Source: Halocafeteria seosinensis (taxonomy: Eukaryota; Sar; Bigyra; Bicosoecida). Taken from it: DNA of 64,000 bases. The notes beneath the pieces are model-generated. The model ran no database searches, had not been told where the DNA came from, and saw only the letters and a list, made by a program, of their open reading frames with translations. Below, piece by piece: positions 1 through 64,000 of this stretch (position 1 is its first letter; each line of letters opens with the position of its first letter). The DNA is taken from NCBI GenBank assembly GCA_001687465.1, contig LVLI01000140.1, positions 186,001-250,000 on the forward strand, written 5' to 3'. A program made the position numbers and the translations under genes.

Positions 1-2516
1 GGTCCTCCTTCTACATATCCACCGCGCGGAAACCTTGGGTTTTTCCCATAATCATGGCGCCTCAAGGGACTTACGCCCTTAGAGGTACTAGAAGGCTGCG
101 AATGATTCTGTTTCACATCCGAGGAGATAGTTTTCGACTTTGAAGTACCACTTGTCGCCGGCGAAATGGCGCCTTCATTATCTGATCTAGCCCTTTTTCC
201 TGCTAGGGAACCGGCTGTTGATGGTTCCTGTCCCGGGTAGAGTCTCTGGAACACTTCCAGGTATGAAGTAATAGTGAAACTAGTGGTCAAACCCACAGCT
301 CCGAAAGTTCGCACAAGCGACAAGTGAGACAGCTTGTCCGTGGACATTCGACTAATCTCTACATTGGATAGGGTGTAACTGCTCTGCAGCAGCCGATCGA
401 ACTCTGCAGCCCGCTCTGTATAATCAAACGTTGCTACTCGTGAAAGTTACTCGCCCGCAAACAGCGTACATGTGGACCTTACCTGAGGGTAATCCATTGT
501 CTTCAAAACGCGCGATACCTGAGTTATCTGTAGCTATAGTACTCGAGATCCATCTTTCTTCAAATTTGGATAGCTTTTTGCTGATAATAACATTGCGGCC
601 AATATCCCGCTGATCGATCAAACGGGATGCTCGGTGACCTGCTTCTGGAGCCATCCACGTCATATGCTTTTCTCCCACGGTTAGCGTACTCCCTTCGTCT
701 AGGTATACGAAAAAAAGACCCTGGGGAGCATTATAGCCCATTACCCAACCATGAACAAAGCCTTCAGGAACATCCACTTCAGGAGGTGGCCGAGCCAGGA
801 GAGTAGGGTCATCGTTGTCCATCAATGTCTTTAAGAACGGATGCATTCTATTTGCTTTGAGACACCGCTCCCCACAGACACCCCAACTGCAATGCACCCC
901 AACAATGATATCGTTTTAACAAGTTTTATTCCAGTGCAAATAACTTACCCGTACATAAGCAGCGCCGGAAGATGGAACCTTCTCCTGCATTCCGACCTTC
1001 CACAAGTGACCAGGGCTAATGGCTCTTTGTCATATGGCTCCGATCCAACAAACTTTAAACGATTGGCTTGAATCCATGACACTAAGTTACACTCAGGACC
1101 AGTAGTCCGAACATCGGGCTGTGTGCTAATTCCGAGATGAAAGCAATAACAGTGCATCCACACTACTCTTACAAAATCGGGATTCATATCAACGGGTCTA
1201 GTTTCTTCTTGCAAAGTCGAAAAAAGTTCTCTTAAGTAAGGGTCGGCCACGGGCAAGCCACCAATGTGGCCGTTATACAAGCGACCTCTAGCGTAGCCAA
1301 TCAAAGGACCAAGGTCTAAATCATAGTCTTCCATCCAAATAGGAGACTTACAACCGCATAGGACACATGTTTGGTCTTCGTGTGCACGAACTGCTACAGC
1401 CGCTTCCACTATCTGACCTTCACCGCAAAATGCATGCGCAGCTTCCTTAACATGAGGAACCAGTGGACGTTCCAACGACTCAACACGTTCCTTGAGCTGT
1501 TGCCGTTTGATGTCACATGATGGATTGACCACGAAATTGGTGGCCTGAGTGCTGGATAAATCCAAATCAATCTCGAGGAGGGGCGTTTCATAGTCATAAA
1601 GGATCATTTCCTTGCTCTGACACATCTGCTCTTGACCTTTCTTCGTTGACACGTTGAAAGCATTTTCTACACTTCGGAGCGAAGACAGCAATACACGGGT
1701 ACCTCTCTTGATTGCGCCGACAACCTTCCATGCTGAGGAACCGAGTCCGGTCCTTCGTTCTGGCAAGCATGCGAGCTCACTGCATATAACACTAATCGTT
1801 TTGGCCGTCATCTCCGTCGAATCGGGGTTTTGGCAAAAGTAATGTATCAGGAAGACAGTACTGAGGCCGTTCTTGCCAGAGCTTTCTGTGGCGGTATCCT
1901 TCAATGTAACAAAATCATCTTTCTGAAAAAGATAACCAGATACTGCAGCACCTAACGTTACACCGTCATCAAATGGTGTTCCTACGAGGCCAGTATAATC
2001 CGAGGGAGCAGATACACGGTCTTCCTGCTTTGCCAGTTCCACAGACTTCAGGAATTCCCCCTTATTGTACTTGCCAGGGAACTTTTGCCGGTTATAGAGA
2101 CGATTGGCATTCTCATCATTCAAAGGTTGTATATCATCCCATGAAGCCCATCCGATGTTTGTGGTTTTCCGATTGTAAATATACTCCACAAGGTACACAG
2201 CGTCTCGACCTTTGTTTGGTTTCAACAGGGACATCCTGTCCATATTGGGTCTGACCGAAGCAGCCAGCGAAGACATCGCGCCACATATTCTAGCCGGCCA
2301 AAACAGTTTTTTGGCTCCAGAATTAGTAGCCAGTACCACCTGGCCCGTCAGAAAAACAGATCTTCGATAATCTGGTGCGCCTCCACTTCCTGTCCCAGGC
2401 GCAGGGGAAGCAGCTGACCTGGAGCCCCCAGCGGTGCTTCCAGCAGGGTTCGGGCTGCTGCTGTTTGACGCAGATCCTAGTGCGCTTGAATAATACTGAC
2501 TGACAGGCGAAGCCAT
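1..2516 (-). CDS. PWWP/PHD-type chromatin-reader-like protein, C-terminus cut by window edge
   Basis: Three exons are visible on the minus strand: about 2516-949, 886-483 and 415 to beyond base 1. The introns are short (about 62 and 67 nt), GT-AG, and keep the frame. After a Ser/Gly/Ala-rich start, residues about 55-135 look like a PWWP domain (VLATN..., FWPARICG, then WASWDDIQPL). Around residues 400-540 a Cys/His pattern (CVLCGC, MHCYCFH, TCGRSECRRRFHL, WGVCGERC) resembles an extended PHD or C2HC pre-PHD finger. Intron 1 falls inside this finger, and joining the exons completes it. A following stretch (HGWVMGYNAPQGLFFVYLDEG) could be a Tudor-like barrel. The tail is Ser/Lys-rich and runs off the window. 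PWWP and PHD modules bind methylated histones, so a nuclear chromatin role is inferred. I cannot name an ortholog, and the domain calls rest on pattern reading only. Confidence 0.65.
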
Positions 2517-3102
2517 TTTGCCCCTATAAACCTTGACTTGCTATAAAAGATGAGAAACTCCAAAAAAGTTACTCCGTACACACACGCTCCTGTGGCGAAA
2601 TGTGCACTTGCAAGCACACAAATTGTAGTGCCTCCACGACGAGGGAGGATAGACCCGTATACCTGCAAACAAGCTATGCGTCTGCAGTATGTATAAGAGG
2701 AGAAAAATGGACAAGTGTGGTTTGGATTCCACCCAAGTTCTGTCCCCGGGATGGCTTCTACGTCTATTTACTGTGCTACACCGCACGCTGTAGATCTGAT
2801 ACTCCGCGTACAAGAGAACGAGTCATTCACACATAATGTCAAAAAGCTTCGTTCCATGTCGGCACCTTACAAGTCGACATTTGAGGCCTTGAAAAGTTTG
2901 AATCACTTCATGATGGGGAGTGAAAGAAAAGATTGCTACCTACGGCAACTAAGAAACTAGTTTGTGGAGAAACGGGACGAAGGTACGAAGAATTGCAAAT
3001 GTATGGATACGGGCGTCGTTATTGGTGGGTAAAGTCAACAATTTTGCGGTCTGACAACCAGTCGCTGCCAATTATATGTTAACTGAGAAAACCGTGGAAG
3101 CA
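2517..3102. other. intergenic, about 590 bp
   Basis: This lies between the start of the PWWP/PHD gene and the 3' end of symplekin, both on the minus strand. It should hold the upstream gene's promoter and the end of the symplekin transcript. I see only short, unconvincing reading frames and no RNA gene. Confidence 0.5.
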
Positions 3103-6100
3103 TCATCGTCGCCTACTCTTATTAGGACGTTCATCATTGTATTGGTTGTCCGGTCGAGCTCGGCCACGTCCTCGAGGTGGCTGTGGCACCCCATAACCAT
3201 GCGAAGGAGCAGCCCGCGGTGCTCCTCCTCTATTTGGAAAGCTCGGTCGAGCTTCGCCTTCAGGAGGCCCTTGGTATTGATGCGGCCGAGGGCCAGGGTA
3301 TTGTGGATGCTGCATGGGTCCTCCGTATTCCTGGTTGGGGGATGGTCCAAAGCGATGTGGTCGTTGCTGATGATTGTTGTGCCCTTGGTGCTCAGGATAT
3401 TGCGACGGGAACTGTCCGGGGTAACCATGCCTTGGCATCGGTTGTGCATGCGCACTGTCTGGTCGTGGGCCACCGTTTCCGTGCATCTGATAATGTGGGT
3501 GGTGGAAGCCAGGGGGAGGAGGCATCCGGGCATGCGCATGCCCCGGGAACAATGTTTGTTGATTGTGCTGCGGCTGCTGATGTGGAAACTGAGGATGGAA
3601 ATTTGGAGGGCGACCCGCCGGTTGTTGTTTGCTTCGTTCTTCAGCCATTCGTTTGGCTTCCATCAGCCGTTCCTGCTGTTCCCGTTGCTGTTGTTCTTCC
3701 CGAGCTAAGGCTTCCCGATCAATTTTCAACTTTACGCTCAGAAAATGCAAAACCTCGTCACTAATACGCTTTTGATTGTTTTCTTCTTCGGCGCATTCAC
3801 GAACTCGCTGATGCAGCACCTTGTTCGTACCAAGTGCCTTCTCTAACTCCGCCACCGGCAGCCGACAAAGCACAAGCAGCGAAGCAGGAATACCCCGCTT
3901 GCAGGCGTTAACAAAACCGGACCACAATGTAGAATACTTCCAAACTTCTTTGTCTACCATCTTGTGCAGCAGGTCGACGACTTCCTGCTGATCAATATCA
4001 TCTGCGTATTGCTGCAGGAACAATTCTATAGCTTTCACAATGATTCGCGGCCATGTCGCTGCCTCTATTAGCATAGTCAACCCGTCTAATATAGACTTAG
4101 CCGACAGTTTGTGTCTTCTCTCCTTCTTCAAGTACGCTGCGATAACATGCTCGACAGCATCACTTGAGAGAGGAAGGGCGGGGTTCCACTTGGCGAGCCC
4201 GCATTCCTCTAAAGACGTCTTTAATAGTGATACGCCCCCAAATTCTGAAGATTCTGAGTCATCATTCTGTTTTGCTACTTCATCGGTACTGCACATGCAA
4301 GCGAAGAGCTCGGCTTCGGAGACAGCACTTCCTTCTCTAGAGCAAAGACTGCCCACTATCTCATCCTGGATGCGATCTTCCAATACCATGATACCAGGAA
4401 CGATACCAATGATATCAGACTTCTTCAGTCCTGGTATAGCAGGCCTAAACGTAGCGAGACTGCCTCCACATCTTATTTCGGTAGTATTGTAGAGTTTCTG
4501 GAAAATGTAAGAGCAGATTTGCTCCTTATCGATGTTCTCACGATTTTCCACTATGGAGTGAATGATAAAGGTCAGTACATGAAGCTCCTTGTCGGAAATA
4601 TCGTCAGTGGCCGTCGAGGAACCTTCAACCCCTCCACTTTGAATACAATGAAGCGAAGCGATACGTTCGACCATCTTCGATGGACCTCCTCGCTTCTTTA
4701 CGAGGGTTCGAATGAGTAAAGGAATTTCATTCTCATACGCCTTAGAAACAGCCGCACGCACTTGCTGGCTCGTTTTAGAAGACACTGGATTTTGCATGAC
4801 GTCTATGTATGTACCTATGATTTTTTCCAAAAATCGCGAAATAGGATACTGGCTCGGGTACACAGTAGAAAGCAAAAAGTACAACTGCAGTCTCCGGGTA
4901 GCGTCACTCACATCCCGCACGTATTTTCGAGACAATGTTGAAAGATCCTTCATGGCACTGGCACCATTCTTAATAAGCTCCTTAGTGTTGGTCTCTTGAG
5001 AAGAAACCGCATTCTCACTAGAGGAGTCATCCTCAGTTACCTTCAATGTATCGAAAAGTTCTTCCGTACGAGGAACAACCACGGCTTCCTGTCCCTTGAT
5101 CTTAACAACACGACGACACAGACTCAAGATAGCTTCAGTTCTCGGTCCCTTGTTGGGTGAAAACGCTATCGACATTAAAGCCTCTAACGCGGACCTTCTG
5201 GCGCTCGGGCGATTTTCAAGAGTAGCAGTCAACAAACTGACATAGCTTCCAGGGCTCCCGGTTTCACACAGCGAGGCACCTACTACCATGTCAAAGACAC
5301 TATTCTCAAGCTGGGGGCATTCCAGTAGTATAACTTTCAGACTATCAAGAAGGAATTCCCTCTTGTGCGTGGACGCGTGTAGCGAAGCCGATACAAATTC
5401 TCCCACAAACGTCTCCACAAGGAAACCATACTGTGGTGTACAACATGGTGAAGATATTCGTACTTCATCCGTCTCTTTGTTCTCATCTCCACTGGAGGTT
5501 TTCTTTGGCGGAATCAAGGCGATCCGTTCCACGTCCCCATTCCGAGAAATGAAATGCCCCAAAGAATATTCAGCAAACAACACACCTAAGCACATTTCTC
5601 TCGGAAGAACCGACATCTTCTCTAGCTTTCTCGGTCCATATTTCGAGTTCTTCAATTGTTTCACAATCTCGCCCAATCTATACAGTCTGCTTTGACAGAA
5701 ATACTTCCCGAACCTGTTTCGTTCACTCTTATCTCCACCTTCTTTGAATTCCTCTAGAAAGGAATACAACACCACACCTGAAGGGTTTGTCGCCTGCCGC
5801 CCGAGTATCGAAGCATATTTTCGAATGGCACTTTGCGCAGCTGTTTGCATCCATTCATGGTCCGCAAGTTGTAGGATACGGGTGAAACATCGGTCGCTAA
5901 ACTTCCACCCATTTTTCTTCTTTAACGTACTCAGCTCTTTCTTCATTAAGAGATCCTTCTCCAAACTAACCGATTGCCCCTCTCTCTCGTCTGCGATTGT
6001 CGTAGATTCTCGCGTGTCTGCAGCGGGGGCTTTACTTTCCAATTCCTTCTCTTCTTTCAGTTTCGCGCGGGCACTGCGCTCGGCGTCGACGAAAGCCTTC

Positions 6101-8491
6101 CTGGTAGCCATTAGAATGGGGTCGATGCCTGGGCACACGGACCCGTTATTCAGCTTTAAAGCAGTTGTGATTCTGCTCAAGATATTAGATGGAATACCGG
6201 GCATGCGCGTAGAAGAGTTCGCGTTGCGAGAGATCAGAGAGTTAGTTCCAGCCTGCCGTTGCTCCGCCTTGAGAGTCTCAATTTTATTGCCTAACTTATC
6301 TATACTCTCTTGGGTATTTGACGTCGCTTCATCTCCAAAGGACAAAGCATCCTTATCCGCCAGTGAGGCATCCAGAAACTTATCCCAGCCGTCTTTGACG
6401 TCCTTATCCACAGTCCTTCGCTTTCTTGCAGACGATATACTGGAATATAAAGAGGATATTTCATCTTCTTCCCAAACACGACGAGCACGAGAAGGAATTT
6501 CCTCCCCCGTGCAGGTTTCCGATACCATTTGGAGAACTGCAGCCAAATGTGTGCCACCATCACTAGGAGCCAAGTCCAGTGGAGGATGCTCGAAGAGCTG
6601 AGACCTTTCCTCTTCTACATTATGCTTGCTAGATGTGTTCAACCTTGCCATTACTAGGCATTCCGCTGCAGAGGAGATAATTTCATCTGGAGGGGTTGGT
6701 GTGCCTTCAGGCATATACGCAAAGTTTTGTACAATGCAGTTAACACGATCATCGAACGCCAATTGAAGGTAGGATTGAGCACTATATCGATTTTCGGGTA
6801 TGTTAATTGCCTTTAATCCCTCGATAGACTTTTCATCAGACTCATATTTCTCTTCTTCCTCCTCCTCGTCACCAATTTGACCTACCTTGCCTTCAATTTT
6901 GCGCCCTAGGTGTTTCTCTACTTCTCCTCCTGAGCCCAAGTCAGTTAAGCATTCTCCTAACATAGTAGCAACCTGTTCGAATTCCTCCTCCTTGCGGACG
7001 CATCTCAGTTTTAATAGTTCTAAGAATCCAACTTTAACAGAGTTAGTCAGGCGAGGGAGCAAACTGATTCCTCGTCTACGCCCCAGCTTCATGTGAGACG
7101 GGGGATCATATATAAATTTATGCAAGTAGGACGTGACAAAGTAGACATAACACTGATCGGCCTTCGCCGTTCCACCTCGAAGATATTCATCAATGATACT
7201 GGTGTCCACTACAAGAGGATCCTTGGGGCGCCGACTCGCTACCCACGTAACTGTCTTGATTACGTCGGCATATGTTTTATGGGTTAACTCTAGACCACTT
7301 GTTAAGTCTGCTTCTTTGTCTAATAGCCGCAGTAGCTGCAACATCAGTCTATCAGCTTCCTTCTTCAAGTCCGCTTTCTTGTGCATCGTAGAATTGGACG
7401 GAATATGATCGAGCGTAAACGCATCTGAGCCTGTGACCTGGGCGGCTACTGCTCCGGTTTTGGAAGCCGCACTAATCTTCTCCACACTTTCTTTAGAAGG
7501 ACGCGTCTGAGTAAAAATGGTTGTTTCTATCAGTTTAATTACAGCAGATCTCACACCGTCTGATGTGTTTGCATCGGTCAAGGCACCGAACAACTTTTCC
7601 CGCAATTGGACAAACCTCTTCCACATATTCTGGATTTCCGAGCTAACTTGCGACCTATATGAGTGGCCACTATAAGGGTCAATCACAGTAATTCGCATCG
7701 CCTTTCGAAGAATATTATTCGTCACTGCCGCGACGCGTTGTACAACCTCTTGGTCTTGATCCTCGGCTAATGTAAGTAAGGGTTCAATTACACGAGGGAT
7801 CCCTGTAAAATAATCATGTCGGAGAAATATGAGTACTAGTTACCATATAAGACACGACAAGAGCTGTCTCTTTCTTACATTCGACTTTTTCTCGACAGAC
7901 TTCCTCCACCAGAGACGCTATCCATTTACGAACTTTCGGCTGCTCATTGGTTCGCAGTTCTACAACCTGGTCCCACCATTCAGAGAATTGGTGTGCTGAT
8001 ATACGCTTCTTCCCCACAAGTATTCCTTGGATCTGGTCCAAATATTGCTGAATCAAGTTCCCTTGTTGCTGCTGCACTTGAGGATTATTGAGTGCCTCCA
8101 AAATTTGCTGAATCCGGGTATTCATTTGTTCAGCTGTTTCCCCTTCAATATCCTCAGCATTGGAAGAAGGGAACTCAGGCATATCCTCCATCAAGAGATC
8201 CTCCTCCTCGTGGCCTTGTTGGTCTTCATAATACTCTTGGGATGTGTAATTACGCTCTCCAGTCCCATTGGAAGAAGCCACTATCTCCTCCAAAGACGAC
8301 GGCAGAGGTTGCAAAGGAGCTGGCGGAGGGTCAAACTGATCCCGTGATCTACTGCTTCGGTCATTTCCCTTCTCTTGCTTGGCCTGGTCCGACGACTGCC
8401 TCTTATTTCGTGAGGAAGATGCATAAAAGGAAGGAGAAAGAGGTCTCTGAGGCTGCCCCCATTCGCTTTGCTCTAAGGGTTTTTTGCTCAT
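3103..8491 (-). CDS. SYMPK: symplekin / Pta1-like scaffold of the mRNA 3'-end processing complex
   Basis: Symplekin (yeast Pta1) is the scaffold of the nuclear cleavage and polyadenylation machinery. Exon 1 runs from the ATG at 8491 (MSKKPLEQ) to about 7830. Exon 2 runs from about 7802 to the stop at 3103. Exon 1 carries acidic and Gln-rich sequence and ends in an N-terminal HEAT-repeat segment (VRKWIASLVEEVCREK). Exon 2 continues the helical repeats. Near its end it has the family's C-terminal signature (LTMLIEAATWPRIIVKAIEL, then KEVWKYSTLWSGFVNACKR and LPVAELEKAL). A tail of about 150 residues follows, rich in Pro, His, Gln and Gly and ending in basic residues. The exact junction is uncertain. 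The obvious GTAACT donor leaves the frame off by one, while a GTACTC donor a few bases on restores it. The total is about 1.76 kilo-residues, longer than animal symplekin (about 1270). The extra length is mostly linker and tail. Confidence 0.85.
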
Positions 8492-9391
8492 TCTTGCTTG
8501 GGGTGAAACAAACAAATGGAAAAGAGCAAAATGGATACTGTGTTCTCCTAACAACGGACAAGCATGTATCGAACGGAGGGACTACTCTGTCCATGATGGA
8601 CCATTGATGGTAACTATGAGCGAGTGAACGATAAGATTGCTGCCTGGTGGAAGGGACTCTTATTACCACAAAGAAAAAAAATGGTACTTGTCACGGCGGT
8701 TGGTAATTTGTGGTCTAATTGTACATACGCACATATATGTTGTGAAAAGTGGTATTCAGTGTGTACCATACCTCTACTCTCTGTGAAACTGTCCGCAGAC
8801 AGGCTGAGCCAGCCGAGCGCAAACGCTGTATAGGCAGTCAAGGACTTTCAAAGGAATCCTTCAAAGTATTTTTTTTCCATTCTATTCGTGGCTGAAAACT
8901 CCCTCCCAACGTGCACGTTCATGGCATGGACAATAAACAGAGCCTTCTTGTTTATTTAACTTCCACTTCCCCCTTCCATCAAGTCTTCCTGCTGAATGAC
9001 AGAGCTCACTCATTCATTCACGTGCACAATATCATACAGTTTTTTTTTCCAGTTCGTTGGGATGCATTGACTTCTGCTGCACGCACGGCGTATTATGCAA
9101 CATACGGAATTAGGATCGATGACTCAGGAGGACAACGTGTCGAACAATTCCAATTCACTGCACCATACACTGGTTTAGTATATTTTCAAGTGTGTGTGTG
9201 TGTGTTGTCAGTTCGAATTTCAGGTTTGATATTTGTAAGTACAATGAATGTACTCATGGTTTGACACACCCATTGTTTTTATCTACTATTTTGTCCTCTG
9301 TCCTTCCAGCGATCTCCGTACGTGTACAGATTGTTCTGAAGCGTCGATTTCTTTGCCTCCGCACAAGCTATACAACCTATAGACAAGGACA
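8492..9391. other. divergent intergenic region between symplekin and TPI, 900 bp
   Basis: This is the shared upstream region of two divergent genes. It contains pyrimidine runs and a (GT)8 microsatellite at about 9190-9205. A frame at about 9050-9190 follows a T-rich CAG acceptor-like site and reads plausibly, but it has no start and no match that I recognise. It may be a 5' leader exon of TPI or chance. Confidence 0.4.
9190..9205. repeat. (GT)8 microsatellite
   Basis: Eight perfect GT dinucleotides lie about 190 bp upstream of the TPI start codon. Confidence 0.9.
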
Positions 9392-10162
9392 ATGTCATCC
9401 GACACACAACGAAGACCTTGGATCGGAGGCAACTGGAAATGCTCCGCCGACTTAGCCAAGGTAAGAGCAGCACTGGAGGTGATCCACGGCGCTACGCCTC
9501 TTCCGGAATCTGTGGATATTGTTGTAGCTCCTTCCCATATTCATATTGGGAAGGTCATGGATGAGCTCCCTAGTCCGGTACAAATCGCAGCTCAGAACAT
9601 ACACAGCTGTGAGGGCTATGGAGCGTTCACCGGTGAACACTCGGCGGAAATGCTCAAAGACTTTGGAGTGAACTGCGTCATTGTAGGCCACAGTGAACGC
9701 CGCCATATTTTCAAGGAGAGTGATGAGGAGGCAGCCAATAAAGCAAAGGTGGCATTGAAAAATGGCATGCACGTTGTGTTTTGCATTGGTGAAACGCTGG
9801 ACGAAAGAGATGCTGATAAAGTCATGGAGGTCAACACTCGGCAACTCAAGCGCCTCGTCAATGTCGTAGAAGGTAACGAATGGGAGAGGATTGTCATTGC
9901 CTACGAGCCAGTGTGGGCGATAGGAACTGGGCGAACTGCTACGGCCGATCAAGCTCAGGAAGTTCATTCCAAAGTCCGCGAATGGATTGCCCAGCACTGC
10001 TCGCAGGACGTGGCTAACAAGCTCCGGATTGTCTACGGCGGTAGTGTAAAGTCTGCTAACTGTGACCAGTTGATAGCGGAGAACGATATCGACGGGTTCC
10101 TCGTTGGTGGTGCCTCTCTAAAACCTGATTTCGCCGACATTATCAAAGCTCCCGCGAAGTGA
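9392..10162 (+). CDS. TPI: triosephosphate isomerase
   Basis: The enzyme interconverts dihydroxyacetone phosphate and glyceraldehyde 3-phosphate in glycolysis and gluconeogenesis. The frame is a single exon of 256 residues, a little above the usual ~250. All catalytic landmarks are present: Asn14 and Lys16 in GGNWKC, His100 in VGHSERR, Glu172 in YEPVWAIGTG (which includes flexible loop 6), and the phosphate-binding YGGSV and GFLVGGASL segments. The N-terminus is only a few residues longer than in bacterial or animal enzymes and shows no organelle targeting peptide, so the cytosolic isoform is likely. The lack of introns contrasts with most neighbours. It converges on the unknown gene ending at 10228, with about 65 bp between stops. 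Confidence 0.97.
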   Translation: MSSDTQRRPWIGGNWKCSADLAKVRAALEVIHGATPLPESVDIVVAPSHIHIGKVMDELPSPVQIAAQNIHSCEGYGAFTGEHSAEMLKDFGVNCVIVGHSERRHIFKESDEEAANKAKVALKNGMHVVFCIGETLDERDADKVMEVNTRQLKRLVNVVEGNEWERIVIAYEPVWAIGTGRTATADQAQEVHSKVREWIAQHCSQDVANKLRIVYGGSVKSANCDQLIAENDIDGFLVGGASLKPDFADIIKAPAK

Positions 10163-10227
10163 GCAGCTAGCTAAAGTGTCAACATTCCACATAAATATAC
10201 GAAAACCGGGAACAATCGCTGTTCTTC

Positions 10228-13200
10228 TCATAGGTGGTGACGTTCCTCGACAAGTGAAACTATATCCTGGGCAGCATCCAATCCCCTCACCATTATCGGA
10301 TGCATATACTCTAATACGACCGGCAAGATTTCAATAATTTCCTCGCACTGGTCTAAATCGATTTTGAGCTGCACCATTAAGGTTTGCGGTATTTGTTTTC
10401 GCAACTCCATGTCGTCCTCAAGCAGCAGTCGTCCGAGCCGTGTCGTCTGAGCAAACGAATAGATAAGGTTTGGTTCGTGAATATGATGCCTTAGAAACTT
10501 AATACAGTCTCCCGGATTCGATACCTGTTGTTCTCCTGAGCCGGATTCTGTATCGGATTCAGGATTAGAGCTGGTATCTCCATTGTGTTGCTCCGTCGCA
10601 TAACTGTAATATTCCTGGAGTTGATCCACGGCTTCAGAGGAGATGTCAAGACTACACTGGCGGAGGCAGTCACTCATATACGTAATCAGATAACAAACTG
10701 CACTTAAACGTATCCTAAAAGGCGCTTTCCCCAACAAGCAAGTAAATGTGGGGGCGTGATCATCTTCTTCGTTAAGATCTTGCGTCAACGGCTCATAGTG
10801 CAGGAGTAAAGAGAAAGCAGCATGCCGAAGGGAGCTGACGAGCTTCCATTCAACACGATCTTCCGGTGCATCGACTCTTTGTTCATATCCTCTAAACGTG
10901 ACACCTTTGCCCAACTCCTCCGCCGCTTTGAGATCGTCTTCCTGGAAATGCTTCTGTCTCTTATCATTTTCGTCCTCGAGCTGCACTAACTGTTCCAACA
11001 CGGCAACGGCATTCGCACCGACTCCTTCCTCCCAATCATAATTCGTGACTACATTATTCCTTTGGTATACTTCAGCGCTAGTAGTATCTGGTTCTATCGT
11101 CTGGGCTCTTATTGCCACAGCAATTTTGTCTGATGTGTACGGAGACCTGTAAGTAGATTGATCCCCTTCTCGCGTACCTGCAAGAAACCCCGTAGCTTGA
11201 TGTTGCCTACGTCCATTTAACGCATTCATACGCACCTAGTCTGGATATAGTCGTTCCAAAGCCTTGTCGTTTACCATGCTGGAGCAGCTCTTGACAGTAT
11301 CGCTTCTTTTCTTTCGGATCTGTAATTCCGCATTTTTCTTCCACGAACTTTGCGATATCCTCCTGATACTGCTTCATTGAGCGGACCAGACCAAACGAAT
11401 AAGGCTGGACAGGTCTTTCAAAGGATCTCAGCCGCTCAAACTCCAAATTCTCACTGTTGCCATAGTAATTTAAGAAGTCATCGAGATGTTCTCTTACTCG
11501 AAGGTGGCTATGGGCTGGCTCTCGCTGAGTAAGCTTCTTGTTGCTGTAGATCATGTCATACATACCCCGGAGTTCTTCATCTGGCTTATAAAGGTACAAC
11601 AGCGGCCTCGTGGGATCCCGAAAGCGGGACGGACGTCCAGTTTTTAGAATCCTCGTGTGTTTTCCTTCGAGTCTCACGCTGCTTGCCTTAATGCGTCGAA
11701 TGGAAGGAGGGTTCCAGGGGTCATAGGGGAAATACTCTACATGACCTTTTAACTTGTGCCGAATGAGAAGCTCAGGTCTTGCGCGATATCGCGCATTCGA
11801 ACTGCGGCCTTGGTATTCGCGGTCACGGTTATACCTAAAGGCAGGTTTCTTCGCATGGCGACCAAACTCATCGTCGTCATCGATGCTCGATGAGCTAGAT
11901 CCACTTTCAGATAAAGCCGTTTCGCCCTGTCTTCCGGGAGAACGCTTAGTCCTCTGCTCCCTGTGAATAAGACCAGGAACTTCAAAATGCAAGACGCCGT
12001 GTTGCCGTCCAACTCTGCCTCGAGTACGATGGAACCGTCGACGCTCACACTCTTCTAGTGGGTCTTCATCAGAAACAGATGACTCATCATCATCGCTGCC
12101 GCTCTCGGACGAAGTCTTTATTCCAAACGCAGTTCGAGCTGGACGAAAAGAAGGCTCAAAAGCCGTTTCATCGTCTAGTTCTAACTCTCCTACACTGCTA
12201 GTGTCGGTCGATGTGCTCTCCTCAGAAAATAGAAAACTTGCTGAGAAATTGAAAGCCATATTGCGATACATCGCCAGGCACCTTATTTTGGAACCGTATC
12301 GCATTGCTATACGTTGGGATCGGGTTTCAAGGCCTCGCAATTTTCGAGACTCCTGAGTCTCCAGACGAAGATACTGTTTCAGTATGTGTGTCATGTCGGC
12401 CACTTCTGCTCTACTGTTATTCGAAGGGGGGACCCGGTCCCGCCAGTAGGAAGGACAGAAATCATGTAGCAGATAAGAGAAGAGACGTTTCAAGCCACCC
12501 CGCAAACGGCTTGCAAACAAAGCATTCTTGGCTGAAAGCGGAATAGGCTCTGAATTAAACATCAGAGCATTTAGGAGCTGCAGTATGCATCCAATGTGCA
12601 CCATTATGTTCCGGATCCTCTGACTGTACATGCGGTGATCTTCGATTTGTTGTTTTCGCACTTGTCCGTCTTCTGCCGCAGGTGGCGGGATATATTCGTG
12701 AAAGCTTGTCAGACAGATTTCAAGGTCTTGGAAAACTTGATCAAGCACAGCGTGAGAAAGAATACTCTCTTTCGCTTTTCTGTAGCACAAACAGAGGTTT
12801 GCCAATTCTGAGAGAGCTTCGCTTTGTTCGATGATGTCGTTGGCGCTGTAAAGTAAACAGAGGAGCTTAAATCAGGGAGAGAGAAGCTTTCTCTTTCATC
12901 CATGACGACGTACTTGTGAAGGCGTTCTTCCAGTCGATCAACTAAGTGGTCGACCTGGAGTTCCGGTGGTTCGTTAGTCGGATCTAGTTGCATATCCAGT
13001 AATGACATCTGCACAGTCTCATTAGTGAAGGGAGCATCCAAACGTTTTATGCATAATAGAAAACAACACATCCACATACCACCTGATAGTTTCTCCATAA
13101 ACGCCGTAGTGCACGGCCGAGGTCCTTTTCCGGTTCGTACAAATACAAAGTAACCGGGGTTTCGAAGCGGTTGGAGTCAGACTTTGGCTGCAGGCGTGGC

Positions 13201-13722
13201 TCAAATAGGAGGTCGAGTTTCTCAGCATATTTGTTCCAACGAGGATTTAAGAAGTTGTCCCCTCCGTCGTGTCGTTTTATGTCATAAATCAAATCTGCGT
13301 AGCCGTGTTAGTCAACAGTGCCCAAGTCGAACTTGCAGTCGGACTGATCCGGACTTACGAATCGGGTAGTGTTTCACCTCCTTCTTGTGGGAGAACCTCA
13401 CGGGAACCACAGAAATATGAGTTTCCGAGAGCAATGCAAATCCGATGATGGCTGTGCAAGGATATCGAGCAAATGGGTAAGACTCGCAGACTTTCACAAG
13501 AACCAGGTCACCGAACTTACAGTTCGACGTATGCTTTATTGTTTTACCATCCTCGACCGGTCGATTGATACGTTGAATGACACGTTCTGAATAGAAAACA
13601 GCGTGACGCATCGACTTCGGAAGGGACTCCTTGGCCATTTCGACGTCTGTTTGTCGGTTGACCTGAAATCCTGTCATTAACCCGTTCGGGTTCCCCGGTA
13701 AGCACTGTCGTCGTCCCTCCAT
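10228..13722 (-). CDS. unknown large protein, five exons, partly disordered
   Basis: I do not recognise this family. Five exons join in frame: about 13722-13359, 13294-13080, 13008-12914, 12845-11236 and 11177-10228. Their GT-AG introns are short, and the first has a good TGACTAAC branch point. The product is about 1,080 residues. Its N-terminal third is mixed sequence. A helical region follows (SELANLCLCYRKAKES, LQLLNALMFNSEPIPL). The middle is acidic, Ser/Asp- and Arg-rich and looks disordered. The C-terminal ~330 residues are again helical, ending in an acidic Leu-rich stretch. A short motif occurs twice: YLYEPEKDLGRALRRLW in exon 2 and YLYKPDEELRGMYDMIY in exon 4, each after an R-F-x-x-P-type lead-in. 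This suggests an internally duplicated module. No membrane segments or catalytic motif were seen. It could be a lineage-specific scaffold. Confidence 0.7.
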
Positions 13723-14244
13723 CCTCTCTAGAGTGCGCCCAACCCAACCGAGTCCTAATGAATAGACAATTCCCCTCTTATATCCTGTCGCGCAATGATA
13801 CTGGCAAGCGAATGAACGTGGAATTCGGCAGGAAATAGGGCGACTTCACTTTTGGCGCGCTGACTCGGTCGCACAGATGGCGATGATCACAACTCTATCC
13901 AACTCCCCGCCGACACTCATACCAACTCGAAAGTACTGAGCTAGCACCACAATGTTAGCGTTTTCTGCAAAGAAAATGGAATCAAGTCTTCATTGCAAAC
14001 AGCGTATTTGCTCCTAAAAACACTTCAACATGGCGCTTGTGAAGCGCGCTTGAAGAGTCAAGCGTTTCCACCTAATGAGGCTGCACCGAATCCATTGAAG
14101 GTTTGCCATTGCGAGGATAGAGGGATCGAGGAGGAGCACTAAGGTCGAGAAAATAGCTGCAGCGTAGATGAGAAACCCAGATTGTATATTTTTGTGGACT
14201 GTACATTTCGTGAACGCAACCCACGCGGACGGTACCGCTAAAGA
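13723..14244. other. intergenic, about 520 bp
   Basis: This lies between two minus-strand genes: the promoter side of the unknown five-exon gene and the 3' flank of the 1135-residue protein gene. No RNA gene, repeat or credible frame was found. Confidence 0.5.
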
Positions 14245-17200
14245 CTATTCACACAGTTTTCGCTGAATCTGCGGTTTTCGCGGTTGTAGTTTTCGAGCAT
14301 TTGAGTTTACCATATGTACAGATAAGGCGGCCCCGCGGGGAGTTTCGATTCGGTGATCAGTCTGGTCAGCGAGTGCATTGTTCATGCCACTGAATTCAAA
14401 TCGGGTTCCACCGTTCTCCATCACTACATTGTTCTTTGGATGACTGTCAGGAGCAGTGGCCGGATGCGTCATTCGAGAGGCACCAACGTAGTAGGGATCC
14501 GGGGTTTCGTATCTTCGTTGAGCTGAGGTCGACACTGTAGTTGGTGCCCTATTTCTCAGGAGTGGTCGCCTGTTATAGGGGCTTGCAGAATACGGAGGTT
14601 GCTGTCGCGCTGAAGACTGCCACAAAACTCCACCGCCATTCGTGGAAGCACAGGTGACTGGTACAAGAAATGGGGCTGCAAAAAGTCCCTGGTGATCAGC
14701 TGAGGGAGACATATAGTACGGAATACTCCAAACAGTTGTGGCTGTCTGGGTACCCGGGGCAGAGTGGTTGGAAGTGCTCCTAGCAGAAGAGGGAACGGGA
14801 GACACTGCTGCATCACGTACTTCTTTAGGATTGTTGGAATGGGATTTAGGGGCCTCGCCATTTTGTTCATATCCGTATGTATCCCCAAGAGCGACTCTAC
14901 TGGGAGATGCATTCTGTTCAAATGTTACCACTCTGGTTTTCCCTTTGTCACCCGAAGAAGGGGTTCGCTGATTGCCGGACCGTTGACTAAACGGGGTTGA
15001 CGCCAATAGCCCCGGGGTAAGCGCTTCATGGTTCTCTGTGTATGTTTCAAGAGTCATGTTATTCGAATCTGCTGCTTCTTCTCTTATACCATATTCACCA
15101 GTCACATGGTCAGTGTTGTGTTCCTCACCGTACGATTCGTTGAATGTTCGATCACCGTCCAGCACAGGCATTGGAACAGGAGAAGGGGCTTCTTCATTTA
15201 CCACCGTTTGATGCCTATTGTAATGGGCATCCACCATGTTGTCTAGCTTTTGTTCCATATCTCGCTTTTCCGTACTTGACATGGCAAACTGCCTCTGCCA
15301 TTCCTTCTGGGCGACATCCGTCGGAGGAGCAGATCGTTCTGCAGGAGTTGGATAAGAAGAGTGTACATTATCTGCTACATAATATCCATTGGACAAGCCT
15401 ATCGGGCTTTGGTGATGCAATGAAGCCAGTCCTTCCTTAGCACTAGTATCGGGACTGCCCATTTGCTGCATAGCATCTGCTTGCTGTGGAGATTCCTCAA
15501 AAATCATGCGGGAATATTCATACCCCTGGAAGTACTCTAGCAACTCCCGAGCATTGTTATTGGGTATTTCTCTAGTCCCTTTTCCAATGTGTCGTTCGGG
15601 ATTGAAGTCCCTAAATACTCGGGCCATCGCATAATCCGTATCTGCCTTTCCCCTTTGACGGCTCCCTATTTTTCTGGAGACCGGTGGATTGAAAGAATGG
15701 TGCGAAAAAGCTCCTTGACCACCATTCTCTGTTCTCCGATCCGCCGGTTTCACATTCGTTATCGAAACATCGGAATGTGCGTCGTAAGCGGCATGTGACA
15801 ATACATCAGAATGGCCATTTTGTATTGAGTGGGAAGCAGATCCACCTGTACGAGCTCCATTCGCATCGCTATCTGGTGTGCTCGCTCGGCTACGCTGTGC
15901 GCTATGATACGCACTAGAGCGCCATGGAGGGTTGTCCATTTCCTCTTCGTTAGCAACTCCGTTCTGCAGATTAGCCTTATGTCCTTTCTCTTTTTGTTGT
16001 ACAATTTTCTGGGCCTCGAAACGATTTGCGTAACCTGTCTTAGCGGCGACGGGTTTAGAGGTTTGTCGTTGACGGGACTTCTCGGGCGCGGCAGCGCTCT
16101 GTTGAGTAACCGGAGCTACTGACGTACCTGTTTTACGAGGGTTAGAGTAAGTTTCAGCTTCATTATGTACAACATCTTCGCCATTTTCATCAGCATACGC
16201 ACCCTCGTAGATTTCGTCGGCTTCATAGGGAGGCATTACACCAAGACTTTGTGGACCACTTTCTATGGCGTCGGACAGGGATTCAATCACACCGTGTCGT
16301 ATAGCGAGTGGAAGTAGAAACCCGTAGAGCAAGAGACGCAGTGCTGAACGGGGTGTGATAGAATGTCTCTCAACCAAAGTGGAGGTAGCAACAAACCGGT
16401 TTCTCTGCATATGGGTGGGCGCAAAAGACCGTAATCCTGGCTCTTGTGTGGATCTACACCCTGTAAACGCGTAGAACAACGACGCTGATGCTTCCTGAGG
16501 AGATTCTGCTTTTCCAAGTAACGAGAATGCATTCCATGGGCCTCCAACGAACTCTTCAATAGTTCTCTGGCATTCCTTCGAGCAATACTTTTTCACAGCC
16601 AAGAGTGCTAGGCCTTGGCTAAATCGCTCAAAGTCTAGTCTCAGGGAAAGCATGGAGCGACGTACAGATCTCACACCAAATATACTTTCTTTCCACTGGT
16701 GGACATTGGCGGGACCATCCCTCATCTTTGCCATTCGAGCCATGACCGTACGATATACGATATCTAAGTCAGCCTGAGTTAAACTGTCGTCATCCACCAT
16801 TTTGGTGTCCCCGCATAGTTTGGAAAACTGTAAGTTGTTTATCAAGGTAAGCCCTTGGAAAACAGCAGACGCGGCATCCTGTTCTGAGGAGACAGGTGTA
16901 TCGTTGTCTCTATTTCCATATAAACAATATCGTCCGTACAAGTGCCGCATAATGGTCTCGCACGCTTGGGTATCCAGAGTATTAGCCTTTACGAGCAATT
17001 CCATAGTAGCAGGGGACGATGCACATTGCGTTTTTCTTTTCGACTTCGAATGCGCTCGGAGGACTTTTTCGTGATTGGAAGAGCTTTTTACATGTTGCTG
17101 AGACGTGGGCTGTTCACGTCCTTCAGTGTGAAGAAGTATATCGGCATTAAATGTCGGGCTTCTCGTCTGTTGACAAGCAGCATTCTGAGCTGGCCCAGTG

Positions 17201-17652
17201 TCTCCAACATGTATGTCTTCAGTGTCAGTGTCTACGTGGAGGTTTTGGTTGGGTCCCTGTTGTTCGTCTCCCCGCCGACTTTGGGCTTCCACCTGTCCCT
17301 TGAGCGAATTCGCTGAGGGTCGTTTAGCTTTTTCATCACTCGTTGAATCCTCCTCCTTCTCTTCCAACATGCGCCTTAATTTTTTCTGGCGAGATTTTAG
17401 ACGCTTCATTTCCTTTCGAATGTTGTCCTGTTTTCGCTCACCACCCTCTTCCCGACTAACGGCATCCTCCCGGGGAGGTGGAGGTGGCTGTCTCTCAGAT
17501 ACACAGCGTTGCGCTGTAGCTGCTGAGGTGGTGGCAGTCACAGAGACACTACCAAGGGCTGAGGACAATTGCTCGCCTTCGTCGTCCGTATCGCCGGTAT
17601 TCTCGTAGCGCCAGGTCCTTTCAGCGTCGGCAAGTCGTTGGCTCTCCGACAT
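14245..17652 (-). CDS. 1135-residue, mostly disordered protein with a possible p25-alpha-like segment
   Basis: This is one uninterrupted exon of 1135 residues. The first ~210 residues are low complexity: poly-Pro, acidic patches and a basic helix around 80-98 (KRLKSRQKKLRRML). Residues about 215-400 look folded and helical. Inside, FSKLCGDTKMVDDD followed by LTQADLDIVYRTV resembles the core of the p25-alpha/TPPP family, in which a tubulin-binding module has an F-x-K-L-C...T-x-x-D-V-D-I-x-F pattern. That match is by eye and tentative. The rest, about 420-1135, is Ser/Gln/Asn/Gly-rich and disordered, with scattered Tyr-Pro motifs and a basic C-terminus. No membrane segment is present. If the p25-alpha reading holds, a cytoskeletal role would follow. 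Otherwise the function is unknown. Confidence 0.7.
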   Translation of the reverse strand: MSESQRLADAERTWRYENTGDTDDEGEQLSSALGSVSVTATTSAATAQRCVSERQPPPPPREDAVSREEGGERKQDNIRKEMKRLKSRQKKLRRMLEEKEEDSTSDEKAKRPSANSLKGQVEAQSRRGDEQQGPNQNLHVDTDTEDIHVGDTGPAQNAACQQTRSPTFNADILLHTEGREQPTSQQHVKSSSNHEKVLRAHSKSKRKTQCASSPATMELLVKANTLDTQACETIMRHLYGRYCLYGNRDNDTPVSSEQDAASAVFQGLTLINNLQFSKLCGDTKMVDDDSLTQADLDIVYRTVMARMAKMRDGPANVHQWKESIFGVRSVRRSMLSLRLDFERFSQGLALLAVKKYCSKECQRTIEEFVGGPWNAFSLLGKAESPQEASASLFYAFTGCRSTQEPGLRSFAPTHMQRNRFVATSTLVERHSITPRSALRLLLYGFLLPLAIRHGVIESLSDAIESGPQSLGVMPPYEADEIYEGAYADENGEDVVHNEAETYSNPRKTGTSVAPVTQQSAAAPEKSRQRQTSKPVAAKTGYANRFEAQKIVQQKEKGHKANLQNGVANEEEMDNPPWRSSAYHSAQRSRASTPDSDANGARTGGSASHSIQNGHSDVLSHAAYDAHSDVSITNVKPADRRTENGGQGAFSHHSFNPPVSRKIGSRQRGKADTDYAMARVFRDFNPERHIGKGTREIPNNNARELLEYFQGYEYSRMIFEESPQQADAMQQMGSPDTSAKEGLASLHHQSPIGLSNGYYVADNVHSSYPTPAERSAPPTDVAQKEWQRQFAMSSTEKRDMEQKLDNMVDAHYNRHQTVVNEEAPSPVPMPVLDGDRTFNESYGEEHNTDHVTGEYGIREEAADSNNMTLETYTENHEALTPGLLASTPFSQRSGNQRTPSSGDKGKTRVVTFEQNASPSRVALGDTYGYEQNGEAPKSHSNNPKEVRDAAVSPVPSSARSTSNHSAPGTQTATTVWSIPYYMSPSADHQGLFAAPFLVPVTCASTNGGGVLWQSSARQQPPYSASPYNRRPLLRNRAPTTVSTSAQRRYETPDPYYVGASRMTHPATAPDSHPKNNVVMENGGTRFEFSGMNNALADQTDHRIETPRGAALSVHMVNSNARKLQPRKPQIQRKLCE

Positions 17653-18668
17653 TGTTTCCTGTATGGAGGCAAGAGGACCAAACAGTGGATATCTCTCTCA
17701 CGTGCCAACAAAGGAGAGAGAGGAGGCAATTTACCCAGCCCTCTGTGGAACAAATACGGCCTCCACACAAATCGATACAAACCAGGACAAACCAGGGAGA
17801 CGTCGTTCATCGACAATTCACAACTTGTGATGTCAACTTAACTCTGTTGTCAGCAGCAGCAGGCAAACGCATCTATAAAGCCCACACAACACAGGGGCAC
17901 CGAAAAGAAGACTATATACCAATTCAAACAGTGTCCAACTGGCTGATTTTTCACAACATGATGTTCTCCCAGAGATTGAATACCCTCCCGGTTGCGGGAC
18001 CCAAGGTGACGGTTAGAAACGCAATTCTACGTCCCGCAGCACTGAGGCCGACGGACTAACTACCTCACTCTAATCCGTCAGGTCATCAGAACGTATATTT
18101 ACGGCATCCTTATCTTATTGAAACTATGTCCTGGATGCATGGAGAACTACTATGGTACTAGGGAAAAGCTGGTAAACAACCCGATGCGTCGGAGTCAAAC
18201 ATTTGGTCCGCGCCGGGTCCGTAGAACAAGAGAGCCTGGCGATTCTCTTTCAGTATAGTACCGCCTATCATGCTGAGCTGAACTTGATTAGCTCTTCCCG
18301 ACAGCGGTGTAAAGTAAGTTAGATTCCAGGCATCGGCATTGTATTCCTAGTCACCAGTAGCCAGGCCGGATGGTTTCTCCACGCCCTTGTCGGGTTTAGG
18401 TGCGCGTGCAGTGTAGTGATAAAAGGATCGCATGTTTGTTGTCATAAACACATAACACAACACCGTACTGCGCTTGGTTATCCTGAGTGTGCCGCGCCAC
18501 ACTTGACAAGCTGTGCCATGGCTCGTGCTCCAAAATTCCTTGCACTTTTGTGCTGGTAAAATTCAGACGATACAAACTAATACCAACTCCAACGATGTAT
18601 TAATTGTCATGACCAGTCTCGCCCCCACTTTACTGCTGTCTTTAAAGGGCGACATCACTTCTTCCAGG
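17653..18668. other. intergenic, about 1 kb
   Basis: No convincing gene. A 135-codon plus-strand frame at about 17652-18059 lacks an ATG and looks like chance. I looked for tRNA T-arm signatures and U6-like sequence and found none. Confidence 0.45.
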
Positions 18669-18672
18669 GGAA

Positions 18673-18945
18673 ATGGATCTTCCAGAAGTGGCTGCATTTC
18701 AACGGCGGTCAGAGAGACGGGAACAGGACTTCTACCGGCTACATAGGAGGCAACAGAAAGGATTCACAAGCTCCATTATCCTACAGCAGGATCATTTACC
18801 GGTATTTGTTTCACTGCCACCAATCGAGGATCATTCAATCAGACTAAGGCAGCAGGCCCGTCGCGGATTTCGGGGCAAGGACGAATTCCCAGTGGGTATC
18901 ACACCTCGTTTGAAAAGCCAGCTCAGTATGAAAGACGTTGTGTAG
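18673..18945 (+). CDS. possible small basic protein, 90 residues
   Basis: The ATG-initiated frame begins MDLPEVAAFQRRSERREQDF and is rich in Arg and Gln. Its composition looks protein-like, not like shadow sequence, and nothing overlaps it on the other strand. A CAG acceptor-like site lies just upstream of the ATG, so it may be the last exon of a spliced gene whose first exon I could not place. No family recognised. Confidence 0.3.
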   Translation: MDLPEVAAFQRRSERREQDFYRLHRRQQKGFTSSIILQQDHLPVFVSLPPIEDHSIRLRQQARRGFRGKDEFPVGITPRLKSQLSMKDVV

Positions 18946-19794
18946 TTTGCTGAGACTACACCTTTACCATAGATTAGGCGAATACAACTGCTTCCGTCTT
19001 CCCGTGGCGTGTAGCACCAATGTCCAAGTGACACCACTTGCTTTGAGTCCGCCTTCAGACCTCTCCATCACGATACTGACTGCACAACATAATATACACA
19101 CGTGTGCTACTTATAGTAGATAGTTTTAGGGGTAAACAAAGTGGACACTGTGAGGAAGTGGCGCATAATGCGTTTACACAGGTTGGAACAGAGGGGACAA
19201 ACGGACCCACAACACAACTATAAGCCGAGCTATTTACACACATACAAAGCATACAAAGCCAGACCACGAGCCCTCAGGTCAAAGTGAAGTTATTAACGCA
19301 TCACCGGGAGACACCCCGTGGGGTGCTCCACTCAATCCAAGCGCAGGATATTGATGTTCTTCCTTGGGCTCAGCTGGCTTTGTACGCATACACATACTAT
19401 ATAAAGCGACAAAAACGTGATATTTTCATTAGTCACAACTCTTCTTAGTTTCTTGTGTATTCATAGTATCAACTGGTGAGAAAAGCGGCAATTGTCTGGT
19501 TCCTAACAACCCATTGGACCCAAGCCTTCCGTCAACTTTCTGAAGCCAGCGAGATGGATTCCATCATGGAAGCCTCTCTGTGAAGTTAAAAAGGTGAATT
19601 ACCTAACTTTGGCCACAACTTTCGTTAAACTTCTTGACCCACAAGAAATCCCACTAGCTAGAAGTAAGCGGTTTCTCGAAGACTATTCACAGAGCGAATG
19701 GCATGCAATAACTAAAGCAAGAGATGTATTCCATCCATACGCAAACTTCCAGTGCACAAGGTTCCAACAATTAGCCCAAATGCGAAACGTAAAC
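18946..19794. other. intergenic, about 850 bp
   Basis: No supported gene. A 76-codon frame at 19594-19824 begins with GTG and overlaps the last exon of the minus-strand gene, so I treat it as chance. Confidence 0.45.
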
Positions 19795-21049
19795 TCAAGG
19801 AAGTGGGAGATTGCGAACCATTGAAATTTCATCCTTTTTAGCCTGTTCACGTTTTTGTTTTTCTAGCATTGTGGCCTTTCGCGTCAACGATTCCGGCCGA
19901 GCTGCATAAGCAGAAATCGCAGAGCACATTAGAGATAACCTTAAGCAATGGTAGTATAGGAGCTAACATAACTTACTCGAGGGACGTGCGGGGAGACTGC
20001 GTTTGATCTCTTTCAAAATTCTGTTGTGCTGTTTTTCCCTATCAGGAATTGCATGGTGTAGCCCCGGTTCGCATTGAGGATTGATTACGTTGTCAGGTTC
20101 TGGCTCATAACGACGTCTAGTCTTCGTGTACATAACTTTGGGCTCTATATTTTCCTGAGTAGCCTCTTGTATCTCTTCTCTTTGTTCGGGCTGTGTCGTT
20201 TGGGGACGGCGTTGGAATGACTTTCCAGGGCCACCTGGTTGTTCTGGTGGGGATAACGGCCTCCAGGAAGGATCATACGAGGCAAATTGAAAATTATCTG
20301 CTACACCGTAACTCCTCATGTCATTTCTACCCATTCCCAGCACCGATGACTTCTTTTCTGATCTCAGTCCATCTCTTGACAGCGTATCAGTCCGCGTACA
20401 TGACCCAGCGGTTTGAGCTCTGCAACGAAGAGTACACGCCATAATAAAGTTCATTCAGGCGCTACCAACTCTAAATCACATACCGAAAAAACCTATGGCT
20501 TGAGTTCCTCATGGTCGCGTTGCTTTCTCTCTCCAAAGCGTGCGAAAACCCGGAAAATGGCTTTATCGACGCTCTCTCTCGTCGTGGAAAGCGATCCTGG
20601 ATTTCTCTTCTCACACCATCTTCTATATACTTCCGTTGGTTTCCAAGAATCGGGTCCCCATTTCGGTATTCATTTACATAATATTCTCTGTGCTTCCGGT
20701 CCCTGGTGTATCCGGGAGACGTGTGCACAGGTCTCGACGACTGGTCGAACCTCAGCGTCGATCCTATGGTAGCTTGTGGCGCTTCAGGTACTTGGCGGCG
20801 TTGAAAGCCTTCGTAGAATTTGGATCTAGCTAGACTTGGTCCATCTCGAAACTCGATTCGTCTACTATTCCTCGGTCTTCCGGTGTCCTGGCTATTATAC
20901 GGGTCGCCATAGTACAGGAAGTTATACTTCTCATGCTCGGATTTAACATTCAGGTGTTTCCTGCACCGATTTATTGGAGCGAATTTCTTTCCTATATCGG
21001 GAAGAATCCCGCTGGAGGGTTCGGACTCATCATTCCATGGACCACTCAT
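19795..21049 (-). CDS. unknown basic, Arg/Pro-rich protein, three exons
   Basis: Exons are about 21049-20484, 20419-19977 and 19901-19795. They are joined by GT-AG introns of about 64 and 75 nt that keep the frame. The product of about 370 residues starts MSGPWNDESEPSS. It is dominated by charged, Arg-, Pro- and Tyr-rich sequence with little predicted fold. Near the end are two helical charged segments (DREKQHNRILKEIKRSLP and MLEKQKREQAKKDEIS), and it finishes NLPLP. The helical tail looks the most conserved-like part, but I cannot assign a family. It is divergent from LSG1, with about 690 bp between the two starts. Confidence 0.6.
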
Positions 21050-21735
21050 CTGTTTTGACTGTTCAGCGGGGTTTTTGGCGCGTACGTTGTGCTTTCCTTA
21101 AGCCGCACGAATTCCTCCACAGTCACTCTATTTACTCTTGGCAGACCACTGCTAGCTTACTCTTCAGCACTGAAGTGTATACAAAAAATTTACGGGAGCC
21201 ACGGGTTTTAGCTTTGTGCCCTTCGTCAACACACAATGTATGATAGTGCGTGGGTTTTGTGAACTTGATTCGGCTGTCAGGAATAACGGTAACTTCGCAT
21301 CAAGTGCGTGTTCAGTTTTTCCTGCACTATCCTGGCTGATTTGGTGAATCAAAATCATAAATTTACATTCAACTATAAGAGGCCGGTACTTAAGCGAACG
21401 CAAGCCCATGCATGGTTGCGCAAAGGACCCACAACTTCAACGTATGTTGAAGCTGAGCCCTTCATAATGCTGCATTGTGTTTATCCTTGTTTGATTCAAG
21501 TGCAGACGGCGGATTGTGTATATACTTTTCAGTTTGGCAGTTCTCTGCGAACCAATATATTGGTTGTGGCTCATTCAGCTCGTGTACTCCTTGCCGGGGA
21601 CGGTGTGTCTCTTCAACTTCAGAGCTCATTGTTCGCTCTTTCTGCTCTATAAAGTGCCTGATCGTGCTCTAGTCTCCGTAGGAGCTTTGCTGTATAGGCT
21701 TGTATCGTATTGTAGGAACTCTTGGGGCAGCACTA
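21050..21735. other. divergent intergenic region, about 690 bp
   Basis: Shared upstream region of the Arg/Pro-rich gene (-) and LSG1 (+). Short frames only. No RNA gene or repeat found. Confidence 0.45.
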
Positions 21736-24537
21736 ATGGGAGGAACGAAAAAGAAGCAGCAAAATGCTTCCTTGGGTCGAGCACTCGTGCGTAAGAAACG
21801 CGATGATAATAAAAAGAAGGCGCAAGCTGCCAAAGAGTAAGCATTTGTGGTACAATTTCGCCAATTTTCTTGTATCTATTTTCGCTGGTAGCGCTGTCTG
21901 TGTTGTATCGATGAAACAGAACTGGATTCCATGTGGCTGACGTCGCAACTAGCAGTAACAAATTGAAATCGATCACAGAAATGAGTTCAGTGGTATGTAC
22001 AGGTCTTCCTGTTGTCATCGTCGGAACCGTAAATGTCTTGACGCACGTGATGCTTTTGGTATCTCCAGGAAGATTTCATGGCGAACGCCGTCCTGGCTGA
22101 TCGACAGTTCAAGTCGAATCAGGATCATGTCGAGTTGGTGGATGAACATAAACAAAATAGAAAGTGAGTTTTTGAGTAAATTAGACAGTGGTTCTTACTA
22201 GTTATTGAATAGATGTCTTGGCACTTGTGCAGTGTGGTAGAACAAGCTGAGGATCCGGTTAAACGTCACTTAAGCCTTCCGCGCAAACCCACTTGGGATA
22301 CTACGATGTCGAAAGAAGATATCATCCGCCAGGAGAATGACGCTTTCCTCGTTTGGAGGTCCGAAATAGCTGAGTACGTTTTGAAATTGTCATTTCCATA
22401 ATTCTCTGAACTTGCAACACAATATGTTATTTTGTTGCCTCAGAATGGAGCAAAATAATCCTGATGTGGCTGTAACTCCTTTCGAGAAGAACGTAGAGGT
22501 CTGGAGGCAGCTATGGAGGGTCGTTGAGAAGAGTGACGTGGTTGTACAAGTAGTTGATGCACGCAATCCGCTTTTGTTTCGGTGTCCAGATTTGGAGAAC
22601 TATGTGAAAGAGGTGGACCCAAATAAGCAGAACTTTCTGATAGTTAACAAGGCTGATTTTCTTAGCCCAATGGAAAGGGTTCAGTGGGCAAAATATTTCA
22701 GAGATAACGACATAGAGTTTGTTTTCTTTTCTGCGAAGGAGGAGAACGACAAACTGGAGGAACGACTGAAGCGAATGGAGGCCACCCTTGAGGGTGATTC
22801 CACTCATTTCGAGGAAACTGATCCTGAGAGCGGTCAAAAGATCAACTCTGAATTGGCTAGGCTTTGTGCGAAAGATCCTGAGTTATTGGATCGTTGTTAT
22901 CTCTTGGGTACAGAGTCCCTAGTGACCCTCTTGCAAAATAAGTTTTACGATTTTTATTCCCTTCAGAATCCCGAAGAAGCGGAGGAAGCAATATATCAGC
23001 GACGAGACAACGCGAATGCAGAGGGTGAGACATGTGATGAACTTGACCCACATGATCCACAAACGGCTCTCGGAGGTTCCGCAGAGGGCCGAGAGGTCAC
23101 CGAGGAAGAGCAAGAAACATACGAGTCTCAAATAGGGGCTGGAGCAGAAGCAGCAACGTTCGCTGGACTGTCTAGTTTTACCGGTGGGGCTAAGGGAAGG
23201 AGGAAAGGAGGTGCCCGAGGTGGAACAGGGAAACGCACAAAAGAAAGTGGTGCTGTTGAAGGAGCAGGGATTGAGTTGAATGAAGAGCACGTCCGATGGG
23301 TGAATGGTGTTCCCGTGGTTGATACTTCGTTAGCCGCCAAGGCCGTACAGGCCGCATCTGAAGGCCAGGATCCAAATGCCGCAATATCTCAGTCAAAGGC
23401 CGAAGAAGCTGAAGAAAATAAGCGGAAGTCCAGCAAGAGTACTACGAAGGACAGTGACAACAAAAAGGTAACTATCGGTTTTGTGGGCTACCCGAATGTC
23501 GGAAAATCGTCCGTGATTAACCTGTTGTTAGGTGCCTGCTCTGAGGGAAATCATGGAAAGCGAGTAGCCGTGAGTAGCACCCCTGGAAAAACTCGCCACT
23601 TCCAAACGCACCATCTTGATTCATGGACGGTAATCTGCGATTGCCCTGGACTTGTGTTCCCTTCCTTCGTCTCCAGCAAAGCTGAAATGGTTTGTAACGG
23701 AGTCTTTCCCCTCTCACAACTGCGAGACCATGTAGGCCCCATGAGCCTCATTGTGCAAAGGATTCATCGACGAACGCTTGAAAAGCAATACGGAATTAAG
23801 CTTCCAACGCCTGCAGAAGATGAAGACCCGGAACGACAGCCCACAGTAAAGGAGCTTCTTGATGTAAGTCTACACATCACAAATAGTGATTGATAGTCAA
23901 CCTTGTTAAGTCCTGATTCCAAGTACTACAGACTTTCTCCACGGCACGCGGGTTTATGGCTGCTGCGCATGCCGGGCCTGATCACCCTCGTGGGGCTCGC
24001 GTCATCTTAAAAGATTACGTTGAAGGAAGGCTTCCATTTGCTCATCTACCTCCCGGAATACATCGAAAGCCGTTACCCACTGCTGTGGACGGATCAAGAG
24101 GCGCATCAAGGCAGCCTTTGCAGGTGGTCCCTGAAGCGGATGAGGGGTACATTCTTGTTGACAAGGAGAGAACGTCTCACGCAAGTCATGCTCAGCAAAT
24201 TAGTGATGACCGCAATCCTCGTGGCGATACTGATTACACCGGAGGTACTACTGAGCCTGCTTCTGATGAACAGTTCATGATGGCCGCATTTGGCTCTTCG
24301 GGTGGAAGTTCAAGTAATCAACCCTCGAAGAAGGACAAGTATTTAAGTAGAAAAGAGGCGAAACGAATTCGACCACGGCGGAAGGGTGATAGGGACCCAG
24401 ACCCTTACGGTACACAGAAAGAGGAACCAACGGCTCAAGATTTCATCAATAAGACGATCGAAAAAAACAAGAATGCTTCGAAGAAGGAAAGGGGACCGTT
24501 GTCAGCAGAGCAACTGCTACGGAGTGGAAGATCCTAA
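21736..24537 (+). CDS. LSG1: LSG1-type circularly permuted GTPase, 60S ribosomal subunit export factor release
   Basis: LSG1 is the cytoplasmic GTPase that releases the export adaptor NMD3 from pre-60S ribosomal subunits. Six exons: about 21736-21836, 21920-21992, 22069-22163, 22233-22373, 22444-23863 and 23932-24537. The phases of the first four joins were checked. The N-terminus (GGTKKKQQNASLGRALVRKK) and the SITEMSSVEDFMANAVLAD segment match the family. The latter is created only when exon 2 is included. The GTPase motifs occur in permuted order: G4 NKAD near the start of exon 5, then G1 GYPNVGKSSV, G2-like SSTPGKTRHFQT and G3 DCPGLVFPSF. The C-terminus carries the family's ARGFMAAAHAGPDHPRGAR and ILKDYVEG segments and a basic tail. 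A charged, Gly-rich insertion separates G4 from G1, as in other eukaryotic LSG1 proteins. Confidence 0.93.
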
Positions 24538-24602
24538 CGATTTGTGGTGTTATTAAGGCGCGATTGTTGATTTCTAAAATGCTCTTGTGATTTACACAGC
24601 AC

Positions 24603-27437
<2,835 letters not shown>

Positions 27438-27700
27438 TTTTTCATACGACTAGTAGCTGCATATCTCTACTCTCTATCCAATCATTCACGCTCTGAGATT
27501 CTGCGTGTATGCAGGGAAACTGATATTGTGCTCTGTCATCACGACGCAAAGTTTGTTGGCTCCTTCGAACCCCTTCCTGCAGCCATTTACGTGCCGCAGG
27601 TCCTGGAATATAGTAGCTTGCTGACACAGGAGAAGGATGAAGGTGGCCAGCGTACCACAACAGCTTGCTTGACTAGGATGGCACTGGAAACAAGACTGTC

Positions 27701-28376
27701 ATGGTACGGTTGAAGTATAGATACCTGGTGGCCCACATCTATTGCGGAAGTGGCAAGTCCATGTCCCCGGATGAGATTGGACCAATTGATGTATATGCGC
27801 GTTTGAAGGACCAAATAAAGGAGAAATTCGGAGAATATGGACTTGCGCTAGCAGAGTCTTCGTTGCACGGTAGGTGGGAAGTCGAGACAACATAACCAGA
27901 AAGGTTTTGTAATGACGGATTCCATGCTATACAGTCGTGCATGTGTGCCCTATAACTCAAATCTGCGTGATTCGATGTTCAAGGGACACTGTTGAAAATG
28001 TGTGGGCTTCCATGGCATTTATTACGGCTATCAAATCAGTCCCTGTAACATTTCGAGTGCTCAAAGTATTGGGTAGGTAAAGCCGTCGGGAAACTATGCT
28101 CTCTCTTGCTGTCACGCTTCTCCTTGTACAGGTTCACTGCGAACATTATCAGAAGAAGGCCCAAAAATCTTTGAGCAATATGCAGCAAAGCTTCAGGAGC
28201 GTGCTCACGCCAGAGCCAAACCCTCTCTAGAGCGTCTGTCTTATGACAAGCACAGCCAAGAACGCCTCGACGCCGCGGCGGCCACACTTAGAACTGCGCA
28301 CAACACTGTACACCCAGATGATTTGAAAGGTATTATAGAACTTGCTCGTCAGTCCTTCTTACAAGCTGTTGCTTAA
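27701..28376 (+). CDS. POP5: POP5 subunit of RNase P / RNase MRP
   Basis: POP5 is a core protein of the ribonucleoproteins that mature tRNA 5' ends (RNase P) and pre-rRNA (RNase MRP). Three exons: about 27701-27869, 27935-28072 and 28132-28376, with both introns phase 1. The family start MVRLKYRYLVAHI is present. The second exon carries the conserved core (ICVIRCSRDTVENVWASMAFI, VPVTFRVLKVLGS). Exon 3 adds an alanine- and arginine-rich helical tail that makes the protein about 183 residues, slightly longer than human POP5 (163). The shadow frame on the opposite strand of exon 3 has no support. Confidence 0.9.
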
Positions 28377-28733
28377 AGTAAGACCCAGCTATTTGGGTTT
28401 AATGTACAACCTATGGGAATGGTACCACGTTGCTTGACACTTCCCGTCATTGCTATCACACAAAAAGCGTAACTTGCAGTGTTCAGCGCTCTATTTCGTC
28501 TGTTGTGCGCTCGGAAGCATTCCGGCAATAAATTTCATCTAGAGTTGCAACTTGCAAGTTATCTGTTGCGACGTCGTCACAGCGCGGAAAGCATCATCAC
28601 ATTTTCCCCAAGTTCGCTGTATAGGGTTCTACCGCCCTTATTAGATATTTCTACAGCTGGGTTAGTTTGCCATCTATTAGATACATTGTTTTGAAGTTGA
28701 TCCTCGGGTGGCTTTTCTCATAAAAGACTGACA
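28377..28733. other. intergenic, about 360 bp
   Basis: Between POP5 and RMND5, both on the plus strand. Likely terminator and promoter sequence. Nothing further seen. Confidence 0.45.
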
Positions 28734-30491
28734 ATGGAGAGCTTCCAGAAAAACCTGCAGACGACAGCTAAGAAGCAGTCCATCAACCGGAACCATACAC
28801 AACAGCGCTTGCACGGCCTATTAGAGGAGCTCAAGACCAAGCGGCAACAAGTATCCCAAGGTAAAGTCATACTCCTTTGCGCCGGTCCTGGTTTAAAGGG
28901 TTTGGAACCCCTCTATGGACGAGAAAAAGGGAATAGTGCACGCTTCAATGCGTCCATTTGCTGGCATGTTCAACTTGGGAGAGGAAGATGCCGGATATCT
29001 GTATGCGCTTGGCTACCTTTAAACGTTTCTTCATGATTTCATGCAGGAACTTTATCCCTGGACCAATGCCGAGAGGAGGTCAAACAGCATGTACAGGAGA
29101 AGGAACTACTCGAAAAAACTAAATCGGACCATCGAGCTTATCATACCTCCATTTCCAAACTAGGCAAGGAAATCGAAAAGGTAAGGAACAGTTAGGTTCA
29201 AAGTAGATAAGATGTTTTTCATCACTTGACTGTGAACGCTGCTGCAGAACTTTGAGACAAACATTGATGAGTTGTGCCCCTCGTTTGACTCTCTTGGCGA
29301 TTCGGCACTGGAAGAACTCAATGGTGCAATTTCTGATCATCTAATTCGCAGGGGCAAATTCTCCTCGGCTCTGTCTGTACAAAGCGCTACCGATACGGAG
29401 CTAAGTCAACAGCTGTTGTCCTCTTTTAGGGACATCTATCAAACTGCCTCTAGCATACGACAGGGTTACTTAGATGAGGCATTAGAATGGGCTAGAGAGC
29501 ATTCATCCCTCTTGGAAGAACTTGGAAGTTCCCTAGAATTCCGCCTTCATGCGCTACGTTTTGTGGCGATTCTTTGTGGTACAGAAAGTGGAAGACGGGA
29601 AGAACAAAATGGAGACGTGGAAATGTCTGCTGGTGGAAGCTCGTCGACGCGGCAAGGCTCCAGTCATGGTCAGCATAATGGAGACGGTATCAACCCCGAC
29701 TACATCCCAAACTCGAAGAGAGTACCGCTAGCACTGGCGTATGCACGCCAGACATTCCCTCACTTTGACTATAACCATGCAGAGGATATCGGAAAGCTGA
29801 TGGCTATGGCTTTGTATGCTAAAGATATTAAGCACAGCCCCTACGCCGAATTTGCTGACTGGAAGAAAATTACGAAGCATGTTAGTGATATATACGTCAG
29901 AGATAGATGCCGTGTGCTAGGTTTTGCATATGAGTCTCCTCTGGAAACTGTAGTAAATGCTGGGACGATTGCAAAACCCGTCATAGGCACTCTGGCTAAG
30001 AAGTTGCAAGTGACGGGGATGAATCTCAATGAGTACGCTAGTGAATTACCTGTCGAAGTTCCTCTCCCTCACAAGTAAGTTGTTTAGGTGCTGATTTGTT
30101 CAACAACTCGTTTGGTAATTGGAATCCTCCATGAATATGCAGATATCGGTTTCACTCTGTATTTTGTTGCCCTATACAAAGAGGGCAAGTGGATTATAAG
30201 AATCCTCCTGTGTTGCTCAGTTGTGGCCATGTGATAAGCGCTGAAGCCCTTGACGGAATCGTTAGCAACAGGTCCTCTTTCAAATGCCCGATTTGCCCCG
30301 AAACTATGACTGCTGAGGAAGTTCGGTCTTTGCGAATCGATCCTCAATGGAACGAAAATCCCAACGAAAATGAAAACCGTGCCTCCCGGTATCGGTTCGG
30401 AAGCTCTCGCAACAACAATAGCAACAATGGTAGCACAAGCGGGAGAGGTGGAAATGGAGGCAGTAGCCGGCGCTTCGGTCGCCGACGGTGA
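28734..30491 (+). CDS. RMND5: RMND5/Gid2-type RING subunit of the GID/CTLH E3 ubiquitin ligase
   Basis: In yeast the GID complex targets gluconeogenic enzymes for degradation; RMND5 (Gid2) is one of its two RING subunits. Four exons: about 28734-28860, 29047-29180, 29248-30074 and 30143-30491. The N-terminus is a helical coiled-coil region. The middle has a LisH/CTLH-like segment (AISDHLIRRGKFSSAL, then AREHSSLLEELGSSLEFRLH and the CRA-type LALAYARQTFP). The last exon carries the RING-like domain (FHSVFCCPIQ, PPVLLSCGHVISAEAL, FKCPICPE). The LSCGHVIS form is typical of RMND5, not of its partner MAEA. A Gly/Asn/Ser/Arg-rich tail of about 50 residues follows. Its presence in the same window as PFK-2/FBPase-2 is probably coincidental. 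Confidence 0.9.
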
Positions 30492-30685
30492 TCTCTTCAT
30501 AATAGAAAGCTATCAAAAAACGCAATAGGACAAGTTACCACTGGTACTTCCATTGCACTAGTTATTCCCCCTGCTGTTCTTGCATTTTGCGGCGTTCGCA
30601 CTTGAACTCACAGTCACCTCGACTTGCCACATACCTAGACATACGGCCTGGAAGAACTCTATTCGGCAAGATACTAACCCTATAG

Positions 30686-31063
30686 TTACGGAAAGTCGGT
30701 GGAGGCCACGTAGATCAAGGTGGGCAGCCACTCTGGCATCTGTAAACTGTCTTCACAACTCCGAGTCAATTTTGATTTTGGGGACAGGTCACGCCCGCCG
30801 AGTTTGCGCAGTGACTGTCCTGTACAGGCGTCTTTCGCTTGCGTGAGGAATGCATTCTGTCCGTGGAACAAACAGGCGCGCGACATTGTTCTTAAAGTAG
30901 CCCACTGGGCCTCGTAGCGCAGTTCCCTGGTCCACCCAGGGGAGTCGGTGACTTCGGTTACAGCTGCCTGCAATGGTTTTTCGAAGGTCCGTTGAGCTGT
31001 CTTTCCACCGGCGTCTACAGTACTTTTCCATGTTTGTGTGGTGTTGATGTCGCCTACAAACAT
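30686..31063 (-). CDS. hypothetical protein, 125 residues
   Basis: The single-exon frame starts with ATG at 31063 (MFVGDINTTQTWK) and fills the space between two plus-strand genes. It has an even, protein-like composition with several Trp and Cys residues and a helical centre (RYEAQWATLRTMSRACLFHGQ). No signal peptide or membrane helix. I do not recognise the family. It is divergent from the membrane-protein gene with about 145 bp between starts, which suggests a shared promoter. Confidence 0.5.
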   Translation of the reverse strand: MFVGDINTTQTWKSTVDAGGKTAQRTFEKPLQAAVTEVTDSPGWTRELRYEAQWATLRTMSRACLFHGQNAFLTQAKDACTGQSLRKLGGRDLSPKSKLTRSCEDSLQMPEWLPTLIYVASTDFP

Positions 31064-31207
31064 TTACGCAATGGTTGCTAAAACTCGGGGAGGGCGTCTA
31101 GTGTGACGGAAAACATCCGAACAAGGCTACAACGCTTCAAATAGAGAGTGTGGTTGCGGCGCTCGCTGGTTGTTCTATCCAATATAATCAACCAAAATTG
31201 TGCAATC

Positions 31208-32065
31208 ATGTCCCTGTCCGCCGTAGGAGACTGGTTCCACAGGTTCCGAATTCCTTTGATCCTGCTAGTGATGCCGTATTTCTTCATGCTCGTGTCAGCT
31301 CTGGTCGACAGATGCCTCAGGGATTGGTACAAGAAGCACGACAAGATCCGGGAAGAACTGAGGGCCGAGAAGCTGAGGGAAGCTATGGAGCATTCCAAGA
31401 AAAACAAGTTCGTCCCTACTGGATATCCTCTGAAGAACTGCTCCTGCCAGAATATTGAGCCTCATTTTTTCTTCATCTGGTTCTCGATGATCTCCCTGGC
31501 CGCTGCCGTCATTGGATTCTGGATAGAATTGGAAAACGACAACCTGCCCGTAATTGGGCGGCGCATTTTCATCATAATGGCTGTAGCTCTTTGCTTCCAC
31601 TCAGTACTTATGTTCGTGGTGTTGGTGGGAAAGATTGCTGGACTAAGGATGGGAAATCATATCGAGTGCTTGGCCAATAACCCGAGGAATGCAATCGATG
31701 AGGAGGGCAAACGCTTTGTTGTCTTCTCGGTAGGGTTGGAAGGCTGTAGAAAGGTAAGTTATCATGTGCTTTCTGTTGGAGTATGCCGTTTGTTGGATCA
31801 TTGTCATTCTATTGAGAGCAGATACTGTACTCCACGGTGGGTCTATTTTTCGAACTCATTGAGAAAGCGCTGGACCGTATATCCAATATATTCGATCTCA
31901 AAATATTCTGGATACCAAGTGCATTCTTGCGTTTGGCACAAGAGAAGGACATAATCAAGAATATGCGAATTGTACGTCTACTGTTTCTAGTCGTGTGTGG
32001 AAACTGAATTTCGTATCTGTCTCCTCTCGCATTGTTGTCGGCAGGACTATAGGACGGTAACGTAG
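31208..32065 (+). CDS. unknown three-helix membrane protein
   Basis: Exons are about 31208-31753, 31822-31971 and 32045-32065, with both introns phase 0 and GT-AG. The product is about 238 residues. It has three clear hydrophobic segments: near residue 15 (IPLILLVMPYFFMLVSALV), near 90 (FFFIWFSMISLAAAVIGFW) and near 120 (FIIMAVALCFHSVLMFVVLV). A charged helix between the first two (KIREELRAEKLREAMEHSKK) is followed by a CSC motif. The C-terminal part is amphipathic and ends KDIIKNMRIDYRTVT. No signal peptide beyond the first helix. No family recognised. The last exon adds only six codons, so the 3' end is the least certain part. Confidence 0.6.
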
Positions 32066-32198
32066 GTGATGAAATGATGATGAATGTATGCGACATGGGA
32101 ACAGTTTCAAGTTTTCTTGGCAGATACGATCTGGATTTCGGCGACGCCTACTTAAGATTTTGTTATGAAAAATTGCTTAATACGTTGACGTTTACAAT

Positions 32199-33007
32199 AT
32201 GGAGCAAATTGTGCGTATACCAGGCTACCTCCCTCTAATCCCCTTCTGCTCAACCACATCTATGAACTTTCCGTCATACAGCAACGAGAAACATTACAGA
32301 AAGTGGCTTGACAAGCACATTCGTTTCGTTGGAGAACCTCCAGGTAAATCGTCCCTCCCAATATGCTGTTAACGTTCACAATATAGCAGAATGTGTGGTT
32401 CTCAGAGATCGGAAATAATAATTTTGAGTACCATCAGGCTCGCCCTAGCCTCGGGGCATATGCTAAGGCTTGTCCTCTATTTGCTACCCTGATCTGTGCT
32501 GCATGTGGTCAGTACATACTGTTTAAAGACAAAGTTGAAAAAATGCGCCTCGGAGGTGTCAAGATGGTTCTGAAGAGCACATTCACCATGGCAGCTTGGT
32601 AAGTATCCAAACCAGAGAGAAATATGAAACCATTGAGACTGGTTTTAGACGAATTCTAAGTGTACAGGACCAAGCTTTTTTTGAAGACGTGTTGCGCACT
32701 CCGCCGGGAGGCTTTCCATAACGAGCTAGACGATAACATCGTTTTTGCCGGGGCAGTGAATACGAAGAGACTGCAAGAATTCACTGAATGCGCATTCCGA
32801 GCGGCCGTCACAGAAGCGCCACCGTCTAAGACCAGTGACGGGGATGTAGAAATGCAACAGTCCATGACAAATCCTATCAACCCGCCTACTCAAAAGGTTA
32901 CACCACAACAAGCCCAAGCCTCTGGTACTGGTGAGCAGGAGCAAATGGCAGCCCCAGTGCAAACTGCCTATTCCGCGAAAGCCACTAGCGCCGGTGAATC
33001 AAAGTGA
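32199..33007 (+). CDS. unknown small protein with disordered acidic/Gln tail; exon 1 junction unresolved
   Basis: A first exon from the ATG at 32199 (MEQIVRIPGYLPLIPF) to about 32343 reads well up to a GTAAAT donor. A second exon (about 32390-32598: VWFSEIGNNNFEYHQARPS, FATLICAACGQYILFKDKV) joins cleanly to a third ending at 33007. The first join is off by one base with the best splice sites I can find, so either another exon or a sequence error is involved. The protein has a moderately hydrophobic centre and a Gln/Pro/Thr/Ser tail ending QTAYSAKATSAGESK. That tail is copied downstream at about 33485-33707. It could be a further part of the preceding membrane-protein gene, but I saw no join. 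Confidence 0.5.
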
Positions 33008-33479
33008 AACTGAGTTTCGCATTCCTTCTTCGCCCAAGTGTTTTGGCACAAAGGCAATGGGGTGCTGAAAACACTGAGACTGTCCGGTTTTTGCTTTCAT
33101 AGGGAATGGTTTGATATTTTTTTTTTAATCTTCTGAACCTGTTAGTAGCTTTAGGTCCTAATGTCGGAACATGCGACGACACAACAGTAGCCCATACGAA
33201 GAGAAATACACAAGCACTGAACGATTTCCATATACGGGAAGTCACTGAGTGGTAACGTAGGAATTGAGGTACAGTGATGTGTGGTACCTTGAATTCCCTT
33301 CTCATGGTGAGATCCCAAACGGCGTTGAACAAGAGGAAGTTCCGAGGGAAGTGTTCTTCGGAGCTCGATACAGGTGGAATGCCACTCAGAGCCAGGCGTT
33401 GTATATCCGGGGTGTTTACAGGGGTTGAAAATACTGACATAGCCTTTGTATCCGTTTCACGCTTTTCTTGCAATGCGCA

Positions 33480-33707
33480 GAGACAAATTGCCAGCCCAGT
33501 GCAAACTGTCTATCCCGCGAGTACCAATAGTGCCGTAACTGAACCTTCTACTTTTAAAGCTACCGGCAGCGATGTCGAAATGCAAACTATCACAAATCCT
33601 ATGAACTCCGGGGCTGCAATTGTTCCTCAAGAGGCAACGAGCAAGAACAAATGACCACGTCGGTACAAACCGCCTATTCTGCAAAACCAATGGTCAAAGG
33701 AAACTGA
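33480..33707 (+). pseudogene. decayed partial tandem copy of the tail of the 32199-33007 gene
   Basis: This stretch repeats the end of the upstream gene at the protein level. SDVEMQTITNPMNS matches GDVEMQQSMTNPINP, EQEQMTTSVQTAYSAKP matches EQEQMAAPVQTAYSAKA, and an extra copy of the second motif (SPVQTVYPASTNSA) sits in front. The copies are frame-shifted relative to each other: one frame stops at 33654 and the other continues to a TGA at about 33707. The upstream folded portion of the gene is not repeated. I read this as a partial, decaying tandem duplication, though a short functional exon cannot be excluded. Confidence 0.55.
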
Positions 33708-33733
33708 GCACTAGCACGATTAGGCGTCTGATA

Positions 33734-36684
33734 TCATTCCCTTTTTAGCAGCTCTCGAACGCAATTAGTCGCATAACAGCTTGGTGGCAAATTAAAACTC
33801 AATTGTATTCCCGCATTTTCCGTTTCATCGGCCCCTGTAGGCGGTACAATGCTTCCCGTCAATTGCCTAGGTATGGCCATGATGTGCCTGTAAGAGCCTT
33901 TTATTGAGTACAACCATTCTGGATCGAAGCGTACAGAACTTGGTGTTGGCAGGGAGCTCCCACATCGTGCAGCTATCTCTCTACTCCGCCCACCTACTTG
34001 TTTCCACCTACGTGTGGACGCATCATCTGCCTTTTGTTGCATCTCCGTATTTTCTTCAGCACAGACAGGCCATAAATATCTTACGGTGTCATCGCTAGCC
34101 AGGTGTTTGAAGTAGGCTTCTCCTATGGCATTCAGAGGATACATAACTCCTCGGCCGGGAACTGGCAATACGACGTGTTCCATTCCGAACGACCTTCGCT
34201 CAAGATCTTCCCGTGTCAATGTATGTACATCCAACTTGTCCGCACTAACTGAGATTCGTGACCATATATGGACAGGTGAAGAGTCTCGAGAAGTGTCAAG
34301 CAAAACAAGGTCTCCCACAACAGGTTGAGAGCCGAACAACCTTAGTCGAATAGTAGCCATGCGGTTCCAAACTAGGCTCTGATATGAATGCAGCCAAATA
34401 GTCTTAGTTCCATATGGGACATTGTCGATTGCACAGAATGAAGCCATTTCAGAGTCCTGAGAATCGTCATAAAGACTTTTCGTATGTTTACGCAAGTGAT
34501 TGAGGATCATGTGTTGCATGGTGCAACGAAGAGGGAACATTTTCGATACCTCCTCCGGATCAGCTCTCCTATACCATGCCATTCGAGCCTTCCTTTCTTC
34601 TCCGAATGACCCAACACGCGGAAGCATAACCCGATGAACAGCTTCAATAAAGCTACCTCGATAAAGGGAAGCCCCGATATCGGAGGAGGAATATCCATCC
34701 TGTGTGAATCCGTTTCCGACACGCTGAGTGCCGTAGTAATTGATGAACCCAAAGGTCCTGAGCGCATCTAGGGAATGCTGTAATTTTTGGTTAGTTAATG
34801 TGTTTAACTTGCCACAGCTAACATCCCGAGGCGAATGCTCCAGGGGCGGATTCTCCACTAGCTGCACTAGAGTATGGTATCGTTCTCGCTTGAAGCACGT
34901 CTCCGGTGCACCTGCTTTCAATTCAATATCCACACCGTCAACGTAGCAGTTCTGCTGGTCGTCTATCGAAACTTCCGATACATCTTGGGTATCATCTAGT
35001 CTTGAGAACAGTGTTGGTCGTATAACGATGTCAAAATGGTTACCCCCCAACTCACCAACCTGCAACGGGAAGAGTCCATAAGAGAACCCACCAACATCCA
35101 CGCTGGCGAGGCATCGCGCCTCGGTGGAGAAGCCATCAGTAACGGTTCTCGCTTTGTAGATCCGTTGAAGTAGGGACTTCGGCGGAACTCCTTGAATGCA
35201 AGCCCTTTGTATCGTAATTGCAGCTTTGTCCTTAATTCCTGCTGTAATCACCTGGTGAGATGAAGCTGAAAGGCTGCTTCCCAGGGCGCGCGTTACCTGG
35301 ATTATCTTGAGCGGTAAGAGACATTATTGAGAACTCCATCAACCAAACTAGACTTACCATCACATGCTCCTCGTTGTATTTTCGGAGGAGAAAGTGCGTC
35401 CAAATGTGTTTACCGAGCTTATTCGTATGTATGTCAGTATCTGCTGACTCGGCATCTTCTCTGAGTCGCTTTAGGTTTCTGGCTTTCTTGTAAAATATAC
35501 AGATTTTATGACCTTCAAACTCTTCCTGATGTGTTTGATGTTTCAAGGCTTTGTCGGTATTGACAGAGTGAGCGTGTTTTGCCTCCAGATATTTAAATTT
35601 GGAATGCAACAAACCAAAAAATCGTTTTCTTACACTCCGGTCTTGAGGAAGTCGAAGTACCACACCGTGCGTGGCGAAGGGGTGTCGAGGAGTCCGTACC
35701 ATGTACAAGAGCAGCAGGAAATAGTCAACGGAAGGAACAAATTCCTGAAGCGTTTCTACTTGAGCATCGTAGTTTACCCCTAGGCATTTATTCGAACGTT
35801 GTGCGGAACCGCTGTTGCAGTAGATGTCAATGGTGTTGACTTCGTCCACTCGAAGCAGATCACTGTTTAGGAAGGGATAAAGCCCAAGCGAGCGCCGCAA
35901 TTGTCCTCGTAGGTGCTTGCTAGATTCCATCTCTTCCGGAAGCCGAATAACCAATTCCATATCTGAAGTAGTGCGGATATCTTCGGTCAGGGTTGTTCTA
36001 TCCAAGCCTCCCTTGGGGAAGAGAAACGAGTGGGAGGGTAAGTTCGCCTTATTGAGGCTGGCAATGAATTCATCCTTGTAGAATTGGGGTACCACTATGC
36101 CCTTCCATTCTGCTATACGAATTGCAAACTGATGGAGTTGGATCAGTCCATTGGCACCCAGGTTTTGTTGCAACACCTCCAAACAGTCATCCATATCTCC
36201 ATTCCACTGGTGTTTTGTTGCCTCATTCTCAAGGGCCCTTGCCGTTTCGGCCGCTTGCGTATACTCGTACGGCAGATCTGGGATATCCTTGGTCATTTCC
36301 GACTCTTCACAGATGGTGCCATCGGGTCTAATTTCCTTGACGATGAAATCTTCAGGTCTGCAACCCGGAAGGAATCTATAAGTGCACACAAACACGCTAA
36401 AAATAACGGCTTTAATTTAGAGTATGTTCCCCAAAAATATTTAACTTATGAAATTGCTCGCTGAAGAGTTCCCAGAGCTCTCGCAGGACTTACCTATTTT
36501 TGAGATACCCTTCGAAACCGGGGAGTGTATTCGCGTACAAGTTGATACCGTTCCCGGAAAGCAAATGGGGCTTTGCGGAGCGTGTGATGCCCAACATAGA
36601 GCTTCTAGAGTCCGAGGAGCCCTCCGTCATGGTTGTGAATGTCCGAGACCAAAGGGGGGGAGGTCTTCTAGCACCGCGAATCAT
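33734..36684 (-). CDS. PUS7: TruD/PUS7-family tRNA pseudouridine synthase
   Basis: PUS7 isomerises specific uridines in tRNA, snRNA and mRNA. Three exons: about 36684-36494, 36375-35358 and 35251-33734. Exon 1 supplies the family's N-terminal block (MLGITRSAKPHLL, NTLPGFEGYLKNR), which continues into RFLPGCRPEDFIVKEI in exon 2. The catalytic Asp lies in ITAGIKDKAAITIQRA at the start of exon 3, followed by the TruD insertion region and the FGFINYYGTQRVG signature. The residues before exon 1's conserved block (MIRGARRPPPLWSRTF) are basic and hydroxylated, as in an organelle-targeting peptide. If the alternative in-frame ATG farther in is used, the protein starts MTEGSSDSRSS. Length is about 900 residues, longer than human PUS7 (661), owing to charged insertions. 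Confidence 0.93.
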
Positions 36685-37060
36685 GTAGCACTCACCCTCC
36701 AGCTGTATCCAGGGACTTACATATTCAATCCGAACCGATACTGAGCGTAAAATAAGGAGTCGTCGTATGGAAAATGCCTATCGGGGACCCGGGGCGACCC
36801 GAAGCTGAGCTTCACAACAGAACAATTCTTCATCCCAGGGTAGGCTGAGGTGCTCGGGCTGAGACTCTGAGTACGGCCTGCGTTTTGTACATTTATTGGT
36901 CGGAATGGTCCTACTGTATCTGAAATATTCTGCGCCGTTGGTTTCGACGCCCATCGCGATTGGTGACTTGAGGAAATATACTGTACATTCCGAATTTCCT
37001 GCCCTCTGTGACTGCGCTTTTTCTACACTTTTGTGTACTCTTTCCCCGAGAGCACCAAGA
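36685..37060. other. divergent intergenic region, about 375 bp
   Basis: Upstream region of PUS7 (-) and the luminal membrane protein (+). An upstream in-frame extension of the plus-strand gene to 36896 exists but begins without ATG and reads poorly. Confidence 0.4.
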
Positions 37061-37534
37061 ATGCCGGTACTCGATCAGGAGATAAATAAAAAAGCGCTGA
37101 ATGGCGTGGTAATTGCGCTTTTGTGTGTTCCATTATTTGAAATGTGTTTCCACATGAGCTACAGCTACCCCCTTCGAAACAATTACCCTGACAAAATCGA
37201 TCTTCAGGTGGCGCACATGTTTAAGAGGTTTACAAAGGATTGTCCAGCACCAGAGGAGTACAAGAACGTAACAATTCGGCTCCATGAGTCTTACAACACC
37301 AGATTTGTTAACTTGACGTACACAGGGGAAGCAATCAACGTCCACTGTTACAACCGAGGTGAAATAAGCTGCCAAAACAACACGGGTGTGAACATTCTAT
37401 GGTTGATGGACAAGGTCAAACTTCCGTTGAGCCATGAACCAGTAAAGTACTATTATGACATTATTTTAATGCCTAGAAGAGACTGTTATTATGAAGCTGT
37501 CCGAGCAATGCCAACGAATGAGAATTCGCCATGA
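37061..37534 (+). CDS. predicted single-pass (type II-like) luminal or secreted protein, 157 residues
   Basis: I start at the ATG reading MPVLDQEINKKALNG because it directly precedes a hydrophobic segment (GVVIALLCVPLFEMCF) suited to a signal anchor. The remainder is hydrophilic, with N-glycosylation sequons (NVT, NLT, NNT) and four Cys (DCPAP, HCYNR, ISCQN, RDCYYE) that could form disulphides, consistent with an ER-luminal or extracellular domain. Single exon. No family recognised. It sits alone between PUS7 and the BRCT gene. Confidence 0.55.
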   Translation: MPVLDQEINKKALNGVVIALLCVPLFEMCFHMSYSYPLRNNYPDKIDLQVAHMFKRFTKDCPAPEEYKNVTIRLHESYNTRFVNLTYTGEAINVHCYNRGEISCQNNTGVNILWLMDKVKLPLSHEPVKYYYDIILMPRRDCYYEAVRAMPTNENSP

Positions 37535-38065
37535 TGTAGAAGTGGCACAACCCTACTGAGTGTCTCGACGTAGGGTGCCTGACAGTGTGGTGGCTTTCAA
37601 ATAGTACACTTAGTGCTACACTGCTATTCTTTGTATTACCACTACAGTATCTTCCCTAACAGAATCCTCTACGGTAAACGGCACAGACAGGAGTAAAACC
37701 TCGACGGAAAGAAGTAGAAGAATCCGTCCTACAAGTGTGTACCTGCTCGTCACGTTTGTTTGCCATGCAAGCCTAAATTGGAGGCTCGTCACTTTTGTTT
37801 GCCATACCAGGCTGAATCGCCGATTCAGAATCGGATCGAAAACTTCACCGAGCTTCACAAGGCATAATTCAAATCAACCCCACGCTTAGAAAGCAGCCAG
37901 GAGGAGTAATAATGAACTAGTTCACCGGCTTGTATGCAAGTGACGTACTGACCAATTAAGTACACCCGAGGCATACTACACTGAAACCTCTTAAATAGCA
38001 CAGAGAGTAGGTAGGTCTGCTGAAAAGAGGAGTTCCATTTGAATTGTACAACTCAAACAAGCGCA
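37535..38065. other. intergenic, about 530 bp, contains a direct repeat
   Basis: No gene seen. An imperfect direct repeat is listed separately. This should include the promoter of the BRCT gene. Confidence 0.45.
37743..37825. repeat. imperfect tandem direct repeat, two units of about 40 bp
   Basis: Two adjacent units share GCTCGTCAC, TTTGTTTGCCAT and an AAGCCT/CAGGCT-type end, separated by a few changes. They lie in the space upstream of the three-BRCT gene. Confidence 0.75.
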
Positions 38066-39963
38066 ATGGGGAGCGAAAAGGACGACTATGAAGGGTACGT
38101 GTACTTTCATTCCATTTACTGGCGGGTAAACTATGTTCAAATAATTCTGCGAACTTCAGGGCACTTGCTGGGGTCAATGCATGCTTGTCCGTCAAAATTG
38201 AAGATGATATTGACACCCAACAAACGGTCTCCTCAGTGCTGGAAGCGCTGGGGGCAACAATCCACAAGCGCGTTGAGCGTAAAACCACGCATTTGATATG
38301 TCATGACGGAGGGGATGCGAGCTCCCTCGCTGACGATAAAAATGTAGAGACTGCTCTTAAGAAAGGGGACGTCAAGATTGTCAGCGTGTTGTGGGTTAAC
38401 GACTGTATGCAAGACAACAAACACTTAGAAGAAACCCCCTACTCGCTAGAGATATCGAAAGATACGACCACACCGACGAGCTCCAAAAAGAAAAGAAGAA
38501 GATCCAAANCTACTCTGGTAAAATCTGGAAAGAACATTGGAGATCCAGAGGATGCCAAATTCTCATCTTCGCAGCGAGAAAACGGACCATTGGAAGAACT
38601 CGACGCGAACACCGCTTCCAAGACCCCCGCATCAGGAAGATCGAAACAGCGTCGGACTAGTAGTGGAGCCAGTTCCGCTTCATCCAAGAAAGACACTCCA
38701 AAATCAAACCCTAAGAAACAAAAGTCCCCCGCTCAGATTTTCAGCGATGAGGACGAGGATGATGATGAAGAGATGAACAGCTCAGCCATCTGGTCGAATG
38801 AAAAAGCGAAAGCATCCAAATCGACCCCAACATCCGTTAACAGCAAGTCGAGTACACCATCGAAGAACAAAGAACCTTCGAAAACTGCGTCGTCGGCGTC
38901 GAAAAAGACGCCACCGACCGTAAAGAAGTCTACCGGTGCGAAAGCCTCGGGTGCGGAGAAGGCAGACACAGAGAAGGAAGCAACCAACTCCCGCTCTCGC
39001 GAAAGCTCAGCGAAGAAATCTAGTGGCTCCAGTAAGGAGAAACCTATTAAAAGAAGTTCGTCATCCTCAAAGAAGAGAGGAGAGAGCAAAACGAAGGCGA
39101 AATCAGCTGCAGTAGGGGCAGACACGACGACCAAGTCTCAAACCAAAACTGGAGCGACTACTAAAAAGGCTTCGGTGGCTAAGAAGTTGGTTCCTAAGGT
39201 TGATTTACGCGAATCCGAGACTGAGCGGCCGGCAATCGTTGGGGTTACAAAGTGTGACGACGCAGTACTCTCCGATACCGTTCAAACACTGTCTTTCCGC
39301 GATTTTGGGAAGGACGAAGAGAGGCAGTTCATGTTTAGCGAAGACCCAAAGAGTATCACTCACTTGATTATCGGTGGGCGTTGCCAACGCACGCTCAAAC
39401 TCCTATATGCGTTTGCGAAAGGTGCGTGGATTCTGGAACCTGCGTGGGCGTACCGTTCTCTCGAAGCCGGCTATCCGATATACGAGCGAGACTACGAGGC
39501 TAGCGTCAGCTCTTTCAAACGCTTTATTGACCCATCCGTTCGACCGCAAACGGCAAGTAAGTCTGCCAGTGAAGAATTCCACAAACGTTTGAGGGAGATG
39601 AAAGGAGAACTATTTTCTGGAAAGCTCTTTTTCATCCATGAATCAGTGTCTTCTGATTTTCCTAAGGAAGATCTCGAAAGCCTGGTAGAAGCAGCTGGCG
39701 GTCGGTGTATCCAGCACTCTTCACCGGAAACCGAAACGTTGGACGCCATCATTGTTGGGAAGAAAACGAAAGCAAAGATTGGAAAAGTGATCGACGGAGT
39801 AGATGACAATGTACCCGTGACCACTACCGAATGGATTTTACGCAGTATAATGTCTGCGGAGCGACTGGACGCCGACCGCACTGAGTGGTTTGTGCAGTAC
39901 AATAAGGGAGAGGAACCGGAAACAGAGCCAATGACAACTGAAGGAGGCATTTCCGCTGCTTAA
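38066..39963 (+). CDS. MCPH1: three-BRCT-domain protein, microcephalin (MCPH1)-like
   Basis: BRCT domains bind phosphoproteins in DNA damage and chromosome condensation pathways. Exon 1 is tiny (about 38066-38094, MGSEKDDYEG) and joins exon 2 (about 38160-39963) in frame. BRCT 1 spans residues ~10-110 (CLSVKIEDDIDTQQTVSS, GATIHKRVERKTTHLICHD, VSVLWVNDC). A Lys/Ser/Thr-rich disordered linker of about 260 residues follows. Two C-terminal BRCTs sit in tandem (ITHLIIGGRCQRTLKLLYA and GAWILEPAWAYRSLEAG; then GKLFFIHESVSSDF and VTTTEWILRSI). One N-terminal plus paired C-terminal BRCTs, with the R-T-L-K-L-L and W-I-L-E forms, is the microcephalin layout. PTIP or other BRCT proteins are alternatives. 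One base in the linker codon at about 38509 is unresolved (n) in the assembly. Confidence 0.8.
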
Positions 39964-40399
39964 GCTTCGCTTTCGTGAACTAGTGACGTCAGAACTTACC
40001 ACGATAACATCAATGAAATAAGACATCTGATGAGCTCCAGCTTCCCCCACTGTATGCTGGCAAGGAGTCAACTCTTCCGGGAGAGTCTTCCCCTTGAGCT
40101 TCACAAACTATACGCTGCTTCCTGAATATTCAATAAATGATGCTAAGACACATGGGAACCATTGCTGGTCCGGAAAAGGGGGTTGTAGTTGTAAATTCAC
40201 CTGGTTCTGCACCGTCTCCATTTCCATCACTTCATGCTACAGCAAGACCAACACAGAAGCAAGCAGATCAAAGGCAAAGGGGTATTAGAACTTACTTCCT
40301 GTGTTGTAGCGGATGTAGTGGACTGTTTTTAAGGGGCGAGGACCCTTCCACGCTTAACTATTGGTACTCTGTAATGCTCCAAAGGGTGAATGTAGTGCC
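39964..40399. other. intergenic, about 440 bp
   Basis: An 88-codon frame (about 40137-40403) overlaps the dolichol kinase start as ATGATG/TGA. It reads plausibly but has no homology I can name, and it may be an upstream ORF or chance. Confidence 0.4.
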
Positions 40400-42880
40400 A
40401 TGATGGATTGCATAACACGCTCTCTCCGGAAGATGCAAGACTACGTCACCGTGTCGCTGTATTTCCATCTGGAAGCACTTCTAGTCGTGTACCTCACTTG
40501 GAGAATTTTGGAGACGAGACCCTTCCTGGGCCCGATGACGGCTGAACAACGTGAGTTGCATGCATTATTCAAAAAGTCACTGAAGTGCGCTTGAAACTTC
40601 CCTTTTCGCCGCAGGTGAGTATGAAAGCTCACTGGAGGAAACTTCGACCCAATTCCAAACTTATGGCGAACTGGCAAAGTATTTATGGTGTGTTTGTCTA
40701 CTAGCTTCGGGCACGGAAATCATCACTCAACAGGGGTTCTTGTACAAGTACGTGGGGCGACGAAATGGGGAATGTTTCACTGCATGGCGCATTGACAATT
40801 GGAAATTCGTATGTTTACCATCTACGCAGTGTTAGCACAAGGCGGTCCCCGAACATCACTTCAGGAGCACCCCTACATGGAATGACCGCTAGCATCATGG
40901 GAGTACCGCTGGTTGCGTTGAGTATCGCTAAAGTACTCATCTACACTAAATTGTCGCGACGTATGTATACATGAATGGGGGAAATCGTTGACTACATGCC
41001 TCTGTTGACTAGCGCGCTCTTCGAGCAGGGTACTATCATGATTCCGACATTGTCACGGAGGAGTTTTCTAGGTCGCATTCCCTGGATTTCTCGTTACTGG
41101 TTTTACAGTCTCTACTTGTGTCAAGCATGTCATACCTGTGTTACATTGTCTTGTCTAAGGCTAGATTTCTTAGTCAACTGCAGAGTGCCCTGGTTTCATC
41201 ATTAATTACGTTGACACTGTTGTTGGCTCTGAGTTACCAAAGTGAAATGGTAACATGGCCTAGCACGATATTTTTTTCGGAATTAACGGTCTTAGTTGCT
41301 ACGAAATTGGACAGTCTCGCTGGAACGATCGGAGCCATATCGTGGAAAGAAGCAATTATTATTTCACAAGGTATTTTTGCCGGTCTTTTTTTGGGAGGAT
41401 CAGTTTTGTGGAGAACTCTCCTGCGTGACGCGTTTACTCAAGCTACAGCTCTTCTAGTAGAAGGGAGTCAACTTACCGCGTCGCAACACACTGAAGCTGG
41501 ATCGTTGTCAGAAATGCCTATGGTGACTGCTGCTTTTCAGTTTAGCTGCATCCTCTTTATCACCTTGGCTCTTCCGTTCGTGGTCGTCTCCATCACAAGT
41601 GAGCAGCACCGTATCCGGCTTGCGTTGCTAGCAGGCTTATGGTTTTGTGCTGCACTAGCCCAGCTAATAATTATAAACACAATCGTATACACCGATCCGT
41701 TCCGCTGGATATACTTTTTTCTGACGTCGTCCTGGTGGAGACTAGGATTGATCGGTTACTGGGCGATATGGCTGCTTGTATTGATCGAATTACTTCGGCC
41801 TGGGACCACATGTGGCGACTACTTAAGGACGCATGTGCCAAACATCGTGATTCGCAAGGTGTTCCATGTGGTCGCAGTGGCTATGTTCGTTCCCGGAATT
41901 ATCATGGAACACCGCTGTATGCAGTTAGCATTTGTTGTGGCTCTCCAGGGACTGTTGATCTTGGAAATGCTTAGGATTTTGGGGTACTGGGAGTCTATAC
42001 ACACATTCATGTCGCAATTTACTGGTAGGTGGTCCGGATTGAATAAGTCATCGAGTTAATCAGTGAATGTAAAAGTTGATTCTCCTACCACAGACATAAG
42101 GGATGAGGGATATGTTATTTTGACTCATATATATCTCCTTCTAGGGTGTGCACTGCCGGTTTGGCTCACTGCCGTGTCCATTGCGTGTTTGCCAGGCTCA
42201 GGACAGATCATTGGAGAGCCCCACAACCATCCTTCGGCACACACACCGCAAAGCATGATGGTGTGGGTTAGCATTGCATCTTCCGCGGGTATCCTTTCAC
42301 TAGGCGTCGGCGACGCAGCGGTAAGTTACACGGTAAGTACTGGGGTGTCATATCCGAACACCGAAACTGGTTTGGGAATGCAGGCTGCCATGGTGGGGTC
42401 CTTAGCCGGGAAATCGAAATGGATTGGTTTTGTGAGCAAGTATGTGTATTTTCAATATACTCACCTTACTCTATCGATGGATAGCCTTCTCTATACAGGT
42501 CCAGAGAGACACTCAAGAGGCGGGTCCCTGACTCTATTGGGCGCAAGTCCGTTGAGGGAACTATGGCCTCCCTCCTTAGCATTCTTTTCGCTTCATCCAC
42601 TTTGATCAATGCATCCGACGTTCGCTCTTTGCTGCATCAGAACAAGAGTTTTCTCGGCATGTGTGATCAGGCTTCGCATGCATGTCAGCACATCGGGCTG
42701 ACGACAACAGAAACTGCCCCATCGCCACTACAGTCTCCAGGTGAGGGCGTTGCAGCGCATTATCGCTATATTCTGTTAGAATACTCAGCGTGGCTATCGT
42801 TATATGAGACGTTTACTAATTGCGTTGATAACTTAGTCATGCCGCTGTACGCCTGGGCAGCGTGCATTTTGCTACTTTGA
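40400..42880 (+). CDS. DOLK: dolichol kinase
   Basis: Dolichol kinase phosphorylates dolichol with CTP on the ER membrane, supplying the lipid carrier for N-glycans, GPI anchors and O-mannose. Eight exons join with consistent phases: about 40400-40550, 40615-40687, 40734-40960, 41029-42024, 42064-42320, 42384-42439 and 42499-42880, the fourth carrying most of the membrane helices. The catalytic C-terminal half is unmistakable: RKVFHVVAVAMFVPG, RDEGYVILTHIYLLLG, SLGVGDAAAAMVGSLAGKSKW (assembled across an intron), GRKSVEGTMAS and TNCVDNLVMPL, all in the family order. About 713 residues, longer than human DOLK (538) because the N-terminal membrane region is extended. Convergent with the coiled-coil gene, only 31 bp between stops. 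Confidence 0.92.
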
Positions 42881-42911
42881 ATGAAGAGCTTAGCTCTCAA
42901 TTCTGAAGCCC

Positions 42912-43705
42912 TTAATGGGAGGATCTCTTCTTGCCAGAAAAAAACCTTTGAAATATCGACGTTCCTGAACGATTTGGAGACCGTTTGGTTACGCCCCGCT
43001 TACTGTTGTCTACGAACGAGCGTTCTTGCTCGGTCACAACAAATGCTGAAGGCTGATATTCAACAGTACGGAAGTCCACTCCTCCAGGGCTTGTCGGCTC
43101 ATGGTATTCCGAGTAACCAAAAACTTCGATGTCCTCTTGAACTTGCTTCAGCCGGGCGCATTCAACTTTTGTCTGCAATCAGACAGTATCCGTTTCTGGA
43201 ATATCTGTGTCAGGTAGCATTGGAAGGAACAAGCACTCACCTCAGCCAGCGTCATTTCCCTGTCTCTCAGGGCGCGTTTCAATTCCTCGTTTTCATCTTG
43301 TAGGGTCTTGTTCTGCATTGCAAAAAGGGGCCACCATATTTTACTACAGGTCCTGTTCAGAAAAGGAAAACGAACCTCTTCCTCCAACCCATGAGTCCCC
43401 AAATCCTCATCGGTAGCGGTATAGCTTTCTCCGAAGTCTTGAGTCGCTTGTTCCAGTAGATAAGTTAACTCTTCTTTTTCTGCTTTTAGGGTATCGATGT
43501 CTGCTCTCTGCCTCCTCTGGATGGCGAAGCTAGAATCTCTGAGTCTCTCGTTTTCCGCGACAAGTTCGCTGACGTGAGCCTTGAGCTGTGCGATGCGTTC
43601 GTCCTTATCCTGCTCCGAGACATCATTGGACTTGTTGGTATCACTGACACCATTCGTAACGTCCTGGTGTTTTTCACCGTTATGACCTGCATTATCACGT
43701 TTCAT
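42912..43705 (-). CDS. coiled-coil protein, unknown
   Basis: Three exons: about 43705-43376, 43312-43241 and 43172-42912, all phase 0. The product is about 220 residues. Residues ~35-110 are heptad-rich (DERIAQLKAHVSELVAENERL, TLKAEKEELTYLLEQA) and exon 2 continues the coil (NKTLQDENEELKRALRDRE). The end is basic and Ser-rich (KRGVTKRSPNRSGTS, FFSGKKRSSH). It may be a golgin- or centrosome-type coiled coil. No family can be named from heptads alone. Confidence 0.7.
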
Positions 43706-44296
43706 ATTTGTTCGCGGTAGTTACTATTTCTTGGAAGAACCCATTGTCGCGTACCACTTGATGATGCTGATTCGCTTTGCGCCGACATGATCAGCCACAC
43801 AAGAGCATAGCTATCTTGCTGCCCTTGTTATGCACATGCCACTCTACAAGTCGCCATCATTCACTCGTATCTCTAGCAGTTTGGGAGCCTCGTGGTCCCC
43901 GAATTCGCTGGTTAACCCCCTCTCGCCATATGGTGCAAGAAAACCAAGACAGTCTTATTCTGTTCCAATATCAAAATTGACCCGGTTAATATCCTGGAAG
44001 TAGGTCAAATACAGCTAATTCATGAAACATGGCTCAGTAGGGCTACAAGATGGCCAAACTTCAAGTTGAAGTTGAGCCATAGTGACACACACACGACATA
44101 CTGACGGCGATATTGCTGGTATCAGGGAATAACAGGTCGATTTACACTTCATATTGTTGGTTCAGTGCTTGGTACTCCTACTGTCTTCTTCGCTGTGGGA
44201 GTAGTGGTTTAACTGGGACAGTATAAGCCATATTGAACGTGGTGTAGCGTCATTGCTGCGTGAAGTTTACATAGTGCCTGTATATCCTCGAATACA
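43706..44296. other. divergent intergenic region, about 590 bp
   Basis: Upstream region of the coiled-coil gene (-) and NOP53 (+). A short inverted repeat (AACTTCAA, one base, TTGAAGTT) lies at about 44058-44074. No RNA gene seen. Confidence 0.45.
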
Positions 44297-45821
44297 ATGC
44301 CACGAGGCCGCTCAACCAACAGAAAACGGAGGGAGAGATCCCGTGAGAAACGAGTGGACAAGGAGCTCTTAGAACCCAACACAGAAAAACTTGCGCAAGA
44401 CGACAGTTTAACTAAAAGCAGGAATGAGGAGCTTTTCGCAGTAGATACAAAAGGTACGTGTGGAGAATATCGGAGACAATATGACTCTCAAGTTTTCATA
44501 TAGTTGATATTATGTTGTGCGTGTCATTTGCTGGTTGGTCCAGGTAGAAGAGATAGTCAGCCTCGGTATAAGTCCTCGGGCGGAGAGGGCAGTGACCCTC
44601 TCGAACCAGCGGAGGAAACAAATTTGCATGAGGTTTTGGATGAACTAAGTGATTCAAGCGATGAAGATAAAACAGTTCAGACTTCAAATAAGCATTCTGA
44701 AGAAAATGTGCTCGCCGGTGGATCCACGTCTAATGTCAAGGTCTTTAAACGAGACCCGTCACCGCCCCGCTCCAAGAAAGAGGAGAAGGAAAAGCGGAAG
44801 TTCCTTGCCAAGACACAAAAGCGTCAGTACCGGATTGCTCACGAGCATTCTACAAAGAAAACCGAATCTGATACAAGCTTGCGGCCTAACGCACCCGTAA
44901 ATGATTTCCACCTTCAGGACCTGTGGGGATCCAACATCCAGTCTAAACAACAAACAACCAAGAAAAAGGGAGGCAAGAGCTACCGTGAAGGCTCTGCGAG
45001 ACCCGATATACCGGCTGTTGCAGTAGCTCATCCAGGCGCGAGCTATAATCCTAGCTATGAAGACCACGAAGATGCCATGGGAGAAGCAGTGGCTGAAGAA
45101 CTGGAGAAGGAAGACACTATTGAACGGAACATGAAAAGACAACGGCGTGATCCTGAGTTTATCAACCGACTGGATACCTCAGATCATGAAGAGGGAGGCG
45201 AGGAGGATACACCCGATGACACATCGATGAATCTTTCAGCAAACCCTTCGACTTCATGCAACAGGTTAACCAGGGTCCAGGTTAATAGGCGTATGAGACA
45301 CGAGGAAAAAGAGGCGGCTATCCAACAGGAGAAAGAAGAAAGGAAATTGCATGAACAGATTGATAGGTTCGTCGTTCTGCCAGTGTCGTGTTGTGTCATT
45401 TATATAATAAACTGTCTTTGTCACTGCAGAGTGGAAGAAATAGCCAAGTCGCTCGACCGAGAAGAAAACCGAAAAAAGCGACAGAAGGAAGCACGAAAGT
45501 TACAACGAGAAGCCGAGGAGAAACATAAGGCTTTGAAGTCTAAACGCGGAGGAAAAGAAATGTACGTTTTTGATGCTGCCTAGTTTGAAGACCCGGATAT
45601 TAGCACGTAATTCATTTTGCCGCAGGCCTTACGAACAAAACCGGCTACAAGTACCGTTGCCGGAGGAACTGACGAATAGCATGAGGTCGATGCCTTCTAC
45701 ACCTGCAACGACTAATCTCGTTAACGAGCGGTTTCGTAACATGGTCTACCATCGTGGACTTGTGGAACGAGGGAAGAAGCAACCGAGGCAGCGAGCTTGG
45801 AGAAAGTTTGTAGACAAATAA
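44297..45821 (+). CDS. NOP53: NOP53 (GLTSCR2/PICT1) ribosome biogenesis factor
   Basis: NOP53 recruits the Mtr4-exosome to the 7S pre-rRNA on pre-60S particles. Four exons: about 44297-44453, 44544-45366, 45430-45561 and 45626-45821. The N-terminus is basic and charged (MPRGRSTNRKRRERS). The family signature PGASYNPSYEDHEDAMGEAVAEE sits in exon 2 after a DLWG-type motif. Exon 3 encodes a charged coiled coil. The last exon carries the conserved C-terminal block (PLPEELTNSMRSM, NLVNERFRNMVYHRGLVERG). About 435 residues, similar to human NOP53 (478). LSG1, another pre-60S factor, is 20 kb away in the same window. Confidence 0.9.
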
Positions 45822-46128
45822 TTGCCAAAGAAAAATATACACACAAGGTCATACAGTATGAATCGGCACATGCTATCCGCTTATTGCGATATACTCATGT
45901 TGTTAGCACTTCTATCCAAGCGCTGGTGTGAGTCAACAACGTGCGGAATGGGCTTCGCCGGCTTCCTATTTATTGCAACGAGCTACAAACGGTGTAACAC
46001 ATGTATCATTGACAGCATTGAGATACAGCGACCAAGAGAGAAAGCCAAATCCAAGTTATGTACCAATGGCCTTGCTATTTTGTCTGAAGTGACCCAGCCG
46101 TAGGGTATGGACTGCACGTACCACTGTA
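45822..46128. other. intergenic, about 310 bp
   Basis: Between NOP53 and the membrane-protein gene. A 93-codon frame overlaps it but reads poorly. Nothing else seen. Confidence 0.4.
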
Positions 46129-47418
46129 ATGTATCTACGATTTTCCTACCAAGAACCGATTCCGGGAAGGTCTTTAGAAGACGATGGGTTCGGAGGATGG
46201 ATAGAAAACAACCTAATCCTCCTTCTGGGGACAATCTTTGGTTGCCTACTGTTCTTGGGGTTCGTGTACTTGTATTGTAGAGCCAGAAAGCGCCGTCAGT
46301 TGGAAAAGGAAGAAAGAAAACAAGAGGAGCAACCAGAAGTAGATACAGACGTTCCTGTTATCGTTGACGACGAAGAGGGGTCTACACATGGGGAGGGAGC
46401 TAGCAAAGCAGGTGGAAAAAGCAAGGCAAAAGGGAAAAAACCAGCAGCGGCACGTGCAACGGACGTCGATGTGGAGAAATCACTATTCGACTTCGATGAT
46501 GAGTTCAGTGAACCAGTGTTGACACCCCCAGTAAATACCTCGACCAAGAGATTTCAGTTAGCGCATTTGGAGAAGCAGAAGCCGAAACATCATTCAATGG
46601 CACTAGAAATAGTGAGGAAGCTGAAATGGGCAGATGTAGGCAACGATTTAGCTCGAGTAACTTTGATGCAGGCAGCTTTGAACGCTATTCTTAAGTGGTA
46701 CACCGTCACACTATCGAGAAAAACAGTGGAAGAGAAAGGGGCAACAATCTTTCTGGACGGATGTTCGTGGGATCTTCTCCCTACAGAAGCAAAGTTGAAA
46801 CTTGTTGAGGTCCTTAGCAAGATAATCATGGCAGAAGAAATAACAGGACCTCATGAACTGGTAACAAAGGCGGAAAAGGTGTGCATACTATTCCAAACCG
46901 AATATAGACTGCATGAAGTGCTATTCAGCAACTTTGCGGAAGTTCATTTGCACCCCGAGGCAGAGAGCAGAATCAAGAGGCATAAATCAGCGTTTGAATT
47001 GTCCCCAACGGGTGAAGTCCTCTCAAACAACAGATACAATAGAAAGGCCTCGTACAGTGCGGCCAACCTGTCTGAGATGCGGAAAGGCAGCTTCTCTTCC
47101 GAAAGAAGGCAGTCAACGGCGTCAACCCCACCCACCGCGTTGAAAAGGAAAGGAAGTTCATCTTCAAAGAATGGAGGTACGAGTCGCAGAAAGTCGAGCG
47201 CATCCACTCCACATGGTCATCGCCGTCAGAGTAAGGATACTATTCGGGAGGAGCGACGACAGAGCGAGGTCGTCCCTCGTAAGGAGCCAAAGTCTCTGAG
47301 TGCTGTCAGTCGGCCAAGGAGTTCTAACATGCTTCCTAAGATACAGCAACAAAGCGGTGACAACGGATCACTTGGCTCTCGCCGAGGATCACACAAGGAA
47401 TTGCGCCGAGCTCCGTGA
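46129..47418 (+). CDS. single-pass membrane protein with Arg-Arg-x-Ser-rich cytosolic tail
   Basis: Single exon, 429 residues. A hydrophobic segment at about residues 28-50 (NLILLLGTIFGCLLFLGFVYLY) ends in CRARKRRQ, which predicts a membrane anchor with the C-terminus in the cytosol. An acidic, Lys-rich linker follows. Residues ~150-290 look folded and helical (ARVTLMQAALNAILKWY, AKLKLVEVLSKIIMAEEI, FQTEYRLHEVLFSNFAEV). The last ~130 residues are Ser/Arg-rich and carry at least five R-R-x-S motifs (ERRQST, SRRKSS, HRRQSK, ERRQSE, SRRGSH) that fit the basophilic kinase consensus (PKA type). No family recognised. An ATG slightly downstream of the first is possible but would sit nearer the membrane segment. 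Confidence 0.7.
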   Translation: MYLRFSYQEPIPGRSLEDDGFGGWIENNLILLLGTIFGCLLFLGFVYLYCRARKRRQLEKEERKQEEQPEVDTDVPVIVDDEEGSTHGEGASKAGGKSKAKGKKPAAARATDVDVEKSLFDFDDEFSEPVLTPPVNTSTKRFQLAHLEKQKPKHHSMALEIVRKLKWADVGNDLARVTLMQAALNAILKWYTVTLSRKTVEEKGATIFLDGCSWDLLPTEAKLKLVEVLSKIIMAEEITGPHELVTKAEKVCILFQTEYRLHEVLFSNFAEVHLHPEAESRIKRHKSAFELSPTGEVLSNNRYNRKASYSAANLSEMRKGSFSSERRQSTASTPPTALKRKGSSSSKNGGTSRRKSSASTPHGHRRQSKDTIREERRQSEVVPRKEPKSLSAVSRPRSSNMLPKIQQQSGDNGSLGSRRGSHKELRRAP

Positions 47419-47828
47419 GACACAGGGGATTTTGTGGCATTCCGGCGTCCGATAGGCGTCAACGTAGTTCCATTCACTGAATGTAGCTGTATGCTTGAGG
47501 CGGAACTCGCCGCTTTCTATAACCCTACTTGCCAGTGTGTGGAACGATTACCAACACCAAATAATAACACCAGAGTTAGGATCCGTCCGTTCGAACTTAT
47601 TCGGAGCCATTTGCTGCAAACAAATTCTGATTTTTGCTCCTCTGTGTTGCGTCAATTTGTGCCACGTACAATCGTTTGTATCATATTGGTATGACAACGC
47701 GATCGGCTCAACTTGAAGTTTAGTCGTGCGCTGACGTACATATTCCAATCAATCTGTGTTGTCCACCTGCGTGAGTAGTTGGCCAGACATGCTCTTGAGA
47801 AGAACGGGGGAGTGATAGCGCTGAAGAG
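47419..47828. other. intergenic, about 410 bp
   Basis: Promoter side of mannose-6-phosphate isomerase. No other feature seen. Confidence 0.4.
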
Positions 47829-49420
47829 ATGTATCGACTGAGTTGCCACGTTCAGAACTACCCTTGGGGAAAGCCCGCAGAAGAGAGTTTGGTGGCTGAA
47901 TTCCAGGTAAGGATAGTCTCTTTCTCGCTCGATTTTTTTACTGCTACTCGGCGAGTTGAGAACAAATCCTTGTGGTGGCTGGGTGTGTGCAGGCCGCAAA
48001 TGAAGAGGATCCCTCCCTCGTGGAGAAGAACCGTGGAAAGCCATTCGCGGAGCTATGGTACGTCAGAGCGAATTCACAATGGAGGTTTACTGCTTCGATG
48101 ATGCATTCGGCTACATTCTTCAGGATGGGGACGCATCCAAATGGTCCGTCGAAGGTAGTAATGGAAGATGGATCCAAGATAACTTTGGATGAATGGCTGG
48201 AAGTAAGTGAACACGGTGGAACTTTTGCATCTTGGGATGAGCAAGGTCCAAGATCCTCCTACTTCTGCAGGGACACGGGCGCAATAACCAACAGAGCAGT
48301 TGCACTCTTCCATTCATGTTTAAGGTACTGTCAGTTAATAGAGCTCTGTCCATCCAGGTACGGTTGTCCCGCAACTTCCGAATTATTTTATATCCTGCGT
48401 GTTGTATTGCGGGGTCGGCTACAGGCACATCCGGACAAAGAGTTAGCCAAGAGACTTCACCACGATTACCCTGATATTTATAAGGATCCAAACCACAAAC
48501 CTGAATTGGCCTGTGCGTTAAGCAACTTTGAAGCCCTTTGTGGTTTCCGACCGAAAAAGAGTATACTCGAAGAATTTCGAAGAACGCCTGAACTGATGGA
48601 GCTCGTGAACCCAAGATCCTTCGAAGCATTCCAAGACCATGTTATGGAAGAAGAATGTGATGGCGAAAAGGCTAGAGCAACTGCCGCAAAACTATTCGAA
48701 GAATATATTTCATCAGAGGAGCCCGCTTCGACAGCAGCAGTTCAACGACTGATGGATAGGCTGAAAAGAGAAGATAGCACCAACGTCTCCATCTCCGACC
48801 AGATTGCCTTACGATTGCATAGTGATTTTCCTTTTGACATAGGCATATTTGCGCCTTATTGGTTGAACTATGTCCAACTGGATCCAGGCCAATCATTGTT
48901 CATGGAACCGAACGAACCGCATGCGTACCTAAAGGGGGATTGTGTAGAGTGTATGGCTTGCTCAGATAATGTTGTCCGCGCCGGATTAACAGGGAAATTT
49001 AAGGATGTTCAAACGCTTTGTTCTATGCTCACGTATAAGTACGTCAGAAATGATATGCTCCATAGTACATTGAACAATTTGGTACCTCATGTGTAAGTCG
49101 TGAAGTGCAGCATGAACCATGTTCCCATATCTGCTGGCGAACGAATTGATGCCAGAACCGTGAAGTACCAACCAGGGACTTCAGAGTTCATCCTTTACCG
49201 AATCGATTTGGCCCAGTATCAACGAATCACAATCATAAAATTCTCCCATCCATCCATTTGCCTTGTACTTTCTGGGAGCGGACAAACACCTGTTAAGTGG
49301 CTTACAAAAGGCCAAGTATACGCTATTGAAGGGGGACACGAGTGTGTTATCGAAAGTGGGGCTTCCGGGATTTCATTTTTTCAAATCTCTAGCCCTGAGA
49401 ACGACATGTCCAAAAGCTAA
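47829..49420 (+). CDS. MPI: mannose-6-phosphate isomerase, type I
   Basis: The zinc enzyme interconverts fructose 6-phosphate and mannose 6-phosphate, the entry to GDP-mannose for glycoproteins, GPI anchors and cell-wall mannans. Six exons: about 47829-47906, 47993-48057, 48124-48202, 48271-48357, 48425-49038 and 49111-49420. The N-terminal VQNYPWGKPA, ELWMGTHPNGPS and the catalytic block FMFKVLSVNRALSIQAHPDKE are all present. The last of these is restored only by splicing out the intron at about 48358-48424. HKPELACAL, CGFRP, EPNEPHAYLKGDCVECMACSDN and VRAGLTGKF follow. The zinc ligands (Gln and His of QAHP, Glu of HKPE, His of PHAYL) are all seen. Its stop is only two bases from the stop of the convergent gene at 49423. 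Confidence 0.95.
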
Positions 49421-49422
49421 AG

Positions 49423-51848
49423 CTACCAACCGCCATTCCGCGCCGGATACCGCGGAGGAGCCATTGCACCATAGGAGTCAATATTTGGTTGACTTCCTCC
49501 AGGGTCTGGTGGAGGCAAGTGGTGTCGTCCAAAGGCGCCCTGGGGATATCCTCTTCGATCATTGGGATACATCGGCCCCGACGTCATCGGCCGTGAACCA
49601 GCAACACCAAAATCTTGAGGCGAAGAGTGCATTCCCCTATTCGTATCAACATTGTCCCGAGGGTGCCATTGTGGAGCGCCCAAGGGCGAACTGTGATTTG
49701 CCAAGTTACCTTCCTGCGGTGGTGGAGCTGGGGCATTATATGGCGCATAATAAGAGGGCACGCGGTATGGGTCTTGCTGATAGTAATAGGGCAAATGTGT
49801 CGGCTGCAACGCTCGCTCTCCATATGCATCGTATTGCCTCGGGTATCCTCTTGCCATTCCGCCGTAATGTTGTTGGCTCGGAGGGGGTGGTGTTGGTGCC
49901 GCCGCAGGGAACTCGCCCGGTCTTCCTGAAGACCGTCTGTAAACAGCCATTTGTGGATGCGAGTCGGCATGATTACTGGAACCTCGAGATGGAACGCTGG
50001 ATTGGCCAATAGAATGTGATCTACTCCGCTCATTCATTTCAAATGCGGAAATGGCTCGGTCGCTTCGTTCCTCGTTTTTCTTCGAGTCATCATCTTCGCT
50101 TTCGTCCTGCGAATTCACCGAAGAAGTGGATGCCTCACTAAAACTGTCTCTTCGGCTTCCTCGCCGCTTCTTCTTGCGGGTGCTCATCTTTGTAGTTGTA
50201 GCTTCCTTGCCTTTTTTCGATGCAGACCTACTGCAGCATCGATGTTTAGCTGTTGCTAAAATCCCTACTGTAGATATGATTAGTGGATCAATTATTACTC
50301 GTGCCTTCGAAGTAACCCAACTGAAGCCTTCCAAGAAAAAACTTAGAAGAACCAACAAGAAGTTGGTTAGAATAGACATTATCGAATCCTCTTCAACCCT
50401 CTGGATGGCGTCTCTTAAGGTTCGCAATTCATTTTCCATTTGTATACGTTCATCCTCAGTTTCTTGCAAGATGTCATTTTTCAGTTGGCGCAGGACGCTA
50501 TTCTCCCAGTCTCGTTCTTGGGGAGTAACTGTATACAAGTCGTACTCTGTCTTATAATTCTCTAGCTGGTCTCGAATAGACTTAGGTATCTCCTGAAGCT
50601 GAGATTGGAGAGAAGAGATTTTTTGCCATTTCATGTCCAGTTCATTTTTTAAGCTTTGGTTATATGACTCCAGCTTTTCTAGCGCCGTTAAGCTACGGCT
50701 CATCCGCTGCTCAAAAGCGTCAACTTCCTCCTTTGATACAGGTACGCGAGTGTTCGTGGACGCTGATCGGCGAGACGGATTGCTAAACGACTTAGCTAAT
50801 ATTTCTGTGGAGGGTTCTTGAGCTCGGTTGTTGCTATCTCTGGATTCTGAGTACTCGCTTTTGTTATCGCTGCTCCCCTCCACGCTCTCACTTTCTGCAA
50901 CCGTGCTCAAGCGAGCCGACTGAGAGCCATTTTGGAGTGCCGGATGCGCATTTTCCGTCACACGCATCGGACTAGCTTGGGAACCATTATGCGGTCCATT
51001 GATTTGATGTCTACCACCCCGGGGGGATCCTGGGCCGTTATGGAGAGGGTCACCACCATTAAAGCTGCTGCTGGCCGGTCTCTTCTCTGGCTCTTTCCCG
51101 TCGGTAGCTGCTGTGGATGTAGAAAATGAACGCACGCCATTGTAAACTGCAACAAACCTCGATTCTGTATCCCCGACTGAAGAACTACTAGCAGTAGTGT
51201 CGCCATCCTTGCGGACCCGGATGGAACTCTGCGATCCACTGTCGTCGTCGCTTTCGCTAGTGTCGTCATTAGTGTTCAGGAAAAACCTAGACGCCCCTTG
51301 AGAATTTTGCTGCAAAAGGGAAACCTTATTCCTCTTATGTTCATCCGTTGGCGCGCCTTCGTTAGCCTCCTCTTCTGTGGGAGTGGACCCACCCTCACTC
51401 GTATGCCCTGGGCTTGGTTTAGAATTGGCTTTCTCCAGGTTACCGCCAACAAAATTCTTGAATATTTCTGTAAAACCAATCGACAAGACACGTTTCCACG
51501 ACGAAAATGAAATTGATTACGAAAGGATGAGCTTACTCCGCATGAAACTTCTTTGTTCCTGTGGGATAGCAGGTTTGGGGGAGGAGCCCGCTGAAGACGC
51601 CGAATTCTCGCCTGAAGAAGCTGCTCTCTGACGCCACCCATCACGGCTACGCTGTCGCACCAAATGCAAAATTATTTCACAATGGATAACGCGTCTACGT
51701 GGCGAATAAACGCGAAACAGATCATTGGACTTACCAGAGACGACCTCGGGTTAAACTGCCTTGGTCTACTACCAGCAGTTTTAGTTCGATCGGCTGTCTC
51801 TTGCGCATGTCTCTTGAACTCATTCGCGCGTTCTTCTCGACTTAACAT
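49423..51848 (-). CDS. disordered coiled-coil protein with one membrane segment, unknown
   Basis: Three exons: about 51848-51735, 51651-51537 and 51467-49423, phases consistent. The product is about 755 residues. It starts MLSREERANEFKRH. A Ser/Asn/Gly-rich disordered region of about 260 residues precedes a coiled coil (EVDAFEQRMSRSLTALEKL, NELDMKWQKISSLQSQL, TEDERIQMENELRTLRDAI). A hydrophobic stretch follows (ILTNFLLVLLSFFLEGF, then DPLIISTVGIL). A basic Lys/Ser patch comes next, then a long Pro/Tyr/Gln/Gly tail. The layout suggests a tail-anchor-like membrane tether with a low-complexity cytosolic end. No family recognised. Convergent with MPI, with stop codons two bases apart. Confidence 0.7.
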
Positions 51849-52518
51849 CTTTCAAGAAAGACTTATCCGCGTGAGACGCCACTGAGTGCTCAGTACCAAG
51901 TGTCCAATGCTTAGCTGCCAGAATGACGTTTACCGAAAGCTACCCATGGTACTCTTAGCTGTATCGACGCGAAGCCGTGCCAATGAACAAGCGAGCACAA
52001 CCATTGGTTGAAAGACCTACTTACGAGACTGTTCTCGTGCATGCTTGTCCCTGCGCAGACGAGTTGGAAAGCTTCCTTGAATCTCAATGAACAATGTTCG
52101 TTGTTCGTCCAGGGCACCCAAGTTCAATAACGCAGCTAGAATGCGATGAACAGTGCCACAGATTCACCCATCCATTCCATGCACTCGTATAAGATGAAGG
52201 GGACAGTTCTACGACGTGTCAATATACATAAGCTTAAGTGGTAAATGGACGATGAACTGGAAAATAACCACCAAGTGGCAACTCCTTCCTGGAGACGGCA
52301 ATCTTTTGTTGGACCCATATACAGGGTGTGTTTCTGGTGTTTTTTAGGAGCACACACACATAGGCAAGTTTTCCGATTACAATGGTATTGATTATGCCTA
52401 TTCCTAGCCATTTAAGTGGTATGGAAGCTGAAATCCCCGTCGTAGGGTCCGTGTGTGATCTAGCCGCTTTGACGCATTTCAGGAGAGACTTAGTCTAGAA
52501 GGCTTAATTTCGAGCACA
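51849..52518. other. divergent intergenic region, about 670 bp
   Basis: Upstream region of the coiled-coil membrane gene (-) and the TMED gene (+). Several short frames only. No RNA gene seen. Confidence 0.45.
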
Positions 52519-53469
52519 ATGGCTTACGTTTTCGGTCAGCGAGCACCGAGTAGGACATTGTCGATCGCTGTGCTGTTGGCGGTCGTTTTCGGGTTTGTTA
52601 TCAGAGGAACGGAAGGAATTCACTTCTACATCACGGAAGGCCAGCAACGATGTTTCTTGGAAGATACAGCTGAAGAAACTTTGATTGTAGCCCGCTATGA
52701 AAATCCTGACGTCAAGGAGTGGGGCGAACCAGGGTTTACAGAAACGGTATGAGTGTTTTTCCTCTAGTTGGATTTGGTTTCGTGAAGTAACTTGGAGTGT
52801 GTCTGCAGGGTATCCGCGTGGTTGTGACCAGTCCTTTAGGGAAGTTAGAAATGAGCAGAACCTTGACGAAAGAGGTAAGCAAACTTTATATAGGCGCCGT
52901 CTAGTTGGGTGAGATACACTAGTGTGTTATGTGTAATTCCAGGGTCGCTTTGCTTTCACTACGCATGAAGCAGGTGAGCATAGCATCTGCTTAGGCACAA
53001 ATAACACACGATGGTTTGGAGAACCTCGTCAATTTGTAAGTGGTCATGTAACGGCGCACTTCTCGATTAGATGTATTCTAATTTTCGTTCAATTGAACCG
53101 CAGAAGTTTGAATTGCAACTGGATGTCGGATCGACAGCTATCAACTACGAAGATGTAGCAAAGAAGGAGCATTTATCTACCCTGGCATTAGAAGTGAGAA
53201 AGCTTAACGATAAAGTACAGGACATCATCAAATCGCAATCCTATCAGCAGGTAAGTTATGACTTCCTGTTTTGAATGTTCTATTCCGTCAAGTTACAGTA
53301 AACCGTTCGAACACTACAGGAGCGCGAAATCCAGTTCAGAGACACCAGTGAAAGCACAAATTCCCGTGTCCAGTGGTGGAGCATTGTGCAAACGGCTGTA
53401 TGTGTTGCTTCGGGTGTATGGCAAACTATCCACTTGAAAAACTATTTCCGAAAGAAGAAACTTCAGTGA
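52519..53469 (+). CDS. TMED: p24/TMED family cargo receptor (emp24/gp25L), alpha-like
   Basis: p24 proteins cycle between ER and Golgi in COPII/COPI vesicles and help load GPI-anchored cargo. Five exons: about 52519-52746, 52809-52874, 52943-53035, 53104-53250 and 53320-53469, nearly all phase 0. A signal peptide ([17 protein letters not shown]) is followed by the GOLD domain ([40 protein letters not shown]). A coiled coil comes next ([18 protein letters not shown]), then a C-terminal membrane helix ([19 protein letters not shown]). The tail [12 protein letters not shown] ends in KKLQ, a K-K-x-x COPI retrieval signal. The short YFxxKK-type tail is most like the alpha subfamily (TMED4/9). Confidence 0.92.
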
Positions 53470-53712
53470 TTGTACTTTTAGTAATGCTTAATATACGATA
53501 TGCGGACGGTGGCGGACGTGTGCTTTGTCTACACTACAGAATTCAAACAGTTGGTATGCTCAATTCTTGTCTATATACTCTATGCAAGGCACTGTTACTT
53601 TTCCATCCTCGTGGCACACAAATTTGTACATTGGGTTTCTCTAAAAGGACAAATCGGACTGGGATACAAGCCAACATTGACGTTTTCTAACTTGCAAAGA
53701 CATGTGTCGCCC

Positions 53713-54168
53713 TCAAAGTCCATAACCCTGTATCAGAGAATCCACATACTGGTAACCGTAGTAGCTTAGTCCTCCAAAAATTCCCATCAACACCGTATCT
53801 GTACAATCAGAAACATACCGGTCGGAGGTGTTTCAAAATCTGCGCCCAATGAAAAGGGGCTTCGTCACTCAGCACTTACTAAAGAGTACTTTCTCCCATC
53901 TATCTAGCATGTACAACCCCGTTGTCAGTTCATATTGGTATGTTCGTCGTCGACACCAGCCAATCGGTCCGCGGTATTTTTCAATTTCTTCTTGGGGGAT
54001 TCCGGCCACGGGGACTTGGGCAGATCTCTGCTGTGGCTGTCGCTGCTGCTGCTGCTGCTGTTGTCGAGCATTTGTTGAGGACTCATGATGCACTTGTTCC
54101 TGAACTATGCTGGAGGTGGTACCGGAATTTGTCTCCTTGCCTCCCGTACGCCGTCGTATCCCCGACAT
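53713..54168 (-). CDS. SPTSS: small activating subunit of serine palmitoyltransferase (ssSPT), with polyglutamine-rich N-terminus
   Basis: ssSPT stimulates the SPT heterodimer, which starts sphingolipid synthesis on the ER membrane. Exon 1 runs from the ATG at 54168 (MSGIRRRTGGKE) to about 53880 and exon 2 from about 53798 to the stop at 53713. The splice joins RTYQYELTTGLYMLDRWEKVLF to NTVLMGIFGGLSYYGYQ. This pairs closely with the family core, including the Y-Q-Y-x-L-x-T-x-L-Y-M-L-x-x-W-E and V-F-N motifs and the first transmembrane helix. The tail after YGYQ is short (YVDSLIQGYGL). The N-terminal ~75 residues are hydrophilic with a CAG-encoded Gln run and are absent in the ~70-residue animal proteins. 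An alternative second splice at about 53720-53740 would give a different tail. Divergent from selenoprotein S. Confidence 0.85.
54042..54063. repeat. CAG/CTG trinucleotide repeat encoding Gln
   Basis: Six to seven CTG units on the plus strand read as CAG on the minus strand and encode the Gln run in the N-terminus of the SPT small subunit. Confidence 0.85.
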
Positions 54169-54449
54169 TTTCCAATTCACTATATCAGTTCTTGTGCATA
54201 CAAGCAATCGATTAACTATGCATAAATACACATGGATCGTGGAGGAGAGTAATGAATGAATGGGGCTGCAAACAACCCATTCCAACTTCATTCAACTACA
54301 GAGCCTGATTCATACAAGTGTTAATATGGATAACACTACTAGGTTGGGGATGGTTTGTAGTGTATAATAAGTAACATACTCGAGGAGGGATAGGAAGCGA
54401 ATGAAAACAATGAAAAACATAGTGTTGCACCGTAGCGCATAAAGACACC

Positions 54450-55074
54450 ATGGTGGATGTGCATAGCTCCATCCAGAATGCTCCAGGAGCCATCTGGGGA
54501 TTTCTGGAACAGTATGGCTACTATCTGCTGGCTCTAGTGAGTGGAAATGAGCAGTGAAAAGTGTGGCCACAAAGCTGGTGTATGTGTGTTTGTAGCACAG
54601 GTCGTGCTGGTATGGATGATTAAACCGCATATACAGAGTAAAGTACAAGAGCACCGGCATAAGAAAGCTCTAGAAGAAGCAACAGGTTGGTGGGCGAAGA
54701 AATTTGGTATCCGTAAACCTGGATTAAAAAAAGAAAGAAAGAGTGCACTATTCGCAGACCCTTCACGAGTTCAGGAGCTGGAGGAGGAACGGAGGAAAGT
54801 TAGAGAACGTCAGCAGGAAGAACTAGCGCGGCGTAGCCAAGAAAGAGCCAAAAAGGAAAAGGAGAAGAAATCCGAAGAGAAGAAAAGTGGTGTTAACCAC
54901 TTGAAGCCATCTCCGAGACGTATGTAACGCAATTTACTAGTCGTTCGCGTAGACACTGACAACTACCAAGCATCCCTGTGTGCAGCGGGTGGTAATAGCC
55001 CCCTGAATCCACAAACGCGGCAACCGCACCGATTTGGTCGTATGAGGAATAGACCCTCACGAGGCTGAGGATAA
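54450..55074 (+). CDS. SELENOS: selenoprotein S (VIMP), in-frame UGA read as selenocysteine
   Basis: Selenoprotein S is a single-pass ER protein that links p97/VCP and Derlins in ER-associated degradation. Three exons: 54450-54536, 54601-54919 and 54986-55074. They code for 164 residues if the TGA at 55066-55068 is selenocysteine. The N-terminus leads into a membrane helix (EQYGYYLLALVVLVWMI). A long charged helix follows (ADPSRVQELEEERRKVRERQ...) as in the family. Exon 3 adds a Gly/Arg/Pro tail ending NRPSRG-Sec-Gly-stop, the same G-U-G ending as the animal protein. Without readthrough, translation would stop two codons short. A SECIS fold follows in the 3' UTR and a hairpin lies just after the TGA (listed separately). 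The Sec call rests on three independent features, so it is strong for an unaided reading. Confidence 0.92.
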
Positions 55075-55075
55075 G

Positions 55076-55098
55076 CGACAGGACGAAGAGTCCTGTCG
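55076..55098 (+). promoter_or_regulatory. possible selenocysteine redefinition hairpin, 7 nt after the UGA
   Basis: A perfect 9-bp inverted repeat (CGACAGGAC / GTCCTGTCG) encloses the loop GAAGA. It starts seven bases after the TGA and overlaps the region just past the TAA stop. The spacing and strength resemble selenocysteine redefinition elements that assist UGA recoding near the ribosome, as in SELENON. Function is inferred; the hairpin itself is directly visible. Confidence 0.55.
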
Positions 55099-55135
55099 AA
55101 AAATCGATGTTTACCTTCCGGCATGCCTGCTTTAC

Positions 55136-55203
55136 CATGTCATGACGCAGAGGACTTCAATGCCAAACCCGCAAGGCAAGGTCCTTTGCCGAGAAAGCAC
55201 ATG
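55136..55203 (+). promoter_or_regulatory. form-2 SECIS element in the selenoprotein S 3' UTR
   Basis: The SECIS RNA recruits SBP2 and the Sec-tRNA elongation factor. Helix I is CATGT/ACATG (55136-55140 with 55199-55203). After an internal loop comes the quartet, UGAC (55143-55146, preceded by A) facing CGAG (55190-55193), which gives the expected G.A, A.G pairs. Helix II is 11 bp with two G.T pairs (55147-55157 with 55179-55189). Then an unpaired CAA (55158-55160) supplies the conserved AA 12 bases from the quartet. A 4-bp mini-helix TGCC/GGCA follows with loop AAACCCGCAA. This is the form-2 layout. Pairing was checked by hand. Confidence 0.9.
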
Positions 55204-55298
55204 TCGGGAATGCTTAGAACACCAACACCCTAAAATATAATGTAGGAGTTTATCAAATGCACTGTTGGTGTCAAATCTAGACTTTGTAGGCTCGGTAC

Positions 55299-58024
55299 CT
55301 ACCAGTTCATGAGGTTCTTTGCATCCTTGGTCAATCCATGCTCATTCATAAACTGTATCCACGAAAGCCAATAAGGATCATTTTTCAATGTATTAAAGCT
55401 TCCAATGACGATCATACCCCGTCTAGCACGAGTCATGGCAACATTTAGACGACGGAAATCAGAGAGGAAGCCAACATTGCCTTGATTGTTCGAACGAACA
55501 GCACTGAAAACAATCACGTCCTTCTCTCGCCCCTGGAAGCCATCAACAGATTTTACCTCAATTCCATCCGACATGTCTTCTTCTCCCTCCTCCGAGTAAG
55601 ACTTCATTGTAATACCCATACTTGAGAACACGTTCTGCAAAGCTTTCACTTGTGCTTGATAAGGTGTAACGATACCAAGCTCGTTCATGGAAACAGCGTC
55701 CGGAGCACCGGGCTTTGGATTAAGTAGGGATTTAACGACACTTGAAACAATCTGAACTTCAGCGTCATTGGCTTTGCTCTTTCCTCTACTTTCGTCAAAA
55801 CCTATTGTGACGTCAACGAAGCATATGGGACTCAGCAAGAGCCCGCTGTCGGTCCCCACTAGACCCGAGGCAAATTCCTCGGGTAGCATTGGCCAAGGAA
55901 ACCCCGGGGGAGGGCGTCGATCCTTAATTAAGACCCCGTTATGGATTTTGTTATCATAAAATACCTTCGAGGGCCAAGCTGCTATCAACGGGTGCATTCT
56001 GTATTGAATATCAAGCATGGTGTTGTACGCCGATCGCTTGTCCACAGCTGAATTTTCAGGAGATGATCTGAATAGGTTGATGAGCCGCTCAAATAGTGTA
56101 ATACTGAGTTCTTCTTGTGCCAACGGTGCAAGCACAGTCGGCGGTAGCTGTCGATGGTCACCAATCAAAATAGCTTGCCCTTCTGGTTTGCATCTCATCA
56201 ATGGAACAAGAGACTCTGGCTCTGTGCATTGCGTCGCCTCATCTAGAACTACGAGACCGAAGCAATTGTTGGTCAAAAGGTCACTTCCCGCTCCTGTATC
56301 CCGTAAAAAATTGATCCCATGTTGTTGCAAATCAAGTGCAAGCAATAATGGCACTTACCTATGCAGGTTGCGCATATAACATCTGCAGCCTCAACAATTT
56401 CGTGGCTCACCTTTTCTTCTAGCTGTTTTATCCTTTTGTACCCTTTGCTGAGATTTGCATGTGCCATTCCCTTATCTCTACCTTTGAATGTGTGGATGTT
56501 TTGCGAAATATAGCGCATTTCTTCTTTCAACTGGTCAATTTCGGCAAAATCGGGGTGCTGTTCCATTTGCGCTTCCAGCGTGCAATCGCGTAACTCCGGG
56601 GCGACTTTAACAGGCTGACCAACTCGAACGGCTTTGAGTCCAACACCATCAACTCCTCCCAGAAGCTGATCCACTGCAACGTTCGTTTGAGCTGACACTA
56701 GCACAGGGCCAGCGGTAGGATGCGCCTCCCTCCAATGGTTGATGATTTGCACCGCTGTAGTTGTCTTTCCCTGCAATTGAATCGCACACACGCGCGATTA
56801 GTTTTGGTCGCTGTAACGAAAGTGAGAGCCACACCACACTTACGGTTCCTGGAGGCCCTTGGATTAAAGATATTTGGTGCTGTAAACTATTGGCGACGGC
56901 ATCCTTTTGCGTCGCATTCAAGTGGTTCAAGCTGCTAGCACTTGCAACTTCCCTGCAGTGCTCAGCTGCAACGTGAGAGGAGCCGTCGCTGGTCTCATCA
57001 AAAATCATGTGCGAAGGGCTGCGATTAAGCGATTCGCCACCTTCGGAACTACCAGAGCCCGTCTCCCAAGTTTTGTGGTGCGTTGTGATGAGATTGCGGA
57101 GCCACCGCGGACCATTGTACATGTCCGATGCTATAGTTGTAAGCGCTTTAGACATTCGTTCATACGCTACTTGGTTAGTGCCTTTGTCCACTCGCCATTC
57201 TTGGTCCCGGAGATGGTTGGGTATGTCGTCGACCACAATCTGTAGGAAGGCAGGATACTTACATCCTTAATGAACGTGGACCGAGTAGTTACCCGTCCTC
57301 AGAAGCTTACCTGAATATATTTTCTGGTCTTCATCATTACTACACCTTCGACGTCAACTTGCTTTAGGGACGTGATCCTAAACTTGGAGGATAGTGTTAG
57401 TATGTCTCCATCGGAGAACCTATGATACGGGATGTAACCCTCCGGTCCAAATATTCGAACGACTTGTTTTCCAAAGAACTTCCCATGTTTTTTGGCCGTG
57501 CAATTCAATATAGCATAACCTTCTTGTTGTAATCTCGAAATGGGCCAAGATGATAACCGCTCGTTAACCGCGGCTTCTTCTTCCTCCTTCTCCAGATCAA
57601 GGTACTTCTGGAAGTGGGATTTGTACGGCTGGAACTGGGGGAGAATGGTTGGTTTCGGCTCATCCTCAGTAGCCTTCCTTTTATTTCTACCCCGTTTAGA
57701 GTCTTCATGGTTCCCTCGTTTATTCGGAGTCTGAGTGTTACCGTCTCCGCTAGCATCATCATCTCGGCCCCGTCCTCGTCCTCGACCTCCACGACCACGG
57801 CCACGACCACCTCGGCCACGCCCTCCACCTCTTCCACGATTACCACCTGAATGTCCATCATCCGAAAAGCCACCCTGCCCTCCTCCTCGTCCTCTCCCTC
57901 TCCCTCGTCCTCGTCCGCCGCCTCCTCGATTTCCATTTCGGTTTTCAAAGAATTCAAACCCTTCCCTTCCACCGCCTCTTCCTCCGCGCTGTGCAGCGCT
58001 ATCTAAGAACCCTCTCGCAGACAT
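55299..58024 (-). CDS. IGHMBP2: IGHMBP2/SMUBP2-like superfamily 1 helicase with N-terminal RGG-box region
   Basis: SF1B helicase of the UPF1/SMUBP2 branch, implicated in RNA or DNA unwinding. Four exons: about 58024-57311, 57239-56844, 56770-56359 and 56293-55299, totalling 838 residues. I chose the ATG reading MSARGFLDSA; an upstream in-frame ATG at 58252 adds unlikely sequence. Residues ~15-100 are a Gly/Arg/Asp RGG-type region. The Igbmp2-type N-domain follows (FGKQVVRIFGPEG, PYHRFSDGD). Helicase motifs are complete: I GPPGTGKTTTA (created by splicing), Ia SAQTNVAVDQLL, II VVLDEATQ, III GDHRQLPPT, IV QYRMHP, V VDGFQGREKDV, VI NVAMTRARRG. The RGG region is unusual for the family, where an R3H domain and zinc finger sit at the C-terminus. 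Those are absent here, as in fungal and plant short forms. Confidence 0.85.
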
Positions 58025-58362
58025 TGCTCTAACTCCCAACCGATGGAGATGGTGCAAGTGGCTGTAGAATGAGGGGAAACGATAAATTTGGGGTGTGAGA
58101 GAATAAGCGACTCCAGCAGCTGGATGCATACACCTAGTGAAGCCGAGCTCGTGCGGTCGTACAGTGTATGTAACTATGTCGCTCCAGTTTCCTTCTGGTG
58201 AAGCAGTACAGGACAAAACGATCCGTTCTCCTGCAGAATATATTCCTATCAAGGTAGCCCTCTATATACTATGCAAGGCAGCTTTGAAGAACGCCCACCG
58301 ATGTAGTGTCAGTGTGTTCCGGGCAACTTCACAGACTCAGCGCAGGGATACATGTACTGTAA

Positions 58363-58410
58363 TCAAGTTGGATACTGTTCCTGTTATCAAGTTGGATACT
58401 GTTCCTGTTT
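58363..58410. repeat. perfect tandem repeat, two units of 24 bp
   Basis: The unit ATCAAGTTGGATACTG followed by TTCCTGTT occurs twice in direct succession with no visible mismatch. It lies downstream of no identified gene on that strand and upstream of the helicase start region on the other. Confidence 0.8.
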
Positions 58411-58551
58411 GGTAAGGGAGGGTGGTAAAACACGCTGTTTGTTTTTTGACAATAAAGCCAAGACATCAATACTTGGTTAAGCGTCCTTTAGTTTGTTATA
58501 TCGATATAAATAAATGGAAGCACATTCGTAGCTTTCCATGGTCCCGGTTGT

Positions 58552-58905
58552 ATGACACGTATTGCACGCACAGGTCTGGGGCGAGGAATCCTGCCTATGT
58601 TTGTGGTGCAATTTGTGACACAATTTCACTTTTCTCAAGCAAACTTCGACAGTCGCGAACTAACTGACGGTGTTGTGTTGTATATTGCTCTGTTTGCGCG
58701 TGAAACAACAAGCTGCAGACAACGACAGTTGAACCGGGTTGGACGGACTGTTCGATTTACGTGCTACGAGTTCTTGGAACGTTCAGCACACATCCAGGCC
58801 TCACTGCTATCCAGTAACTGGCAGATGAGGAGGGCAAGACAACAAGTTGCTCAGACGCTTGTGGAGCTACTGGTACAAATGTATTACGAAACAAACAAGG
58901 CGTGA
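58552..58905 (+). CDS. open reading frame of uncertain status, 117 codons
   Basis: It starts with ATG (MTRIARTGLGRGILPM) and shows no disruption, Leu/Val/Arg-rich. The base composition does not differ from the flanks and there is no family match. It may be a small gene or a chance frame in a long intergenic stretch. Confidence 0.2.
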   Translation: MTRIARTGLGRGILPMFVVQFVTQFHFSQANFDSRELTDGVVLYIALFARETTSCRQRQLNRVGRTVRFTCYEFLERSAHIQASLLSSNWQMRRARQQVAQTLVELLVQMYYETNKA

Positions 58906-59147
58906 CCGTGTATTTGTATTCATCGACCCGGAAGAGCTGTTGTGGAAAACATTCCTGAGTCACAGTGACAGTACCACAGTACGACCACAGTTGCGATTGG
59001 GCAGTTGCATTTCGAAAAGAGCACCTATTTCTGGCAGTACTGGCTAGCTCTAGCTATCTATCTGTACTTACGTGTACATCATGCCTATATGGTACACAGA
59101 GCTCTACAATCCCTGAGAGCCTAAGGAGCATCAGTGAAGTTCAGAGT

Positions 59148-60516
59148 TTAGTACATAAATTTCTTGAATTCGTCGTAAAGGACCAGGACAAGGGCACCTC
59201 CGGCACCTCGGAGGATGTTGGAGAATGCACCCTTGAAGAATGCAGACGGGCCTTCCTGCTTGGAGATTTTTCTGAAGCAATCCAACGTGTTCTTGTATTC
59301 TCGTTGTCCCTCCTCTCGTCCAGACATCATCATCATACGCCGGCGGACGGTATCGAAGGGATACGAGACAACACCAGCAGCGATCGTTACTGTTTGTGCC
59401 ACCATCCAAGACAGGAAGATGTTTGCGTTCTTCGGGTCGGCAAACAGAATGCCCTTAGCGGTGTCGTAGAGACCGAAGTATGCTCCACGATACACGATGA
59501 TGCCCGTCAAGGACACTCCAAAGCCTTGATATAAACCGGAGAGACCGTCATTCTTGAATATTTTATAGCAGCAATGGAAGATTCCATTGAACTCACGATC
59601 GGAAGCAGCCTTGCCCATATCCGTTGCCAGCCGTGTCCTCGCAAAGTCCAAGGGGTATACGAAAAGGAGCGAAGTTCCACCAGCAGCCCCACCGGACGCA
59701 AGATTACCCAAGAAGAATTTCATCTTCTCCTTGTCCTTGTCCACTCCTCCAAGAAACATTTTCTGGTAGGAGTCCTTGAATGCGAAGTTAAGGGCTTGCG
59801 TTGGGAAGTAGCGATAGATGTTACCAAGATTTCCCCTCCACAGCGATAATACACCTTGTTCCTTCGAGACACGCCGGAAAGCATCCATGATTCCATTGTA
59901 TCTGTCAGCTTCCGGGATGTTAGGGTTCGAATACTGGGTCTGGAGCAACAGTTTCACCCGCTCTATTGGAGCAGTTGCTGCATTCAGTCATGAACAAAAA
60001 TACAGGTCAGACAAGTTCGACAATTTCGCTGCGAAGCTGCTTTATCACGAAAAAAATAAAGAAAGAATGAGACATGCATGTTTGATGCCCACACACAGAG
60101 CCAGGGCACTTCGTCCCTATACAGTCCATCCCTTTTTTCTTCCCCTCAGAATTCGCCCCGGACCTTCTTCAGAACAAGCTTCCCCTGACACCAGCTGTGG
60201 AGTAGCAGAACATCCCTCTAAATGCTGCCAGTCGATCGGCAACAATGCATTTCAATAGCACTGTTCAAAGGGGAATCGTCACCAGTTTTGTATAACAGAA
60301 TGAATTCGTCACACCATTCCGCCCATCATCAAATAAGACTGTGAGAACGGACACAGAGATGATGTTCTATGAGAACTTACCGGTCTTAGAAATACCACCA
60401 GCGACACCACCCGCCATAAGATCCTTAAAGAAAGCAGTCGCATTTACTTGCTTCTTCTGTTTCTCCAGTTTCTGCTGTTGCTGGTCCTGCTGCGGTTTGT
60501 TCTCTCCTTCACCCAT
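59148..60516 (-). CDS. AAC: mitochondrial ADP/ATP carrier (ANT/AAC)
   Basis: The carrier exchanges ADP and ATP across the inner mitochondrial membrane. Exon 1 (about 60516-60381) encodes [18 protein letters not shown], a Gln/Lys-rich tail, then [17 protein letters not shown]. Exon 2 (about 59977-59148) continues [15 protein letters not shown] and holds the remaining two repeats of the mitochondrial carrier family. The three Px[D/E]xx[K/R] motifs (PIERVK, PLDFAR, PFDTVR) and the diagnostic RRRMMMMSG are present, the last being the ANT signature. About 321 residues, with an N-terminal extension of about 20 residues compared with animal ANT. Introns other than the first are absent. A 63-codon frame 36 bp upstream could act as a uORF. 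Confidence 0.95.
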
Positions 60517-61393
60517 TTTCCTTGAACTGTGTCCTTGATCTACAACGATATGTTAATGTCCGTTTTGAATATGCACTGACGCAAATGCAAACGTAGAAGC
60601 CCAACGAAGTATATGCTCCTCTTTCCCACTCTCGAGCTCTGCGAAGGACGGTCGTCTTAACAAAACATCCTGTATCACCCAAAGCGCGGAGACTCCGTAG
60701 GTCGCTGACTCAACCGCTTCAATCACATTCCGAGTTACACCCATTCCGCATTAGCCGCGCACTTTGGATCACGCTTATTCTGGAACAACTCGAATGTATG
60801 AGCTATACACGTGCACAGAAGTCTCATAATTGAGAATGCTCGATTGCACTCAGCCCAAGGAGACATCATTCGTAACTCCGATGTTGCTTCGCAGCGCCGT
60901 GCTTTCTATAATACTGTCACTTCTAGTGAAGCTGACCTATGTGTGTTCTGCTTGTTTACTTCGCCGTTGGAGGCTCCGTTGACTAGGGGAACTTCCACAA
61001 CCTAGGAATTTCGCAAATCATCTTGAGACATTGTCGCACACGGTGTGGGTCGCTGTGTGGGTCGGTCGCACTGGAGGGAGTGAACGTCCCATGAACAGAA
61101 AACTAGGTATCCGGCCTCTTTAGGACTTTTTCCCACCCGCAATTTGTACAGGTTCCGTAGGAGTCAAACTAGCACTTCTATTTTGGAGGAGCCATTGTGC
61201 AGCTCCGATGCTAGCAGCCAGCTACCAAAATCTCAGCTTCACAAACGTGCTCAGGATGGTGGTGATTCCCAAACCAAAACATCTTGCAAAGACTTGAGTG
61301 AACCGTCTGTGTTGTCCGCTGGCAGAGTTCGTTTCGTTCAACTCGCCTATTACTGTTGCTGGATGAACTAGTGGAGCATGATAGGCCGGGATA
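60517..61393. other. divergent intergenic region, about 880 bp
   Basis: Shared upstream region of the ADP/ATP carrier (-) and the ICT1-like gene (+). It includes a possible minus-strand uORF (60744-60553) and a plus-strand 75-codon frame (61144-61371) that I do not support. Confidence 0.45.
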
Positions 61394-62162
61394 ATGCGCG
61401 CATCGCTCACTCGAGTGCAATGTCTGGGTGGGAAGATGTTCTCGAAGACGAACGTAGTCACTTGCAACTTTTTACTCGGTAGAAGTCAACAATGGCGTTT
61501 TCCTCAGGGACCAAATCGAGTCTCAGTATTGGAGAGATGCTTTAGTAGCAGGGAGCGCAGGTTTGAAGTACCACCAGAAAAGCTGGAAACGAACTTTGTG
61601 AGATCGTCTGGGGCTGTAAGTTGTATAAGGTGGCTCAACGCAAGCGAAGGATGTATACGTGCATGAAGTTGCTCTCGTTTCCATTACAGGGTGGTCAAAA
61701 TGTCAACAAAGTGAATACGAAAGTCGAACTTCGCTTCAGTTTGCAGAAAGTAAGTGAGGCTTGATCACTTGACTTCCGGGTGAAAATAGCCATGTACTTA
61801 GCACAGGCTGACTGGATGGATGAAGATACTAAGACGAGGCTTAGTGAAATGTACGACAAACATATGAACAAGTACAATGAGTTTATTGTCACGTCGCAAG
61901 CTACGCGGTCGTAAGTAGCACATCGGAATGTGTACCGCACATCATGCGCGTCTACTAAGGCACTCCGTATTACAGCCAACAAGGCAACTTGGACGATGCT
62001 CTGAGGAAACTACAACGGATGGTTGATCGGGCCAGCAAACCACCCAAGCAGAGACACTTTAAAGCCGGCTTATCTGAACACACGAAAGAGAAACGCAAAG
62101 AGCACAAGCGCCATCGTTCGGAAGTGAAGCAGAAGCGCAAGGGCAAAGGCATAGATGATTGA
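61394..62162 (+). CDS. MRPL58: ICT1/MRPL58-like peptidyl-tRNA hydrolase (GGQ protein)
   Basis: ICT1 releases nascent chains from stalled mitochondrial ribosomes and is a ribosomal protein itself. Four exons: about 61394-61615, 61690-61749, 61807-61910 and 61976-62162. The catalytic GGQ is rebuilt at the first splice (RSSGA joined to GGQNVNKVNTKVELRF), matching the class I release factor GGQ domain without the codon-recognition domains. Exon 4 carries a highly basic helical tail (SEHTKEKRKEHKRHRSEVKQKRK) expected for ribosome binding. The first ~50 residues (MRASLTRVQCLGG..., Arg- and Ser-rich, no acidic patch) look like an organelle-targeting peptide. A plastid form cannot be excluded. About 190 residues. 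Confidence 0.88.
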
Positions 62163-62180
62163 TACTCAAACATTGCAAGT

Positions 62181-63704
62181 CTAGCTTTGGATCACAGATG
62201 AGCCATAATCTCCTAGCGACCCCTTTCCGGCAGAGCTAAAGGAGCTTTCAGGCTGATGCCTATCTGGACCAACCTTGGTTTCGGGATCTTGCGATCCTTC
62301 TGTGTGAACTGGTCGTTGACTAATGAAGGTCCTCTGTGTGCCCTCAGAGCCACCGCCTCCTCTTGCTCCGGGTCTTCTTAATACGGGTTGTCGCTTTTTT
62401 GAATGTGTAGATTGCTCTCTCTCACCTGATTGGTCTGGCTGATTGTTAGTCACTCGTTTGAGAGGGTCACGGTAGAGTTTCGCCACTTGAGAGAGGGCGT
62501 CAACCTGGTCATGAAGTTTGTGGTTTTCTCGTTTCACTTTTACAAACTCAGAGAACTTTGAACCCATTCGGGTCTTTTGTATTTCCTCTACTTTCATCTG
62601 GAGATGTACTAGAGCATTCTCCAGTTGGCTATTGCGGTCCTCCAACGACTCATAGTTGCGACGAAGTTCGAAGTATTCTTGGCTCTGCTGCTTGGACTCT
62701 TTTTTCAAGTTATCATAATCTTGTAGTGCCTTTGTTCGATCCTGTTTAGCGCGTCTAAGTTGCTGTTGTAGCACGTCATTCCGCGTATCTGCTTGCGATA
62801 ACTGATCATTCAGGCGTGCAATTTCCTCGTCTTTGTGAGTTACCTCCTGTTGAGCTGCAGTAACTTCGGACTGCAAGAAGAAACCAATGACGTACCAATG
62901 GTACCTTAAACCCTTATGAAACAGAATGGCAACTCACCGTAAGCTTAGAGTATAGCTGCTCCTTCTCACTCTGCATGTTTTCTAACTGCTCTTCCTGCTG
63001 CTTGTACTCGTCCTCTAGGGACGCATTCTTTGTGGCTAGTTGCTGCACCTTCTTTTTTAACGAAATGATTGTCTCGTCCTGTAAATGTTTTCGCTACAGA
63101 TCACAAGGGACCACTCTTCCCATATACACGGAATACTAGCTCACTTACCTTCTGTTCGCACTGCTCCTTGTATTCTTGCTCCGCTCGCTTGGATTTTTCG
63201 TATTTTTCACGCATTTCCTCCAGCTCGGCGTCCTGTAGTAAGAATTTGATAAAGAAGAAACTAAAAACCCAGCTTGCTACACTCATCCTGTTCACAAATC
63301 ATACCCTTCCTTTCAAGTCTCGTAGAGTCTCCAGTTCCTGGTTAGCAGCTTGTAACTCCGTTTGCAACTGAATAAAGACGGATGAATCGGCAGGGCAAAA
63401 CAATTTTCAATGCCATGTTATTTTGGCGAAATGCTGAAAAGCGACCCACCTCCTCGATCTTTCGCTTCTGCCTATCGTCTCTATCTCTACAGTGTTGTGC
63501 GTCTTTCTCAGCTTGCTCTGCGCCACGCTCCGCCGCATCTTTCTCCTGAAGCGCAGTCTGTAAGAGCTCCAACGAGCTGGAATAGACAAGATAGTATAAG
63601 CAATAATCTGCCAACGGGCGATATAAATTATCCTTGTTAGGACCACCCTGCTTCACTTACCGTGCATACTTGGCTCGAAGCTGGTTCAAGGATGCCGCAT
63701 CCAT
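62181..63704 (-). CDS. long coiled-coil protein, unknown
   Basis: The gene begins at the ATG at 63704 (MDAASLNQLRAKYA) and uses at least six short exons: about 63704-63661, then pieces ending at ~63455, ~63307, ~63151, ~62940, and a last long exon ending at the stop at 62181. The introns are about 60-90 nt and the phases fit. Almost the whole protein is heptad coiled coil (LLQTALQEKDAAERGAEQAEK, QLQTELQAANQELETL, EKEQLYSKLTSEVTAAQ), with the last ~90 residues Arg/Gly/Ser-rich and disordered. Total about 430 residues. It resembles golgin- or centrosome-type coils in composition, but this gives no family. The stop lies 18 bp from the ICT1-like gene's stop, so the two converge tightly. Confidence 0.65.
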
Positions 63705-64000
63705 ATTGTTGGACGTATACAAGCCAACTGTCGTAATCGTCAGCAGTCCCTTATCAGTCCTTTTGCCACTGACTTTCTGTATATCCCAAAGGGGATTTCT
63801 TGTGGCTTAGGCGCTCTGCTTACAAGGCACGATCAACTCATTGCTCGGTGAAGCTAACAGAAATTTGGCGCGCTTCGGCAAAACTATTATCAATCTGTCC
63901 GCGTACAACTTTATCTTTACCAACTAGTTTTTCCTTTGGCATCATACCTATCATCATGCCTAGACCCCAGAGATATCTAAAATTACTTCATTCGTTAATA
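63705..64000. other. upstream flank to window end
   Basis: Promoter side of the coiled-coil gene. A frame could begin off the right edge, but nothing is supported here. Confidence 0.4.

Follow-up and report, generated by a model that had tools for sequence, protein, structure and literature searches.

A selenoprotein S (SelS) gene of the bicosoecid Halocafeteria seosinensis with high probability belongs to a selenocysteine (Sec)-using eukaryote and has an in-frame UGA that is read as Sec ahead of a Gly codon and a UAA stop. The gene lies on the forward strand at positions 54450-55074 of the window, that is, the whole 64,000-nt stretch of DNA that was analyzed, from a small assembly (30.6 Mb in 605 contigs) whose introns and decoding genes mark it as eukaryotic. 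A scripted gene model divides it into exon 1 (54450-54536, start codon context CACCATGG), exon 2 (54601-54919, encoding the end of the membrane helix and then a charged coil) and the coding part of exon 3 (54986-55074, ending in ...RNRPSRG-U-G-stop), separated by two sequence-predicted introns on the same strand (54537-54600, 64 nt, GTGAGT...CACAG; 54920-54985, 66 nt, GTATGT...TGCAG). Both introns have GT..AG borders, from which we infer splicing; the joined exons give a coding sequence of 495 nt and a product of 164 residues. Its 3' end reads TGA GGA TAA, base for base as in the initial annotation, with the TGA at 55066-55068, the UAA stop at 55072-55074 and a protein tail of ...NRPSRG-UGA-Gly-UAA. 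The Sec reading of the UGA is suggested by a SECIS element downstream of it and by the decoding machinery of the genome.

Hydropathy reached its maximum of 1.6 at residues 18-36, indicating one N-terminal membrane helix, followed by a charged coil and a Gly/Pro-rich tail with the terminus G-U-G-stop. The product is a predicted single-pass protein, probably of the ER membrane. The same order of parts is found in SelS (SELENOS, VIMP; PF06936) of humans and algae, namely a YGxY motif, then one N-terminal membrane helix, a charged coil and a Gly/Pro/Arg-rich tail ending in G-U-G-stop, with a SECIS in the 3' untranslated region (UTR). SelS binds p97/VCP and Derlin in ERAD, and the segment RKSALFA aligns with human RQEALAA, which we take to be the p97-binding region. 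The family identity proposed from the DNA alone is supported by the architecture and the G-U-G end. At profile level, PF06936 was the best of seven Pfam matches, yet stayed below threshold (E 0.02, 15.1-15.2 bits, cut-off 29.8), with unrelated coil-rich families scoring close behind. When the protein was aligned to the human sequence, 5 of 500 block shuffles did equally well in global mode and 7 of 500 in local mode. We regard the recognition as selenoprotein S as good, despite the sub-threshold Pfam score.

Several features set the gene apart from its human counterpart. The predicted protein is shorter (164 versus 189 residues) and encoded by three exons, compared with six reported for the human major form (PMC3316567). 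Human SelS has Cys174, for which a bond with Sec188 has been proposed (PMC3628699), whereas the whole 495-nt coding sequence studied here contains no cysteine codon, and hence no equivalent partner or resolving cysteine near the Sec. Sec-containing SelS is already known outside animals: it is recorded in both Ostreococcus species (PMC2375036), and algae are reported to have SelS almost only in its Sec form, although few selenoprotein families are less widespread among them (PMC7539508). The present gene is therefore of a familiar kind; its details are convincing. Searches of viral_contigs and genome_contigs returned no relatives.

Downstream of the UGA, the transcript is predicted to fold into a SECIS (55116-55209, + strand) composed of helix I, an internal loop, the quartet UGAC/CGAG (55143-55146 and 55190-55193), an 11-bp helix II (55147-55157 and 55179-55189), unpaired CAA (55158-55160) and a 4-bp mini-helix (55161-55164 and 55175-55178). 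Eukaryotic SECIS elements have a non-Watson-Crick quartet UGAN/NGAN, a helix II of about 9-13 bp and unpaired AA behind it, all of which are found in this fold. Quartet, helix II and mini-helix agree with the initial annotation, with CAA as the unpaired stretch and the core 74 nt after the UGA; helix I as folded begins 47 nt after it. Helix II was stable in context (pair probabilities 0.91-1.0), the mini-helix was weak and helix I had two alternative pairings. A descriptor comprising the UGAN/NGAN quartet, a helix of at least 8 pairs and AA after the helix matched 54 times on both strands of the window, with the SelS element, which has 11 unbroken pairs, ranking top. The same descriptor matched 766 times in 20 dinucleotide shuffles of one strand, two of these matches scoring as high as the SelS SECIS. 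The Rfam searches were weaker evidence. At gathering score, Rfam had no match across the whole 64-kb window, and on a 1-kb region it returned four chance-level families, SECIS not among them. On 161 nt, SECIS_1 was the sole match, aligned at 55136-55203 with a shorter helix I, though below its cut-off of 35 (16.7 bits, E 0.81).

The initial annotation had also predicted that the organism keeps the Sec machinery (SBP2, eEFSec, tRNA-Sec, SecS and SPS2), and all five were recovered from the same assembly. The tRNA-Sec scored 80 bits with anticodon TCA, SecS was matched by its profile above cut-off, and eEFSec was detected through the eukaryotic SelB domain III, likewise above cut-off. The SelD profile of selenophosphate synthetase matched in three pieces, below the model cut-off. 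For SBP2, a search with L7Ae at E 0.001 yielded six matches at five genes resembling ribosomal and snoRNP relatives; a looser E limit added a seventh (19.2 bits, below the Pfam cut-off). The two joined exons of this seventh match (L036/L037; G000:C150, near 174065) had SECIS-binding protein 2 as their single match in the PDB, at E 5e-9. They encode a divergent SBP2 L7Ae domain, which standard annotation may miss because its score lies below the Pfam cut-off. The SelS SECIS may support Sec insertion through SBP2, whose domain is encoded in the same genome.

Three further selenoprotein genes were examined. SPS2 (L011; G000:C189:1-6000) carries its Sec TGA at 982, reads ...LKG-U-GCKVPQ and has a SECIS core at 2414, 106 nt after the first base of the stop codon (Rfam SECIS_1 19.3 bits, below cut-off). 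SelK (L016; G000:C454:9000-13000) was detected above the Pfam cut-off with 25.6 bits and has its TGA at 1674 within the codons TGA GGT TAA G, the protein ending in GGGG-U-G-stop. Its SECIS, with the core at 1908-1952, 231 nt downstream of the UGA, carries TGACGCAG...TTGCCGAG. In SelT (L012; G000:C170:49500-54000), a TGA at 1414 falls into the CxxU motif, and this position together with an Rdx match points to Sec; no SECIS was found in about 2.5 kb downstream by the descriptor and the covariance model R1 described below, nor in 0.8 kb by Rfam. A search for Sep15/SelM had no match in the genome and none in the controls either, and is hence uninformative.

The SECIS cores of SelK and SPS2 contain the same UGAC/CGAG quartet as that of SelS, and all three have AUGACG...AA...CCGAG.AA in common around variable helices. 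A pattern derived from the three cores occurred at 13 sites in the 30.6-Mb genome, compared with three for a reversed control pattern. R1, trained on the SelS, SelK and SPS2 cores, scored these three at 45-53 bits and the other ten pattern sites at no more than 14.4 bits; because of its training on these three, the result is partly circular and shows only that the other ten sites lack the helix. Three GPx genes (five matches) served as a negative control: on our reading their active sites lack a TGA, and R1 found no SECIS in them.

Given tRNA-Sec, SecS, eEFSec, the SBP2 domain and the UGA-containing SPS2, SelK and SelT of the genome, decoding of the UGA at 55066 as Sec is very likely. That the UGA is instead a true stop, with a SECIS-like fold and Gly-UAA downstream by coincidence, draws on the sub-threshold Pfam and Rfam scores and on the fact that readthrough gains a single residue, so that coding evidence beyond the UGA is nil. 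We nevertheless consider a true stop highly improbable, as it would leave to chance a top-scoring SECIS 74 nt downstream, equalled twice in 20 one-strand shuffles of 64 kb, a SECIS core that recurs in two other Sec genes of the genome, the presence of the decoding machinery and a G-U-G terminus that is the one of the SelS family. Under Sec decoding, the SECIS would lie within the 3' UTR of the SelS mRNA with its core bound by SBP2, and eEFSec would deliver Sec-tRNA(Sec) to the ribosome, so that UGA 55066 yields Sec before Gly and the UAA stop. In the resulting protein, a coil of charged residues would be accompanied by a flexible tail at the C-terminus, with Sec as the sole redox residue. Failed decoding, in turn, would leave a C-terminus of -RG. 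Human KLHDC3 is reported to recognize C-termini of the -RG type and can remove truncated SelS (PMC12035522), and by analogy a KLHDC3-like quality control of truncated SelS is conceivable here.

What is less expected in this gene is a UGA-adjacent stem placed like SL1 of human SelS, together with short UGA-SECIS spacing and the lack of a cysteine for a selenosulfide of the human type. SelK has a stem at a similar place, and that of SelT is shorter. The 9-bp hairpin, which the initial annotation had described as perfect and set off from the TGA by 7 nt, was recovered base for base at 55076-55098 on the + strand (arms 55076-55084 and 55090-55098, GAAGA loop, -15.7 kcal/mol alone, pair probabilities in context 0.68-1.0). 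SelS has a stable stem-loop starting within about 6-9 nt after the UGA, as expected of a Sec redefinition element (SRE) or SL1. When we required at least 9 Watson-Crick pairs, a loop of 3-10 nt and a start 3-12 nt behind the TGA, a single TGA triplet out of 2179, counted over the two strands of the window, had such a stem, namely the SelS TGA itself. The 40 nt following it folded with a z of -6.3, and none of 200 shuffles was equally stable. Over 60 nt, 39 of the 2179 TGAs (SelS included) were equally or more stable.

In human SelS, SL1 is reported to start 9 nt after the UGA and to promote Sec insertion, its removal from a tagged construct strongly lowering the readthrough signal (PMC3628699). 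The stem-loop directly behind the UGA begins at 7 nt here, compared with 9 nt in human SelS and 6 nt in SelN according to the same report (PMC3628699). From its position and this human work, a role of the present hairpin as redefinition element is plausible; its most likely function, which we would place just short of an even chance, is to favor Sec insertion over termination in the manner of SL1. With the UGA in the ribosomal A site, the hairpin would lie at the mRNA entry side.

The other selenoprotein genes bear on this from both sides. SelK folds a 9-pair stem from 7 nt after its UGA in 160-nt and longer folds; this stem closes over about 130 nt enclosing a CT repeat and is absent in the 60-nt fold. 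The two genes are alike in the G-U-G end, the 7-nt distance to the stem and the SECIS core, but differ in that SelK has its core 231 nt rather than 74 nt after the UGA and a long stem instead of a compact hairpin. A 5-nt match shared by their UTRs is weak, being equalled by 450 of 20,000 random TAA pairs, and the shared run is too short to argue for homology of the tails and UTRs. Spliced SelT forms a 7-pair stem 8 nt behind its UGA and inside the coding region; its 60-nt fold has -22.8 kcal/mol, and 14 of the 2179 window TGAs are equally stable. SREs have been reported for many selenoprotein genes, SPS2 among them (PMC4561486), whereas the SPS2 of the present genome showed no UGA-proximal stem in a 160-nt fold of the genomic sequence, an intron probably lying past +63. 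A UGA-proximal stem is therefore not general in this genome. In the open-licence literature, mostly at listing level, we found no description of such a stem in non-animal SelS or SelK.

A Sec-decoded SelS whose hairpin has no part in recoding, being a chance fold or serving mRNA stability or 3' UTR packing, is a serious contender that we would rate somewhat below even. It is in keeping with the stemless SPS2 and with the background: when one bulge was allowed, with starts 5-12 nt behind the TGA and 160-nt folds, stems of at least 9 pairs followed 116 of 2177 TGAs, and the seven outer pairs of the SelT stem were matched by 361 of 2177; the 39 TGAs of equal or greater stability over 60 nt likewise speak for it. 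This reading is harder to square with the rarity of the perfect 9-bp form (1 of 2179 TGAs), with a 9-pair stem at the identical 7-nt distance in SelK and with the tested positive effect reported for human SL1 at a nearly equal position (PMC3628699). By the looser criterion, two of the four Sec genes had 9 pairs, or three of four had 7, each at p of about 0.015 in a simple binomial with thresholds chosen post hoc.

The hairpin could also act by geometry, folding 23 of the 47 nt between the UGA and helix I and thereby setting the reach of the SECIS complex in an unusually short UTR. UGA-SECIS spacing in mammals is given as 207-5207 nt, with a measured minimum of 51-111 nt in Dio1 (PMC3316567), so that SelS, with 47 nt to helix I and 74 nt to the quartet, would sit near the published minimum, which is less expected. 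In the same direction, SelK has some two thirds of the 231-nt interval ahead of its SECIS core taken up by UGA-proximal structure. We nevertheless deem action by geometry improbable, considering that the SelT stem lies within coding sequence, where the spacing argument does not apply, and that the start position of the SelS SECIS hinges on the correct pairing of helix I.

Taken further, the SL1-like reading of the hairpin leads to a broader proposal, which we put forward as speculative and on the whole rather doubtful. UGA-proximal stem-loops may be an old part of the tail-Sec recoding signal rather than something added in animals. SelS and SelK share a cassette of UGA-Gly-UAA-G-stem-SECIS, and either gene has its stem 7 nt after the UGA; in SelS, some 140 nt hold the complete signal, whose UGA-SECIS spacing is at the lower limit. 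As part of the same proposal, the lone Sec of SelS would have to work with an outside partner, since the protein is cysteine-free. SL1 itself has been described from 32 mammalian and four other SelS sequences (PMC3628699); the present gene contributes a further natural signal for SelS recoding, which is compact and comes from a eukaryote with a small genome. Owing to the short UTR, the perfect stem and the near-minimum spacing, the role of UGA-proximal stems (pausing, blocking termination or setting distance) can be tested here, and the hairpin is the part of the gene worth testing. A cysteine-free SelS is also relevant to the question of whether the function of the family requires the selenosulfide of the human protein.

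Upstream of the SelS gene and divergent from it, a serine palmitoyltransferase small-subunit-like gene with a polyglutamine run lies at 53869-54168 on the - strand (PF11779, 39.7 bits), and the C-terminal exons of a p24/EMP24 family protein occupy 53071-53469 on the + strand (PF01105, 110 bits). On the other side, a Superfamily 1 helicase exon (AAA_11/AAA_12; 55299-56354, - strand) is convergent to the SelS 3' UTR, about 90 bases beyond the SECIS.
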